Assembly: GCA_963402885.1 (NCBI GenBank)
Contig: OY727095.1
Span: forward strand, 811,001-875,000
Reading direction: 5' to 3'
DNA: 64,000 nt
From: Antedon bifida
Lineage: Eukaryota > Echinodermata > Crinoidea > Comatulida > Antedonidae
Shown here: piece after piece, positions 1 through 64,000 of the stretch
Position numbering within the stretch: the stretch's first letter is position 1
Layout: the number at the start of each line of letters is the position of its first letter
Made by a program: the position numbers and the translations under genes
Notes under the pieces: generated by a model
Told to the model about the DNA's origin: nothing
The model's database searches: none
Seen by the model: only the letters and a program-made list of their open reading frames with translations

Positions 1-170
1 AGGTCAATTCAGAAAATCATTCTGCGCATGCTCAGAAATATGGTCACATGAGCAGAATGATGTAATCCATAAAAGATTACTGAACATTTATACCTTAAAC
101 AAACATTTTTTATTACCAGAATTGATTACTAATGTTTTTGTTGATCGTATTCATTATTTTGTTGCAATAG

Positions 171-1257
171 GTCATTTGATTTGATAGTTCACAATCTAGA
201 GGGCAGCAATCATCAGTTGAATATAGCAAACCTTCTGCATGAAATAGATGGTGAAAACTCATCATTTAAGGTAACTTGAAATTGTAGAGTGAAGAGGATT
301 TATGTACTCATACGAGCCATTGACATTCTGGGAAATCATAAAATGCAGTAAAACTGCTAAAGTGCTTCATTTATTAGGGGTGTACCCTGAATAGGGATGT
401 CTCAATGGAGGGGTTCTTTTGTATTCCTAATACATTTTCCAGGCCATTTAAAGTCATAGGAAATTTGGCTTTCATTAAGAAACATAGTAAAAAGAAAACA
501 ATTTGCTTTGTCACAGATCCCACTAACAGATTTCTTTTGTTTATTCTTTTGTTGTTCAGATAAAAACAGACAATCTGATTTTATTCTTAAGAAAAGCAGA
601 AAAAATCACATGGAAATATTTGACTGTAGCAGAACAAAAGTCAAAATTAATGAAAGAGTAAGTGCAATTTACAGAACACTTATGTATAATATCGTAGCAG
701 TGTCAAAGGTCAAATGTTGGGTACAGCATTTGTAGACTAGTAGGGTCAACTTAATAATTTTCAAAAAATGGATACAAACTAAATAAACTTGCAAATTCAT
801 TACAGTTGAAAACAAATTTAGTTGAGATTGCACGCATGAGTGATTATTTTCACAGCGCCCTCTATTTTTAAATTTCAGGTTTTACCTTTTTTTTTCTAGC
901 ACAAGTTTGATTATTGACAAAATTATATAAACACACAAAATCAGCTAAAGAAAAGAACAATAAATCTGTCCATCTGACATTGATTTTCAGTATCGACGCT
1001 GTGCTTGGGCAGATAAACTTTTATAAATTAATTTTTTTTTAATTAGTCATGCTTCAATAAACAATTATAGTTGCATCGTAAATGAGTGATTTTCTTTTTA
1101 CAGGTCCGCACCGCCAAAATACGATGATAAAGCCGATCCATCGGCTGGGATAATGGACATGATGAGAAAAATGTATGATGATGGCGATGACGAAATGAAG
1201 CGAACAATTGCAAAAGCATGGACAGAGTCACGTGATAAAGAAAAGGATATGCTGTGA
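171..1257 (+). CDS. CACYBP: Calcyclin-binding protein / Siah-interacting protein, C-terminal part
   Basis: Three exons are visible: 171-270, 560-657 and 1104-1257 (stop TGA 1255-1257). Phases join cleanly (donors at 271 and 658, acceptor AG at 169-170, 558-559 and 1102-1103); the 5' exons lie before the window. The first exon reads [11 protein letters not shown] and closes the CS domain. The other two give the SGS domain, with [19 protein letters not shown] followed by [10 protein letters not shown] and TESRDK, very close to the C-terminus of vertebrate CACYBP. The family is an adaptor linking Siah1 and SKP1-type ubiquitin ligases to targets such as beta-catenin; its SGS region binds S100 proteins. 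SGT1 also has CS and SGS domains, but the residues before and between them fit CACYBP better. The gene converges on the next gene. The 5' limit is the first exon seen, not the true start. Confidence 0.92.
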
Positions 1258-2336
1258 TAAAGGTTATTGACAAAAGCATTGGGTCAGTTTAGGGTGAAAG
1301 GGCAATGACTTTTCAATGTGATTGGTTTTATTTTTATCACATGGTTAAATATACCACATATAGATTGTTGTGACATTGATATGTTTATGATCCACAACTA
1401 AGTAAAGAGTACAATCCTACGTTATCAAACTTATTCTATTATGTTACTTAAGTAAAGCTTATCTTGTCATTGGACAATCCTTAGTAATCGCCATACCTAC
1501 AAAGTACTAATTAGTTAAAATAATTAGTTATTTTATGAAAAAAACATTTTCTTGATTTATTCAACACATGAAATGACAGCACTTTATATCCCTCTCAAAC
1601 ATGTAATAAATTATTTGATGAAACCATATGTATAACATTCTACCACCAGAGAGGACTGGAAAATCATGAGTTAATTTAATTAATAGTAGAGTATTTCTAT
1701 TCTAAAATGTTCCGAAATTAATAATTTTGCTCTAGTATTTAAAAAAATCATTCAGTTCTGATGATAAACAAAATAAATAAATCGCACTTGAAAATTAAGT
1801 AAAAATTTTTGTGAAAAATGTGGAAGTAAATAAAACATTGTTACTGTTGTATATTAGTAAGCTTTTCATTTCAATTGATTTCATCTAATTTAGTTCATAT
1901 ACTTATAATATAAAAGGTGCAGTTATATAAATGATAATTATATATAAAATAACTAATATTAATTGCCCCATTCAAAATTATAATTATCATAACTCGTCCC
2001 ATATATAAAATATTCATTTGGTTTGTGCAAGTATAAAATTCTAAATACTACAGTATAACAATCATTCATTGGAGTATTTTTTATTTTGCCATTTACACAT
2101 TCATATGATAAACATTAAATCCAACATTACTTAATTATCAGATCTCCCCTTAAAAAGAAAGTTTTAAATTATTAGAATTAAAATATTAAAACAAATTAAT
2201 TTGCAATGAAGGTTTTAAACTTTTTTCATTTCCATAAAAACTAATGTGCAATTCATACTCATTTGCATAATTTGTACATCATACTCATTTGCATAATTTG
2301 TACATCATACTCATTTGCATAATTTGTACATCATAC
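1258..2336. other. 3' UTR and spacer between convergent genes
   Basis: About 1.1 kb of AT-rich sequence without an exon signature lies between the CACYBP stop and the stop of the minus-strand gene. AATAAA-type polyadenylation signals for CACYBP occur near 1771-1783 and at 1829-1834, so its 3' UTR is probably 500-600 bases. The minus-strand gene's 3' UTR enters from the right through the 26-bp tandem repeat at 2254-2357. Nothing else recognisable is seen. Confidence 0.6.
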
Positions 2337-2357
2337 TCATTTGCATAATTCTTGCAT
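2254..2357. repeat. 26-bp tandem repeat, four copies, containing the octamer ATTTGCAT
   Basis: Copies start at 2254, 2280, 2306 and 2332, each with CATACTCATTTGCATAATT. Each carries ATTTGCAT, the POU/Oct octamer. The fourth copy overlaps the last codons and the stop codon (2337-2339) of the minus-strand crystallin-J1-like gene; on that strand each unit reads ATGATG...TGCAAATGA. The other three copies therefore look like duplications of the end of the coding sequence into the 3' UTR. Confidence 0.9.
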
Positions 2358-5300
2358 CATTTTCAATGTAGATTCAAAACAGTGTGTCTTCAGTTTCCAG
2401 TCATCAGGTATACATTCAATTCCATTCTGTACAAAAATAAAGAAAACACTGATATGAATTTGAATCTAGTTTAAGACCACTAACAGGATTATAAATACAG
2501 TCAACTCTCCTAATACCAGACACCTTTGGGCTGGCCAACAAGATTTTATTATGAATTTTTCTACGTGAAGCAAAATATGACTTCCCTATTAATTTATGTA
2601 TACAGTAAACATTTTACATGTGCATCATTAAAAACAAATTTCAAAATGTTCTCTTTAATTTACATAGACAAGTGGCAACGGTCTCATGTAGAATCTGTAT
2701 CTATCTTGAGCGTAAACCGCTCCGCATTGTGTGTAAATGGTCATAAGGAATATTATATTTTTATTACCCCTGACTACATCGTAAAACTCACCCTTGCTGC
2801 TAAGCAAGCCCCAACATATGAACATCTACTAGTACAGCCTGCTGCCCTCATTGTTGTCCGTATCGCGTCACAATAATCAGTTGTATTAATCAGGCAATGA
2901 AGTGTTGACTGGAATGCTTCTGGGATATCTTCAATTAGAAAATAGAAATAAATGTTATATTTTGAATTAGAAACCAGTATGGTTAATTTAGCAAGATAAA
3001 GAGAAATTTGATTAGAATTTCTTAGGAAAATCATCATAAAAAATACATACAAAGTGATAACATAAATTAGTGACAAATAAATACATTTAAAGAATAAATA
3101 CATTTACGTTCACATGTAAAATTATTGATAATAATTTGTTGTTAATAGGCCAATACAGAAATACTAAATCAATGGTGATTGGTTGATTTGATTTATTTCA
3201 ATACCATAACATAAAGAACACAAGCAGAAAAACAAAACAGAATCATTAGTATGGTATCAGGAATAGCCCTCTAATGTGGTACCAGGAATAGCCCTCTAAT
3301 GTGGTACCAGGAATAGCCCTCTAATGTGGTACCAGGAATAGCCCTCTAATGTGGTACCAGGAATAGCCCTCTAATGTGGTACCAGGAATAGCCCTCTAAT
3401 GTGGTACCAGGAATAGCCCTCTAATGTGGTACCAGGAATAGCCCTCTAATGTGGTACCAGGAATAGCCCTCTAATGTGGTACCAGGAATAGCCCTCTAAT
3501 GTGGTACCAGGAATAGCCCTCTAATGTGGTACCAGGAATAGCCCTCTAATGTGGTACCAGGAATAGCCCTCTAATGTGGTACCAGGAATAGCCCTCTAAT
3601 GTGGTACCAGGAATAGCCCTCTAATGTGGTACCAGGAATAGCCCTCTAATATGGTACCAGGAATAGCCCTCTAATGTGGTACCAGGAAGAGCCCTCTAAT
3701 GTGGTACCAGGAAGAGCCCTCTAATGTGGTACCAGGAAGAGCCCTCTAATGTGGTACCAGGAAGAGCCCTCTAATGTGGTACCAGGAAGAGCCCTCTAAT
3801 GTGGTACCAGGAATAGCCCTCTAATGTGGTACCAGGAATAGCCCTCTAATATGGTACCAGGAATAGCCCTCTAATATGGTACCAGGAAGAGCCCTCTAAT
3901 GTGGTACCAGGAATAGCCCTCTAATGTGGTACCAGGAATAGCCCTCTAATATGGTACCAGGAATAGCCCTCTAATATGGTACCAGGAATAGCCCTCTAAT
4001 GTGGTACCAGGAAGAGCCCTCTAATGTGGTACCAGGAATAGCCCTCTAATGTGGTACCAGGAATAGCCCTCTAATGTGGTACCAGGAATAGCCCTCTAAT
4101 GTGGTACCAGGAATAGCCCTCTAATGTGGTACCAGGAAGAGCCCTCTAATGTGGTACCAGGAATAGCCCTCTAATGTGGTACCAGGAATAGCCCTCTAAT
4201 GTGGTACCAGGAAGAGCCCTCTAATGTGGTACCAGGAATAGCCCTCTAATGTGGTACCAGGAATAGCCCTCTAATATGGTACCAGGAATAGCCCTCTAAT
4301 GTGGTACCAGGAAGAGCCCTCTAATGTGGTACCAGGAATAGCCCTCTAATGTGGTACCAGGAATAGCCCTCTAATATGGTACCAGGAAGAGCCCTCTAAT
4401 GTGGTACCAGGAATAGCCCTCTAATGTGGTACCAGGAATAGCCCTCTAATGTGGTACCAGGAAGAGCCCTCTAATGTGGTACCAGGAATAGCCCTCTAAT
4501 GTGGTACCAGGAATAGCCCTCTAATGTGGTACCAGGAAGAGCCCTCTAATGTGGTATCAGGAATAGCCCTCTAATGTGGTACCAGGAATAGCCCTCTAAT
4601 GTGGTACCAGGAATAGCCCTCTAATGTGGTACCAGGAATAGCCCTCTAATGTGGTACCAGGAATAGCCCTCTAATGTGGTACCAGGAATAGCCCTCTAAT
4701 ATGGTACCAGGAATAGCCCTCTAATGTGGTACCAGGAATAGCCCTCTAATGTGGTACCAGGAATAGCCCTCTAATGTGGTACCAGGAATAGCCCTCTAAT
4801 GTGGTACCAGGAATAGCCCTCTAATGTGGTACCAGGAATAGCCCTCTAATGTGGTACCAGGAATAGCCCTCTAATGTGGTACCAGGAATAGCCCTCTAAT
4901 GTGGTACCAGGAATAGCCCTCTAATGTGGTACCAGGAATAGCCCTCTAATATGGTACCAGGAATAGCCCTCTAATATGGTACCAGGAATAGCCCTCTAAT
5001 GTGGTACCAGGAAGAGCCCTCTAATGTGGTACCAGGAATAGCCCTCTAATATGGTACCAGGAATAGCCCTCTAATATGGTACCAGGAAGAGCCCTCTAAT
5101 GTGGTACCAGGAAGAGCCCTCTAATGTGGTACCAGGAATAGCCCTCTAATATGGTACCAGGAAGAGCCCTCTAATGTGGTATCAGGAATAGCCCTCTAAT
5201 GTGGTACCAGGAATAGCCCTCTAATGTGGTACCAGGAATAGCCCTCTAATGTGGTACCAGGAATAGCCCTCTAATATGGTACCAGGAATAGCCCTCTAAT

Positions 5301-8300
5301 GTGGTACCAGGAATAGCCCTCTAATGTGGTACCAGGAATAGCCCTCTAATATGGTACCAGGAATAGCCCTCTAATGTGGTACCAGGAATAGCCCTCTAAT
5401 GTGGTACCAGGAATAGCCCTCTAATGTGGTACCAGGAATAGCCCTCTAATGTGGTACCAGGAATAGCCCTCTAATGTGGTACCAGGAATAGCCCTCTAAT
5501 GTGGTACCAGGAATAGCCCTCTAATGTGGTACCAGGAATAGCCCTCTAATGTGGTACCAGGAATAGCCCTCTAATGTGGTACCAGGAATAGCCCTCTAAT
5601 ATGGTACCAGGAATAGCCCTCTAATGTGGTACCAGGAATAGCCCTCTAATGTGGTACCAGGAATAGCCCTCTAATGTGGTACCAGGAATAGCCCTCTAAT
5701 GTGGTACCAGGAATAGCCCTCTAATATGGTACCAGGAATAGCCCTCTAATATGGTACCAGGAATAGCCCTCTAATGTGGTACCAGGAATAGCCCTCTAAT
5801 GTGGTACCAGGAATAGCCCTCTAATGTGGTACCAGGAATAGCCCTCTAATGTGGTACCAGGAATAGCCCTCTAATGTGGTACCAGGAATAGCCCTCTAAT
5901 GTGGTACCAGGAATAGCACTCTAATATGGTACCAGGAATAGCCCTCTAATGTGGTACCAGGAAGAGTCCTCTAATGTGGTACCAGGAATAGCCCTCTAAT
6001 GTGGTACCAGGAAGAGCCCTCTAATGTGGTACCAGGAATAGCCCTCTAATGTGGTACCAGGAATAGCCCTCTAATGTACACCCCAAGTGGTCTCCATACA
6101 AGATTCTACCTTATGAATTAATTTATTACGCTAAACTGAGGTTAACCATGTTTTAACTTTGAAAGAGCAAGAATTAACATGATGAAGAAGATCACATCAC
6201 ATAGAAGGTCATGTTTGTGAAGATCATGTTAAATTTTGAATGTGAACCTAGGTTATTTGCAGTGAAATAAACAAATTACAGAATTTAATCAAAATAATAG
6301 TAATACTCACAGCATTGGTTTTTGAAGACTTCTGTCGCGGCTTTTCTATGAGGAATTTCTTTTGCATTTATCACTGCCTGGAACTCATCAGCTATTGCAG
6401 CATCTAATGGTGTTGGGTTCTTTCTATCAGGATTCTTGAGTTCTTTTATGACAACGTCCAAAGCATTATCTGCTTTGTCACCATACAAGATGTACTGCTC
6501 AAGAATTCTGAATAAATGTTAGGTTAAACTTTATTATTCTTTGCAATGAAATTGTGCAACTTTGCAATCATTTTTGGAGGTACAGTAGTTGTTTAGGTGT
6601 AGCTTTTAATTTGCAACGACCGTCAGTTAATCGATGTGTCATTGGTCGTCTGGACCCAGAAACCACCTAAACTGTGTTGAGGTGAGTGAGGAGGCACATC
6701 CCAACTTCCCCTGCATGCGCACAATAAATTGACATGACCTACTGTAGCTCCCTGCTGACCAATGAATTGTTAAAATAGAGTCTATTTCATGCCTATAGCT
6801 TACCTGGATAAACTGACAGGTAATCAAGATATACAACAGCTTGGTTTGTCTACAGTAGTACAGTATTTACAGCCAAATTGATAAACAATGTCAGTTTCCT
6901 GACAGCAATGAAGTGCAACATGAAATAAGCTGTTTGTGGTAAATACAGGAAATTTTGAAAGAGATATTTAAAGGCTAAGGTACTGTAAACAAAACATTTT
7001 TACTTCAAGGTGATTATTACCTGGCAGCAGCTAATCCGTATGACACAGCTTCTTGCGACGTCAACACGACCCGGATCGAAGCTTCAACCATTTCTAGCAT
7101 ATTTTCCTTCCCAGCATACACTGCAACAATTGATACTACTGGAACCACAGCATGCATATCCTTCATTTTATCTAAATCTGAAATTGTATAAAATTAGAAA
7201 TTATTTCAAACTCAAAAAGTACATGTACTGTAAGTAGCTAAATAGGCCAAGTACAGGTTTTATTCAAAATTGTACCCAACAGCAGCAAAACCTGCTATTA
7301 CATTTGATGGAGATAATATACGGTATTAATAATATAAACTAACTTTGTAACAACATCTAGAACTATCAAAGGATCAAATTTCAATAAACTTTAATGTTGA
7401 TATAAAGTTTGCGGTACACCATGTGTATTAGTTCTGAAATTCTCACTCCTGAGGATGATCAAAGCATATTGATCGAAACGTCAAGAAACTCAACAGTTCT
7501 CTTCAGAACTAAATATGTGGTGTACCTCAAACTTTATATCAACATTTGAATTCGCCATGCAAACCTTCAAACAATTAATAAACTTTAATGTTATCTTTTT
7601 CAACACAGACATTTAAATTGAATTTTAGTATAACTAGTAATACGAGTATAAAAACCATTTTTATGAAGTACAAAACAATTTTTGAGAGAAAAGAGGTTAT
7701 GACATAACTTACTATTTTCTTGACCGTCACCAAGGTGATTCTGCAAGAAATATTTAACGCAGGCGGACCGCCAGGGTCCTTCAATTGGAAGTTTCTTCTG
7801 TACATTTTTATCGACGACGATAGCATTTAGAGGTTGTTTTTCGTAGTCACTATCAGGACCAAACATGTTTACAAGTTCCTTAGCGTATTCTTCTGCACTG
7901 AAACCTGTTAAATGAATAAATATATAAATACAAAAATATATCTCCTAATTATTAGTGAAACAAATGATGAATTAATAAATGTATTTGTTAAAAATATTTA
8001 TCTTTTTACTAATATTAGGAAAAAACTCTGTCTTCTGGAACCCAGCCTACTTTTCAACACTCATATTGCGAACTTAAATCATTAAATCTGGCAGATGTAA
8101 AATAATTATGTAACCACATGCGTATTACGAAACTTGAATCATTAACTGTAGTTTACAGTGAGAGTTTCACCTTTTGCTGTATAGACAGATTTCAGCAAAC
8201 TCATGATGTGGTCTCCATACACAGTATTCCGTCCAGTTGGAAGGGTGTAAAATGGATTCCTGGAGGGATTCCAGAATTCCATTGGTTTATCTCCAACTAT

Positions 8301-8725
8301 TTCATCCAGCTTTTTTAGATCATAGTTCCAATGCAATGGCTGTGCTATAAGAAGAATGGTGGTATGTTATTCATTCATATTTTATATACTTCTATGTCTA
8401 TCCTTTTTTCATTTCTTACTCAGTGTGATTTGGAATTTAGAGTAAGAATACATTTAAATAAAACATGTTCATTTGCTTATATGCAAATTTGAAATCTACA
8501 ACCTTTATACATATAAAAAAAACAAGCTTTACTGGGACTGTAAATAGTGTCAAGGTCTTCTGATCAATTAAAAAAAGTCTAGTCATGGACCATGATAATA
8601 AATAGTTCAATAGTTGTAGTGTATTTTAAGAGCAAGTTACCTGCAGCATCGGCTATGAAACATCCAATAACTGAAGCAATTCGTCTGTTGTTTACAGTCG
8701 TATCCGATGAACTGGGTTTCTCCAT
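2337..8725 (-). CDS. Crystallin J1 / selenoprotein J-like ADP-ribosylglycohydrolase family protein
   Basis: Seven exons in transcript order: 8725-8641, 8344-8171, 7904-7713, 7177-7021, 6507-6311, 2928-2792 and 2426-2337. They total 1,032 bases (343 residues), and all phases agree. The start gives MEKPSSSDTTVNNRRIASV, then GCFIADAAAQPLHWNYD. Other landmarks are RNPFYTLPTG, YGDHIMSLL, FGPDSDYEKQPLNA, EAVSYGLAAARILEQY, AGCTSRCSYVGACLAAR and IPDDW. These match the ADP-ribosylglycohydrolase fold as found in jellyfish J1-crystallins and fish/sea-urchin SelJ. Metal-binding motifs of active hydrolases look altered: the usual GD near the N-terminus is AD, and the usual C-terminal DTD is replaced by CTSR. 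A catalytic role is therefore doubtful and a structural or binding role is possible. No in-frame TGA precedes the terminal stop, so this copy does not appear to encode selenocysteine. It shares a 320-bp head-to-head promoter with the next gene. Confidence 0.88.
3251..6075. repeat. Minisatellite, 25-bp unit, 113 copies
   Basis: The unit GTGGTACCAGGAATAG + CCCTCTAAT repeats without a single length change for 2,825 bp (113 x 25). Variation is almost confined to three sites: GTGG/ATGG, TACC/TATC and GAATAG/GAAGAG. The GAAGAG variant recurs every 75 bp between about 4137 and 4537 (with one 100-bp step) and in five consecutive units near 3687-3787, which shows nested higher-order amplification. Each unit has a GGTACC palindrome. 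The array fills most of intron 5 (2929-6310) of the crystallin-J1-like gene. It has no unique spacers, so it is not CRISPR-like. Confidence 0.98.
7393..7546. mobile_element. Palindromic MITE-like element with hammerhead-like core
   Basis: Two 45-46-bp arms (7393-7438 and 7502-7546) are near-perfect inverted copies; the left contains GGTACACCATGTGTATTAG. The loop holds CTGAGGA, a GATCAA/TTGATC stem and then GAAAC, which resembles part of a hammerhead ribozyme core. AATAAACTTTAATGTT occurs at 7383-7398 and again at 7577-7592, a possible target duplication. It lies in intron 3 of the crystallin-J1-like gene. Confidence 0.75.
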
Positions 8726-9045
8726 TGCGTTAACGTACAATATTAAAGGGAAATCCCCAAGTTGTTCTGTAATGATGACCTGTGTGAATACAGCCTAGTG
8801 TACCTGGAAATACCACCACCACCAGTAGTGTGTGTACGGTACTACTGTGTGTGAAAGAAAGTTAAATTACCCCCTCTATATTGTCGGTGACTTTTTTTAA
8901 TTAAAAAAAAAAGAATTACCCCCTCTATATTTAGTCGGTGAATTTTGTTTGTGTGCGCAGGATTTCAAGTAAAAAAGGGAGCCAATAAACCAAATAATTT
9001 GTTGTTTTAATTGTAAATTCGAACGCTTTCTTGCGTTAAAATACA
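8726..9045. promoter_or_regulatory. Bidirectional promoter region of the crystallin-J1-like and GATA-like genes
   Basis: Only 320 bp separate the two start codons, which face away from each other, so the region must hold both 5' UTRs and probably both promoters. A 25-27-bp motif, ATTACCCCCTCTATATT followed by GTCGGTGA, occurs twice in the same orientation (8866-8890 and 8915-8941), separated by a TTTTTTAATTAAAAAA palindrome. A CCACCACCACCAGTAGTG run lies near 8813-8830. No TATA box stands out at a convincing distance for either gene. Function is inferred from position. Confidence 0.6.
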
Positions 9046-12000
9046 ATGGAAAGTAACAGCGATATATATGGTATTTCAGGTAACCTTATTGATGACTTAC
9101 ATTTAAATGTTTGCCTTTATTTTGAGGAAAATAATTACTACAGCCAGGCCCAAGGCTGGTCTTCCAAAAATAGGCACTAGCCTAGGCTTGGCCTACTACT
9201 ACTCCACCGGAACAAAATCGTTTCGTGTGCGTGGCCTTATTATGATATTTTAGGCCTAGGGCTTATGACAGGTAGTCAATTGGGTAAGGGCATGGGTGAC
9301 TGGTTTAAACATTAATTTATATTAAAACAGTAGCCTACTGTTTTAATATACTAGTAGGCCTAGCCTAGGCCTAGTTGATAATATTTTATATGGTTAGTTA
9401 AAAAATAATCTAACATTAACATTTAAATGTTTTGAATTGAGCTGATTATTTTGTAAGTTTTATTGTATTCAAAATTTGCAGGAATAATAAGTGAACCTGC
9501 TTTGGTTGTTGAACAGGCAACTACGATGTTAATTTGTGAGCAATCATCAACATCCGGATTACGCAGAGGTGGAAGAGTTCGCAAACAGAGAGCAGTGTCA
9601 CCAGACATCGAACAAGAAATAGTGAAAGCTAAGAAGAGGGGACCAAAGTCATCTGGAGCCGAAAAACCTGGTACTGTAGGCTTTGAGTTTTGAATACTAG
9701 GATGGAGTGTTTTTTTACTTACAATTCTAAGATCTTTTGTTTGGATTCAGCCTTCACTGTATTGAAAAATATCCTTTAGGTGGACAAAACTTTTTGCATT
9801 TCTTTCATTTTTCTTTAATTGATTTATATTATGGACCTGGTTAGTGCACTGAAAGGTTGTAGGTTTGATTCGTCCTGAGGGCTATATTAACATAACTATC
9901 ATGCACAAATAAATAATTGAAAATCTCTTTTTCAGCAAAACCATTTTGTTGCGATAATTGCAAGTCTCCTTATATTGTCAATCCAAAAAGAAGCATCTCA
10001 AAGAAAGATCCAAAGAGGGCGCCTGCCCCTCGCTACAAAGTTGATCCAGAAACAGGCAAAAAACTGATACTATGCAATGCATGTGGTAAGTATATTAGAA
10101 CACTGTAAAGGTGAATACATGCAGTTTATTGTGAGTAGCAAAATAATTGAGAAAATTGATATTATATTTTTTAGGTTTGCTTTTTAACCGACAACAGAAG
10201 TCGGTGCGAATTAAACCTCCGGTCGCCACAGAAGCTGATCGCAAAAAATTTGCAGAGGATTGCGAGAAGTTTGCGCAGTCGATGGCAACAAGATTGAATG
10301 ATCCCGAAGGTAGGAACATTTTTATTAATTTGTAGAAACGTGTAAATAACAAAATATTCTAGTGTGAAGTACCATTTGTAAAATAACAAGCCTCATTATT
10401 TATTTCTTGTACACATCTTATTTTATACTAAACTTTTATTTCAAAACATTGTATAATTATTTTAAAATTCAATTTGTCTATTTTATTTTCATATTTAGCT
10501 GCAAGGTTCACCTGTACTATATTCAAATCTAGACCATGTGGTTGTCTTCAAAAGTATATTTATGGTGATGGTAAGGTTACATTATTTCCTAACTATATTG
10601 AATTAAATTGTATTTAAATTTATAAACTTCAATGTACCCATGTAATGTACCCATAATTTATATTTGAATGAGAAAATTTGACAGGGGGATTAGTCTTTTG
10701 ACGCACTAATATTTCATGACATTTCAACAAATGAAATCTATGCTTTTAAACGGCTCTTAATTCACTCACCTACAGTATATTTTCACTTCCAACAAATTCT
10801 CGTCGCTCATTAATTATGCACCATATTATTCCATCAATATCACATGGACCACCCACCCCAAAAAAAGTCATCTGAGTGTCTGAAAAACAACTTATTATAG
10901 TTAATTTGATTTATCACCATAGAACTAAATGTTGACATTTCCCCAATCTACTGAATATATTGCCTATGTTTCATTTCATTTCTAAGTTTATAGAACATTG
11001 AATATCATTGTTTGTTTTTCACCACAAACTAAGTATTTACAAATTATTGTTCATTTTGTATGCTAATTGGTTTTGCATTTGTAGTTCTTTTGATTTTCAC
11101 AATTTAAATAAAGTTGTTTCTTTTTTATGTATCTAATAGATGGTACTGAAGGATGGGAAGCACGAGCCAATACTTTACTTGATTTATTTAAAAAAGCTAA
11201 AGTTTTGAGGTTAAAGAAATGCTATGATGAAGAGTCTGTTGATTGTAAAGGAAGAAAGTAAGATATTTGTACCTTTTTATATATTTATATTTTTGTTAAA
11301 TGATTTCCAGATGAATAAACACTAAATAATATACTAGTAAAGTTATGTTTGTGTTTCACCATGTAATTCCAAAAAAAATACAATAGAGTTGACTTGAGAG
11401 AACATTTCAGAGAGAATTCTAATCTAACCTTACTAATATACCTATTCTTCCATATGCAATCTCTTTCAATTAAAAAAAATATTAATAATAATTTTTGTAT
11501 GTAGAAAAATAGGTCTTGGTAATGGACACAAGAAATCCAAAGAATATGAAGAATTTGTTCTGAAGAAGAGACAGTATTTACGAGAGTTGAAAATATGTGA
11601 AGTAGCTGTAAAGAAAGTACTGTTATATTCAAACAACTTTTTACATCGGGGTCTCAAAACTGAAGACCGACCTTGGAGGGTGCAACGTGTACGTGGAAAG
11701 TCAGCGCGTGGTCTTCTAAAGACGATTGAAGAGTTGCAGAATGAAAAATGCTGCGATGATAAATGTATACTTGTAAGTATGATAAAACTGTGATGAAATC
11801 AATTCACCGAGCAACAGCTAACTCATGCATGGCAACATACATACTTTTTTAAGCAAAATCAAAATATACAGACCTTTATTTACAGAAATAAGAGGAGAGT
11901 ATAGCTTAATTTTTCAAGGAGCTCGATTTTTATATTGTTTTTGTCGGTGCCAATTTCATTGTTGAAAAATTCTCTTTATATTCGCCGTTGTGGGAAATTT

Positions 12001-14401
12001 CTATTTATGTAGTTTTTTTCGATGTCTAAAAAAATTAAGGAGCGCTATTATTATATCGTGTTTAGGAGCGTGGAGAAGCGCCAGCACGATCGCGCTCCTT
12101 TTAAATGAAGGTCTGAATATAATATAGTATTTCTATTAAACTTTTTTTGTGTTTCCAAAATAAAAATTGATATTTTATATATTTGTGTTTGTTTTTCAGC
12201 TTGCCAAGACTTATGGAGTTCTGGTGAAAAATTGGAGAGAAAGAGCGACCTCCAGTCAGACTGAAGCCAGGAAAGTATTGGCTGAAATGCTCATTCCATC
12301 AGGTAATAAGATCTTTCTCAACTCTGTTGACCCACACAAACTGCCAACAGAGATCCTAATGTATTTGCTGTTTCTAGGAGTTCATAATGCTTCTCCTTTC
12401 CTATTTACATCCTTACCACCATTCAATCCAAAGAAAATAAGTGTGGAAAACCAAAGGAAAACTAATCCGTAAACCTAAAAAACTACCAAATCTAGACAAA
12501 AGAACCAGTACGTTTAACAGCAATTTAAGGTGCACAGACTGGCAAGTACATAATGCACAGGTGTTCTCAGTTATGTGAGCATCTAAGTAGACAATAAAGC
12601 AATCTAAGCAAAATATATTATTGAATTTGTAGAGTAGAAAAGCCTTCTTCGAGACTACCATATTCGGGACAGCACATTATATTTTAACACTAAAGGGCAA
12701 CCTCTATTTAGAGTGCACCCCTATTGAGTGACTAATAGGAGTTCTACTAGAATAACATTTATGCGTAATTTCCACAGGTGGAAGAACAAACTGCTTCAAC
12801 TTCATCGCTATGGTTACCGGAAGCAGTGCGAGGACAATTGGTAGGGTCAAACAACAAATGCAAGTAACGGGAGGTAATCGTGAACCTCCGCCACATGGCT
12901 TGAAGAAATACTGGGAGAAGAACCCATACCATAAGCAACCAAAGCTATCAACAAGAACCTGCTCAGAGCCTAATACTAATGCTGTTACTAGTAGTAGTAA
13001 TAGTGGTGGTAGTAGTAGCAGCAGGGCCACTCCTGCAGATGGTGGGCTGAACACAACTGAAACACTACCCAACACCAAAGAGATGTCACCGGTAAATTGC
13101 ATTTTTAAATATTTGGTAACATTCTACTACTAACAAAAAATAATTTCAACACTTACTCAAACCTACAAAAAAATAATGCATCTCTCCAGCATTTTAATTG
13201 TCCAAAATGTGAGTTGGTAAGCCATACCCTCAAATAATCACAGTATAAAACAAGCTTTTGGATAAGATAATTTACGGAGTACTTGCAAAAATCATTTTAC
13301 AGTTTTTGTGAAGCAATTCTTAACATAGATAATATCGTTTTTAATGTATAGGAAGAGTTGAAGCAACATCAATCAAATCTGGAGAAGATGCAGTCACATT
13401 TAGAAGAGAAACGACAGAGAATAGAACAGCAACAGCGTTTGGTGGAAGAGCAACTGAAAAAGCATAAACTAGCTGAACAACAGCGTAAGAAACAGCAAGA
13501 GCAATTGATAGAACAGCAGCTACAACAGCAGAAGCTTGCAGAGCAGAGGCAGAAAGAACAACAAAGACTAGCCCAGTTGGCTCAAGCTAACCCCACTGAT
13601 TCTCAAACATTTGAATGCAGCAAAATTGCTCAGCTTTTCTCGGAAATGCAGGGGCAATTTTTCGGGCAACAGTTGCAGCAGCAACTACTCACCAATCAAG
13701 CGACAGGGCAGGCAGCAGCACAGGCTATACAAAATGCAGCTGTTCTCAATGCAACACATCCTCCACCAAGTTACAATGTAGCAGTTGCTTTGAATTCAAC
13801 AAATGCAGCTGCACAACAAAGCAGTTCAACCGGTTCAAACCAGTCTCAACCGGCTCTGGTATTTCAAGCATCACATGTGTCTGTGCTGCAAAACTTGCTA
13901 CTTGGAAATACACCTGTACATTCACACCAGTTGCTAGGCATGCATAACCAACAACCACAATTGCAGCATAGTACATTATCACCAGCCAACCAACAGATAT
14001 TAGTGTCTCTAGCACAAAACTTTAGCAGCTTAAATTCGGAATTAAATGCCGACTCCAGCTTATCTGATCAAAGTTCGTCAGATACATCACACGACCAGTT
14101 AAACCTATCAGATGTGATGACGCAAGAAGGTAATGTTGAGCATCTGAGCAGACTTCCTGTCAATCAGTCCAAAGGTCACAGAGTTCATCAACTTGTAGGG
14201 GAATCGTCCAATCACGAGATAGCAATATTAGTACCAAACACAAACAATAATGGTTCACACTCAAGCACAGATCATAGTGGTACAGTGGAATCTCTGTTGT
14301 CGTCAGATGCATTGCAGATATTTAGTGAAAACAGTGAGAACATTATATTACAGTCAATACCAGTGTCAATCACCATGCCAACAATACCTTCATCTTCATG
14401 A
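9046..14401 (+). CDS. Uncharacterised nuclear-type protein with extended GATA-like zinc finger and Gln-rich coiled coil
   Basis: Ten exons: 9046-9079, 9482-9670, 9936-10085, 10175-10309, 10499-10570, 11140-11257, 11505-11772, 12200-12302, 12778-13091 and 13352-14401. They total 2,433 bases (810 residues) with consistent phases. Residues 38-67 are basic (LRRGGRVRKQR, then KKRGPK, an AT-hook-like core). Cys80/83 and Cys121/124 form C-X2-C-X37-C-X2-C; the second half, LILCNACGLLFNRQQKS, closely resembles a GATA finger, but the loop is twice the usual 17-18 residues. A Cys-rich segment follows (FKSRPCGCLQKYIYGD, residues 178-193). Exon 9 has a helix-turn-helix-like stretch (AMVTGSSARTIGRVKQQM), then a PPPHG motif and a Ser run. 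Exon 10 opens with a Gln/Glu/Lys coiled coil of about 80 residues and ends Ser/Asn/Gln-rich. I do not recognise the family; a DNA-binding regulator is an inference. Most introns are phase 1. Confidence 0.84.
11865..12122. mobile_element. Small inverted-repeat element (probable MITE)
   Basis: The ends are inverted copies: TATACAGACCTTTATTTA on the left and TAAATGAAGGTCTGAATATA on the right, with about 220 bp between them, including GC-rich short palindromes (GGAGCGTGGAGAAGCGCC near 12065). It lies in intron 7 of the GATA-like gene. No transposase is present; the call rests on the inverted ends alone. Confidence 0.55.
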
Positions 14402-14484
14402 CATCATCAGTAGTCAAGTGACATCATCAGCAGTTGTCAAGTGACATCATCAGTAGTCAAGTGACATCATCAGCAGTTGTCAAG
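14399..14484. repeat. Tandem repeat starting at the stop codon (43-bp higher-order unit, two copies)
   Basis: TGACATCATCAGTAGTCAAG (20 bp) alternates with a 23-bp version carrying CAGCAGTTG, giving two copies of a 43-bp block. The first TGA of the array is the stop codon of the GATA-like gene, so the repeat sits at the CDS/3' UTR junction. Confidence 0.9.
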
Positions 14485-14625
14485 TGATCATTTTCTATTA
14501 TGTAAAACTATATTTTGATGTAAAATTTTAATTTATTATAAAGTTCTTTGATAGTAAGATTGTGAGTATAGCTTTAATGAGTTGTAACCAACATTCCATA
14601 CATGATTAGAATCCAAATATTAATT

Positions 14626-14826
14626 ATCCATCCAGGGGCAGATCCAGCATTGTGTATAAATGGGGTACATTGCGACATGCGTCGCCCTCTAAATCCATCC
14701 AGAGGCAGATCCAGCATTGTGTATATGAGGGGAACATTGCGACATGCATCGCCCTCTTAATCCATCCAGAGGCAGATCCAGCATTGTGTATACAAGGGGT
14801 GCATTGCATCATGTGTCGCCCTCTAA
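14626..14826. repeat. 67-bp tandem repeat, three copies
   Basis: Copies start at 14626, 14693 and 14760, each beginning ATCCATCCAG and carrying GGCAGATCCAGCATTGTGTA and CATTGCGACATGC. They are open in more than one frame on both strands, which explains short ORFs here; no coding evidence is seen. Confidence 0.9.
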
Positions 14827-14988
14827 ATCCGCCCCAGCCATCATTAAAACGCTTTAGCATTGTTATTGTAGCACAGGCCAAATCTAGTACTGGATATTTG
14901 TCTGATACTGGACAAATAATGCTATACAAATATGGTAATTTGTTCAGTATCAAACAAACATGCCATGTTTGTTAGTGGTATATGTTGC

Positions 14989-15013
14989 ACCATAGAGATA
15001 ATATCTCTATGGT
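14989..15013. other. Perfect short hairpin
   Basis: ACCATAGAGATA, one central A, then TATCTCTATGGT: 12-bp perfect arms. It lies between the two convergent genes, where a cruciform or a 3'-end hairpin in either transcript is possible. Role unknown. Confidence 0.8.
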
Positions 15014-15045
15014 TGCATTAGTGGTTGATTATGGTTAGTTAGGTT

Positions 15046-15101
15046 TTCACAAGCGCCTTGAGCACTTAGTGGATATGTGCGGTATATAAATCTTATTATT
15101 A
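15046..15101 (+). mobile_element. SINE 3' tail fragment
   Basis: AAGCGCCTTGAGCACTTAG ... GTATATAAATCTTATTATTATG has the look of the 3' ends of metazoan tRNA-derived SINEs (a GCGC ... TATATAAATC box followed by an ATT microsatellite). The same kind of ending is seen in the fuller copy at 40915-41202. Confidence 0.6.
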
Positions 15102-15514
15102 TGTTAGTTGGTGGTGCATGCTTTATTACATTACAGTTTCCAAATATGTCTTTAATTTGATTAACAATGAACATAATCCTGCATGCATTCAAATAAGATT
15201 TATGAAAGGAAACTTGTTTAAATATAATATATGTGCCTTATATTGAAATTATACTGTAAATATTCGACAGACTCAACATTATTCTTTCTGAAACATGCAT
15301 TTTATTATCGCGCCAAACCCACTCAAAACATCTTGCTCACATTATTAACTTTGTATATAACCTAAATTATAGTTTAAATTATAGTTTATATTATGAAATA
15401 GTGATATGTATTTTTTTATTTTGTTGTTACTATTTAAAAACATAAAATACTATTTTATACGTAAAAAAGTTAAATTATGTTTGGAAATTAATTGTGCTTG
15501 GGTGAGTCTGTCAA

Positions 15515-18500
15515 TTATTCTTGTGCAGTTTTAATTCCGCCAAAAACTTCAGATGGGACAGATTGTTTCTCAATATTGACCTCGTCTACATCAGCTTCGC
15601 TCTCGTCATCATCGTCGCTATCAATTGCAATCTCTTCAGGATTGGCAGTCCTGACTGCCTCCTCCAGCTCTTCGTTGGTGGCCTTGTTGTCGCTCCTAAA
15701 GAACAAAAAATGATAGGAATATAGTTGCCTCTTCAGTTACAATAATTTCTGAATTGGTAATATTGAAGAATTTGTTTCCAATTCCAGATTACTTTATAAC
15801 TGTAATATTTAAATGTAAATTAGCTGCTTTGAATAACAGGTGTAATTGATATTAAAGTGTAGCTGAGAGGTCACAGTTCAGCATGTAAAAGTGAGGAGGT
15901 TCACAAACCAACCAAAGTGAGTCAATTAGTTGCTTGTTAAATTTGTGTAGATGTGCATAGCTTGTATGTAGTTAGGCATAACACTACACCTTTCTTTCTG
16001 TTTTTTTTTTAAATGTCTATATTCAAACTGGATTTGTGCAGTTAATATCAGGAACTTGTACAGATTGTCTAATTGTAATATGAGCCTTATGTTGAAATCC
16101 AGCCAAAAGCTCTATTGACCCAGCAATAATCTAATTTGATATTTACCATATCCCTGCCTTATTAATACAGTACTAATAACACATTTAGAAAGTGTATATA
16201 AAGGGAATTATACCTGACAAATAGGATATCCTTTTTGGTCTTTGGTTTATCAGCCTCTGCTTCAGCAGCCAATGCTTGTGCTCTCTGCTCCAAGATCTTC
16301 ATATCATCCAAACCACCTGAGCCTAGGTCAGACACTAAAACATAACAACAATAGCCTTAGTTAAAAAGGAAAGCTAAGTGGCTGATCCTTCAGTTTCTGC
16401 AAACTTGGTGGGTCATTTTATTTTGATTGTACAAGAACTTTTTATACTCATTATAGACAATTTTTACAGCCTGGCCGTATACAATTGTCCAATACTATAA
16501 TATTTTTCAATGTACTCTTTTTGATTGTACTCATTTTGACAGTCCAAATTCAAAACTATAATTCATACCAGCGTATATTCCTATGCTCGAGTAGAAATTG
16601 TTAATGCAATTCATGTACTCTGTAAACACACAGCCTAATTGTTACCAAGTTTTATACCTAGGCCCCCTGAGACCATACTATACACAGTAATAATTTTGAG
16701 ATAAAGCTCTGTCTACACTATCAAACTAGTTTGACAAAAAAGTGTTATGTGCCCAAATATGGTAGTGATATGCCCAAATATGGTAGTGATATGACATCAT
16801 CATGGGCACATCAGATTTTTTTGTCACATAAAGTTTTTAGACAAAGCTTAAGTTTTCTAGTATGATATAAGTTGATGCACAAAAGGTTTCTAGCAAGATG
16901 CAGGCAGTGTTTACCTGTGCCCGGTGTAAGTTGACTAGATGCAGACAACATCTGCGCTGACATGAAGTTGACCTGCGTGTTGTATGTGGCTTGTACACTA
17001 CGCTTGATACGCAACATCTCCCTCACGGTGTCCTCGTTACCGTGTTTGATTTCAAATTCTTTCCAAGTTTGCCAAAATGATGCGGTAGTCTGAAGAATAA
17101 TGAAGTTTATCAGTCTATATTTGTAAGTAAAATGAAGACCAGTACATATATATTGACAACTTAGCATCCAAAAAGAAGTAAATACATTTCTTTTAAACAA
17201 CAGGATTGTATATAAGAATCTAGTCATATAAGTATTTTAATATATTTTTTATCTTTTATTGATATTTTTAGAACAGTGGATGACTCTTTGAGCTGGATAT
17301 TATCAATTAATATAATTAATATTGGGTTTTATTAAACACCTTAATTGATAAAAAGTTATTTGAGATATAGAGTGTCTTTAAATGCACAGCATGAAATGAC
17401 AGCAATTTAAAGGATAGCAAATAATATTATATACAGCATCCCACAATTATACTCACCCTAGGGTCACACATCTGAGAGCAATGTGCATAGACTGCTCGTG
17501 CTCTATCAATCTCGCCCAGTTTGCGTTCTAAATCTGCATAGCGAATGCACATCTCTCTGGCTTGCTCATCCCCTAGTACTTCTATGGCCGTCTCGTACGT
17601 AGTTCTTGTATGTGTTACACCGTAGATCTCGGCTGCTCTTTTGATGTAAATATTGAACATCTAAAATCAAGAAAGTATATTAAAATTTATAAATAAAATT
17701 TCTTGATAAATATACAGACAAAACATCCTACAATTTTGTATGAATTAAATAGGTCTCAGTTCGGAGAGTTTATTATATCTAGTCTATAGCTATTAATATA
17801 CTGTTACAGGCAAGGGTACTTTACTTGGGTACCAACAAATCAAAGCTGCCTACCTCATACTGTTCTGTTGGTAACACTGCCTTGGTGGCTCTCTCATATA
17901 CTGCCATAGCATGCCTAGCCAATCCATAATTTTCTTCCAATTTTGCATACAGTAAGTACAATGCTACAGAAAGAACAATTCCAGTTTAAAAAGTTTTAGA
18001 ATACAGAAAAAAACTTGATCTAGTGGGAAAGGTGGATGGAAAAACATTGTTTAATAATTTATTATAAAAATGTTGGATAACCCCTCAGGTATATGTATAT
18101 ATATTTTTTTAAAGTGATAAACAAGGCATCATGTATGGTTCACTATCTTGTAACAAATTAATTAAACAAATACAAAATTAATTAAACAAACATGTGATTA
18201 CATTTGGCATATTTTGCTGGACATTCTTCTAGACACTGTTCAAATAAATCCCTTGCTCTTTCCAATTTTTTTCCTTCCTGAAATAAAAATCAAAATCCAC
18301 ATCAAAGAGTATTATATATTATAAATTTAAAAATGAAATAACAATTATATTGTTTTCATTCATTTGTGTAGATTTTTAATATCTATCTTTTCTCATTAAT
18401 ATATATTTTTTTTAAATTAATTAATAGGAAATTCCTAATGTACTAACTTTTTTTTTCTTTAAATTTATTTATACTGTCAATATTTATTTATTTTTTTTAA

Positions 18501-21500
18501 GGGTGCATATTAGCTTAAAGATCTGTGCTCTGCATAACACAGATCTTAAAATATGCATCCTCCATGTACATTATGTATAATGTGTTGTATGTGGAAAATA
18601 AACAACTGAATTAAAGCATGTTTTTTTAACATTTCATAAAAAGCTTAATATTTTGATCTATGTTTGTTCAGAACATGATATTGTGTATTATATTCTCACT
18701 CTAAAGTCACTTACATATCTCTGTATGAACTTTGTTAAGTAAGTATTCCAGATGTCATAAACGTTAGGCCACTTGAAGAGGGCAATACCCTTCTCATATC
18801 CTTTGAAAGCCTCCTCAAAGTAGTTATTCTCCTCTAGGAACATGCCGTAATTTATGATGATCTGTGGGGTAGCTATCCTAAGGTCAATGATGCGATCGTA
18901 AACTGACTTGGTGGACTGTACAATAACAAACAAATATTGTCAATATTTTAATAAAAGTTGCAATAGTATTTTGAAATTGCGAGATTAAAAAATTCTAGTT
19001 TGATAAATATCTTAAGATAACTTTTAAAGAAATTTTTGAGACTGATTATTTAAAACTTTTGTTTGAATATTTCACTTATTGCACGGCCATTCATTTCCTG
19101 TGGTCAGATTTATATTTTCAGTGCTTATTTTATTTGTAGACAAACTGAGAGTATTTTCTATATGAAGAATGTGTCACAAAAATTAGCTATTATATAGGAG
19201 TGGTAATAAAAATAATGTACCTAATTTATTTTTTATTTCATTTTACCTTAAATGTTCCGAAGGATTCCTCCAAATCAGCATACATAGACCAGACCTTTAA
19301 ACTCTTGTATAAACGATTCTGCACTGGTTCACTCTAAAAAATATGAAAATATAGTTAATTTGTTAGTTTTTGTCATTTAAATTTGTTATTCTGCTACTAA
19401 GTGTACGTTCTAATGTATGACAAAGAGGATGTTAAAGAGTCACTATCCAATCAAAATTTGAACTATACTATAAAAATCCCAGTGGTCTAATGGTTAGGAC
19501 ATCTGCTTATCAAGTAGAAGGTTCTGGGTTCAAATCTCGGTTTGGGAAGCTCTTTCTCGTTTTCAGTTTATAAATAAATTTCAAGAATATCCCTACACAG
19601 TTTAGAGTTTCTTTATGTCTGTGAATTATATATTTTAACATTATTAAATACCTTATCATAATAGGCTGCTTTTCTGCCTGGCAGGGCTGTTGCTCTCTGC
19701 ATTAATTTCAAAGCCTCCTTGTAATTCCTATTTTTAAATAACAAAGTCGATTAATCAGCATTTAATCAAGAGTTTATTAGGAGTTGTATTTACTATTTCA
19801 TGTCACTAATCTGAATGCTACATTAATTTATTTCTTATTTATTATTCAAAGCTTATCCAATTCAATAATGTAAAGTTATTTTTGTGTCCTTATAGGAGGA
19901 AGCAAAGACAAATCGTTAGGAACAAAAAAGATGTGTTTGCTAAAAATAATGAAGATCAATGTTTGACCTATCGTTTGAAAGGTCAGTGCTATTATCTAAA
20001 TGTTAAATGCACAACATTGTCTGTTGTTTTCGTCTTCTTGTTGTTTCTGTGTGTTTTTATATATATATATTTATATTGTATCTTTTAAGACATCATGTCA
20101 TTGGCCTTTGGCTGTTGGATGTGAATTAAAGAATTAAAGAACAAAAAAACACAACTGGATGTTTCTCACAGTATTTATGTGGCTTGTAAAATGCCTGTAA
20201 ATAATTGAATCAGATTGCAAATTGGTGTAAATTTTAGCTTGGTTGCATGTAACTAGTTTTTAGTGGGCCTCCTATCACAAGCCCCTTGGGGTTTCTTGGA
20301 GGTCCCTTTCATCGTTTAAAATATGTTTTACTCCTTGCCTTGCTTGTTTTTGTTTGTTTATGAGATGAATAAAGGGATTTATGTTATGTTATGTCATATA
20401 ATGTTGCCAGTCTTTAAACTCTGCTAATAAGTGATATGGGCAAATTTTGTAGTTTTAAGGAGTTTTTAAAAGTGTACCACAACTTACTCATGTCTTATTT
20501 CCATCTCTGCTCTTTCACACCAGATGGCTGCCAGGTCATCGACCTTTACATACTCGACCTTGGTTCCCTTCTCAAAAATAACCCGGGCCTGATTAATAGA
20601 AAAGAAGAAAAGTAAATTGAATGTCCAGTCTTCTGGTTTTAATATTCTAGTTACAATAAAAATAGTGCAGGGATAAGAGCTAAAATAACTAGAATTCTGA
20701 AGGAAAAATGGATTTGAACTATGACCTTGAGTAAAAAAGTAATATTCACAATTCGTTGTCAGGAATTTAAACTGTTGATTCTATAATTTATATTATGACA
20801 ATTTTCTAGCCTTGAAAAACCTAAAAAATATTTGTTTTGAATAATTGAAAATCAATTTTTTTTAAAATAATATCTCAAGGCATTACATTACATTGGATTT
20901 GTAAAATATTAATCAAAATGTCTTTTTCTAGGAACTAAAACAAAATAGGCGAAATTTGTATCAAAAGCAATTATAGAAACAATCAATTCTAAAAATAGGT
21001 GAATACACTTTTACAGTACCTCAGCAAGTTGATTGTGGCTTTCATAGAACTTTGCAAATTCAATCCAGAGTGTGTGTAGCTTACCAGTGGCTAGGTTGGG
21101 CTGAACAGTCTGTACTGCCTCAGTGAATGTATTAATAACCTAGGTTTGAAAGGGAAACATTTCATTTTTATTTTATGTCTTTAGGCATTATTTAAATAAT
21201 TTTAGGTACCATCATCTATAGTAAACAATGGCCATTTCAAGTGTTTTACAGAAAAAAATAGTTCAATTTAAGACAGTTCAATTTAAATTGCAATCTCAAT
21301 AGCATTTGTGTGAAACTATTATTTATTTATTTTATTTTTTATTTATTTATTCAACTTCTCACTAATTCTGTTAATGAAGGATCTGGACCAACAGGTGGTA
21401 AACACCTCTATAAAACGGTCCAGTCCCAATTGCACAGTGGCTGTGTTTTGTGTGGACTAGTACACCGGGGTAACCCTACTCGTCTCAAAAGATGTACTAG

Positions 21501-24500
21501 GTTCTTTAAAGTGCACATGAGCTATGTGTACACTGGACCTACAGTTTATATTTCAAAGCCTTTTGGGCATAAAGCTATTGCAAATCATACTTTATGGTAT
21601 GATTGGTAGATTGTACTTTAATACAACAAACTGAATTAAAACACACTCACTTCTCTTGGCTTGCCTTCATACAATTTAACTCGCTTATGCCATTCATGAA
21701 CATTATGTGGATTTTGCCGCAACAAGACACTATTCAACAGTAGAGGGCGCCTTTCCATTAGGTACTCGTATCGCTCTAGCCTTAAGTCCAGGTCAATATC
21801 ATCTAGATTGAAACATTTAAAAAGTTTCAAGATAAAATAGATAGCAATACAATAATCATATTTAACCATAAATCTATCAAATGTTATATTCATAATGACA
21901 ATATTAATAATAATATTTACCTTCTTCTGTTGGTCCCAAATCAGAAGTAGTCTCCATCCTGGCACTAATCATGCCTTCTTCAAATTGTGCATAAGCATCA
22001 AACACCTGCATGGAGACCAACAACACACAGTTGAATGTTGAAGCAAAAACATTAATGCAAATAACAGTAACAATAATTAAGAAGTTGAAAATACCTGTGT
22101 AAAATCACGAACAGTTGTGACGGTCAGAATAGCTTCTTCATAAATATCACGTGCCTACAAATAAAAGTAATAGTAACAAATAATTTAAAATGATTGAACA
22201 CAAAATAATACAATTGAGGACTGGTACCTTTCCAGCATACCATGTTGAGAGTGGTCTAATGGTTGGCAAACATTTCAAGAGGAAGAGTCCAAGTTAAAAT
22301 TTTAACTCAATTATTTTATGATATATATATTATATATATATTTAAAACTTGATGCGGAAATCTGTGTATTAGTGTGAAAGGTTGAACCAACTCTGGCCAA
22401 AAATACATATTCAATATCTTAAATTCTAAACAGCCTATTTTGAGAACTAATATGCGATTAGTTTTCAGCTCAAGTACTTTAGCCAAATAATTTGAATTAC
22501 TTTTTCAAAGTGTCCACTTCTAATGTAATAATCGGCAAGCGAACACCAGAGTTGACCTCGTTCATCGGTGAAGCGCTTGATTCCCTGGCGGATGATGGGG
22601 TCAACCTTCAAAGACTTGACCTTTGTAGGATTCTTACATATTAGATCACATAGATCATGCCATAGCTGAAAATACAAACAGTATAAATGTTAAGAAATGT
22701 TCATAACTCTTTCTAATATTGAAAATACAAAATAGTTTTTAGAAGAAATATTACACTTGAATGTTGCATATTCTGAGCTGTCATCAATTACATATTTTTG
22801 CACTCCGGACTTTAAATTAATGGTGCTTATACCTAATTTCCACACACATTTCATTCAAAAATAAAGGGTTGGCTTATATCTAAGGGTGGGCTTATATCTA
22901 AGGGTTGGCTTATATCTAAGGGTGGGCTTATACCTAAGGGTTGGCTTATACCTAAGGGTGGGCTTATACCTAAGGATGGGCTTATATCTAAGGGTGGGCT
23001 TATACCTAAGGGTGGGCTTATACCTAAGGATGGGGTTATATCTAAGGGTGGGGTTATATCTAAGGGTGTTCAATAGGGTGTCTGTACCTGATGATTGGAC
23101 TTTCCTTTCTTGGATATAAACTTCTCGTCATTAACTACTCCAGCCAACCTAACTGCCGCTTCATCCAGTCGATCTATTGATATCAAATAACCAATGTACT
23201 GTTCTGCATCTTCTGGAGACAGCTATAAAAGACACACAGATTGATGAGAAGACACGATATAAAGTCAGTTTCTTTAAAGGTGAAAAAGTGAAGCCAGTGC
23301 TCATAGTGTTGGAACAAGCTTTATATTCTAAAGCTCTGTTTACACTATTAAACTAGTTATGACAAAAAAGTTTTATGTGCCCAAATATGGTAGTGATATG
23401 ACATCATCATGTTTGATAGTGTGGACAGGACTTTATTGTGAATACCACTAGTTTGCTAAAATACCTGCAGGAAACGTCTGTACACTCTCACAGCCGTCTC
23501 ATACAAAGGATGCGCAACAATGAACTTAATATACAACGGCCAGATTCGTTTATGCTGTGTGATGGGCAGCGCCCTCAACGCTCTGTCAAATGTTCGTCTG
23601 GTTCGGATGACCTTGCATTGGTCCATCAAGAACTGGCAATAATCCAACCAAATGCGAGGCATCTGAAACAGATATAATTTTTTTAAATATAGCATAGGAT
23701 CCAGAGACGTGGTAATTTGTTTTCACAGGACAGATAAATAGTAACACAGGTTACTTAACACAAACAAATTCTTGAAAGAAGTGGAGTGGAGATTTGAGTT
23801 AAACATGCAGTGACCTCCACAACTCCACACGAAAGACATACACTCTCACTTTGTCTTCAAATTATTTAAATCTTAAAATTCACATGAAATTCTTTTCCAC
23901 AGTATTATTCATTGTTTATTTTTCATACCTTATGCATAAAAACCAATCCTCTCTCAAATGCATTGTTGACGTCTTCGTAGGCTGGATCAGTTATACAGCG
24001 CCCTTTTATCTGCTTCCGGCGAACTTTCAAGTAGTTGTACCATAACTTGTAACTGGAATAAAAAAGGGATAATTATTAGGGATGATTATTTAGTCTACAC
24101 TATGTTAAAATATGGCAAATAATTTCTTTTCATATTTATCATAAAAATATCCAATTGAAAAAAATGAAAATTGCGTTAAACATTGTCCCCCTGAACAATT
24201 TTTTTTCCACATTTTTTTGTTGAATATGCCATTTTAATGTCACATTATAGTTATTCAGTTTGACCATAAATTGGATCAGAAAAAAAAAATTATTTATCAG
24301 AAAAAAAAAGTAATTCAAAGCAAAAACAATATTCAAATTGGCTGCCAGCCAATGCTTTATTTTGTCTATTTTTGTATTGTCTACAAAATGGCAAAGTCTG
24401 ATTTTATTAATCTTCATTTTCCATGTTTTTAGGGGACAATACATCTTTAAATTATTCACCTTCCAGGTAATCCCTTTAGAGCACGTTCATAGATTAGATT

Positions 24501-25412
24501 GAGAGGTGCTGGCGGCCCTTCAGCTTTATGTTCAATGTAGCGTTGCCAACATTTCACAGAGTATGGGTTACGTATAATTTCCTCTTCATAAGGAAGGTCA
24601 TCTTCTTCCTGTTTCAAGACAATTGTTTCGGTTTAAAAAAAAAACGTTTCTATATAATTAGTTTACTAGCATACTGGAATAACCTTCAAGGAAGTGCCTA
24701 TTTCTATTAGTATTGACACAGACAGCTATGACATATCATGGAAGAAAAAATTATTTGTTTTCTCCATTTGGTGTAATTTATTATTTTCTATTGACACATT
24801 TGACTGTCCGTCTTTGTTTTCTATCATCATGGTCAACAGCACCTAGCTAGTTATCTATGCAGAATAATCAACTTTGTTTGCCTAGAAAACAAGGTATTAG
24901 ATGCACTGTTTTTTACAGTGCCAATAATAAATAGTCTAATCCAAAAATCAGTCTATCTAGGCCTAAGCCTATTTAAGTTAAAACAATTATATATAGGCCT
25001 AGTAGATAGATAGGCCTAATACTAACTAAGGCCTATCTAGGGGCCTACCCATTATTTAGAATTAATGATTTATTAATAAATGATTTATAATTATTTAATA
25101 CTAAGCTCTTAACTAATTAATTCATGTACAGTGTTACAATATGCATCAGTAATCAGTAACAGATGTACAAGAAAAAAAATAAATAAAAAGCTAGGCCTGG
25201 TGTATGCACCAAGTTCCAAATTACAAAGGGGGGAAAGTCTCTTCTGAGCCTTGACTATCACAACGTTCTTCTGCGCGACATATGCTTATCTAGGCCTATG
25301 TATTCTAAATGAAACAGTGGTGTTAACGAATATTAAATCATATGATATAAGGTCGATTCGTTAAAAAATAACTTACAAACATTAAATTATCTTTATTCCT
25401 TAATTCCGGCAT
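15515..25412 (-). CDS. XAB2: XPA-binding protein 2 / pre-mRNA splicing factor SYF1
   Basis: Twenty exons in transcript order: 25412-25377, 24608-24460, 24052-23929, 23662-23465, 23222-23088, 22665-22501, 22154-22095, 22005-21921, 21802-21651, 21139-21020, 20588-20488, 19727-19652, 19333-19247, 18915-18715, 18277-18202, 17963-17854, 17660-17457, 17089-16915, 16334-16214 and 15695-15515. They total 2,556 bases, i.e. 851 residues (human XAB2 has 855). Landmarks run in the family order: [92 protein letters not shown] (in part), [53 protein letters not shown], then an acidic tail ending [15 protein letters not shown]. The protein is built almost entirely of HAT/TPR helical repeats. It is a core part of the NTC-related/IBC complex of the spliceosome and also links to XPA in transcription-coupled repair. 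Its introns hold several MITEs and repeats, listed separately. Confidence 0.97.
16706..16847. mobile_element. MITE family 1 copy (GCTCTGTCTACACTATCAAA ends)
   Basis: Left end GCTCTGTCTACACTATCAAA; the decayed right end reads TTTTTAGACAAAGC and is followed by TTAA. The interior shows the family's GTGCCCAAATATGGTAGTG segment (the TATGGTAGTGATATG part doubled) and a GGGCACATCA motif. It lies in XAB2 intron 18. Confidence 0.85.
18502..18560. other. Long imperfect hairpin in an XAB2 intron
   Basis: AAGATCTGTG and CACAGATCTT pair perfectly around a 10-base loop. Outside them GGTGCATATTA faces AAATATGCATCC, extending the stem to about 24 bp with a small bulge. The size would suit a pre-miRNA-like or MITE-derived hairpin, but nothing shows processing. 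Confidence 0.7.
19477..19547 (+). mobile_element. tRNA-like sequence (SINE head or tRNA pseudogene)
   Basis: TCCCAGT pairs largely with TTTGGGA as an acceptor stem. The A box is TGGTCTAATGG and the B box GGTTCAAATCT. An anticodon stem TCTGC/GTAGA encloses the loop TTATCAA (anticodon ATC). One T-stem mismatch and the unusual anticodon argue against a working tRNA. Similar heads occur at about 60782 and, degenerate, near 22248; the downstream TTTATGTCTGTGAA-like tail is shared with the 60.8-kb copy, which indicates a SINE family. Confidence 0.65.
20190..20397 (+). mobile_element. Probable LINE 3' end
   Basis: The stretch ends GAGATGAATAAAGGGATTTATG followed by repeated TTATG, i.e. a polyadenylation-like signal plus a short tandem tail typical of CR1/Jockey-type LINE 3' ends. 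No reverse-transcriptase residues remain. It lies in XAB2 intron 11. Confidence 0.5.
21405..21560 (+). repeat. Dispersed repeat, copy A
   Basis: It shares AGTACACCGGGGTAACCCT and GGTTCTTTAAAGTGCACA with 49040-49185 in the same orientation. The match covers roughly 130 bp, with substitutions and small indels. The family is unidentified, and ORFs across it are not convincing genes. Confidence 0.75.
22871..23068. repeat. 18-bp minisatellite, 11 copies
   Basis: The unit GGCTTATATCTAAGGGTG (with ACC/ATC, GGTT/GGTG and GGAT variants) repeats 11 times without length change, in XAB2 intron 5. Because 18 is a multiple of three, both strands stay open (LRYKPT and GLYLRV hexapeptides). The array ends only about 20 bases from the exon-5 splice donor at 23087. 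Confidence 0.95.
23333..23431. mobile_element. MITE family 1 copy, internally shortened
   Basis: Left end GCTCTGTTTACACTATTAAAC, interior GTGCCCAAATATGGTAGTG, right end GTTTGATAGTGTGGACAGGAC. It lies in XAB2 intron 4, about 35 bp from exon 4. Confidence 0.8.
24180..24446. mobile_element. MITE family 3 copy with TTAA flanks, abutting an XAB2 splice donor
   Basis: TTAA at 24176-24179 and at 24447-24450 flanks inverted ends. The left end carries CATTGTCCCC; the right end read inward is AGATGTATTGTCCCC. The same end is found at 60101 and, reversed, at 48848-48925. XAB2 exon 2 ends at 24460, so the insertion lies about 9 bases inside the intron on the transcript strand (donor GTGAATAAT, then TTAA). 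Confidence 0.75.
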
Positions 25413-25704
25413 ATTTACGTAGGAGGAAAATGTGTATTTTAATGGATGGCTCTGAAAAGTTCACATACAAAATACAAACACCACCTGCGCACACGTCGTT
25501 TGTTCAACGTTTTAGCGCATGCCCAAGATAAATTAGCCAATCAGCAGCTCTAGCGCGGGCAACCTTCAATTGACGAAAATTGGTAGGCTAGAGAGTGTTT
25601 AGGGTTTTCTGCTGCTGGGAAGAGAGGATCTAAATTCTTAGAAAAAAACAAGACTTCACTTCACACAGTTTTAAATTTTGTATCATTGTTGCAACTGCAT
25701 TTTA
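25413..25704. promoter_or_regulatory. Divergent promoter of XAB2 and (probably) GPSM2 with a candidate noncoding exon
   Basis: The region upstream of the XAB2 start codon is the only CpG-containing patch nearby. It holds GCGCATGC (25515-25522, NRF1-like half), a CCAAT box in AGCCAATCAG (about 25535-25544) and TAGCGCGGGC. On the plus strand a good splice donor, TTTTA then GTAAGTAT, follows at 25705. A noncoding GPSM2 first exon ending at 25704 would join the acceptor at 35595. Promoter function is inferred from position and motifs; the exon is a hypothesis. Confidence 0.5.
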
Positions 25705-27044
25705 GTAAGTATAGGTGACCTGCTTTTTGTGGATGTCTGTAAATATATGATTGTTTAATAAAGGCTTAAAACATGGTAGGCCTAGGGCTAGACTAGGCTT
25801 ATAAAAAGGCTAAGTTTAGGCTTACCAACCTGACTGAGCAGTTTTGGTGGAGAGTTAAAAAATGCATAGGCCTACCAACTGTCACATCCTATATTAGTGG
25901 CAATATGCTATTGCTTAGTTAGTAATAATGTAGTGTAATTACACTATTTAATCAGTTACCATAATTGTATTGATCTAGAATTAAAATGTCAACAGGTTGT
26001 TTTATTTTAACGGGTGTAAATTGAATCCTTTGATTGTTTAATTAAAGATGTACGTGCATGCCATATATACATGAGTACATTTTAGGGAGATCTCATTATA
26101 GCTGGCTGGAGCTAACGGTTATGGTGGGTTCAATCAAGGCAATCTAACAACAGGATGCTGAACTCGCCTTGCCAAGATACTGTAGGAACTCGTAACAGTA
26201 CTTTGATCTTATGTCTGGCTTTGACACAGTACCTACAGTACTGTGCTATGTACTGTTCATATTTTCTGGCGGCGTCTGTTAATCCAAACATTTGAGGAAG
26301 TCAATCGAAAATCAGTCAAAAGGTTTAGGGGGTGTGGAACTGATCATGTCACAGCCATGTGACAGATAAACCCTTTGATCTTCCGAGGATTTTATATGGT
26401 AGCATCGAGGAACTCTATGATTGTTTCTATGGAAAATCTGCTTTTCAGAATTCAATTTTTGATCAATAGACAGAAATTTAGGGCTAGAAACAGATTGTAC
26501 TATATAATGTAATGCAAAGTTCACATTCTCATAGCCAATAACATTGAAAATCCTTTCCAAAGTACTGCACCTTGATGTGCATTATTTTAGTGTTTGTCTA
26601 GTGGGTTCAATCATCATAATTTGAAATAGAACTGTCTTGCGATTTTGATGGTTGTCATGAGGATCGCAATGCAGTGTGGTTGAAATGCTTAAAAACTTCT
26701 ATCTATAAGATTTGTAAGATTTTGTTCATGCATGACTTTCTATGCAGACATCTAAATCTTCAAAGCCAGTGCTTACATTTAGTACTTTATTTTTAATCAT
26801 ACAATTGTCTATAGAAAAGAATAATTAATAGGGTATGACCCTAATACAGTATATACCATGCACTTGAATGATATTATATTTACCATGCCTGGCCTGGTCA
26901 GATTTATTAATAAGGATTGATGGACTTTGGCTTCTTGCAGTGAAATAACTGACTGACGTGCATGATAAGCACTTTTAAATTTTAATTAATTAATTGAACC
27001 TTTTATTTTATTATGGACGTTTTCATTAGTCTGTAGATAGTCAA

Positions 27045-27310
27045 CATAAATGAGACCCCAAGCCTCTGCAACAAGATCACCAAGTCCTAGTGTGACCAAT
27101 TGGGCCAATTTTGTGACTGAGCATTTTCTGTTGAATGTTCTTCTATGTTGTCATTGTTTTTTTCTAATGCTTTTTGTCTTTTCTCCATTTTGTTTTGACT
27201 TTATCACTCGTTTTCAGCCCATTTTTTGTTTTTTTTTTTAAATTTCATTCATCCTTCTAAATTTGCTGTACATTGAGAAAAGAGAAATAAAAGTTTGATT
27301 GGATTTCGAG
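27045..27310 (+). mobile_element. Probable LINE 3' UTR/tail
   Basis: The stretch is pyrimidine-rich and ends CATTGAGAAAAGAGAAATAA followed by AAGTTTGATTGGATTT, i.e. a polyadenylation signal plus a TTGAT-type tail, as in LINE 3' ends. The 63-codon ORF inside is low-complexity and not supported as a gene. Confidence 0.5.
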
Positions 27311-27860
27311 GAATATTTCAATTATATTTTTTAAATAAAAGGATTTTTAGAATTGATTTAGATATTATTACTGGTTTAGTGAGCAAACTAATTAAAGATA
27401 CAATTGTTAGTGTTACTGTATAGTTACTGTGATGTGTATGACAAAGGTTTTCAATCTGTTGGAAAATTCATTCTTTTAATATGCATTATTATGATTGGGT
27501 GTGGTTATCTTTATATGTATTAGTCAGCAACTACTGTAATCAAATTATATATTGAACTTAACTGCAATATAGTGATTATGATATTGCATTTTTAATAATA
27601 ATAATATTTACTTCAAATTATAAAAAGGGACTTGCATACAGTAATACATAAGTTGATTGGGAGTCTGTGCGCAATGAATGCTGGCATTTATATTGGGCCG
27701 CTTAGATTATTAAAATCACCTTATAAGTTATATTTCACATTTTTACCGTTTAAACACAAACAAATTATCGCAATAGGCCCATATACTGTAGTTTTTAAAT
27801 TTACATAAAATGCAGTTTGTGACCTTAAATTAGATAAAAAAAATGTTGGGAACGTGGCTT

Positions 27861-28013
27861 TATAGCTTAGTTGCCACTATGACGCAACACAAGGACGTAA
27901 GCCCAATGCAAGCAAGTTGACCAATCACAAGCGAAAATTCGGATAATCCATCACTTGTGATTGGTTAAATAGCTTACGTCGTTTCCGTTACGTCCTAGTG
28001 GGAACGTGGCTTT
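27861..28013. mobile_element. Palindromic MITE with 40-bp-class inverted ends
   Basis: The left arm contains GCCACTATGACGCAAC and GGACGTAAGC. The right arm read inward gives CCCACTAGGACGTAACGG and ACGACGTAAGCT. The inner arms TTGACCAATCACAAGCG and CACTTGTGATTGGTTAA also pair. The 15-bp GGGAACGTGGCTTTA stands as a direct repeat at 27848-27862 and 28000-28014. No coding capacity. Confidence 0.75.
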
Positions 28014-28990
28014 AATTGGTACTGTATATGTGCAGACACTTGATACATGCAACAAATGCTTGTTAATATTATTTTATAATCTGTACTGCGAGTGAGTGAG
28101 ACAGTCAATGATGCATAGAATACATACAAGAAACTGTATATGTCTCGGTAAAAACCCATGAAATGTCGGTTGTCATCAGCAAATCTGATTTAAAGATATA
28201 TACAAACATACTAGAAAATGACAAAAATTGTAAAAGTATAAAACAGCAACATTAAAAATCTTTAAAAGGTTAGAAGAAGCGAGAAGACTTCAAATCTTTA
28301 TATTTGTATGAAGTAAGATGATTTGTTCTAGATCAGTACCCAATCCATAAATCTAGTTACGTTATGAGGCATATATTTGTTAAAGTTGCATTGCTTAAAC
28401 TGAAATATTTTTGCACTGCTTCGATAGAAACTGCAAGATGTTTGAGGCATGTTGAGTTTGCCTCAAAACAGAACAGTCGAATAAGCATATTGCCATGCTA
28501 TGTTGAATGGACAATGCATGTGCAGTACACAATAACAGATTTATATACCGCTATTCCAAAATGAGATAGGATTCACCTCCTAATGTGCTTATCTAACCTA
28601 TATGACCATTCGATCTACAGTCAACCCAAATTTCTTAGCTGAATATTAACTACAGTAGATGACTGTATGCATTTAAAAATTATTTTTAAATCGATAATAA
28701 TAAAGAAAAATTCATTTTTATTCTCAATCCCATCACAGTGTACAGTAAACCCATTTTCATTATAACTATCACAATATTACAATTACTATGCAATGAGTAC
28801 AGAAAGTTCACATTATGCCAGCTATATTTCAGAACAAAGAACTGAGTTATATATAAAAAAAAATATGATAGTGGATGGAGAGCGACATTGCATGGCAAAT
28901 GCATTTGAATACTGTATATGTTTTGTTGTATTGTACAATAAAGATTATTTTAAGTTTGTTGGTACAGTACAGTACTCGAGATACTTGTTG

Positions 28991-29030
28991 TGGTGGTCGG
29001 CCCCGTCCGTCACAGAATTTCCGACCACCA
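28991..29030. other. GC-rich hairpin
   Basis: TGGTGGTCGG and CCGACCACCA are perfect 10-bp arms around a 20-base loop, a GC-rich island in AT-rich surroundings. Another GACCACA follows at 29043. Function unknown; it could be a MITE remnant. Confidence 0.75.
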
Positions 29031-30319
29031 TTTCCATGATGCTGACCACAAAAGTATTTTTTTTATTATAAAACATTGGCCTACAAATATTTTTAATTTT
29101 TTAGTAAGGCACACAGTATAAAAGTTATTTATACTGTAAGTCTAAATAACAGAAATTAGAACCCAGGCAACTTTATTTGTTTTTTTTAAGGCAGCTTTGA
29201 AAACTCACCTTTTTAATTCATACTTTTTCATCTTTTCTTTTCTGGCATTTTATTTTTATACTGGATAGTAAGGTCATTGAGGTTTGGATAAGGCACTTTT
29301 TATTATAAAGCCTGAACTATTACTGTAGGGATTAAACGAAAAATTACATAACAACATTATAAAATGCATAATGAAAGTAATGGCTATCATTAGACACAGC
29401 AATATTATTTAAAATAATTGATTTTATGCAATATAATTCATTCATCGATTTTAAGAAAATGTGGCTGAAAATGAAATTTTCAATTCGCAACATCAACCTT
29501 GGAAATTGTAGGATGTTTTGTCTGTATATTTAATATCAAGAAAAAGATTATGCAGGCTTCTCACAGACTTCCTTAATACCTTGCTGTTTAAACATTAATT
29601 TCCAATATAATCCTTGGGTGGTTTAGAGTTTCTATGCCTAGCAAAAATAATGTTTATTATATAATTTTGTGTTATATACTTTCATGTTTTAACTGTACAA
29701 AGCAATTTGCTAGGATGAATTATAACTACCTAGTTAATAACGTTGCTAGTGCGTCATAAAATGCTCTTACGATTTTAATGCGTGCTTAATTGCTATGCAA
29801 GTCACTTCACCAACCTCTAATTTATTGACTTGTATTCAATTAGTCAAAATTGGTAATTAGAATGAAGAAAGATGTTTGCTAATTAGATGTAAACTCGTTT
29901 GCTGATTAGATTTAAACACACTATTGTTTTTTTTTTCTTGTTTTATTAAAGTTGTTTGTTTATATATTATTTTATTTTTAGTTTTTACAGAGTTTAGAAT
30001 ATTTATTTCATTTTTTTTGTATTGTTCATGGTTCAATAATAACCCAAGTACAGTAATAAAATATAATAGGATGTCATTGTTATAAGATCTCGTATGTTTG
30101 ATGTCTATTTCCAGGGTGTTGCCTTGTAGTACTGTAGATGAGTGGGAGAACTGGCCAAATTCTTGTTGATTTGAAGTATCCCATCGGGTTGATTTTAACT
30201 TTTTTTTTGGTTATAAAGTTTAATTATTTGTATTTTAAAAGCAAGATTATTTTTTATACTTTATGTAGTACTGTAGTATGCAGTATGTAGGAAAAATGTT
30301 ATGGTGTCCATGGTATTAA

Positions 30320-30474
30320 GCCCTGTGTCTACACTATCAAACTTTATGTGACAACAAAATGTGATGTGACATGATGATGTCATATCACTACCATATTTTG
30401 GCATATCAAGACACTACCATACTTGGGCACATCACACTTTTTTTGTAAAACTAGTTTGATAGTGTAGACAGAGC
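30320..30474. mobile_element. MITE family 1, complete copy with TTAA target duplication
   Basis: TTAA (30316-30319), then GCCCTGTGTCTACACTATC ... AGTTTGATAGTGTAGACAG and AGC, then TTAA (30475-30478). The 155-bp element has ends that are inverted copies over at least 20 bp, and the inner part is also largely palindromic (ATGATGTCATATCACTACC, GGGCACATCACA). The TTAA flanks fit piggyBac or Kolobok transposition. Confidence 0.9.
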
Positions 30475-33355
30475 TTAAGTGTAGTTTTACAGGATCTACC
30501 TGAGGCAATAGGTAGCTTTTGATTAGGAAAGGCTGTGTACCAATGTCCAACATAGGTCAGGTCAATCTATGTGTCGTCGGTAATCACCTAGAAATCATCA
30601 AACATGTGTCCAGGTAAGCAGCAAGGACACATATCCCAGTATTGCCACATGCACACAATACATTACATGACGTACTTTGGTTGTCGGGTCATCGCAAATA
30701 AAAACTTCCTACAAGCACCTGTACAATAATCACCCATAATGGATTCTTCCATTGTTAGAGTGGGGTGTGGATTACAATAGTACAGTAGGTACAGTACTGT
30801 AAGGTGTTATAGCTATAACAATAGAATTCACATTGTTAGTTCCTATAGCTAGTAATATTATTAATGCATTTTAAATTGAGATTTTTCAAGGTAGATTTCA
30901 ACAAATCTTTATAGCTTCTACGTTTGTTGTTAATAATTGTATTATAATGATGATTGAATGCATTCAGATGTATTGAAATCTATACTCCATCCTAATTAAG
31001 TTATATTTGATACTTGATAATACATAATGTGACAGAACTAGACTGGTGAACCATGGCTACTGTAGAGGTTCATATTCTCATAAAAGTGTGTAACACTAGA
31101 GTATCTCTGCCCCATCTATGGTGAGGTGTTGGTTCTTTGCGTTGGTCACTGGTATAGCCTGAGTTGCTGCTTGGTCCCGGGAACTGTATCTTAGGCCACA
31201 AAATATAATCATTGCAGAATGCTTTTCTACACAATGTGAAAATCAAATGCTATATTGTTATTTCACGCTTTTTAACCAAAATTGAAAAAAAGTTAGTGTT
31301 AAAAAGTTACCCAAAAATAAAGTTAAAAAAATATGCTCATTTACCCTTACCAATTACATACTGTACTGACATCAATATTTTTTTGCCGATACAAAGTCCA
31401 ATTCCTCTATTTTTTTACTGTGGATGTTGTAACTATGATATTATTGTAGGTTAAAATTCCACAATGATTTTTTTAGCTATAGTCTCAATGAGAAAAAGCT
31501 TTTAAACAAGTCATTGAAATCTGGTGTTAATGCGTGCAGCTGGCTAAATATTATGTCGGCATTTGTTTCATCCACTGCAGTGTGTAGAAATTTATAGATT
31601 TTATAATATTCAAAGAAGAGTCTGCACCCAATTTTGATTGCTGATGAGACTTGAATGTACTGTATATTATTAGCTAAGCCTGTAGACATATGTGATCTTG
31701 CAACCTAGTATCCTATTGTTGGCCTGTTTCAGTCCATTGAAGTCTCTTCTGATCAAGTCCATTCCTTGCTGAACTCCCAGATGTCATCTCACCACCTCTC
31801 GTCTACCTAGTCTTCTGTGATTGTCTGCTACGAGTCCACCTGCGCCCAAGTCCACTTTTTCTTTTTTATTTCTTTGATGTTCTTTTCTGTAGGTATGTCA
31901 AGGTTGGTTACAGTACCTTTTCCATGTCTGCTGTAGTTATCCTTATCATTGCTTTTTCCATAACTTTTGCAGTAAGTCGTGTGGCCTACCCGAATTAAAT
32001 TTTGAAAATTGCAATGCAAAAGATAGGATATTAGGTTCAACACTTCATTCTAAAATGACTCCACACCCACAAACCAATCCCCCACCCACCCACCCACAAA
32101 CCAATCCCTCCCCACCCCCTCTTTCTACTTGAAAATCCTTGATCCTGATTTTCAACTTCTTATTTCCTTAATAATATAAATCGTAATTTATAAAACTTAA
32201 TTTAAATTTTTAATCAATATTCTTTGTTATTTTTCATTAATTTTTAATAATAGATTGAATGTTTATTATGAAAAGCATTACTGATACTTGTCAAAAAGAT
32301 TCCGTTTATATAATCTAATGATATCTCATTTTTATCTAATAAATCATTTGTCATCTTCATCGTCTTTTTCTAATGGGACAGAACATTTTAAAGTGTCTTG
32401 TAAATTATACTTGTACTGCTACAACAGTGAATGGAAGAGCTCTGACAACATGACACAAATGACATGTGGATGAAGTTGAATTGATGAACATCATACAGCA
32501 TGTTTTAATAGCAAGCATATTCAATTTACATAAAAAACCTACTGTAAGAATCTATACAAACACAATAGTCCATGAGTGACAGTTTTTTAAATTTAATATT
32601 GACTGACTTAAAGAGACAGTAATAATTTAGGAATTACTTCAATCTTTTTACTAAAATCCATTCTGTTTAAAAACATTATTTTATTAATGTAAAGTAAAAA
32701 AGAAAATATTTATTCTAACCTTGCTAAGTTCATTTACTTTGCTTTGCATTATTTAACGCACACATAAGTTTATTTTATCGTTTATGTTTATATTGATGTA
32801 TTTGATTCAATGCCCTATGTATAATAAATGGCCTAGGCAATGCTCCTAGGAAAGAAAGAAAAAAAAGTCTTTTTACAGTACTGTGCTGTATATTGTAATA
32901 ATTGTTTAAGTTGTGTTCACATTTATCCTTTTTGTCAATGGCCTACAGTAAAATAAAAAATAATAAATAAAAATAAATACAGTATGTCCAGACTGTAATT
33001 TTCATTTAATTTTTGACCAATTTCCATCATATACTAAAGTACCTACTGTACATAGTGTACAGTACAGTGGATCAATAAAATAAAGTATAAATTTGTATAG
33101 AATTTACAGTTTAAAGTAGTGTCTGTCTGGAATTATAATTTTTTTTATTCGATGTGAGGAAATCCATTTTATGAGCATCACATTTGATTGGATGAAGTAT
33201 TTACAACAAAAACTAATTATTGTATTACAGTATAGTTTGCTGTGTGAATGATACAAATTAAGTTTATCTTATTCATGTATGAACAAATAGATGCATTTCA
33301 CAACTTTCTTTCATGACATTAAACTATTTTTTGTTAATTATGCAAATATATTTAT

Positions 33356-33425
33356 ACAGTAGAACCCCACTTTTGACATCGTTGGGTCCCGAAGGTGTCC
33401 CCTTAAAGTTGGGATGCAAATTTGA
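33356..33425. mobile_element. MITE family 2 end (TACAGTAGAACCCC)
   Basis: TACAGTAGAACCCCACTTTTG followed by GTCCCGAAGGTGTCCCC. Related TACAGTAGAAC ends and GGGTGTCCCC interiors appear near 364-417, 41455-41500, 41890-42010, 42590-42690, 50195-50275, 53474-53612, 58860-58885 and 62580-62640, and bracket the array at 47.6-48.1 kb. Confidence 0.6.
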
Positions 33426-34192
33426 ATGTACTGTAACTTGCATCTACAGTACAGTATACAGTATTAGTATTTTTAAACTTATGTTACATTTAAGAACTAA
33501 ATATTAGATTGATGTCTAAAGATACTCAAAGTCTATACAAGATCAAAAATGACCCCTAGTGGTTTGTTTAATTATACGAGAGAATAAAGGTCTAAAGGAT
33601 GCTAAATTAAAGTTTCCCAGAGGGAAAAGTCTGATGAGCAGTTTTCAAGCGATGAATATTAGTTGATATTCTTCATCACACTACTGTATATTATAACCGA
33701 TTCACCCTTAAGACAAACTTCATTTTTGTCATGTAATGTTCATATTGAAATATTATATTTTAAGGACAATCAGAGATTACATACCTTCGCCAAGGGCTGA
33801 CCTCTAAAATTAGAAATAATTACAGTTACCCCTGTTTTTAAATTTAAATGTTTAATGTTTTAAAGGCCAAACAGAGTTGTGTGTTGTTGTAATAATATAT
33901 TATGTATACAAATTATGTACAGTAGTTTTCAGTTAGGTGACTGCACAGAATTTTAGTTTTGATGGAAAACTAAAAGCAATTTTAAACATTTCTAACCTGG
34001 ATTATGTTTAAAAAAATATGATTATGATTTGGGTAGAATCTTTTGTGACATTTATTTGCGTTTCCTCGGAATTCTTACCATGAGCCGGGTAAAACACATC
34101 AAGTCAAGAAAGTCCATATGCGATAGGTTTCTCTTGCTAAGGCCAAGTTCAGTGCAATTGTGGTTTTAATTATGAAATGCACTGTAGCCCTC

Positions 34193-34470
34193 GCATAATA
34201 ATAATAATAATATTTATTCGGTCATCAATGTAAAAATAACCAGGAATGAGAATAGGCTAAAGCCCAAACAGATTCTGCTCTCACTCCATACAATACAAAC
34301 AGTTAAGATAAAACCATATACAAGAAAAATACAAATAAACTATACATAACATGAAATATAGTGTTTCGTTAGAGTAGCCTTAAATATTGAAATTGTTTGT
34401 GAATCTTTTATGTCATTTGGTATTTGCTCCCATAGTCTAGGAAAGGAAACAAATACAGAATTATGTATAT
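34193..34470 (-). mobile_element. LINE 3' end with reverse-transcriptase ORF C-terminus
   Basis: On the minus strand the right part translates as PRLWEQIPNDIKDSQTI, SIFKATLTKHYIS, then stop: the R.W..IP..I..S.....FK..L ending common to CR1/Jockey/RTE-type LINE proteins. A 3' UTR follows, ending in AATAAATATTATTATTATTA at the left edge. It is 5'-truncated, as usual for LINE copies. Confidence 0.75.
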
Positions 34471-35602
34471 TACATCACCCAATGCTTGTTTGTTATTGGG
34501 TCACATCAGTGCTTGTGCCCTAATATGTACTGAAAATAATATTACTAATAGCACCCTTGTTCTTACTTCTTGTCTTGATAATAATACTAACTTCATTCAC
34601 AAGAATGGGATGATGGCATGAATAGATTTTATAGTGCCTGCTTATAATCATTGCTTCTGAATCTGTAATAAGTCTTTTTCATTCATATTATCTAATCATA
34701 ATCTTGTTTACTTTAGCAATCCCTGACCAATTCATCTCTGTATATTTTACATTATGGTTTGATACTGATACTGAAATTGTTGTTCAAATACATGAAATGA
34801 AGAGTCTAGTTGATAATGTTTGTTATTCAAGATCGTTTAAATAGTCACCCACTGAATATAATATTAGTTATTGTGTTAAACTAGGTATGTTAAATTAAAC
34901 TTGGGTCACTTATTAACTGTAAATTGTAACAATTCTTCATTAATATGTTTGTACAATATCCTGTTTCTTGTTGGGCGACTCTGTAATTAAGATTAATCGC
35001 CCTTTTAAATTTATGTTATTTTCATTAATTAAGATGGATCCTGCTTTTAATTCTGTATTTGTGCTATCATTTTTACATTTTTAACCTGTTTTCTAGTCGA
35101 CGTTGAGTTGCTTTGAGTTTACCAGATTCAAAGATGTTACTGGAAAAGTGGGGTGAAAATCAACAATGTTAAAATTGTTGAAATCTGCAATCGTTGAAAT
35201 TGAACCAAGTCCTTCAACACTTTAAGTGTATGAAAGTTACTATTCAAGATCACTGTCATTGTGTTTTGTTTTTGTCGAAAATCTAATGTTTATTTTCAAA
35301 TTTCATTATTCACATAATCCTTACAATGTGTTGTTAAACATTGTCTCTGGATTATTATTGCTAATCCTAAATTTAATTAACATGACCGCGTAAAGAAGTA
35401 AACAGCAGTTATAAATTAATCTAAAGTTAGCATGCACGTACAGTACCATATTGGATTTCAGCTTAAAGTCAACTACGTTCAGTTTAAACATTGATTGGAC
35501 ATTATTAAATGCATGGAGCATTTCTTGCACAGGTATGCTACTGTACTGTTTTCAACCAAAGAAAACTAATTGTTGGCACTAATTTCCTTCAACAGATCAA
35601 TA

Positions 35603-38600
35603 ATGAGAGCCAATATGGATATGCCTTGTATGGAACTAGCCCTGGAGGGAGAAAGGCTTTGTAAGGTTGGAAGGTGTCAAGAGGGTGTTGAATACTTCGA
35701 GGCAGCCGTCAGAGTTGGTACAGATGATATGAAGACGCTGAGCGCGATATACAGCCAACTAGGGAATGCATATTTTTATCTACAACAATACGGCAAAGCG
35801 CTTGATTACCACCGTCACGATCTCACATTAACAAGGTAGTAATCTGTTTTAAATCTTATTGCATTTAGTAATTTATATTCTTTAATAATAGGCAATCAAA
35901 CACATAATCTTTTACTGTTCAGTTAGAGATGTTCAGTTAGAGATGTTCAATTAGAGAAATGTAGGGTTGGTTTTAAATAGTTGATTAAAAAAATATACCC
36001 AAAGGTTTCTTGTGGTGTGTGTTGTGTTGGAATTCGTTTTAACATAAACTTTAGGCTGGGTGAAAGACTTGAAAGATGGGTGTCTTTGGTGGAATGGTAC
36101 AGGTAGCTTGGTGGTTAACATGCTTGTCTTCCAATCACAAGGTCCAGGGTTCATTCTTGACCTTGTGTCAGGGGTGTATCTCATGACAGCCTCCTTTGAA
36201 AGCCTTTGGAGTACATTATATTATATGTGATTGTGATTTCCATCATGCAGATCAATTTGACACTTTACCATGGATATTCATTTAACCTTTCAGTATGCCT
36301 GCTTACCATACAAAGAGAGCTAACTGTACATTCTCTTTAAATAGCTTATTGGTAGTTACCTCATGAGTGAATTGACTACTGTAATAATCATTAAACACTG
36401 TGATTTAATTCTATGTTCGTGAATTCTCCATGGTAATCGGTGCTCTCATCAGATTTTTTGACATACTGCATGACTGGAAGGAAATATCAGTCTTGGCCAA
36501 GAATGTAAACTTATTAATTAGAGTTTCTGAAATTCAATAGTAACTCTAATTGTATTGTGTTCATTATCGTAGTACAATTATTAAGGAAGGCTGATTAGAA
36601 CAATACCAACATTGGCGAATCCAGTAGAGGTTTATGAGATCAGGTGAAAGCCCAGAACACCTGAGACATTATTATCACTACAGCTACTGTAGCCAATTTA
36701 AAATTGTGTTTATTAATTAAAAGCTTTAGAAAAAATCTGTATTACTTTAGCCTAATCACAAAGCTTATTTCTGGCCATCGAGATAATAATCTTCCATGGC
36801 TCCAAAAAATGTATCGCTATCAGTATTGTTTCGGTTTTGTCTGTATTTCTTATGTCTAAACTCATGAATTGTATTTATGTAAACATTTCAAATTTATGAT
36901 TGACCTTGAACTATTATATTACATTATACTATACTTGTACTACTATACTACAGTATACTATTGTTAATAAACAATTATAAATACTGTAGTCATTAAATGC
37001 TGTACTTTTTTTGGCCTATTCATAATATTAAAAAATATGAAGCTTACCTATAAAACCCCTGTTGTTTCTACATGATAATAGACCAAGTAATTGACTTCGA
37101 AAAGTACTGCATAAAATAAAATGTTTTAAGACCAGTAGGGAAAAAAGTATATCTCACTGCTACACAATTACATTGCTGTATCATTCCCTTGCTACAGTAC
37201 CCCATTCTACTGTTACACCATCTAGCTGCTTATACTTATAGGATTTCACACAGTGGTAGGCTATGAATATAGGGCCACTCACTTGAACAACAACTCTTAA
37301 CTTCTTCATTTTCTGTCTTCATAGTACAATTTCAGATCGACTTGGAGAGGCCAAAGCTAGCGGTAACCTTGGCAACACATTAAAGGTTCTGGGCAAGTTT
37401 GACGAAGCAGTCATTTGTTGTCAGAGACACATGGACATATCGAGAGAATTAAATGATAAGGTAACAAATAAAGTGTCAGTAATTATACATTATTATATCA
37501 TTTGTATTTCACCAACAAAAATTGGACTACATCACAATTTCAAAACCATTGGTATCGTACATATTTTTGAGAATTGTGCTTAATGATTTAGTAGAATTAT
37601 TTTAATTAATCGAATATTTCTAATTTCAACTTACTATAACCGCTAGTTAATTGCGTGTTCACTACATGCCCACGTTGAACACCCACATACTATAATTTTA
37701 ACTATATCTCTTCTGAATCGATAACGGCTTTAATTATTATGATGATTTGTACGTCTATAGTACAGTCTATTGCAAATCAAAATACTCCAAATAAACCCAT
37801 CAAAGTGCATTGCTATAGTATGAACTGAATAAGCACTAGTAAAGTCAGGTTTGCAGTGCATAATTTCTTTGAGCATTAATAGGTACAGTACTTTGATTTT
37901 CAGGAAATTTGATATTGGTGACTTCTCAAAAGCTATCCTCTATCGCTCTGAATTTTAACCTATTTCTGATGACAAAAACAATATTTTGAAGCAGTGGTAC
38001 TGTATTCCACTTTTTGGCTATAGGAATTTAATGACCTACGACCTTATTTCAAAATCTTTTTTAATGAGCCATGGTGTAGGTGTATGTGCTATAACCATTA
38101 TGACCTTTATTAAACCACTCTGTAGTTACTTCAAATTCAGCGACAATCCCAAGGGCTTTGCTTATTATCTTTGATGTACCCCATATATCCATAGTTCATT
38201 GGTTTAACCACTGCAAAAACAGCTTTCCGGCACCTACAGTATGAAAGCAATCAACTTAACATTGAAGGTACTGCAGACTTAGTACTCTATGTATACTGAC
38301 TTTTAATGTGTATTAATTCATGTGTATTATATTATAATATACAAATATTCATTTATCAAATACGTATTGTTACTGACTCTTCATGTGTATATATACTGAA
38401 GGTACTACTATGTGTATTATATTATAATATACAAATATTCATTTATCAAAAACTGTACTATTCATGTTAAAATAAATCAGCATAATTTTATAATAATACT
38501 AATTGCATACTATTCAAACAACAAGTCAATACCTAGAGGCCATTCTGTAGTTACCATTAGATTAGTAACAGTACTTCTATGAATTTATCACTAATTGAGA

Positions 38601-41600
38601 GCAGAACTAAGTACTGTTTTATTTATTTTCGTTTTTTTGGCAAGTATTAGAGTACTTGTCTACAATTCGCAACATTATGACTACTACTGTAGTATATTCT
38701 CATTGTGCTATTTAGCCATGTTGAAATAATTTTCCAGTTGAGCGATTATCATTTACCATCTTGATTGTCATGTTGATATTAATACGAAAGGTGATGTATC
38801 GCATGAAGTACTTGAACAGTGTGTAGATGTCCACGAAAAGCAATTTCGTCTCGGTTGAGTAACGTACTGTCTTGTGTTACGTTGAGTTTCAGTAAGGGAT
38901 TAAGGAAAAGTGCCGTTTGTGTGAGGGCGCTATGCAAGGATAGTTGTCTGGTCTGTTTAGAGGGACAAGTTGGATTCAGACTTTTGATGGTGGTAGGAAG
39001 GTTAATGTACCTTATGCAATACTAATATTCAATTCAAAGCTCCCTTGTCACAATTTAAAAAGTTAGGGAAAAAACCAACCTATCTGTCATGCTGAATTGC
39101 ACTACACATATGTTGATGACACATACAGTACAATGGAATTCATCTCCTCTAAGGGTCTCTAAATGGAGCCCAAGGGTCCCTAAATGGAGTGTACTTTCAA
39201 TAGAGAGAGCTTCTCTTTTACTTTAAAAATGAATTCAAAAAGTGTATTGCTTGATACGATAAGACCATTTCTACAGTACAAAAACATCTTAATAAATTAT
39301 CTTAAATGACAATCACATTTTTATTCGTTGATTCGTGTCAGCACAAGTGTGTCAAGAATTCATGTCATGTCAAGTTTCAATTTCAAGTTTCAATTTATTT
39401 TTCCAAATTGCATATTTATAAGATAATTTGATGAGATAATTGGTAAAGATAAAGCAAAAATGGAGGGAAAAAAACCAAAAGAGCAAAGCTAGTTTTTATG
39501 TCTACCCTTATACCATGACATTGACAATATAAACATAACAAAGACAGGACAGATGTACAGATTGCTTATGGACTAAAGATTTATTATTTTTACTTTTAAG
39601 TTTAAAGGTACTGTATGGGTTGCCTCTTTCATGTCTAGCTTACCTGGATAAACTGACAATGGCCCTTCTCTTCCAAAAAATGAAATGTGGAAGAAACTAT
39701 CCAATAATGGTACAGACCATGACCCTGCACTTTCAAAAGGAGCACGTTCCACCATCATAATTTCAGTGTTAGGAAAATAAGTAGATCTACACATGTATTT
39801 TTGAAATGTATATTTTCTATTTCTAACTACTAATTTTATTTAATGATTTGTTTCTTTACAGATGGGTGAGGCTCGAGCTTTATATAATCTAGGGAATGTG
39901 TTTCATGCCAAAGGGAAGCACGCAAATGGTAGCGGACACCAAGATCCTGGTGACTTTCCGCGGGACGTTAAACAGAGCCTTCTTACCGCCATTGACTACT
40001 ATGAGTATGGATTAGTTTTACTTTTACTACTTTTCTTTTATTAGTTAATGTTAAGTTTGTGGTACACCTGGTACTGGTTCAAGTAACCATCTACATAGAG
40101 AAGAAATTTGGTAGCCATTGATACCAAGTTTACATTTGGCTTAATGCTACTTTTTAAGTGTACACTATTTTTTTTTTTGTAGAGTGACATACCACAGACA
40201 TTGCTATAATTTACCATATAAACAGAAATTTAATTCATCCAAATGCTGAAATAAAAAAAAAATTGTCTTATTTTAATAGACTTGGGTGAATCCACCTGTC
40301 TGCTATTCGGAATGCGTGTATAGTTAGAAACTGCTTAGGTACATTCTGAAAACTATGGAGGATAGTTGCCACTTTTCCGATCTGGATTTGGGAAAGTTTA
40401 ATCGCAGCAATTTGATAAATCCAATTGTAAATAAATGTAATTTAAAAAACATGACATTAGCCTTTTGTATTTATTTATTTTTATTTATTCATTCTGTCTT
40501 TATTTATACTGAATGACACTTTCAGTGCTAAAGCATTGATTTCTAAAGTGGTTCAGTAGAGAAACATTAACAATATAATAACAATAATTCAAAGACAAGT
40601 AACATTTACATTTGTCTGGTGAGCTTTTCTATACAACAATACACCCAAATTGTAAAGAGTTGTATAATTCACCTGCACGCCGTAAACATGGCTTACGTCA
40701 ACTGATAATGCTTTTTCAAATCTAGCTATTATTAGAACAACATGGATTAAAGTTGTCATTATTTTATAGAGCTTATCATGTTTCTGTGTTAATTGAAGAA
40801 AAAAAATGTCTGGTGAGATTTCAACCTATGTCTTATCACAAGAGACCCTGACCGCTAGAATTAATTTTCAACAATTATGAACATTGTCTTTTATTTGGTA
40901 ATTGTTCATTTATTCAATAATAATATCCAGGATTTATATAGCGCCTAATGTTTTGAAACCTCTAAGCGCTGAACATTATTAACCAGTCATTTTTTAGATC
41001 AAACACCTATGGAAACATACTCCAATAATGCAGCTAGTAATCAGCGCAAAGTTGTGTCTTGATCTAACCGAGTTCCCATTTATACACCTGGGTGGAGAGA
41101 GGCAACCGTAAGTAAAGTATCTTGCCTAAGGATACAAGCAATGCGGACCTTGATCTCACGATCAGTAGTCGAACGTCCAACACACTGCGCCACACGCCCT
41201 TACATTCATTTTTGTGAAGGCATTATTAACTAACATTCAATCAATAATAATAAATTGTAAATAGTTTTATGTAATTTCATTAAAAAAAATCAGCATTTTA
41301 AAAACCATGATGGTTAAATGATTTTTTGAAAAATTGTTAGTAAACATTGAACCGTGTTGAGGACATCAAAGAATAATCATTAAATTAGTATAAATTATTA
41401 TCAATCTCAAATTATATGTTTTGTTTATTTGAAAATATAAACACTACAAGGTTTCTTATACAGTAGAACACCTGTCCCTAATTAGTTGTTCTACTATAAC
41501 ATCCAGAGATAAATGAATACAAGTATGCATACAATGACGAGATTTGAAATCAAATTAGGTTTAAATATTGTTTTTGCTTCAATCTATATAAATAATAATA

Positions 41601-44600
41601 CGTCTTAAACAAATAGCAAATAAGAAAACAAGTCATCAACACACAATTGCTTATAGGTTAGTTGCATTATATTCGTGACTAATAGGATCATCAGTAGCAC
41701 AAATTGTCTACGTCTAACAGCGTCATTAACAGACAGATTTAGTGTGGATCAGCAAAGGATTTATTACCTTTTATAATATTATAATGTACAATCAATGTCT
41801 TGATGCAAATAGCAGTATCTTATCCATTCAATATATTGTTTTCAATTTCATGGACTAAAATGCAATCAAGGATTTTTCAACACTTATTAAACGGACACAA
41901 AAAAGTGTACCCTTGGGGTTGGGTGCCGGTGTAGTGCTTAAAAACATACTGTATGCCCTTATTCATAGGAAAGTGTCCCCTTAATTATGGCTGTCCCCTA
42001 AAAAGGGATGACCCATACAATATTCATACTGTAGTGTAATTCAATTTCACAGAGCTCTAGAATTTTTTTCCAATAAATATCCATCAGGATTATTTGTTTA
42101 TCATTTATTTCTTTCTGAACATAATTGTAAATCAGCAATTAAATTGTGTTTTCTCATTGTCACTATAGCAAGCATGATAATGTTGTATGTATACCCTATG
42201 GAAACAAGCTCTAGAGCTTATAGGGTTATCCAATTGCTCTCATCTTGTCATTTTTATGTATTTGTATTATTGTATTTAATGAATGAGCAACAAATAAAAA
42301 CATATAATAAATAAAAATACATGGTAGTAATTGAATTTAACTTTAGGTGTGCACACTCTAAAAAATAGGTGTTAGTTTTGGAGAAAGTTTTATTGTTGTG
42401 AAGACTTTTATGTTTATTTTATTTTTATCATCAGGGCTAACCTTAAACTTGTCCGAGAGCTTGGAGACCGTGCAGCACAGGGAAGAGCTTGTGGTAACCT
42501 TGGCAACACCTACTACTTACTGGGAAAGTTTGATGTGGCTATCAAGTATCATGAAGAGGTATAATACAGCATGTTCAATTTCATGTTACAGTAGAATCCT
42601 ATTAAGGGAGCACATTCAAGTCATGTGAATAGGAGTTGGCTGTAGATGTTTCCCCTCATTCTATGTGAATAGAGGTCTCCCAAAGGAGGGTTAATGTATT
42701 ATGATATTATATTAACATGATATTCTAGCTAGCCATTTCTATATATAATAGTACAGTATCTAGCATTGTGGTGAAAGTGTAAAAAAAATGTCTGTTATTC
42801 TAAAAATAAATGGTCAATGTAAAGAAGGGGCTGATATAGATAATCCCAAATCTAAATAAATGTCTAGAGTGCATTCTTCAGTTAGTATTGTTTGTGTATT
42901 GCAATTTGATAGAGGATTATATTAATTTTAAAAAAGATATTTTCAAATCCAAATTCATTTTTTATGAAAGCAAAAATAGAGGGGGCTATTACTTTTTCTT
43001 TTAATGATAATGTTGAAGAATCCTGTACTGTGTCTAGTGAATGTTGTGTAATTGTGAAATAAAATATAAATCCAAAAGCAAATTACTGACAAAATTAAGA
43101 TGTTGTGGCTGGGGATCAATTAATATTGCACTGTGGTTGTCAATGGTAATTCAATTCAATTTCTTTTATTTTGGAAAAATTTCATCCATATCAACAAACG
43201 TACAAACAGAAATATACTATATGGTCAATGGTAATGAATATATGACACTGTATTAGGTTACTGAAAGTTACTGGAAAAATGATATACAGTACAGGGAATT
43301 GGTTAAAAAACCTGGCATTATCATTCATTTTGTAGATTTAATATTAGTTGGTAGTTGCATTTAAGCAAACATTTTTGTAGTTTATATTTGATTCCTTTGT
43401 TACAGCGGTTGTCTATTGCAAAAGAATTTGGAGACAAGGCAGCAGAAAGAAGAGCATACAGTAACCTAGGAAATGCTCATGTATTCAAAGGGCAATTTGA
43501 TTCAGCTGCCGATTATTACAAGTAAGTAACCTATGACCTCTAACCTTTTAAATGCTCATGTTTTCAAAAGGTCAATTTGAATCGCTTCACATTATTTCCT
43601 ATGACCTGTAACCTTTAAAATGCTCATGTATTCAAAGGACAATTTCATACAGCTGCAGATTATTAGTACTAAAGCAGCGTTCCGCAACCTTTTTTGACCG
43701 CGACCCCATGATCCTATTTTGGGAATTTTCACGACCCAACCGTTTTTGAGCTTACAAATTGCAAATTATTCATGAGCACCGATTACAGCATAGACAGTAT
43801 AGATTCTACAAAACTGAGAACATTTCACATCGATCAGTGTATAATTGATAAAAAGTTTCAGTATCGGAAACAATTTCGCTACCGGAATTATTCATGTGCA
43901 CTGTCCTATGGCTTCCTGTCGTGTTTCGTAAAGTCCCTAATGTGTGTACGCTACGGTACTCACCGTACATTAACATATGGAAAAACTGTAGATGTAAAAT
44001 GTAATCAGTGTTGTAGATTCTACAAAACTGAGAACATTTCACATAAATTGATAAAAAGTTTCAGTATCGGAAAAAATTTCCCATCAATTTAAAAAAAAAT
44101 TCAATCAATTTTTAGTACGCCATTCCGCAACCTATGGGTAACCTATACCCTTTAACATTCTCATGGTTTTAAAGACACATGGAATAACTAAATTTCGAAG
44201 TACTGTATAAGGCAACAAAAATGTACTCTGATTAGATTCAAAGTAACAACCTGTACGACCCTTCAAGTTGTGACCTTGATTTTCATTCATTTTTGCTTGT
44301 ATACTACTACTATATAGCATAATATCGGAAGTCATCTCTTAAACATTGAATACATTTAACACCTGTTGGCAATGCTTCATGTCATAATGTTGTAAATGTA
44401 TGCTGAAATCAGCTATGTAGTGTTGTTTATGAGAGCAGATTGTCATCCGGTATATTCTTTGTGATTTCAATACATCTTTACTTTGAGCTGTAGACTGATT
44501 AAAGCCGAACTTGCTTGGAAAGTAATCGTTCATTCGGATGATAAATATCTGCGAAGTAAATCTTTTGACATTGATTAAAAATATGTACAACAAATAATTC

Positions 44601-47600
44601 CTTATTAACTTGAGGTTAATTAAAGGAAGTATTTATATTTAAGGGATCATGTTAAAAAATTGTCCTTCTGCAGTTGCAGTACAATTCTGTTTTTAGAATG
44701 GTGGGGTTAACAGTTGAGACGTATCGAGCCACCAACCTAAAACTTGAAATGCATGTCGTCCATGCAATCCAATTGTAATCCCAACCTCTAATGTTTGCTA
44801 AATGTCTTATGAAGCTGAGACTATAAACTCTGTCATATATGATTTATGTTGGACAGAATGGCTCCTGATAATACATTGAATCAGCTTAAATGATGTATTT
44901 CAGTCTTGTAGAATGTTCAGTTTATTCATCTTCTGTTGTCTAATGTGGAAACTGGTTTAATTAAACAAGCTGAGTAAATAACAGTCTGTGTCAATCAACT
45001 TCTTCATTGTTATGATTTCTCATTCTAAAACAGTTTAAAATAACTTGCAATTTAATGCACATGGAATGCTCACGTAAATTGTTAAGAGAAAATATTTGTC
45101 TCTATTGAATTGTTTTTCAAACGTTGTAATCGTGAACCTCGTTCTTACCCGTGCACATGTGCGTACAAAGTACCAACGGCTTTACATCCCATCCGAAGTA
45201 CAAGGCAATAAGAGTAAACTGGATCTTGCCCTTAAATTATATCTGCAATATGGCACTGACATGTCTCAAACTCTCATGATATCCCTTAACCATTATGCCA
45301 TTCCTCATGAAACAGTCGTGTAGTGTAAAATAATGAACAATTTCTTTGATAACTTTTCAACTACATTTTTTCACTGCAATAATGTATGATTTCAGTTTGT
45401 TTGAATATAGTGAGAGCGTGTTGCGAGATCGGAACTCGTCACATTGCCTGTGTTCCGGCAAGAAACTTTACTTGTGTTTGCCTCTCTCCACCCAGGTGTA
45501 CAAAAGACTACTACCCACACAAACTGTGCTGATTACTGGCATACATGTTTAATGTGAGTAAGAATGTGACAGCATGTTACTAAATTATGTACCTTTTGTT
45601 ATTTTATTTATTTCAGGAGATCATTACAGATTGCAAGAGGACTTGGGGATCAGGCGATAGAAGCACAAGCATGCTACAGTCTCGGCAACACTTTCACTTT
45701 ATTGAGAGATTTTGAACAGGCGGTAGAATACCACATGAGGCATTTACGCATTGCACAAATTCTGAGTGATAGGCAAGTATTTTTATGTATAATTAATATT
45801 TGAAAAGGGTCTATTTTTGTTGTGTTAAAAAGTAGTTTTACTAGGTTTACAACACATTGATGCATCCAGTAATTGGCAATCTGCTGTATTGTTGGTCAAT
45901 TAAAGAAAGGTAAAGTAAATGTTTTGGGAGAATAAAGCTGGACTTTTCTTGGTAAGACTTACCGACCAAATAAAAGACTCCCACGAACATCACAGTAACT
46001 TTGCCCAACTCACTGAGCTTGCCCAGTATCTCACCTAGCCAAAAAATTATGTGCCAACATTATAACTCGGTAAAACTTAAGTTCATGTGCGGACAACGGA
46101 AAGATTTTTACCAAACGAAGTCCCATTGCAATTGCGACTTAATGTATAAATGCGAAAATCCAAGCACTAGCATCTTTACATGAAAATAAATCTTGTACAG
46201 TCAGTTAATGAAATTAATTCATTTTTTAATTATTTTTTTTGCAGAGTTGGCGAGGGAAGAGCATGCTGGAGTCTGGGAAATGCACACACAAATCTACAAA
46301 ATTATGAAAAAGCAATTGAATATACAACATTCCACTTTGAGATATCCAAAGAGGTACAGTTGTAATCTTGTTATAGTTTTATCATTGCCTGCACAAAGGT
46401 TAAAGTTCATTCACCATTGCATGCACATTTTGAATAGCAAAGTTTTGGTTGATGGGTGACACGTTAGAGTTAACAAAAGTGTAATTCATCAAAGTTTAAA
46501 CACTTTACTGTTACAACTTAAAATGTGACCTCGCTTCATGGTATAAAACCATAACTCCATAGGACTGAACATTCACTTTCAGTTAAAGCCGATGTTAGCT
46601 TTCCATTAAAGTGTATCTCCGGGCTTAAAATGTCTATTTTTATGAAATATAACCTTAAAAGGAAATAAATAACCTTTGCAACAACATTTATGAAAAGATA
46701 ATAAAGATAGGAAATTCACGAAAGTTGACTCTCATTTTAATGTAAATTAGAGGCAATTTTCTTAAAGAAAAAATATATCAACAAAAAGAACCATCAATTT
46801 TATAGAGGAAGAAAATATTTTAATTTCCAAAAGTCATCGCATGAACGATCATAAGTCATTGAAAATCAGCCTATCTTTAATAAGAATTAAGAAAAAGTCC
46901 CGTAACACCACTTTAAAAAAAGGCCTTATTTCACAATGTTCATTCAGATTCTAGGGTGATTATCAATATTGTTGCAAATGTTTATATTTGATAATAAACA
47001 TGGACATTTTAAACATGGAGCTACCCTTTAAGTTTTACTATATCAGATGTTATAGCCTTTCCACATGTTTACATAAGTCCCAAGACTATATATAACTTGT
47101 CTTGTTTTCTGTTCTAGCTGGTGTATCATTATGTTTATTTCTGTTCTATTCAATATAAAAAGTCTCCATGTCATCTCCTCTCAAGGGATCTGATATTTGT
47201 CTCAACATAGCATCAACTATTGAACCATATTAGAATGCCAGATAGTATGACCTCTGCAAGCATGTCAATATTCATTTTTACGATTATTTTTTTTCTTTCA
47301 GGTCGGCGATAGAACCGGTGAAGTCACAGCACAAATGAATTTAAGGAACCTAGGAAGATTGGTGGAAAATGGGTAGGTATCTTTAAATCTGGCATTTCAT
47401 TGCATGATTGGGTGGATGAAGTTTGCAAAATTGTTTTCTAATTTGTGCAATCAACTATACAGTCAACCAGGTCTAACCGATCATGCAGAACCCCTTCAGA
47501 TTATCTGTTACAGACATTTTGTCTACTTACTTTGTTTTGATAAAATTAAAATTTAAAGAGCTTCTAAAAGCATAATGTGAGTCTATTAAATTTGTTATTG

Positions 47601-50600
47601 AATATTAAATCAATGTACCATATAGAACCTCTATAATGGGACATCTTTAGGTCCATACAAAGTGTACCCTAAATCAGGGTGGACATCTTTAGGTCCATAC
47701 AAAGTGTCCCCTATATCAGAGTGGACATCTTTAGGTCCATACAAAGTGTCCCCTAAATCAGGGTGGACATCTTTAGGTCCATACAAAGTGTCCCCTAAAT
47801 TAGGGTGGACATCTTTAGGTCCATACAAAGTGTCCCCTAAATCAGGGTGGACATCTTTAGTTCCATACAAAGTGTCCCCTAAATTAGGGTGGACATCTTT
47901 AGGTCCATACAAAGTGTCCCCTAAATCAGGGTGGACATCTTTAGGTCCATACAAAGTGTCCCCTAAATTAGGGTGGACATCTTTAGGTCCATACAAAGTG
48001 TCCCCTAAATCAGGGTGGACATCGTTAGGTCCATACAAAGTGTCCCCTACATCAGGGTGGACATCTTTAGGTCCATACAAAGTGTCCCCTAAATCAGGGT
48101 TTCCCAAATGGATGGGTTCTACTGTATTTTAATACACTTACAGTATTTAACAATCACACAGTCTGAAATGAAAATACTAATAGTTACATAAATTTACTAT
48201 AATACCAGAAGTACCCACTACATTTAAAAAAATTGTATTTATCTAAAAAGTTTAATTCTGTTGAACATTTTCCTCCAAACTAAGCACAATTACAATTGTC
48301 CTAGAAAAGTGCTCTTGTCACAGCATTAAGAAATATTGCCTTCTGTGTGGTTGTCCCAAAGAAAAATTGTCATCACACATTATTAAATTCAACTTTAAAC
48401 TAAATATCAACGATATTACCATAAATAAATCAATTTTTCCACAACATGCTTTACAACTTGTAATTAATAATATTATCAAAGTTTTAATTAAGTTGATTAT
48501 ATTATAATTTTAAAATTAAACATTTTCATGCTTTCAATACTCAGCCATTCCTGTTAGATCATTGTTCAGAAATGCAGTGCATGATTGATTCCCATAGGGA
48601 AACATTTAATTACGATTTGTCAATTCAACATTAACAATAAATAAAATCAATAATGGAGAGATTTCCAAACCTTGCCAATACGGTAACGAAAAAGATAAAA
48701 CATACATTTTGAAACTTCTGAGCTAATCCCTGTTTCATAGTTTACACAGTTTTTTCATAAGTACAGTAAGAATATGATATAGTTTTGGATCTATGTTTAT
48801 TTTGTATAAGTGAAAACATTTTTTTATAATAATATTAACTTAATCAAATCTACAAAATGGCATATTAAAAGTCTGATGGTATTCATCTTCATTTTTCATG
48901 TTTTTGGGGTACAATACATTTTTAAGGCTAGGCCTAAAAGTGGGCTTAAGGTGACATAATTGCTCCAAGCTGACTGACCTTAGCTAACTGCAAATGCATG
49001 TGGAGGAATAACCTGTGACTTTCTTCTCCACTAAGGGCTGCCACTCAACAGCGCTCGTTTGTCCACAACGACAGGGGCTGAATGGACCAGTACACCGGGG
49101 TAACCCTCTACTCTTCCGAAAACTGGGTTCTTTAAAGTGCACACGAGCCAGATATGTACACGTCAGGAACTCCAGTTTTAAGTTCTTATCTAAGAAGACA
49201 CGTTTGATGTTGACATATAAGCCCTTGCGCATACTGGTTCCTAATATGGTAATCATAACCAGTTACAATCAGTTTTATTGTCGACATAAGGGCTCATACA
49301 CTACTTCCGTTCAGTTGTACTCATTTTCAATCAGTTGCTTGAAAGTCGACATAAGCTCTTTAGTTCTTTTCAGTTTTTCAATAATTCATTGTCATGCAAA
49401 ACGTGTTGCATTTCTCGTCTGATGTTGTCAATGAACTATACTGTCATTTTGTCCTGGTCAAGTACACACACTACAATTATATAATGTTTCTTTGAAATTA
49501 TTGTTGCAAAGAAGACAATTACAAACGTGATGATGTCACTGGTGACCTTCTTCTTGTCAGCCATAAATCTCTTAATTATTATTAGTGATAATGAAGGATG
49601 TCTAATAGAGAAATTTATTTCCTAATTAATTTGTTATCCATTTCACTTGTACTGAGGTTTGACGACCCAGACGTAACAAAATATAGCTATCAACAGCAAC
49701 GTTTTTCTGTATGTTGATGTTTGTTTATTTTCAGCATGGCTACAAAGCAGTAATTAAATGGCATTGACTTAGCCCTTATGCAATTTAGCTTAAGTACGTA
49801 CAATTTACACCTTTAATTGCTAACCATTAGTACCAACACATTACTGTTATAATTGTTTTGCTCTCCCAACAGTCTGTGCAGTACAAGTACCATAGAATCA
49901 AAAGGTGAGTACTCCTACTATTATAGCATTTTTCTAATATTTAATTATTCATAGGTCCTTTGAAAACAACATCTATTCATCTGTCAATTAGCAGCTAGCT
50001 GGTATCGTCCACATGGGACGTGGTAGAGCAAGGTAAACACACGTTATTGCTAAGAGGTCAATATTAATGGTTGCTGGTAATTCATCAATTTCAATTTACA
50101 ATGTTCATTGGAATATATCAGAATTCTGCTTTTCGGTTTTACTGAAGTAAGTTTAACCTTTTTTAAAGATTATGCACAGTCCGTATTATAATACAGTACA
50201 ACCTCTATTACGGGGACACCCTCAGGACCCAATAAAGTGAGTAGGAGTAGAGTCCCCTACTAGAGGTTGACAAGTGATCCTCGTTTGCTTAATTAATTTC
50301 ATCTACACATGTTGTATTTAGATGTTCTATTTGTCCTTGTATATTTCTCTAATATTGTACAGCGCTTTGGTCTTTTTATTGGAAAAGCGCTTTATAAATC
50401 TATATAGTATTATAGTAAATGTATGTGCACACATTCATTGTGTATGCAGAAGTAGCACATTAGTAAACTATCTAGAAAACTAAACACAACTTTCTACAAG
50501 TAAGTTTAAAGCTATAAGGCCCATTTACACTAATAACGATCGATGATAAATATATATTAAGCATGCATTTTTTTTACATAAAACAAAAGAAATTAGAAAG

Positions 50601-53600
50601 GTTTTTTGTTCTAGAACTATAGGATAATCATTTATGCTGTCTTTAATAAAAATAATATTTTAAAAATTCCAATCAAATGACGTCATGATAAATAAAAACA
50701 ATCGATATTACTGCTCTACTAATCATGTCGTCATTTTATTGGACGTGTGAAAATATCATCTTTGGAATCACAAACTGACATTTACTAATAATAATAATAC
50801 TACTAGTGATTTATATATAGTGCTAGCTGACCTAGGAGATCTGCACAAGCTCAAAGAAGCAGTATTAAGTAGTAAAAGAAAAAATATAAAAAAATAAGCA
50901 GTAGTGCTGCAGTAAAAGAAAAAATAAAAGAAAATAAGCAGTAGTGCTGCAGTAAAAGAAAAATGAAAGAAAATATGCAGTAGTGCTGCAGTAAAAGAAA
51001 AAATGAAAGAAAATAAGCAGTAGTGCTGCAGTAAAAGAAAATAAGCAGTAGTGCTGCAGTAAAAGAAAATAAGCAGTAAGTGCTGCAGTAAAGAAAATAA
51101 GCAGTAGTGCTGCAGTAAAAGAAAAATTAAAATAGAGATTGTATAGATTATTCATCCATTTATGTTCATATCTAAATTCCAATCTTGTCAAAGACTTTAC
51201 ATTCAACATTTTAAATGTAGTTGTAAAACATTTGTACACCTGTTATTTTTATTCGTAGGAAGACTAACAATAATAAATAACTGTAAGTTCTAAATGATGT
51301 TTCCGTTCCATTTATAAGCTTATAACTTGATTGCGTGAGGTTAGCCTATCAAAGAGTAGTATATGTATTTTCAAATGTCAGACCTAGAGTGTTGACCATC
51401 CTTAACAATCTTTTAATTTGTATCCAAATCCGATACAGATGTTTCATAAGCCGTTTTTTTTGTTTTGGTTTTCAGTAGCTTATGGTTTATATTTTTTGTT
51501 TAATGATACACTATAAATAGACGTTAGAATGTATTATTGCAAGTACTTTGGATTATCTCAACTTACCCAAAAAGATTTTTGCCATTTGTTGGGGAGGCAG
51601 AACATGGGTATAATTTATATTTATTAATATCTTGAAATATAATTGTCACATATATTGTGTGATGTGGTGATTGGCGATTCCAATTTGCATTCAATCAGGT
51701 AGTAGGCTGGGTGATTCTTCTGTAGGCTCACTAATATAACAGTAATTCTAAATTAGACCGTTAATTTTATCACCAAACAATATTTTTGATGAACTCTTTT
51801 TCATGTTTCAAGTACTTTGCCATGTGCAATATATGTACCACACCAGTTAACCACACAATACTTGTTATTATTTCTCTTTCTTCTTTTGTGTGTTTGTCTC
51901 CCTAACTATTAATAATAATGTCAAGTACTGTATTCATAATAAGTAGGTTATACATATTAAAAGTTGGATTACAAACTGTGGCCACAAAAATATTTTTACA
52001 CAAATGATGTCATTACATTATGTCACACAAATTACAATAATTTAACTTTTGTCAAGTAAACAGTAACATAGGATCATTACACATTTGAATATTTATTTAT
52101 ATAAATGTTGGAGTTGATCCATTTACAAGTAGCCTAGTCCCAAAATTGTTATTCTTTCCATAATTTCATTTAAAATCACAAAAAAAATGTGAGATTAAAA
52201 AATGATAAATGATTCAATTTTTATATGAATATATTTTTAAATATTATTTAAAAATGGTGATTACCTTGAGACAATCTTGAACCAAGCTCTAGTCAATGCT
52301 TATGATGTACCAAACTAATTAAACCACAATCTATAAAATGTCTTTTTAATATCAGTTTAAGTGATGGATCTATTATCTTTGCTGACCTAGTTACTAACTT
52401 GACTTTATTTATTTTATAAGATGATGTCTCTCATTAGTCTTTTTATCACAGCTATCATATGTAATTGGTATCATAGCAGCAATTCAATCCCATTCATTTC
52501 TTTCATTATATTTTAATACATTTCAACTACTTTAGTACCATTCACACATTTTAAAATAAATCTCAAGCCAGAAATAATTTCTTCAATTTTATTTGCTTTT
52601 TTTCTATAAAATATAATTTTAGAAAAAATTCTCTCTACACTATCAAATTAGTTTGACAAAAAATATGTGGTGTGCCCAAATATATATCCACATAAACTCT
52701 GTGTAGACGGAGCTTTAGAATGAACAATTGTTGAGGATTATAACAATTGTTCAGGTCCATAACGATCTATGCTTACTTGACTTCTTTTGAAAACCACATA
52801 GTGTAGGTTTTTTTTTTATTTCATGGGATGGTGTCAATTCATGAAGTCTATACTGATCATCTTGACAGAGGTAGTCCCACACAACAATACTTGTGGAAAA
52901 TAATATGTGGATACAGTATACAAATTACACAACAGCTAGATAACATAAATTTAAATAATAATAATAATTTCTAGACATGTTTGGCTGTGAAATATGATAT
53001 CCCTACGTCGGAAATGGAATAAACCTAGGCACTTGTCGAACATAGACAGGTGTAGTGATTTATTAGATGTTCCAATGTAATTAAAGGGAGGATTGAGGTG
53101 CGAAATGCATATATTACTACGCAGTTATAATGGATCCTAGACAGAATACGGTTATAGGTCAGTACTTGTTAACATACATATTGAAGATGATAATGTTCTA
53201 TACCAGAGATGTGAAGAAGAGGGTGTGTTTTAATATAGGTATGGTGTGAAGATAGTAATGTGTGTACATCTCTATAATTACCCGAGGTGTGAGTAATGTT
53301 ACTTTTTATTGGATGCTGGAGAGGTTTCTGTGAAACATCTGCCCTTGTTAGTACATGTGAAAACTAATACCTCAAATATTATTCAACAACATGTAATTCC
53401 TGATATCGGCTTTACAATCATTATCATTATTTTGTAGTCAAAAGTATGTACGTTGAATACTTTCCTAATTATACTAGAACCCCTATTTAAGGGACACTTT
53501 TACGACCCAACAAAGTGACCCCTGTGTAGAAGTTAACCTTTTCCCTCATTAACTTCTAATGAAGTGTCACCCCCTAATAATAGGGGTATTCCCTGATTAA

Positions 53601-56600
53601 GGATGTCTCAAAAGATAAGTTGTTGTTATTTGTGAATGATAGACCTACTGCAGCCATGCAATAAATGTATTAAATTACTGTGCATATCAAAACTGCTTAA
53701 TAACTTATAGAAACAGTGATGAGTGGACAAAGAGAAAATGTTTTTTATAAATTTAGAATGGAAATAGAGGGATGGCTTGTCACCCTCAGCGGGATCTGTG
53801 TATTATTCTAATAAAATGCTTTAGTACACAAAGTGTTTTAGAACCATGCATTATAGTATGATTTGCATGTAGTATGTTTGTAGACATATGAACCACAGCA
53901 GCAGCATGTCATTTACTTTTTTTGCAATACATATGTAATTCAAGACTGCAAATTTCAAATTGGATGTATCTCAACTGAATTTATAAGCACATTTACATAT
54001 TTGTTGAGCACACATCCATTAAACAGGTCATTTGCTTGTTAATATATAAAAATATCATACAGAAATACAGTTTTCAGCACAATATTTTCAGAACAGACAA
54101 AAACAATAAAAACCTGTATAAAATAGATATTAAAGGACAACTTGACCGAGGACCATGTTTTAACTTAATGAGTCCAGATAAGCAAAAGAAACGATAACAA
54201 AATCTTTTACGATTTATTTACAAAGTGTGTTTACTAGAAATTTGCAATGATTTGCCAGACTTTGCCAGAAAACTCATGATGTAAATTTTACGATGCACCT
54301 GTGACGTCACAGCAATTTACGGCGACGGCTGTACGGCGAGCTCGTGCAGGGATATCCTTAATCTCGCGATAGTTCTGAAATAACATGTACATCCCTAATA
54401 CGTTCTCACCTAATATGGTCCTCGGTCAATTTGTCCTTTAAGGGTATTGCTATATTGAAGCAAACTTATAAATCTTTTAATTCATACAACCTTTGTGAAA
54501 GATGTAGTTGGGCAGGGCATTTGTCAATAATGTTTTATGGGTAGGCATGGAGTTTAAAATAATCCATTCAGCCTAAGCTTTATTTCAAGCATCCACCCAA
54601 TTAATTTCAAGCACCCACCCAATTAATTTCAAGCATTCACCCAATTAATTTCAAGCATCCACCCACCTAATTTCAAGCACCAACCCAATTAATTTCAAGC
54701 ACCCACCAAATTATTTTAAAGCACCTACCCACCTCATTTCAAGCACCAACCCACCTTAGTTCAAGCATCCACCCACCTAATTTCAAGTACCCACCCACCT
54801 TATTTCAAAGCACCCGTCCAATTTCAAGCATTTTTTTCTAAACCTATCAGCTACAGTATCTAAATAAATAAGTTGATTTTACCTTCTTTATATTAAAAAG
54901 AGTTTGTCCAATTGATATTGATTCTTATAATGACTTGATTAGAAATATACTCATAATGTTCACATTTAAAGTAGGCCTTTCACATTAATAAACAATATAC
55001 TTTAAATGGAAATTTGATAAAAAAGTTAATCATAATGTTTCTGGGAAGGCCATCATGTACGTAGTTAAATTTTACCGTGACATTATTACCTTTTACTAAT
55101 TTACATGAAATTGATACTGATAGAGAGAGATGAAAGCTTTGGGAATTATATTTCAGCTTCATCTTATGGCTTATGTATCGGTTTATTATTTTGAAGTATA
55201 CTTGAGATGTTATTTACAGATTAAAATATCTTTGTCAGGAAAAAAGAAATGGTGAAATTGAACAGCTGATAAGTCTGTGTTTGCGTTCAGATGAACACGC
55301 CATTCAAATAGCCCCACCCCTCCTCTTCCTCTTCTTCCGAATGAGAAAAAATGTTTTCAAACAGTAGTTTTGATAATCAGCGTTCCTGTTCAAATAACTT
55401 AAGTGGCCTGACAGACAGACAGACAAGAAATAAGTGTGTATAATAGTGCAGAAATTGTGTTGTAAAAGAAAGGAAAAAGAGTCAAGCTTAAAAATCATTC
55501 CAGAATGAAATAATAATGGAGTGAAATCATTCTAGAGTGAACTGTAATACCAGAGTGAAATATAGAGTGAAATAATGACAGGGAAATATTGACAGAGTGA
55601 GTTAATCACAGAGTGAAATAATGCCAGTAGTTGAGCTGTAGCTTGGTGGTTAACATGCTTGCCTTCCAATCCCAAGGTCCAGGGTTCAATCCTGACCTAG
55701 TGCCAGGGTTGTAACTCACAACTCTTTCAACTCCACTCCCTAAGCCTCAAATGAAACTTTATAGGCACGATAAATTATAAAATATTTTAACCATCCTGTA
55801 ATTGGCTGGTTACTCGCTGTTGAAATATGAAATTAAAAAAAAATAAATAATGCCAGAGTGAAATAATGATAGTAAAATAGTGACAGTGAAATAATGCTGG
55901 AGTGAATTAATGACAGTGGAACAACTTGATTCCAATCCTCCCCTTCCCATCCCCTTCATTAAAATAATCTTACATATTTACAATTTTAAATGACATCATA
56001 AATAAGAGGGAAATGTAGTAGTAGTGATGTACTGACAAATGACTTGTGGCGATTCAGATTGTCCACTTCAATTTACATTATAAAATGCAAAATCAGAAGA
56101 AGTTCAGAATTTTATAAAAGCTGATGGATCAAGATATCCGACATGCTTTCATTTATCCAGGTCTTAAAAACTTGTTTTAGCTAAATCAAATGCAGCCAAC
56201 GCATTTTTGTTTTTGATAAATTCTCAACTGATATTCCTGTTTAATATCAAGGGCTATATTATTTCATTTCAATAGTAATAGTACTTGCCTAGTATAACTT
56301 GGAGCTTGTATGGTTTGGGGAGAGAAACATTAACAGGATCGTGCAAGAACAAATAGATCTTGTTGTCGTCGAGTACTTCCATTTACATTTACATTAATAA
56401 AAAAAAATCATTTGTATCAATATCATTTATATAATCATTAAAATTTCAAAATAAATTACCATCATTTGCATTAATATCAACATTTACTTCAACAAATCAA
56501 CATCTTTATTATTTTTTCAACATTATCATCATTTAAGTCAAATTCTTTATTGCAATAAGTTAAGCATTTTTTAATTTACAATATAAATAACTGTTAACAA

Positions 56601-58559
56601 AATATTTAAAAATACAAATTCACATTACAACATATAAAAATTACATTAAAATATAAACCCACACTACATTGATATCATGATTTTAACTCAACACCATTAT
56701 AATTATCATAATAAACATTTATATTTCAACATTTGTTTTCATAAATGTTAACTTTCATCTCAAGTGATTAAGTCAAAGGAGACTATAGGAATTCTTTAAT
56801 GTGTATATTCTCCAGATAATATCAAAGAGATCTCAACCAAATCAAGTGTATATATAAACCTATTCATTGACCATAATTGACAAGCTTGGATTTGAACCCT
56901 AGTGCCATGACCTTTAATCGGTACTTAACCACTTGCCCACTTAGAATGCATTATACCAATTTGTTATTCAATATCAAGAATAATATTGAGCAAGACAACC
57001 TGTATAGAGGAATATTTGTGTATTTCATCTCATGAGTTTACAACATGAAAATTATTTTATAACTGCTATTATGATTTTTTGAAGTTCAGGATTTTTATGC
57101 TGGTACTTGAATTTATTTATTTTTTTTGTACAGTTATAAATTTTTTCATTTTTATTTTTTATAATACAAGCAAGTTTATTAATTGTGTAACTGTTGACGT
57201 CCAAGGTTTGTACTTTGTGTCATTCTGAACTGGGGTTGATCTAGACTCACGAATGAGGTATTTCACTTTTTTGTGTTGCATCAGTTTGATGCATTTGCCT
57301 AGAGGTAGTATATAATGAATGTAATTATTATTGACATTTATTGAGTAAATTTTTACGCTATGCATTATTTAGTTCTATTCTATGGTAAAAGTTCAGATAA
57401 TTAATTGTTCTATTGCATGCTCATCTTTTTGTAAACATTTTGAGAATTTTTTGCAATGTAAGACTGGTGACTCGGTTGTTTGTTTTGCATAGTACAATAT
57501 ATAATATCTGCAACAGCTTCATGGTAAAATTCCTAGCGCCATCATTTTTGTAATGGCTTATAGGTCCTGTTGCGTTCGACATTCACAGTATGTGTGTTAT
57601 AAAACGATGTATGTGCAATAACATTGTACGATCTGGCCTGTATGTGAATAATGTTTTATTTATTTATATTATACGACAGCTAAAAATGAATAAACTTTAT
57701 ATTTACACTGTAGATTATAAACAAAAAATCAACAATTTTCATTCACTTTTTTTTCCAAAAGAAAAACCTGTTTTGCTACAGTTTCTTTTTTCTTTTCATA
57801 GAATCATTCTGTTGTTGTATAATCCATTGTTTTGAGCTTTTAAAATTAGAAAATTCTAATTGGTTTTAAACATTAAGAAGATTGACCTTAGTGACTCTAG
57901 TACTTAGCGTTCACTCTAAGTGATAATTTCAAATCTATAATAAATCAGAGGTTTTACACCGTGGGAAATTAACGATTTAACTGTCAAACGTCATAACGGT
58001 AATAACATCAAAGTTTCAATTTTGAAATCATTTAAAATCTTGCTTTATATCGACCATGTTTCAAATATAGTACCATTTGTTTCAATGCACTTTGACAATT
58101 CATCGTTTAAACCATAGAATAAGATTTTCTTCACATCCAAGCCTTGGGGTTTTTAGAACTGAGCATATATATAATATCGAGGTTCATCTAATTTATTATT
58201 TAATAAACCATCAATGAGGTCTTTAATATATTTCATGTGTTTGATTGGATTTTAGTAGCCAATTAGTCTATTTATTCCACTGTCAAACAATTTGCATAAT
58301 TTAAATATAAGAATTATTTCATAATAGGAAAATAGCGCTTAAAAAAGAACGACAATTCAACTCCATCATGGGGTCATTATCAAGTCCAATGAAGAAATTT
58401 TAAAAAGCAATTAATTATATTAATTTTTATATATATATTTTACATTCAGTTATTTTGTATTTCTTTATTTTGTGCGTATCAATTATTTCAGATGATGTTG
58501 TTAAACCAAGAAGACGTAGCATGGAAAACCTTGAGCTTGTCAGAATGACGCCTGATAAG
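35603..58559 (+). CDS. GPSM2: G-protein signalling modulator 2 (LGN/Pins), N-terminal TPR part
   Basis: Ten exons: 35603-35835, 37325-37460, 39862-40004, 42435-42558, 43406-43521, 45617-45772, 46245-46353, 47302-47372, 49873-49904 and 58492-58559. They give 396 residues in continuous phase; the last donor (58560) shows the gene runs on. MELALEGERLCKVGRCQEG begins the first TPR. SAIYSQLGNAYFYLQQYGKA, GEAKASGNLGNTLKVLG, GEARALYNLGNVFHAKGK, GRACGNLGNTYYLLGKF, ERRAYSNLGNAHVFKG and GEGRACWSLGNAH follow in the order of LGN. Exon 10 carries RRRSMENLELVRMTPDK, the linker equivalent to the aPKC-phosphorylated site of LGN (Ser383 here, inferred). LGN bridges G-alpha-i at the cortex to NuMA-dynein to orient the spindle. 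The GoLoco motifs must lie beyond 64000. The intron after exon 6 uses a GC donor. The start is the first ATG after the acceptor at 35595; an upstream exon could extend the N-terminus. Confidence 0.95.
36098..36200 (+). mobile_element. tRNA-derived SINE head, copy 1
   Basis: TAGCTTGGTGGTTAACATGC (A box) and GGTCCAGGGTTCATTC (B box region) match the complete copy at 55628-55844 nearly base for base. It lies in GPSM2 intron 1. The B box is slightly decayed. Confidence 0.75.
37461..39861. other. GPSM2 intron 2
   Basis: 2.4 kb. It holds a direct duplication: about 40 bp beginning ATGTGTATTATATTATAATA near 38321 recurs near 38407, with TACTGAAGGTACT nearby. A LINE 3' tail on the minus strand covers about 39372-39600. 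No supported exon. Confidence 0.5.
39372..39600 (-). mobile_element. Probable LINE 3' tail (minus strand)
   Basis: On the minus strand the sequence ends GCAATTTGGAAAAATAAATT followed by GAAACTTGAAATTGAAACTT, a polyadenylation signal plus an A-rich short-repeat tail. Comparable minus-strand tails are seen at 43135-43222 and about 56528-56600. Confidence 0.5.
40005..42434. other. GPSM2 intron 3
   Basis: 2.4 kb, AT-rich. It contains a nearly full SINE on the minus strand (40915-41202), a possible LINE tail (40478-40620) and two MITE family 2 remnants (41455-41500 and 41890-42010, with GTGTCCCCTTAATTATGG). No exon. Confidence 0.5.
40915..41202 (-). mobile_element. tRNA-derived SINE, nearly full length
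   Basis: On the minus strand it starts GTAAGGGCGTGTGGCGCAGT and GTGTTGGACGTTCGACTACT (tRNA-like head with A-box features). It continues GGTTGCCTCTCTCCACCCAG and ends AGCGCTTAGAGGTTTC ... GCGCTATATAAATCCTGG, then ATTATTATT. The body matches 45414-45545, so at least two copies are here. It lies in GPSM2 intron 3. Confidence 0.8.
43135..43222 (-). mobile_element. Probable LINE 3' tail (minus strand)
   Basis: The minus strand reads CAAAATAAAAGAAATTGAAT then TGAATTACC, a polyadenylation signal followed by a TTGAA-type tail. It is short and fragmentary. It lies in GPSM2 intron 4. Confidence 0.4.
43677..44135. mobile_element. hAT-like non-autonomous element with internal direct duplication
   Basis: CAGCGTTCCGCAACCTTTTT and GACCGCGACCCC at the left resemble hAT-type termini, and CCATTCCGCAACCTATGGG occurs near the right edge. 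Inside, GATTCTACAAAACTGAGAAC ... TTTCAGTATCGGAAA occurs twice (about 43801-43872 and 44017-44072). It lies in GPSM2 intron 5. Superfamily assignment is tentative. Confidence 0.5.
45414..45545 (+). mobile_element. SINE body fragment
   Basis: TTGCGAGATCGGAACTCGTC, GTTTGCCTCTCTCCACCCAG and GCTGATTACTGGC match the body of the minus-strand SINE at 40915-41202. It is truncated at both ends. It lies in GPSM2 intron 5. Confidence 0.7.
45771..45778 (+). other. GC splice donor (GC-AG intron) of GPSM2 exon 6
   Basis: The exon ends AG at 45772 and the intron begins GCAAGTAT; its acceptor is GCAG at 46241-46244. Only this junction keeps the frame (SDR|VGEGRACWSLG, as in LGN); the nearby GT at 45777 would shift it. 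AG|GCAAGT is the classical strong context of the minor GC-AG donor class. Confidence 0.88.
46610..47037. mobile_element. MITE family 5 with TTAA target duplication
   Basis: TTAA at 46606-46609 and 47038-47041 flanks about 30-bp inverted ends. Left: AGTGTATCTCC then TTAAAATGTC. Right, read inward: AGGGTAGCTCCATG then TTTAAAATGTCC. The 428-bp interior is AT-rich without coding capacity. It lies in GPSM2 intron 7. Confidence 0.8.
47638..48099. repeat. 42-bp minisatellite (11 copies) inside a MITE family 2 element
   Basis: Unit GGTGGACATCTTTAGGTCC + ATACAAAGTGTCCCCTAAAT + CAG. From copy 3 to copy 8, CAGG and TAGG variants alternate, implying an 84-bp higher-order unit. Left flank TATAGAACCTCTATAATGGG and right flank GGATGGGTTCTACTGTA are the inverted ends of MITE family 2. 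Because 42 is a multiple of three, both strands stay open (14-residue repeats such as DVHPDLGDTLYGPK), but position in an intron and symmetry argue against coding. Confidence 0.92.
48848..48925. mobile_element. MITE family 3 end
   Basis: Read on the minus strand: TTAAAAATGTATTGTACCCC then AAAAACATG and AATGAAGATGAATACC, matching the terminal 60-80 bp of the elements at 24180-24446 and 60101-60160. The opposite end was not located. Confidence 0.6.
49040..49185 (+). repeat. Dispersed repeat, copy B
   Basis: Shares AGTACACCGGGGTAACCCT and GGGTTCTTTAAAGTGCACAC with 21405-21560. The 135-codon plus-strand ORF spanning it has no family similarity I recognise and is not called as a gene. Confidence 0.75.
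50337..50412 (+). mobile_element. SINE 3' tail fragment
   Basis: TTGTACAGCGCTTTGGTC ... AAAGCGCTTTATAAATCTAT is the GCGC ... TATAAATC box seen at the 3' end of the SINEs above, in a plus orientation. Confidence 0.5.
50861..51123. repeat. Irregular tandem repeat, core AAGCAGTAGTGCTGCAGTAA
   Basis: Seven good copies of the core, each followed by an AAGAAAA tract of variable length. Spacing is 38-40 bp in the first part and 27-28 bp in the second. The core has a CTGCAG palindrome. Minus-strand ORFs over it are repeats of FTAALLLIFF-type residues and are not genes. Confidence 0.9.
52630..52713. mobile_element. MITE family 1 copy, short
   Basis: CTCTCTACACTATCAAATTAG at the left, GTGTGCCCAAATATA in the middle and ACTCTGTGTAGACGGAGC at the right. 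Much of the interior is deleted. Confidence 0.7.
53474..53612. mobile_element. MITE family 2 copy
   Basis: TAGAACCCCTATTTAAGGGA, CACTTTTACGACCC, then AAGTGTCACCCCCTAATAAT and GGGGTATTCCC. The GGGACAC/GTGTCCC-type blocks make the two halves partly palindromic. Confidence 0.55.
54134..54437. mobile_element. MITE family 4 with TTAA target duplication and internal CRE
   Basis: TTAA (54130-54133) and TTAA (54438-54441) flank 23-bp inverted ends: AGGACAACTTGACCGAGGAC ... and GTCCTCGGTCAATTTGTCCT, one mismatch. The 304-bp element has a GC-rich centre, unlike its surroundings, with a consensus cAMP-response element TGACGTCA at 54302-54309. No coding capacity. Confidence 0.88.
54583..54830. repeat. 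22-bp minisatellite, about 11 copies
   Basis: Unit TTTCAAGCATCCACCCAATT + AA, with CAATTAA/CACCTAA and ATCC/ACCC variants and a few 1-bp length changes near the right end. It is strongly strand-asymmetric (C-rich on the plus strand). Confidence 0.92.
55500..55925. repeat. Degenerate GTGAAATAATG tandem tract interrupted by a SINE
   Basis: AGAGTGAAATAATGACAG-like units recur at irregular spacing on both sides of the SINE (55500-55627 and 55845-55925), so the tract existed before the insertion. Confidence 0.8.
55628..55844 (+). mobile_element. tRNA-derived SINE, complete, with 12-bp target duplication
   Basis: A box TAGCTTGGTGG, B box GGTTCAATCC and an A-rich 3' end (AAATTAAAAAAAAATA). The target duplication AAATAATGCCAG is at 55616-55627 and 55845-55856. 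The head matches 36098-36200. A 217-bp body with a perfect duplication indicates a fairly recent insertion. Confidence 0.88.
56882..56945 (-). mobile_element. tRNA-like sequence (SINE remnant)
   Basis: On the minus strand: GTGGGCAAGTGGTTAAGTAC (A-box region), then CACTAGGGTTCAAATCC (B box). No paired acceptor stem was found. Confidence 0.5.
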
Positions 58560-60100
58560 GTACTTATTTGTATTTATTTATTTAATCACACTCTGATTTA
58601 CAAGACAAGACCAGCCTATTCTGGCTTATGAGTGAACTAATATATAAAATAGACAAAAACATCAAATAAAAGACTAAACCTCAACATATTTTTGTTTTTT
58701 TCTTTTCCCAAGCTACTGTAAAACCAGAAACTCTCACGCACATGAAACTTTTGCACATTTCGCGAGTGATTGAAATTCGCTTCATGGCGATCCTTTTAAT
58801 TTAGCTCTATTTATGCGATATATTGTCCCTTGTTTCACAGGGATATGAAACATGGGTGGTACAAAGGAGGGGTTCTACTGTGGTATAATTAACGAATAAT
58901 CACACAGTAAAAGACCAACCTACAACACAACTAATTCATACTCCCAAGTTCAATTTAAATCAGTCTAGCATGAAATTTAGATGTCACATGACTCCCATCA
59001 CTTCCCACATGTGAGCCTTAAATGGCTATTAAATCTCTTTCCAGTTTTCTATGTAATTCTCTGGGATTAAAATTAATATTCTTGGCTCTTTAGTTGAAAA
59101 TATGCTAATTAACCAAGCTTAGATTCTCTCACTGTGGATTTATTAAATATTTGTTTTGTCATCAATGTGTTTACTTTCATTAAATTTAAATCCAGTATGT
59201 ACGTATAACTGAACGATTAACTTTTAAAATCAATACACAACAAATAATAGAAGATGTACACGTTGTTGGCTAATATTCAAAATGTTTAGTGTGATTTTGA
59301 ACATTTCTGAAGAATAAAATGAAAATGGTTCAATTTTGGGTTAATCTTACATGACAATGATACGGCAGGAAAAGTAAATGCTTGACTTTGTTGTGTTGAA
59401 ACGCTTCGTGAAAATTTGACAAAGAACTACATTTTTGTAAATTGACATTTGATATGGTTTCATTTATATTTCCTATTTGATTACATTTTGTTGATAAGAG
59501 TTGTTTATTGAAAGCCATCGGACACAACCATATTGACTGACCGAATCAACGAACATGTTCTTTTGCAAGACAATAGCATGTTTTTAGGTGTATATAATGG
59601 CTGAGTTACATTGAAGGAGATTTGGTCGAAACTGAAAATAAGGTTATATTTATTTTTTAAAATGGAAAACCAAAAACAGAAGATCGGTTTCCTTAAGGTC
59701 AACTAGGTGCGTCTATGACTGACACGACAACTTGTAGGCTAACATTAATCGCCTCTGTCTTGTAGAAGCATAATAATCAGTGAGCATAATTAATTGTTAA
59801 TCACTAACTGTAAAAATGTTAACATGAGAGGGTATATCGTGCGATATTACTACCTGTATTTTAACGGTTGACTAATTCACGCAATCTCGCAGCTCACAAC
59901 CCATTAATCGAGAGAGACTCATGTATACATATGAACACGACTTAATTAAACTGTTTAATGAAGTTATTCCAGTTGATTGCAGGTAATACACAGGTGATCA
60001 GACAATACCAAGGCTGTACACCTGCCTTAACATCATCGTTATCACATCTTACATCTATTTCATATATAATCCATTTGGTGTTAATATAGTTGTTCATTAA

Positions 60101-60239
60101 AGATGTATTGTCCCCAAAACATGAAAATAAAGATGAGTAAAATCAAACTTTGACTAGGCAATTATTAAGTCTTCATCATGTCCATATATGGGCACATCAC
60201 ATTTTTTAGTCACATAAAGTTGGATAGTGTAGACAGAGC
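60101..60239. mobile_element. Abutting fragments of MITE family 3 and family 1
   Basis: TTAA (60097-60100), then AGATGTATTGTCCCCAAAAC and ATGAAAATAAAGATGAG (family 3 end). After about 60175 comes the right half of family 1: ATATATGGGCACATCAC ... GTTGGATAGTGTAGACAGAG + C. The junction suggests one element landed in the other, or a deletion between two. Confidence 0.65.
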
Positions 60240-60781
60240 TTTAGTAGTCTCTTTATGATCCTTTTATACTTTTTGCAATCTTTGCGTTCCATAGTTTTAA
60301 TTTTTCTCCTTTTTTGATAAATGACAGTAAAAATATGTCGTCTGTACTGTATACTGTTTTTGCTTTTGTCCGGATGTTAGCTGCCCCAAGTCATATTGCT
60401 ATGCATACACTGTGCATGTTAACTACATTTAAACAGGTGTGTCAATCCTGCAAACAGGTGTACATATACATACAAATATTTACAAACAAATTCTCATGTT
60501 CATCAGTTACAAATTAATAATCAATTTCCAGAAAATCACTGGGTGGATTATAGTTTGTCTATGCCTGTCAAATTTATATTTAGTGTATCAATTTTTTTGT
60601 TGCTTGTTCACTGTTTTTAGCTTGAGTTGTTTCACCATGCATCCCGCTGATAATGTTTTGTTTGTTGTTGTTTTTATTTGAGTTCCACAAATACAGTAAT
60701 ACATAATATATTTCTTTATAAATAATTAATTAAGAATAAATGTGAATGGTGGTCATCAGATTAGAATGATACTATGAAAGC

Positions 60782-60852
60782 CCTAGTGGTTAAATGGTGG
60801 GATACCTGTATAATAAAGATATTGGATTCGAATCTCTATTGGGACAGTTTTT
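60782..60852 (+). mobile_element. tRNA-like SINE head
   Basis: CCCTAGTGGTTAAATGGTGG (A box) and GGATTCGAATCTCTATTGGG (B box GATTCGAATC, acceptor-like end). The downstream TTTCTCTATGTCTGTCAAAT resembles the sequence downstream of the tRNA-like element at 19477. Confidence 0.6.
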
Positions 60853-61917
60853 CTTATTCTCACAGATTGTTTATTCTTCACCATTTATATGCTATATCAC
60901 TAGGCTATTTCTCTATGTCTGTCAAATGTATATGATATTCAATCGTTTTTTAATTCTTCTCTTTGCATAAGTTTCATTACAATAGTATAATTAACTAATT
61001 GGTTATTATAATTAGAATTGAAGAGTAATGGTTTTTTTTTTTTGGTGAAACTAGAATGATAACTCGAAATACTATAGCGTATCAATATACAACCACGCTC
61101 AATTCTCAGGTCATTTAAATTATCTATTCTGATAGAGAACAGTGATAAAATGCATTCACGACATGTATTCAGTTTTTACATATCTACTGTCATCATATAT
61201 TGCTTTTTATATATTATTATTTTGTATACAATACATATTATACAGATGCAATAATAAGATATTCTTAGAGAAGATAAACTATTTCATATATCATTTTACA
61301 AATAGATTTCTAACATATCGCTCCGATATTTTGTTTGTAAATGGAAAACAACTAATACAATTAAGTTTTTCTTATTAATAATTGTATATTATTGTTTTGT
61401 TAAATAGTATACAATATTCCAGTAAACTAAGAATAGCAACAAATATTGATAATAATAATAATAATAATAATGGTTGTCTATAATAATATAGCGTCTTAAT
61501 AAAAGTAAGAGATTTACACAAAAAAGAAAAAGAGAGAAAGACCATCAAATACCCTAAAATAACCAAAGTTTAAACTGAAGATGATAGTTATGAACTTTGA
61601 CCCTGCTAGATGTTAAACTCATCTTTTCTATCATCACCAACCCTAAAAGCTTATTTTTACATCCATGCAGAATTTCAACTGACTTAAAGTTGTGAAGATT
61701 TTTTTCTTGAGAAGGAAACTGTTTATGAGTATTCATTTTTTTAGTTGTCAATTTTTCATATCATTTCAATAATTTTTATAACAATGTGTCAAAATGATGG
61801 ATTCATGATATTAATGAAATTCATTTTGTTTTCATTGATGATATTAAATTACTCAACTTGCTATATAAACTTGCAGTGCCCAATTAAATGTTTCCTTTAA
61901 AGGTAATCAATAATGTT

Positions 61918-61962
61918 CAGTGCGAGATTTGAACCTTCGACCTCATTAGCACATGCAGTTAA
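61918..61962 (-). mobile_element. tRNA-like B-box fragment
   Basis: The minus strand reads TGCTAATGAGGTCGAAGGTT then CAAATCTCGCAC, containing the B box GGTTCAAATCTC. The A box is weak. It is probably a SINE remnant. Confidence 0.45.
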
Positions 61963-62337
61963 ACATTTATTTTTTTAAGCTACAGATGGAAGGCTAATAA
62001 CACATTTGATTTGGTTGATAAATTTACTTGTTTTTTGTTATATAGTGTACAGTATATGGTACATATCTATCTCTATTTAAGTCTATAATAATACCAATCT
62101 ACAACTCATTAGCACAATATGCAGTAAACAGTTTATTTGTTATGAGGCTAGTCTATAAAAGGCTAATATGTTTAATTTGATAAATGAATATCCTTATTGG
62201 TACGTCAAACATTTACCTACAAATCTACCATCATATTGTGCAATACACATGTTGATTGGGGAAAAAATGTTTGAATTGGGGTTAGTTTTCATGGGTTATT
62301 TTTTGATACAAAACAATATATAATAATAATTATTGCA

Positions 62338-62368
62338 CTGATGAAGGGCTAGTGTTGCCCGAAGGCTC
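62338..62368 (+). other. Hammerhead-like small hairpin motif
   Basis: CTGATGA, then a GGGC/GCCC stem with a 7-base loop, then GAAGG. The first seven bases equal the hammerhead core CUGANGA, but there is an extra base before the stem and the second core part is GAAG, not GAAA. Hairpins of this kind accompany Penelope-like retroelements in animals (established for true hammerheads); here activity is unproven. Confidence 0.4.
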
Positions 62369-62953
62369 TGCTAACTTTTCTGGCTGTTTTACTTATCGTT
62401 TTTTTGTTTGTATCTCCATTGAGATCCAGCCACTGATACCCGCGGCATTGTCATTTTTTCAGTAATTTGCCTTTGGATTAATATAATAATAATAATAATA
62501 TTTATATATAATATCTTCCTACTGTAAATGGGCCTTTAAAATATACTGTATGTATCCTTTTTCAATACATGATAAAATGTGCCCTTCATAGGGGTGTCCC
62601 TCTGAATAGGGGAAGTGTATCACATAGGAAGGAGTTGTAATTTGTACTGTATAACTTTATATTTATAGCTTAAATTTCAAATTGGAATTTAATTAAATTC
62701 AAAAAGTTACATTATGTCTTCAATCCTGCAAATATTTCTTAGATAATTGCAGATATTTTTCCGAGTATTCCCTAATTATCTTGACTATGAAATTGATATG
62801 CTAGCGATATTCATGTCACATGACTGTATACTGATCATGTGACATAAGAAGTAGGCCATCCCCAAATGTGTGATAGTTTCTTATTCTGTGTCTCAGTGCG
62901 AATATTAGTATCTAGTTTGTTCTTTGGAAACATGTTTATACAGTAGTTCTTCA

Positions 62954-64000
62954 GCTCTGTCTACACTATCAAACTTTATGTGACTCTTAAGCTCTGTCTA
63001 CACTATCAAACTTTATGTGACTCTTAAGCTCTGTCTACACTATCAAACTTTATGTGACTCTTAAGCTCTGTCTACACTATCAAACTTTATGTGACTCTTA
63101 AGCTCTGTCTACACTATCAAACTTTATGTGACTCTTAAGCTCTGTCTACACTATCAAACTTTATGTGACTCTTAAGCTCTGTCTACACTATCAAACTTTA
63201 TGTGACTCTTAAGCTCTGTCTACACTATCAAACTTTATGTGACTCTTAAGCTCTGTCTACACTATCAAACTTTATGTGACTCTTAAGCTCTGTCTACACT
63301 ATCAAACTTTATGTGACTCTTAAGCTCTGTCTACACTATCAAACTTTATGTGACTCTTAAGCTCTGTCTACACTATCAAACTTTATGTGACTCTTAAGCT
63401 CTGTCTACACTATCAAACTTTATGTGACTCTTAAGCTCTGTCTACACTATCAAACTTTATGTGACTCTTAAGCTCTGTCTACACTATCAAACTTTATGTG
63501 ACTCTTAAGCTCTGTCTACACTATCAAACTTTATGTGACTCTTAAGCTCTGTCTACACTATCAAACTTTATGTGACTCTTAAGCTCTGTCTACACTATCA
63601 AACTTTATGTGACTCTTAAGCTCTGTCTACACTATCAAACTTTATGTGACTCTTAAGCTCTGTCTACACTATCAAACTTTATGTGACTCTTAAGCTCTGT
63701 CTACACTATCAAACTTTATGTGACTCTTAAGCTCTGTCTACACTATCAAACTTTATGTGACTCTTAAGCTCTGTCTACACTATCAAACTTTATGTGACTC
63801 TTAAGCTCTGTCTACACTATCAAACTTTATGTGACTCTTAAGCTCTGTCTACACTATCAAACTTTATGTGACAAAACAATGTGATGTGCCTATATATAAA
63901 CATGATGATGTCATATCACTACCAAATTTAAGCCTATCATTGCCATATTTGGGCACATCACAGTTTTTTGTTCAAACGAGTTTGATAGTGTAGACAGAGC
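62954..64000. mobile_element. MITE family 1 with its left end amplified into a 37-bp minisatellite
   Basis: From 62954 the unit GCTCTGTCTACACTATCAAA + CTTTATGTGACTCTTAA repeats 24 times, apparently identical, with starts every 37 bp up to 63842. The 25th copy instead continues into a normal family 1 interior (ATGATGTCATATCACTACC, GGGCACATCACAG) and the right end GAGTTTGATAGTGTAGACAG + AGC, finishing exactly at base 64000. The unit is the MITE terminus plus CTC and TTAA. Confidence 0.95.

What the first reader, a model, noticed from the sequence alone, without database searches (positions are those of the whole stretch)
62954..64000. A MITE whose own terminal repeat has been tandemly amplified 25-fold
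The 37-bp unit is the first 30 bp of a MITE family present elsewhere in the window (for example 30320-30474), plus CTC and TTAA, the family's target site. Units appear identical, so the expansion is recent. This shows directly how a MITE end can become a minisatellite, perhaps through repeated insertion at TTAA, replication slippage or rolling-circle intermediates. Tandem transposon ends could also act as transposase-binding arrays.
Basis: partly seen in the sequence, partly recalled or inferred. Interest (0 to 1): 0.72.

Follow-up and report, generated by a model that had tools for sequence, protein, structure and literature searches.

The report
Minisatellite grown from a MITE end
One end of a small, very common mobile element has been copied head to tail 25 times at one place; the same genome holds a few other such arrays on related copies, each with its own unit, so this looks like ordinary minisatellite birth that happened to catch a transposon end.

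Summary
The array is real. Twenty-five exact copies of a 31-bp MITE end lie at 62954-63872, period 37, and all 24 complete units are identical. They form the left end of a complete MITE whose body and single right terminal repeat end exactly at the window edge.

The unit is 31 bp of MITE end plus TC plus TTAA. The family is not a clean TTAA family. Of 67 complete copies with TTAA or TTTA (read outward) at both ends, 45 fit a 3-bp TTA/TAA duplication, 20 have TTTA at both ends and 2 have TTAA at both. This points to PIF/Harbinger, although a third of pairs do not fit.

The genome holds other tandem arrays of this end, with 19-, 35-, 37-, 52- and 63-bp units. In 3 of 7 arrays tested the spacer clearly repeats the array's own host flank. 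That indicates duplication in place across the element/host junction. For the window's array only 2 flank bases are available, so its origin is inferred by analogy.

No excess of arrays at MITE ends over an internal segment or over background was found. TIR-derived tandem arrays are in print. Low to moderate interest.

The parts
62954..63872 (+). 25 tandem copies of the MITE left end (31 bp each), period 37 bp, spacer TC+TTAA
   Evidence: 25 exact 31-mers, spacing 37 throughout, 24 of 24 complete units identical
63842..64000 (+). MITE proper: innermost left end plus body plus right terminal inverted repeat (159 bp)
   Evidence: the 39 other places scored on that strand (40 of 2977 candidates scored, one being this copy) are 89-92% identical over most or all of it; folds end to end as DNA, z = -9.5
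63979..64000 (-). right terminal inverted repeat, 22 bp, single copy (this end is not amplified)
   Evidence: genome continues with TTTAATCC
62948..62953 (+). host flank TCTTCA beside the outermost unit; differs by one base from the unit spacer TCTTAA
30320..30474 (+). ordinary copy of the same MITE family, no array, TTAA on both sides
16706..16847 (+). third copy of the family in the window, right end degenerate, TAA on both sides when read as a 3-bp duplication

Best explanation
A PIF/Harbinger-like MITE inserted here. Afterwards a short stretch spanning the element/host junction (two host bases, the target-site bases and 31-32 bp of the element end) was duplicated in tandem in place. The duplication then grew to 25 copies and stayed uniform by replication slippage or unequal exchange. 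The founding step was probably helped by the element folding into an end-to-end hairpin whose base is exactly the duplicated stretch. Shown: the anatomy, the identity of the units, and that other copies of the family carry arrays with different units, three of which carry their own host flank as spacer. Inferred: that this array arose the same way, and the roles of hairpin, slippage and unequal exchange.
For: Array and complete MITE. Arrays with other units or spacers: C7 37 bp x4, C12 35 bp x6, C16 52 bp x7, C14 19 bp x10, C14 63 bp x25 in the stretch fetched (left edge not reached), C7 62 bp x3, C16 48 bp x3, cores counted with up to 2 mismatches (found). Spacer equals own outer flank beyond the target site: L029 11/12, L061 5/6, L101 7/7, each reached by 0 of 70 control flanks. 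L101 has only two copies, like a founding duplication. L029 has the same short sequence (AAGACATA) just inside the element end and in the flank, where slippage could pair (by eye). The hairpin of the 159-bp element has z = -9.5. The best relatives of this MITE are at most 92% identical (40 of 2977 candidates scored), so no close progeny of the array-bearing element was seen.
Against: In the array itself only 2 flank bases can be compared; both match, but 26 of 70 control flanks also match (controls partly fetched for likeness to that flank), so this is no test. The outermost target bases are TTC, not TTA. No microhomology is visible at this array's own junction (by eye). Of 7 arrays, L060, L100 and L103 do not match their outer flank in register; L100 could instead be an array that moved. 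No excess of arrays at ends over an internal segment: 9 loci against 18,545 cores versus 1 against 7,995, p = 0.30; with three or more copies 5 versus 0, p = 0.33. Background minisatellites would predict about 36-44 arrays touching this 17-mer, more than were seen, so a hairpin or end-specific cause is not needed.
Confidence: 0.7

Rival explanations
1. The array-bearing element was formed elsewhere and transposed here as a unit, the transposase using the outermost end; the TCTTAA spacers are a relic of an earlier site.
For: In the C12 array (L100) the outer flank TTAAGAGG does not match the spacer TTTATAGATGCTG (4 of 9), and TTAA stands at both outer borders. The window array's outer target bases (TTC) differ from its spacers (TTA).
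Against: No second copy of the window's or the C12 array was found by exact pattern; (window unit) agrees. In three other arrays the spacer is clearly the present flank.
Confidence: 0.15
2. Transposase-made structure: repeated insertion or aberrant cutting at the same target stacked MITE ends.
For: The target-site bases are present in each unit. The review PMC9659126 (passages) cites a Drosophila P-element study in which tandem copies were explained by multiple insertions at one site.
Against: Units are partial ends of 31 bp, not elements. Different arrays cut the element at different internal points (units of 19, 35, 37, 48, 52, 58, 62 and 63 bp), and the 19-bp array has no target site in its unit.
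Confidence: 0.05
3. Selected multiplication of transposase-binding sites, as proposed for Galileo and Foldback elements.
For: Each unit holds a full copy of the terminal repeat. The idea is proposed for Galileo (PMC3573991, passages) and Tetris (PMC4079207, passages).
Against: Only one end is amplified. No multiplied array-bearing copy was seen in the searches made. Not tested directly.
Confidence: 0.05
4. Assembly artefact: copy number inflated or collapsed.
For: 24 identical units are what a mis-assembly could also give.
Against: Non-array sequence on both sides in a 35.4-Mb contig. At 925 bp it is short for long reads, if such were used (not known here). Similar arrays with other units exist elsewhere.
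Confidence: 0.05

Closest known systems
Tetris foldback transposon and TIR-220 satellite, Drosophila virilis (PMC4079207; passages read)
   Same: Tandem repeats probably derived from a duplicated part of the terminal inverted repeat; longer homogeneous arrays; unequal crossing-over proposed for copy-number change
   Different: Units of about 220 bp within long TIRs, not the extreme end together with target site and host bases
Galileo, Drosophila mojavensis (PMC3573991; passages read)
   Same: Tandem repeats in TIRs with copy number differing between the two ends of a copy; binding-site idea discussed
   Different: Larger element of the P superfamily, units of about 210 bp located 264-467 bp inside the TIR
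Xstir on a Xenopus MITE (Hikosaka and Kawahara 2004; original not read; seen only in two reviews, passages)
   Same: MITE, tandem array, and composites of MITE plus array; the table in PMC9659126 names the TIR as the source region
   Different: PMC12628747 says instead that the unit may come from internal MITE sequence and describes a mechanism with two neighbouring elements; which is right I could not check
CMITE tandem arrays in Acropora corals (PMC2872659; abstract, introduction and part of the methods read)
   Same: MITEs forming tandem arrays in an animal genome
   Different: Described in the abstract as tandem arrays of CMITEs, with one family traced to a piggyBac-like transposon; the arrays themselves were not looked at

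Membership tests
MITE (any superfamily) | Short element with terminal inverted repeats, high copy number | tested here: met
   159 bp without the array, 22-bp perfect TIR; 11,899 exact 22-mers of the TIR in the genome
PIF/Harbinger (Tourist-like) | 3-bp TWA target-site duplication (defining feature recalled) | tested here: inconclusive
   45 of 67 complete copies fit TTA/TTA or TAA/TAA, above the 31 expected if ends were independent (p = 0.00025); 20 TTTA/TTTA and 2 TTAA/TTAA do not fit. 23 further copies in the same lists had only one end of these two types and were left out; two of the 45 look like duplicates of one copy. Single-end flanks: TAAA 54 and TTAA 26 of the first 100 listed, whereas a strict 3-bp duplication predicts equal numbers
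PIF/Harbinger (Tourist-like) | Resident autonomous Harbinger transposon with the same terminal repeats | tested here: inconclusive
   150 DDE_Tnp_4 matches (150 of 215 candidates scored). Seven stretches of 6.7-9.2 kb around transposases and 12 of about 3.4 kb: no convincing copy of this TIR. L094 and L096 have inverted ends AGGCCCGGTCACACC and AGGCAGGCATACACAG flanked by TTA (frame read by eye). Most of the matched loci were not fetched
piggyBac or Kolobok | TTAA duplicated on both sides (recalled) | tested here: not met
   2 of 67; among 30 fetched copies 5 have TTAA on both sides, a set biased towards TTAA by the query. piggyBac and Kolobok transposases were not searched for
Foldback transposon | Long TIRs made of tandem repeats at both ends (recalled) | tested here: not met
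   Only the left end is an array; the right TIR is single

The most novel reading that the evidence does not exclude
Long hairpin-forming MITEs are a standing seed for new minisatellites: replication trouble at the hairpin base duplicates the element/host junction. Each new array is therefore born with a tag of its own insertion site, which makes founder, intermediate and expanded stages readable across thousands of copies in one genome.
Probability: 0.2. Interest if true: 0.55.

Novelty: new member of a known kind. Interest (0 to 1): 0.3.

Why it matters
It gives a clean case of a minisatellite whose founding sequence and host junction are both in view. A family with more than ten thousand exact ends in one genome would allow the rate and breakpoints of tandem duplication to be measured on nearly identical starting sequences. 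As a single locus it is ordinary: tandem arrays derived from TIRs are in print, and the window is rich in minisatellites.

Tried and rejected
Rejected: a TTAA (piggyBac/Kolobok) target site (2 of 67 copies); repeated insertion as the source of the units; an end-specific hot spot as a shown fact (p = 0.30; background expectation higher than observed; the exact-match criterion undercounts old arrays, so the comparison is rough). Dating the insertion failed: the element differs from a majority consensus of 30 copies (30 of 35 found in the fetched loci could be oriented) at 14 of 159 sites, but its ends match the consensus, so family-level and private changes cannot be separated. The autonomous partner was not found. 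The host organism was not identified. Notebook entry 2 lists nine loci as tandem; three of these (L056, L057, L062) have only two cores and may be neighbouring or nested MITEs or small internal duplications. The fuzzy counts of cores were too low for some loci; one search recounted them.

Full report
What is there. Positions 62954-63872 hold 25 exact copies of a 31-bp sequence, each 37 bp from the next, and the 24 complete 37-bp units are identical (TRF: period 37, 25.0 copies). The 25th copy runs into a MITE body, and the element closes at 64000 with a terminal inverted repeat that is complementary to the array unit over 22 of 22 bases. The window lies in a 315.6-Mb genome at C8:811001-875000. 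The fetched continuation shows GAGC followed by TTTAATCC, so the element is complete and the window edge falls exactly on its end. Only the left end is amplified.

The unit. It reads as 31 bp of element end, then TC, then TTAA. The outermost copy is preceded by TCTTCA, one base different from the spacer TCTTAA. If the target duplication is three bases, the unit is two host bases, TTA, and 32 bp of element.

The family. The 22-base TIR occurs 11,899 times exactly in the genome. From two pattern searches, which demand T..A on both sides and list only their first places, I cross-tabulated complete copies on contig C1 up to 29.13 Mb. Of 90 copies, 67 had TTAA or TTTA (read outward) at both ends: 45 one of each, 20 TTTA/TTTA, 2 TTAA/TTAA; the other 23 had only one such end and were left out. 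Two of the 45 print the same sequence and may be duplicates of one copy. One of each is what a 3-bp TTA or TAA duplication gives. The excess over independent ends is significant (p = 0.00025), but a third of pairs do not fit and I cannot explain them. Of the first 100 listed single ends, 54 read TAAA and 26 TTAA. A search for the Harbinger DDE domain gave 150 matches, many with open frames. In seven fetched stretches around transposases, two (L094, L096) have inverted ends AGGCCCGGTCACACC and AGGCAGGCATACACAG, flanked by TTA in both cases when the frame is read by eye. Neither the seven nor 12 shorter transposase loci show a convincing copy of this MITE's TIR. So Harbinger is the most likely home, not proven, and a TTAA family is unlikely.

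Other arrays. A genome scan for two exact 17-base TIR cores 8-38 bases apart gave nine loci. Five have three or more exact cores: this one, C7:29221433 (37-bp unit with another spacer, 4 copies), C12:25839828 (35 bp, 6), C16:2336039 (52 bp, 7) and C14:14140588 (19 bp, 6 exact cores, 10 with up to 2 mismatches). C16:4041152 has two exact cores and a third with mismatches (48 bp); the remaining three have two cores. With gaps of 39-69 bases there are further loci, mostly two-core. Six stretches were fetched for a closer look; they include a 63-bp array at C14:17415300-17417200 (25 cores with up to 2 mismatches, left edge not reached), a 62-bp unit in three copies at C7:1463925, a 58-bp unit in two copies at C8:32000851 and a repeat of about 227 bp made of two MITEs at C9:1655874. 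The internal breakpoint differs from array to array, so they are most simply independent events.

Origin of the spacers. For seven arrays I compared the host-like part of the spacer with the array's own outer flank and with 70 flanks of other copies. L029 matches 11 of 12, L061 5 of 6, L101 7 of 7; no control flank reaches these. L060 (5 of 12), L100 (4 of 9) and L103 (7 of 14) do not match in register and are reached by 13, 24 and 11 of 70 controls. The window's array matches 2 of 2, reached by 26 of 70 controls, which were partly fetched for resemblance to that flank; it is uninformative. So duplication across the element/host junction is supported by three arrays and inferred for this one. 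The 19-bp and 63-bp arrays were not tested in this way.

How it grew. The single element folds as DNA into an end-to-end hairpin (-40.1 kcal/mol, z = -9.5 against 200 shuffles), and the duplicated stretch is the base of that hairpin. A fork stalled there, slipping between the element end and the flank, would give the founding duplication; L101 looks like that first step. Growth to 25 identical units by slippage or unequal exchange is general knowledge about tandem repeats, not shown here. Identity of all units means that growth or homogenisation is recent. The age of the insertion could not be set: the element differs from a 30-copy consensus at 14 of 159 sites while its ends match it. Its best-scored relatives are 92% identical at most.

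Is it more than background? Counted against copies, the end shows 9 tandem loci against 18,545 cores and an internal 17-mer 1 against 7,995 (p = 0.30, and 5 versus 0 with three or more copies, p = 0.33). The window holds nine other minisatellites of period 15-100 with 2.8 or more copies, and seven other stretches of 49.9 kb in all hold four. At that density 36-44 arrays would be expected to touch this core by chance, more than the handful found. The exact-match search misses diverged arrays, so this only shows that no excess is demonstrated.

Comparison with print. Six searches of the paper library were made. TIR-derived tandem repeats are described for Tetris and Galileo (passages), and MITE-derived satellites are reviewed in PMC12628747 and PMC9659126 (passages). 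The two reviews differ on whether the Xenopus Xstir unit comes from the TIR or from internal MITE sequence. In what I read I saw no case in which the unit joins the element end, its target site and host flank, but nearly all papers were seen only as listings, so I do not claim that it is new.

After the required check I corrected the copy counts of sister arrays, the end of the 16706 copy, the number of relatives, the ends of L096 and the account of Xstir.

Noticed in passing
window 3252-6077: 113 copies of a 25-bp unit (TGGTACCAGGAATAGCCCTCTAATG), 97% matches: by far the largest minisatellite in the window; origin not examined
   Followed up: no
window 22864-23068, 47639-48100, 54582-54823 and others: The window is rich in minisatellites: nine besides the given one with period 15-100 and 2.8 or more copies
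   Followed up: partly
L102 114-312 (C13:13152000-13152600): A MITE whose two outward flanks look alike in inverted orientation (TTTACAGCAAT...), followed by a further partial MITE end: possible inverted duplication of flank (by eye)
   Followed up: no
L099 (C9:1655500-1656800): Higher-order tandem repeat of about 227 bp made of two joined MITEs, about three copies
   Followed up: no
genome C1: 20 of 67 complete MITE copies carry TTTA (outward) at both ends, which a 3-bp target duplication does not explain; conversion between the two ends is one idea
   Followed up: partly
G000:C8:21.5-22.2 Mb: Many similar-scoring Harbinger-domain copies with one in-frame TAA clustered in under 1 Mb
   Followed up: no
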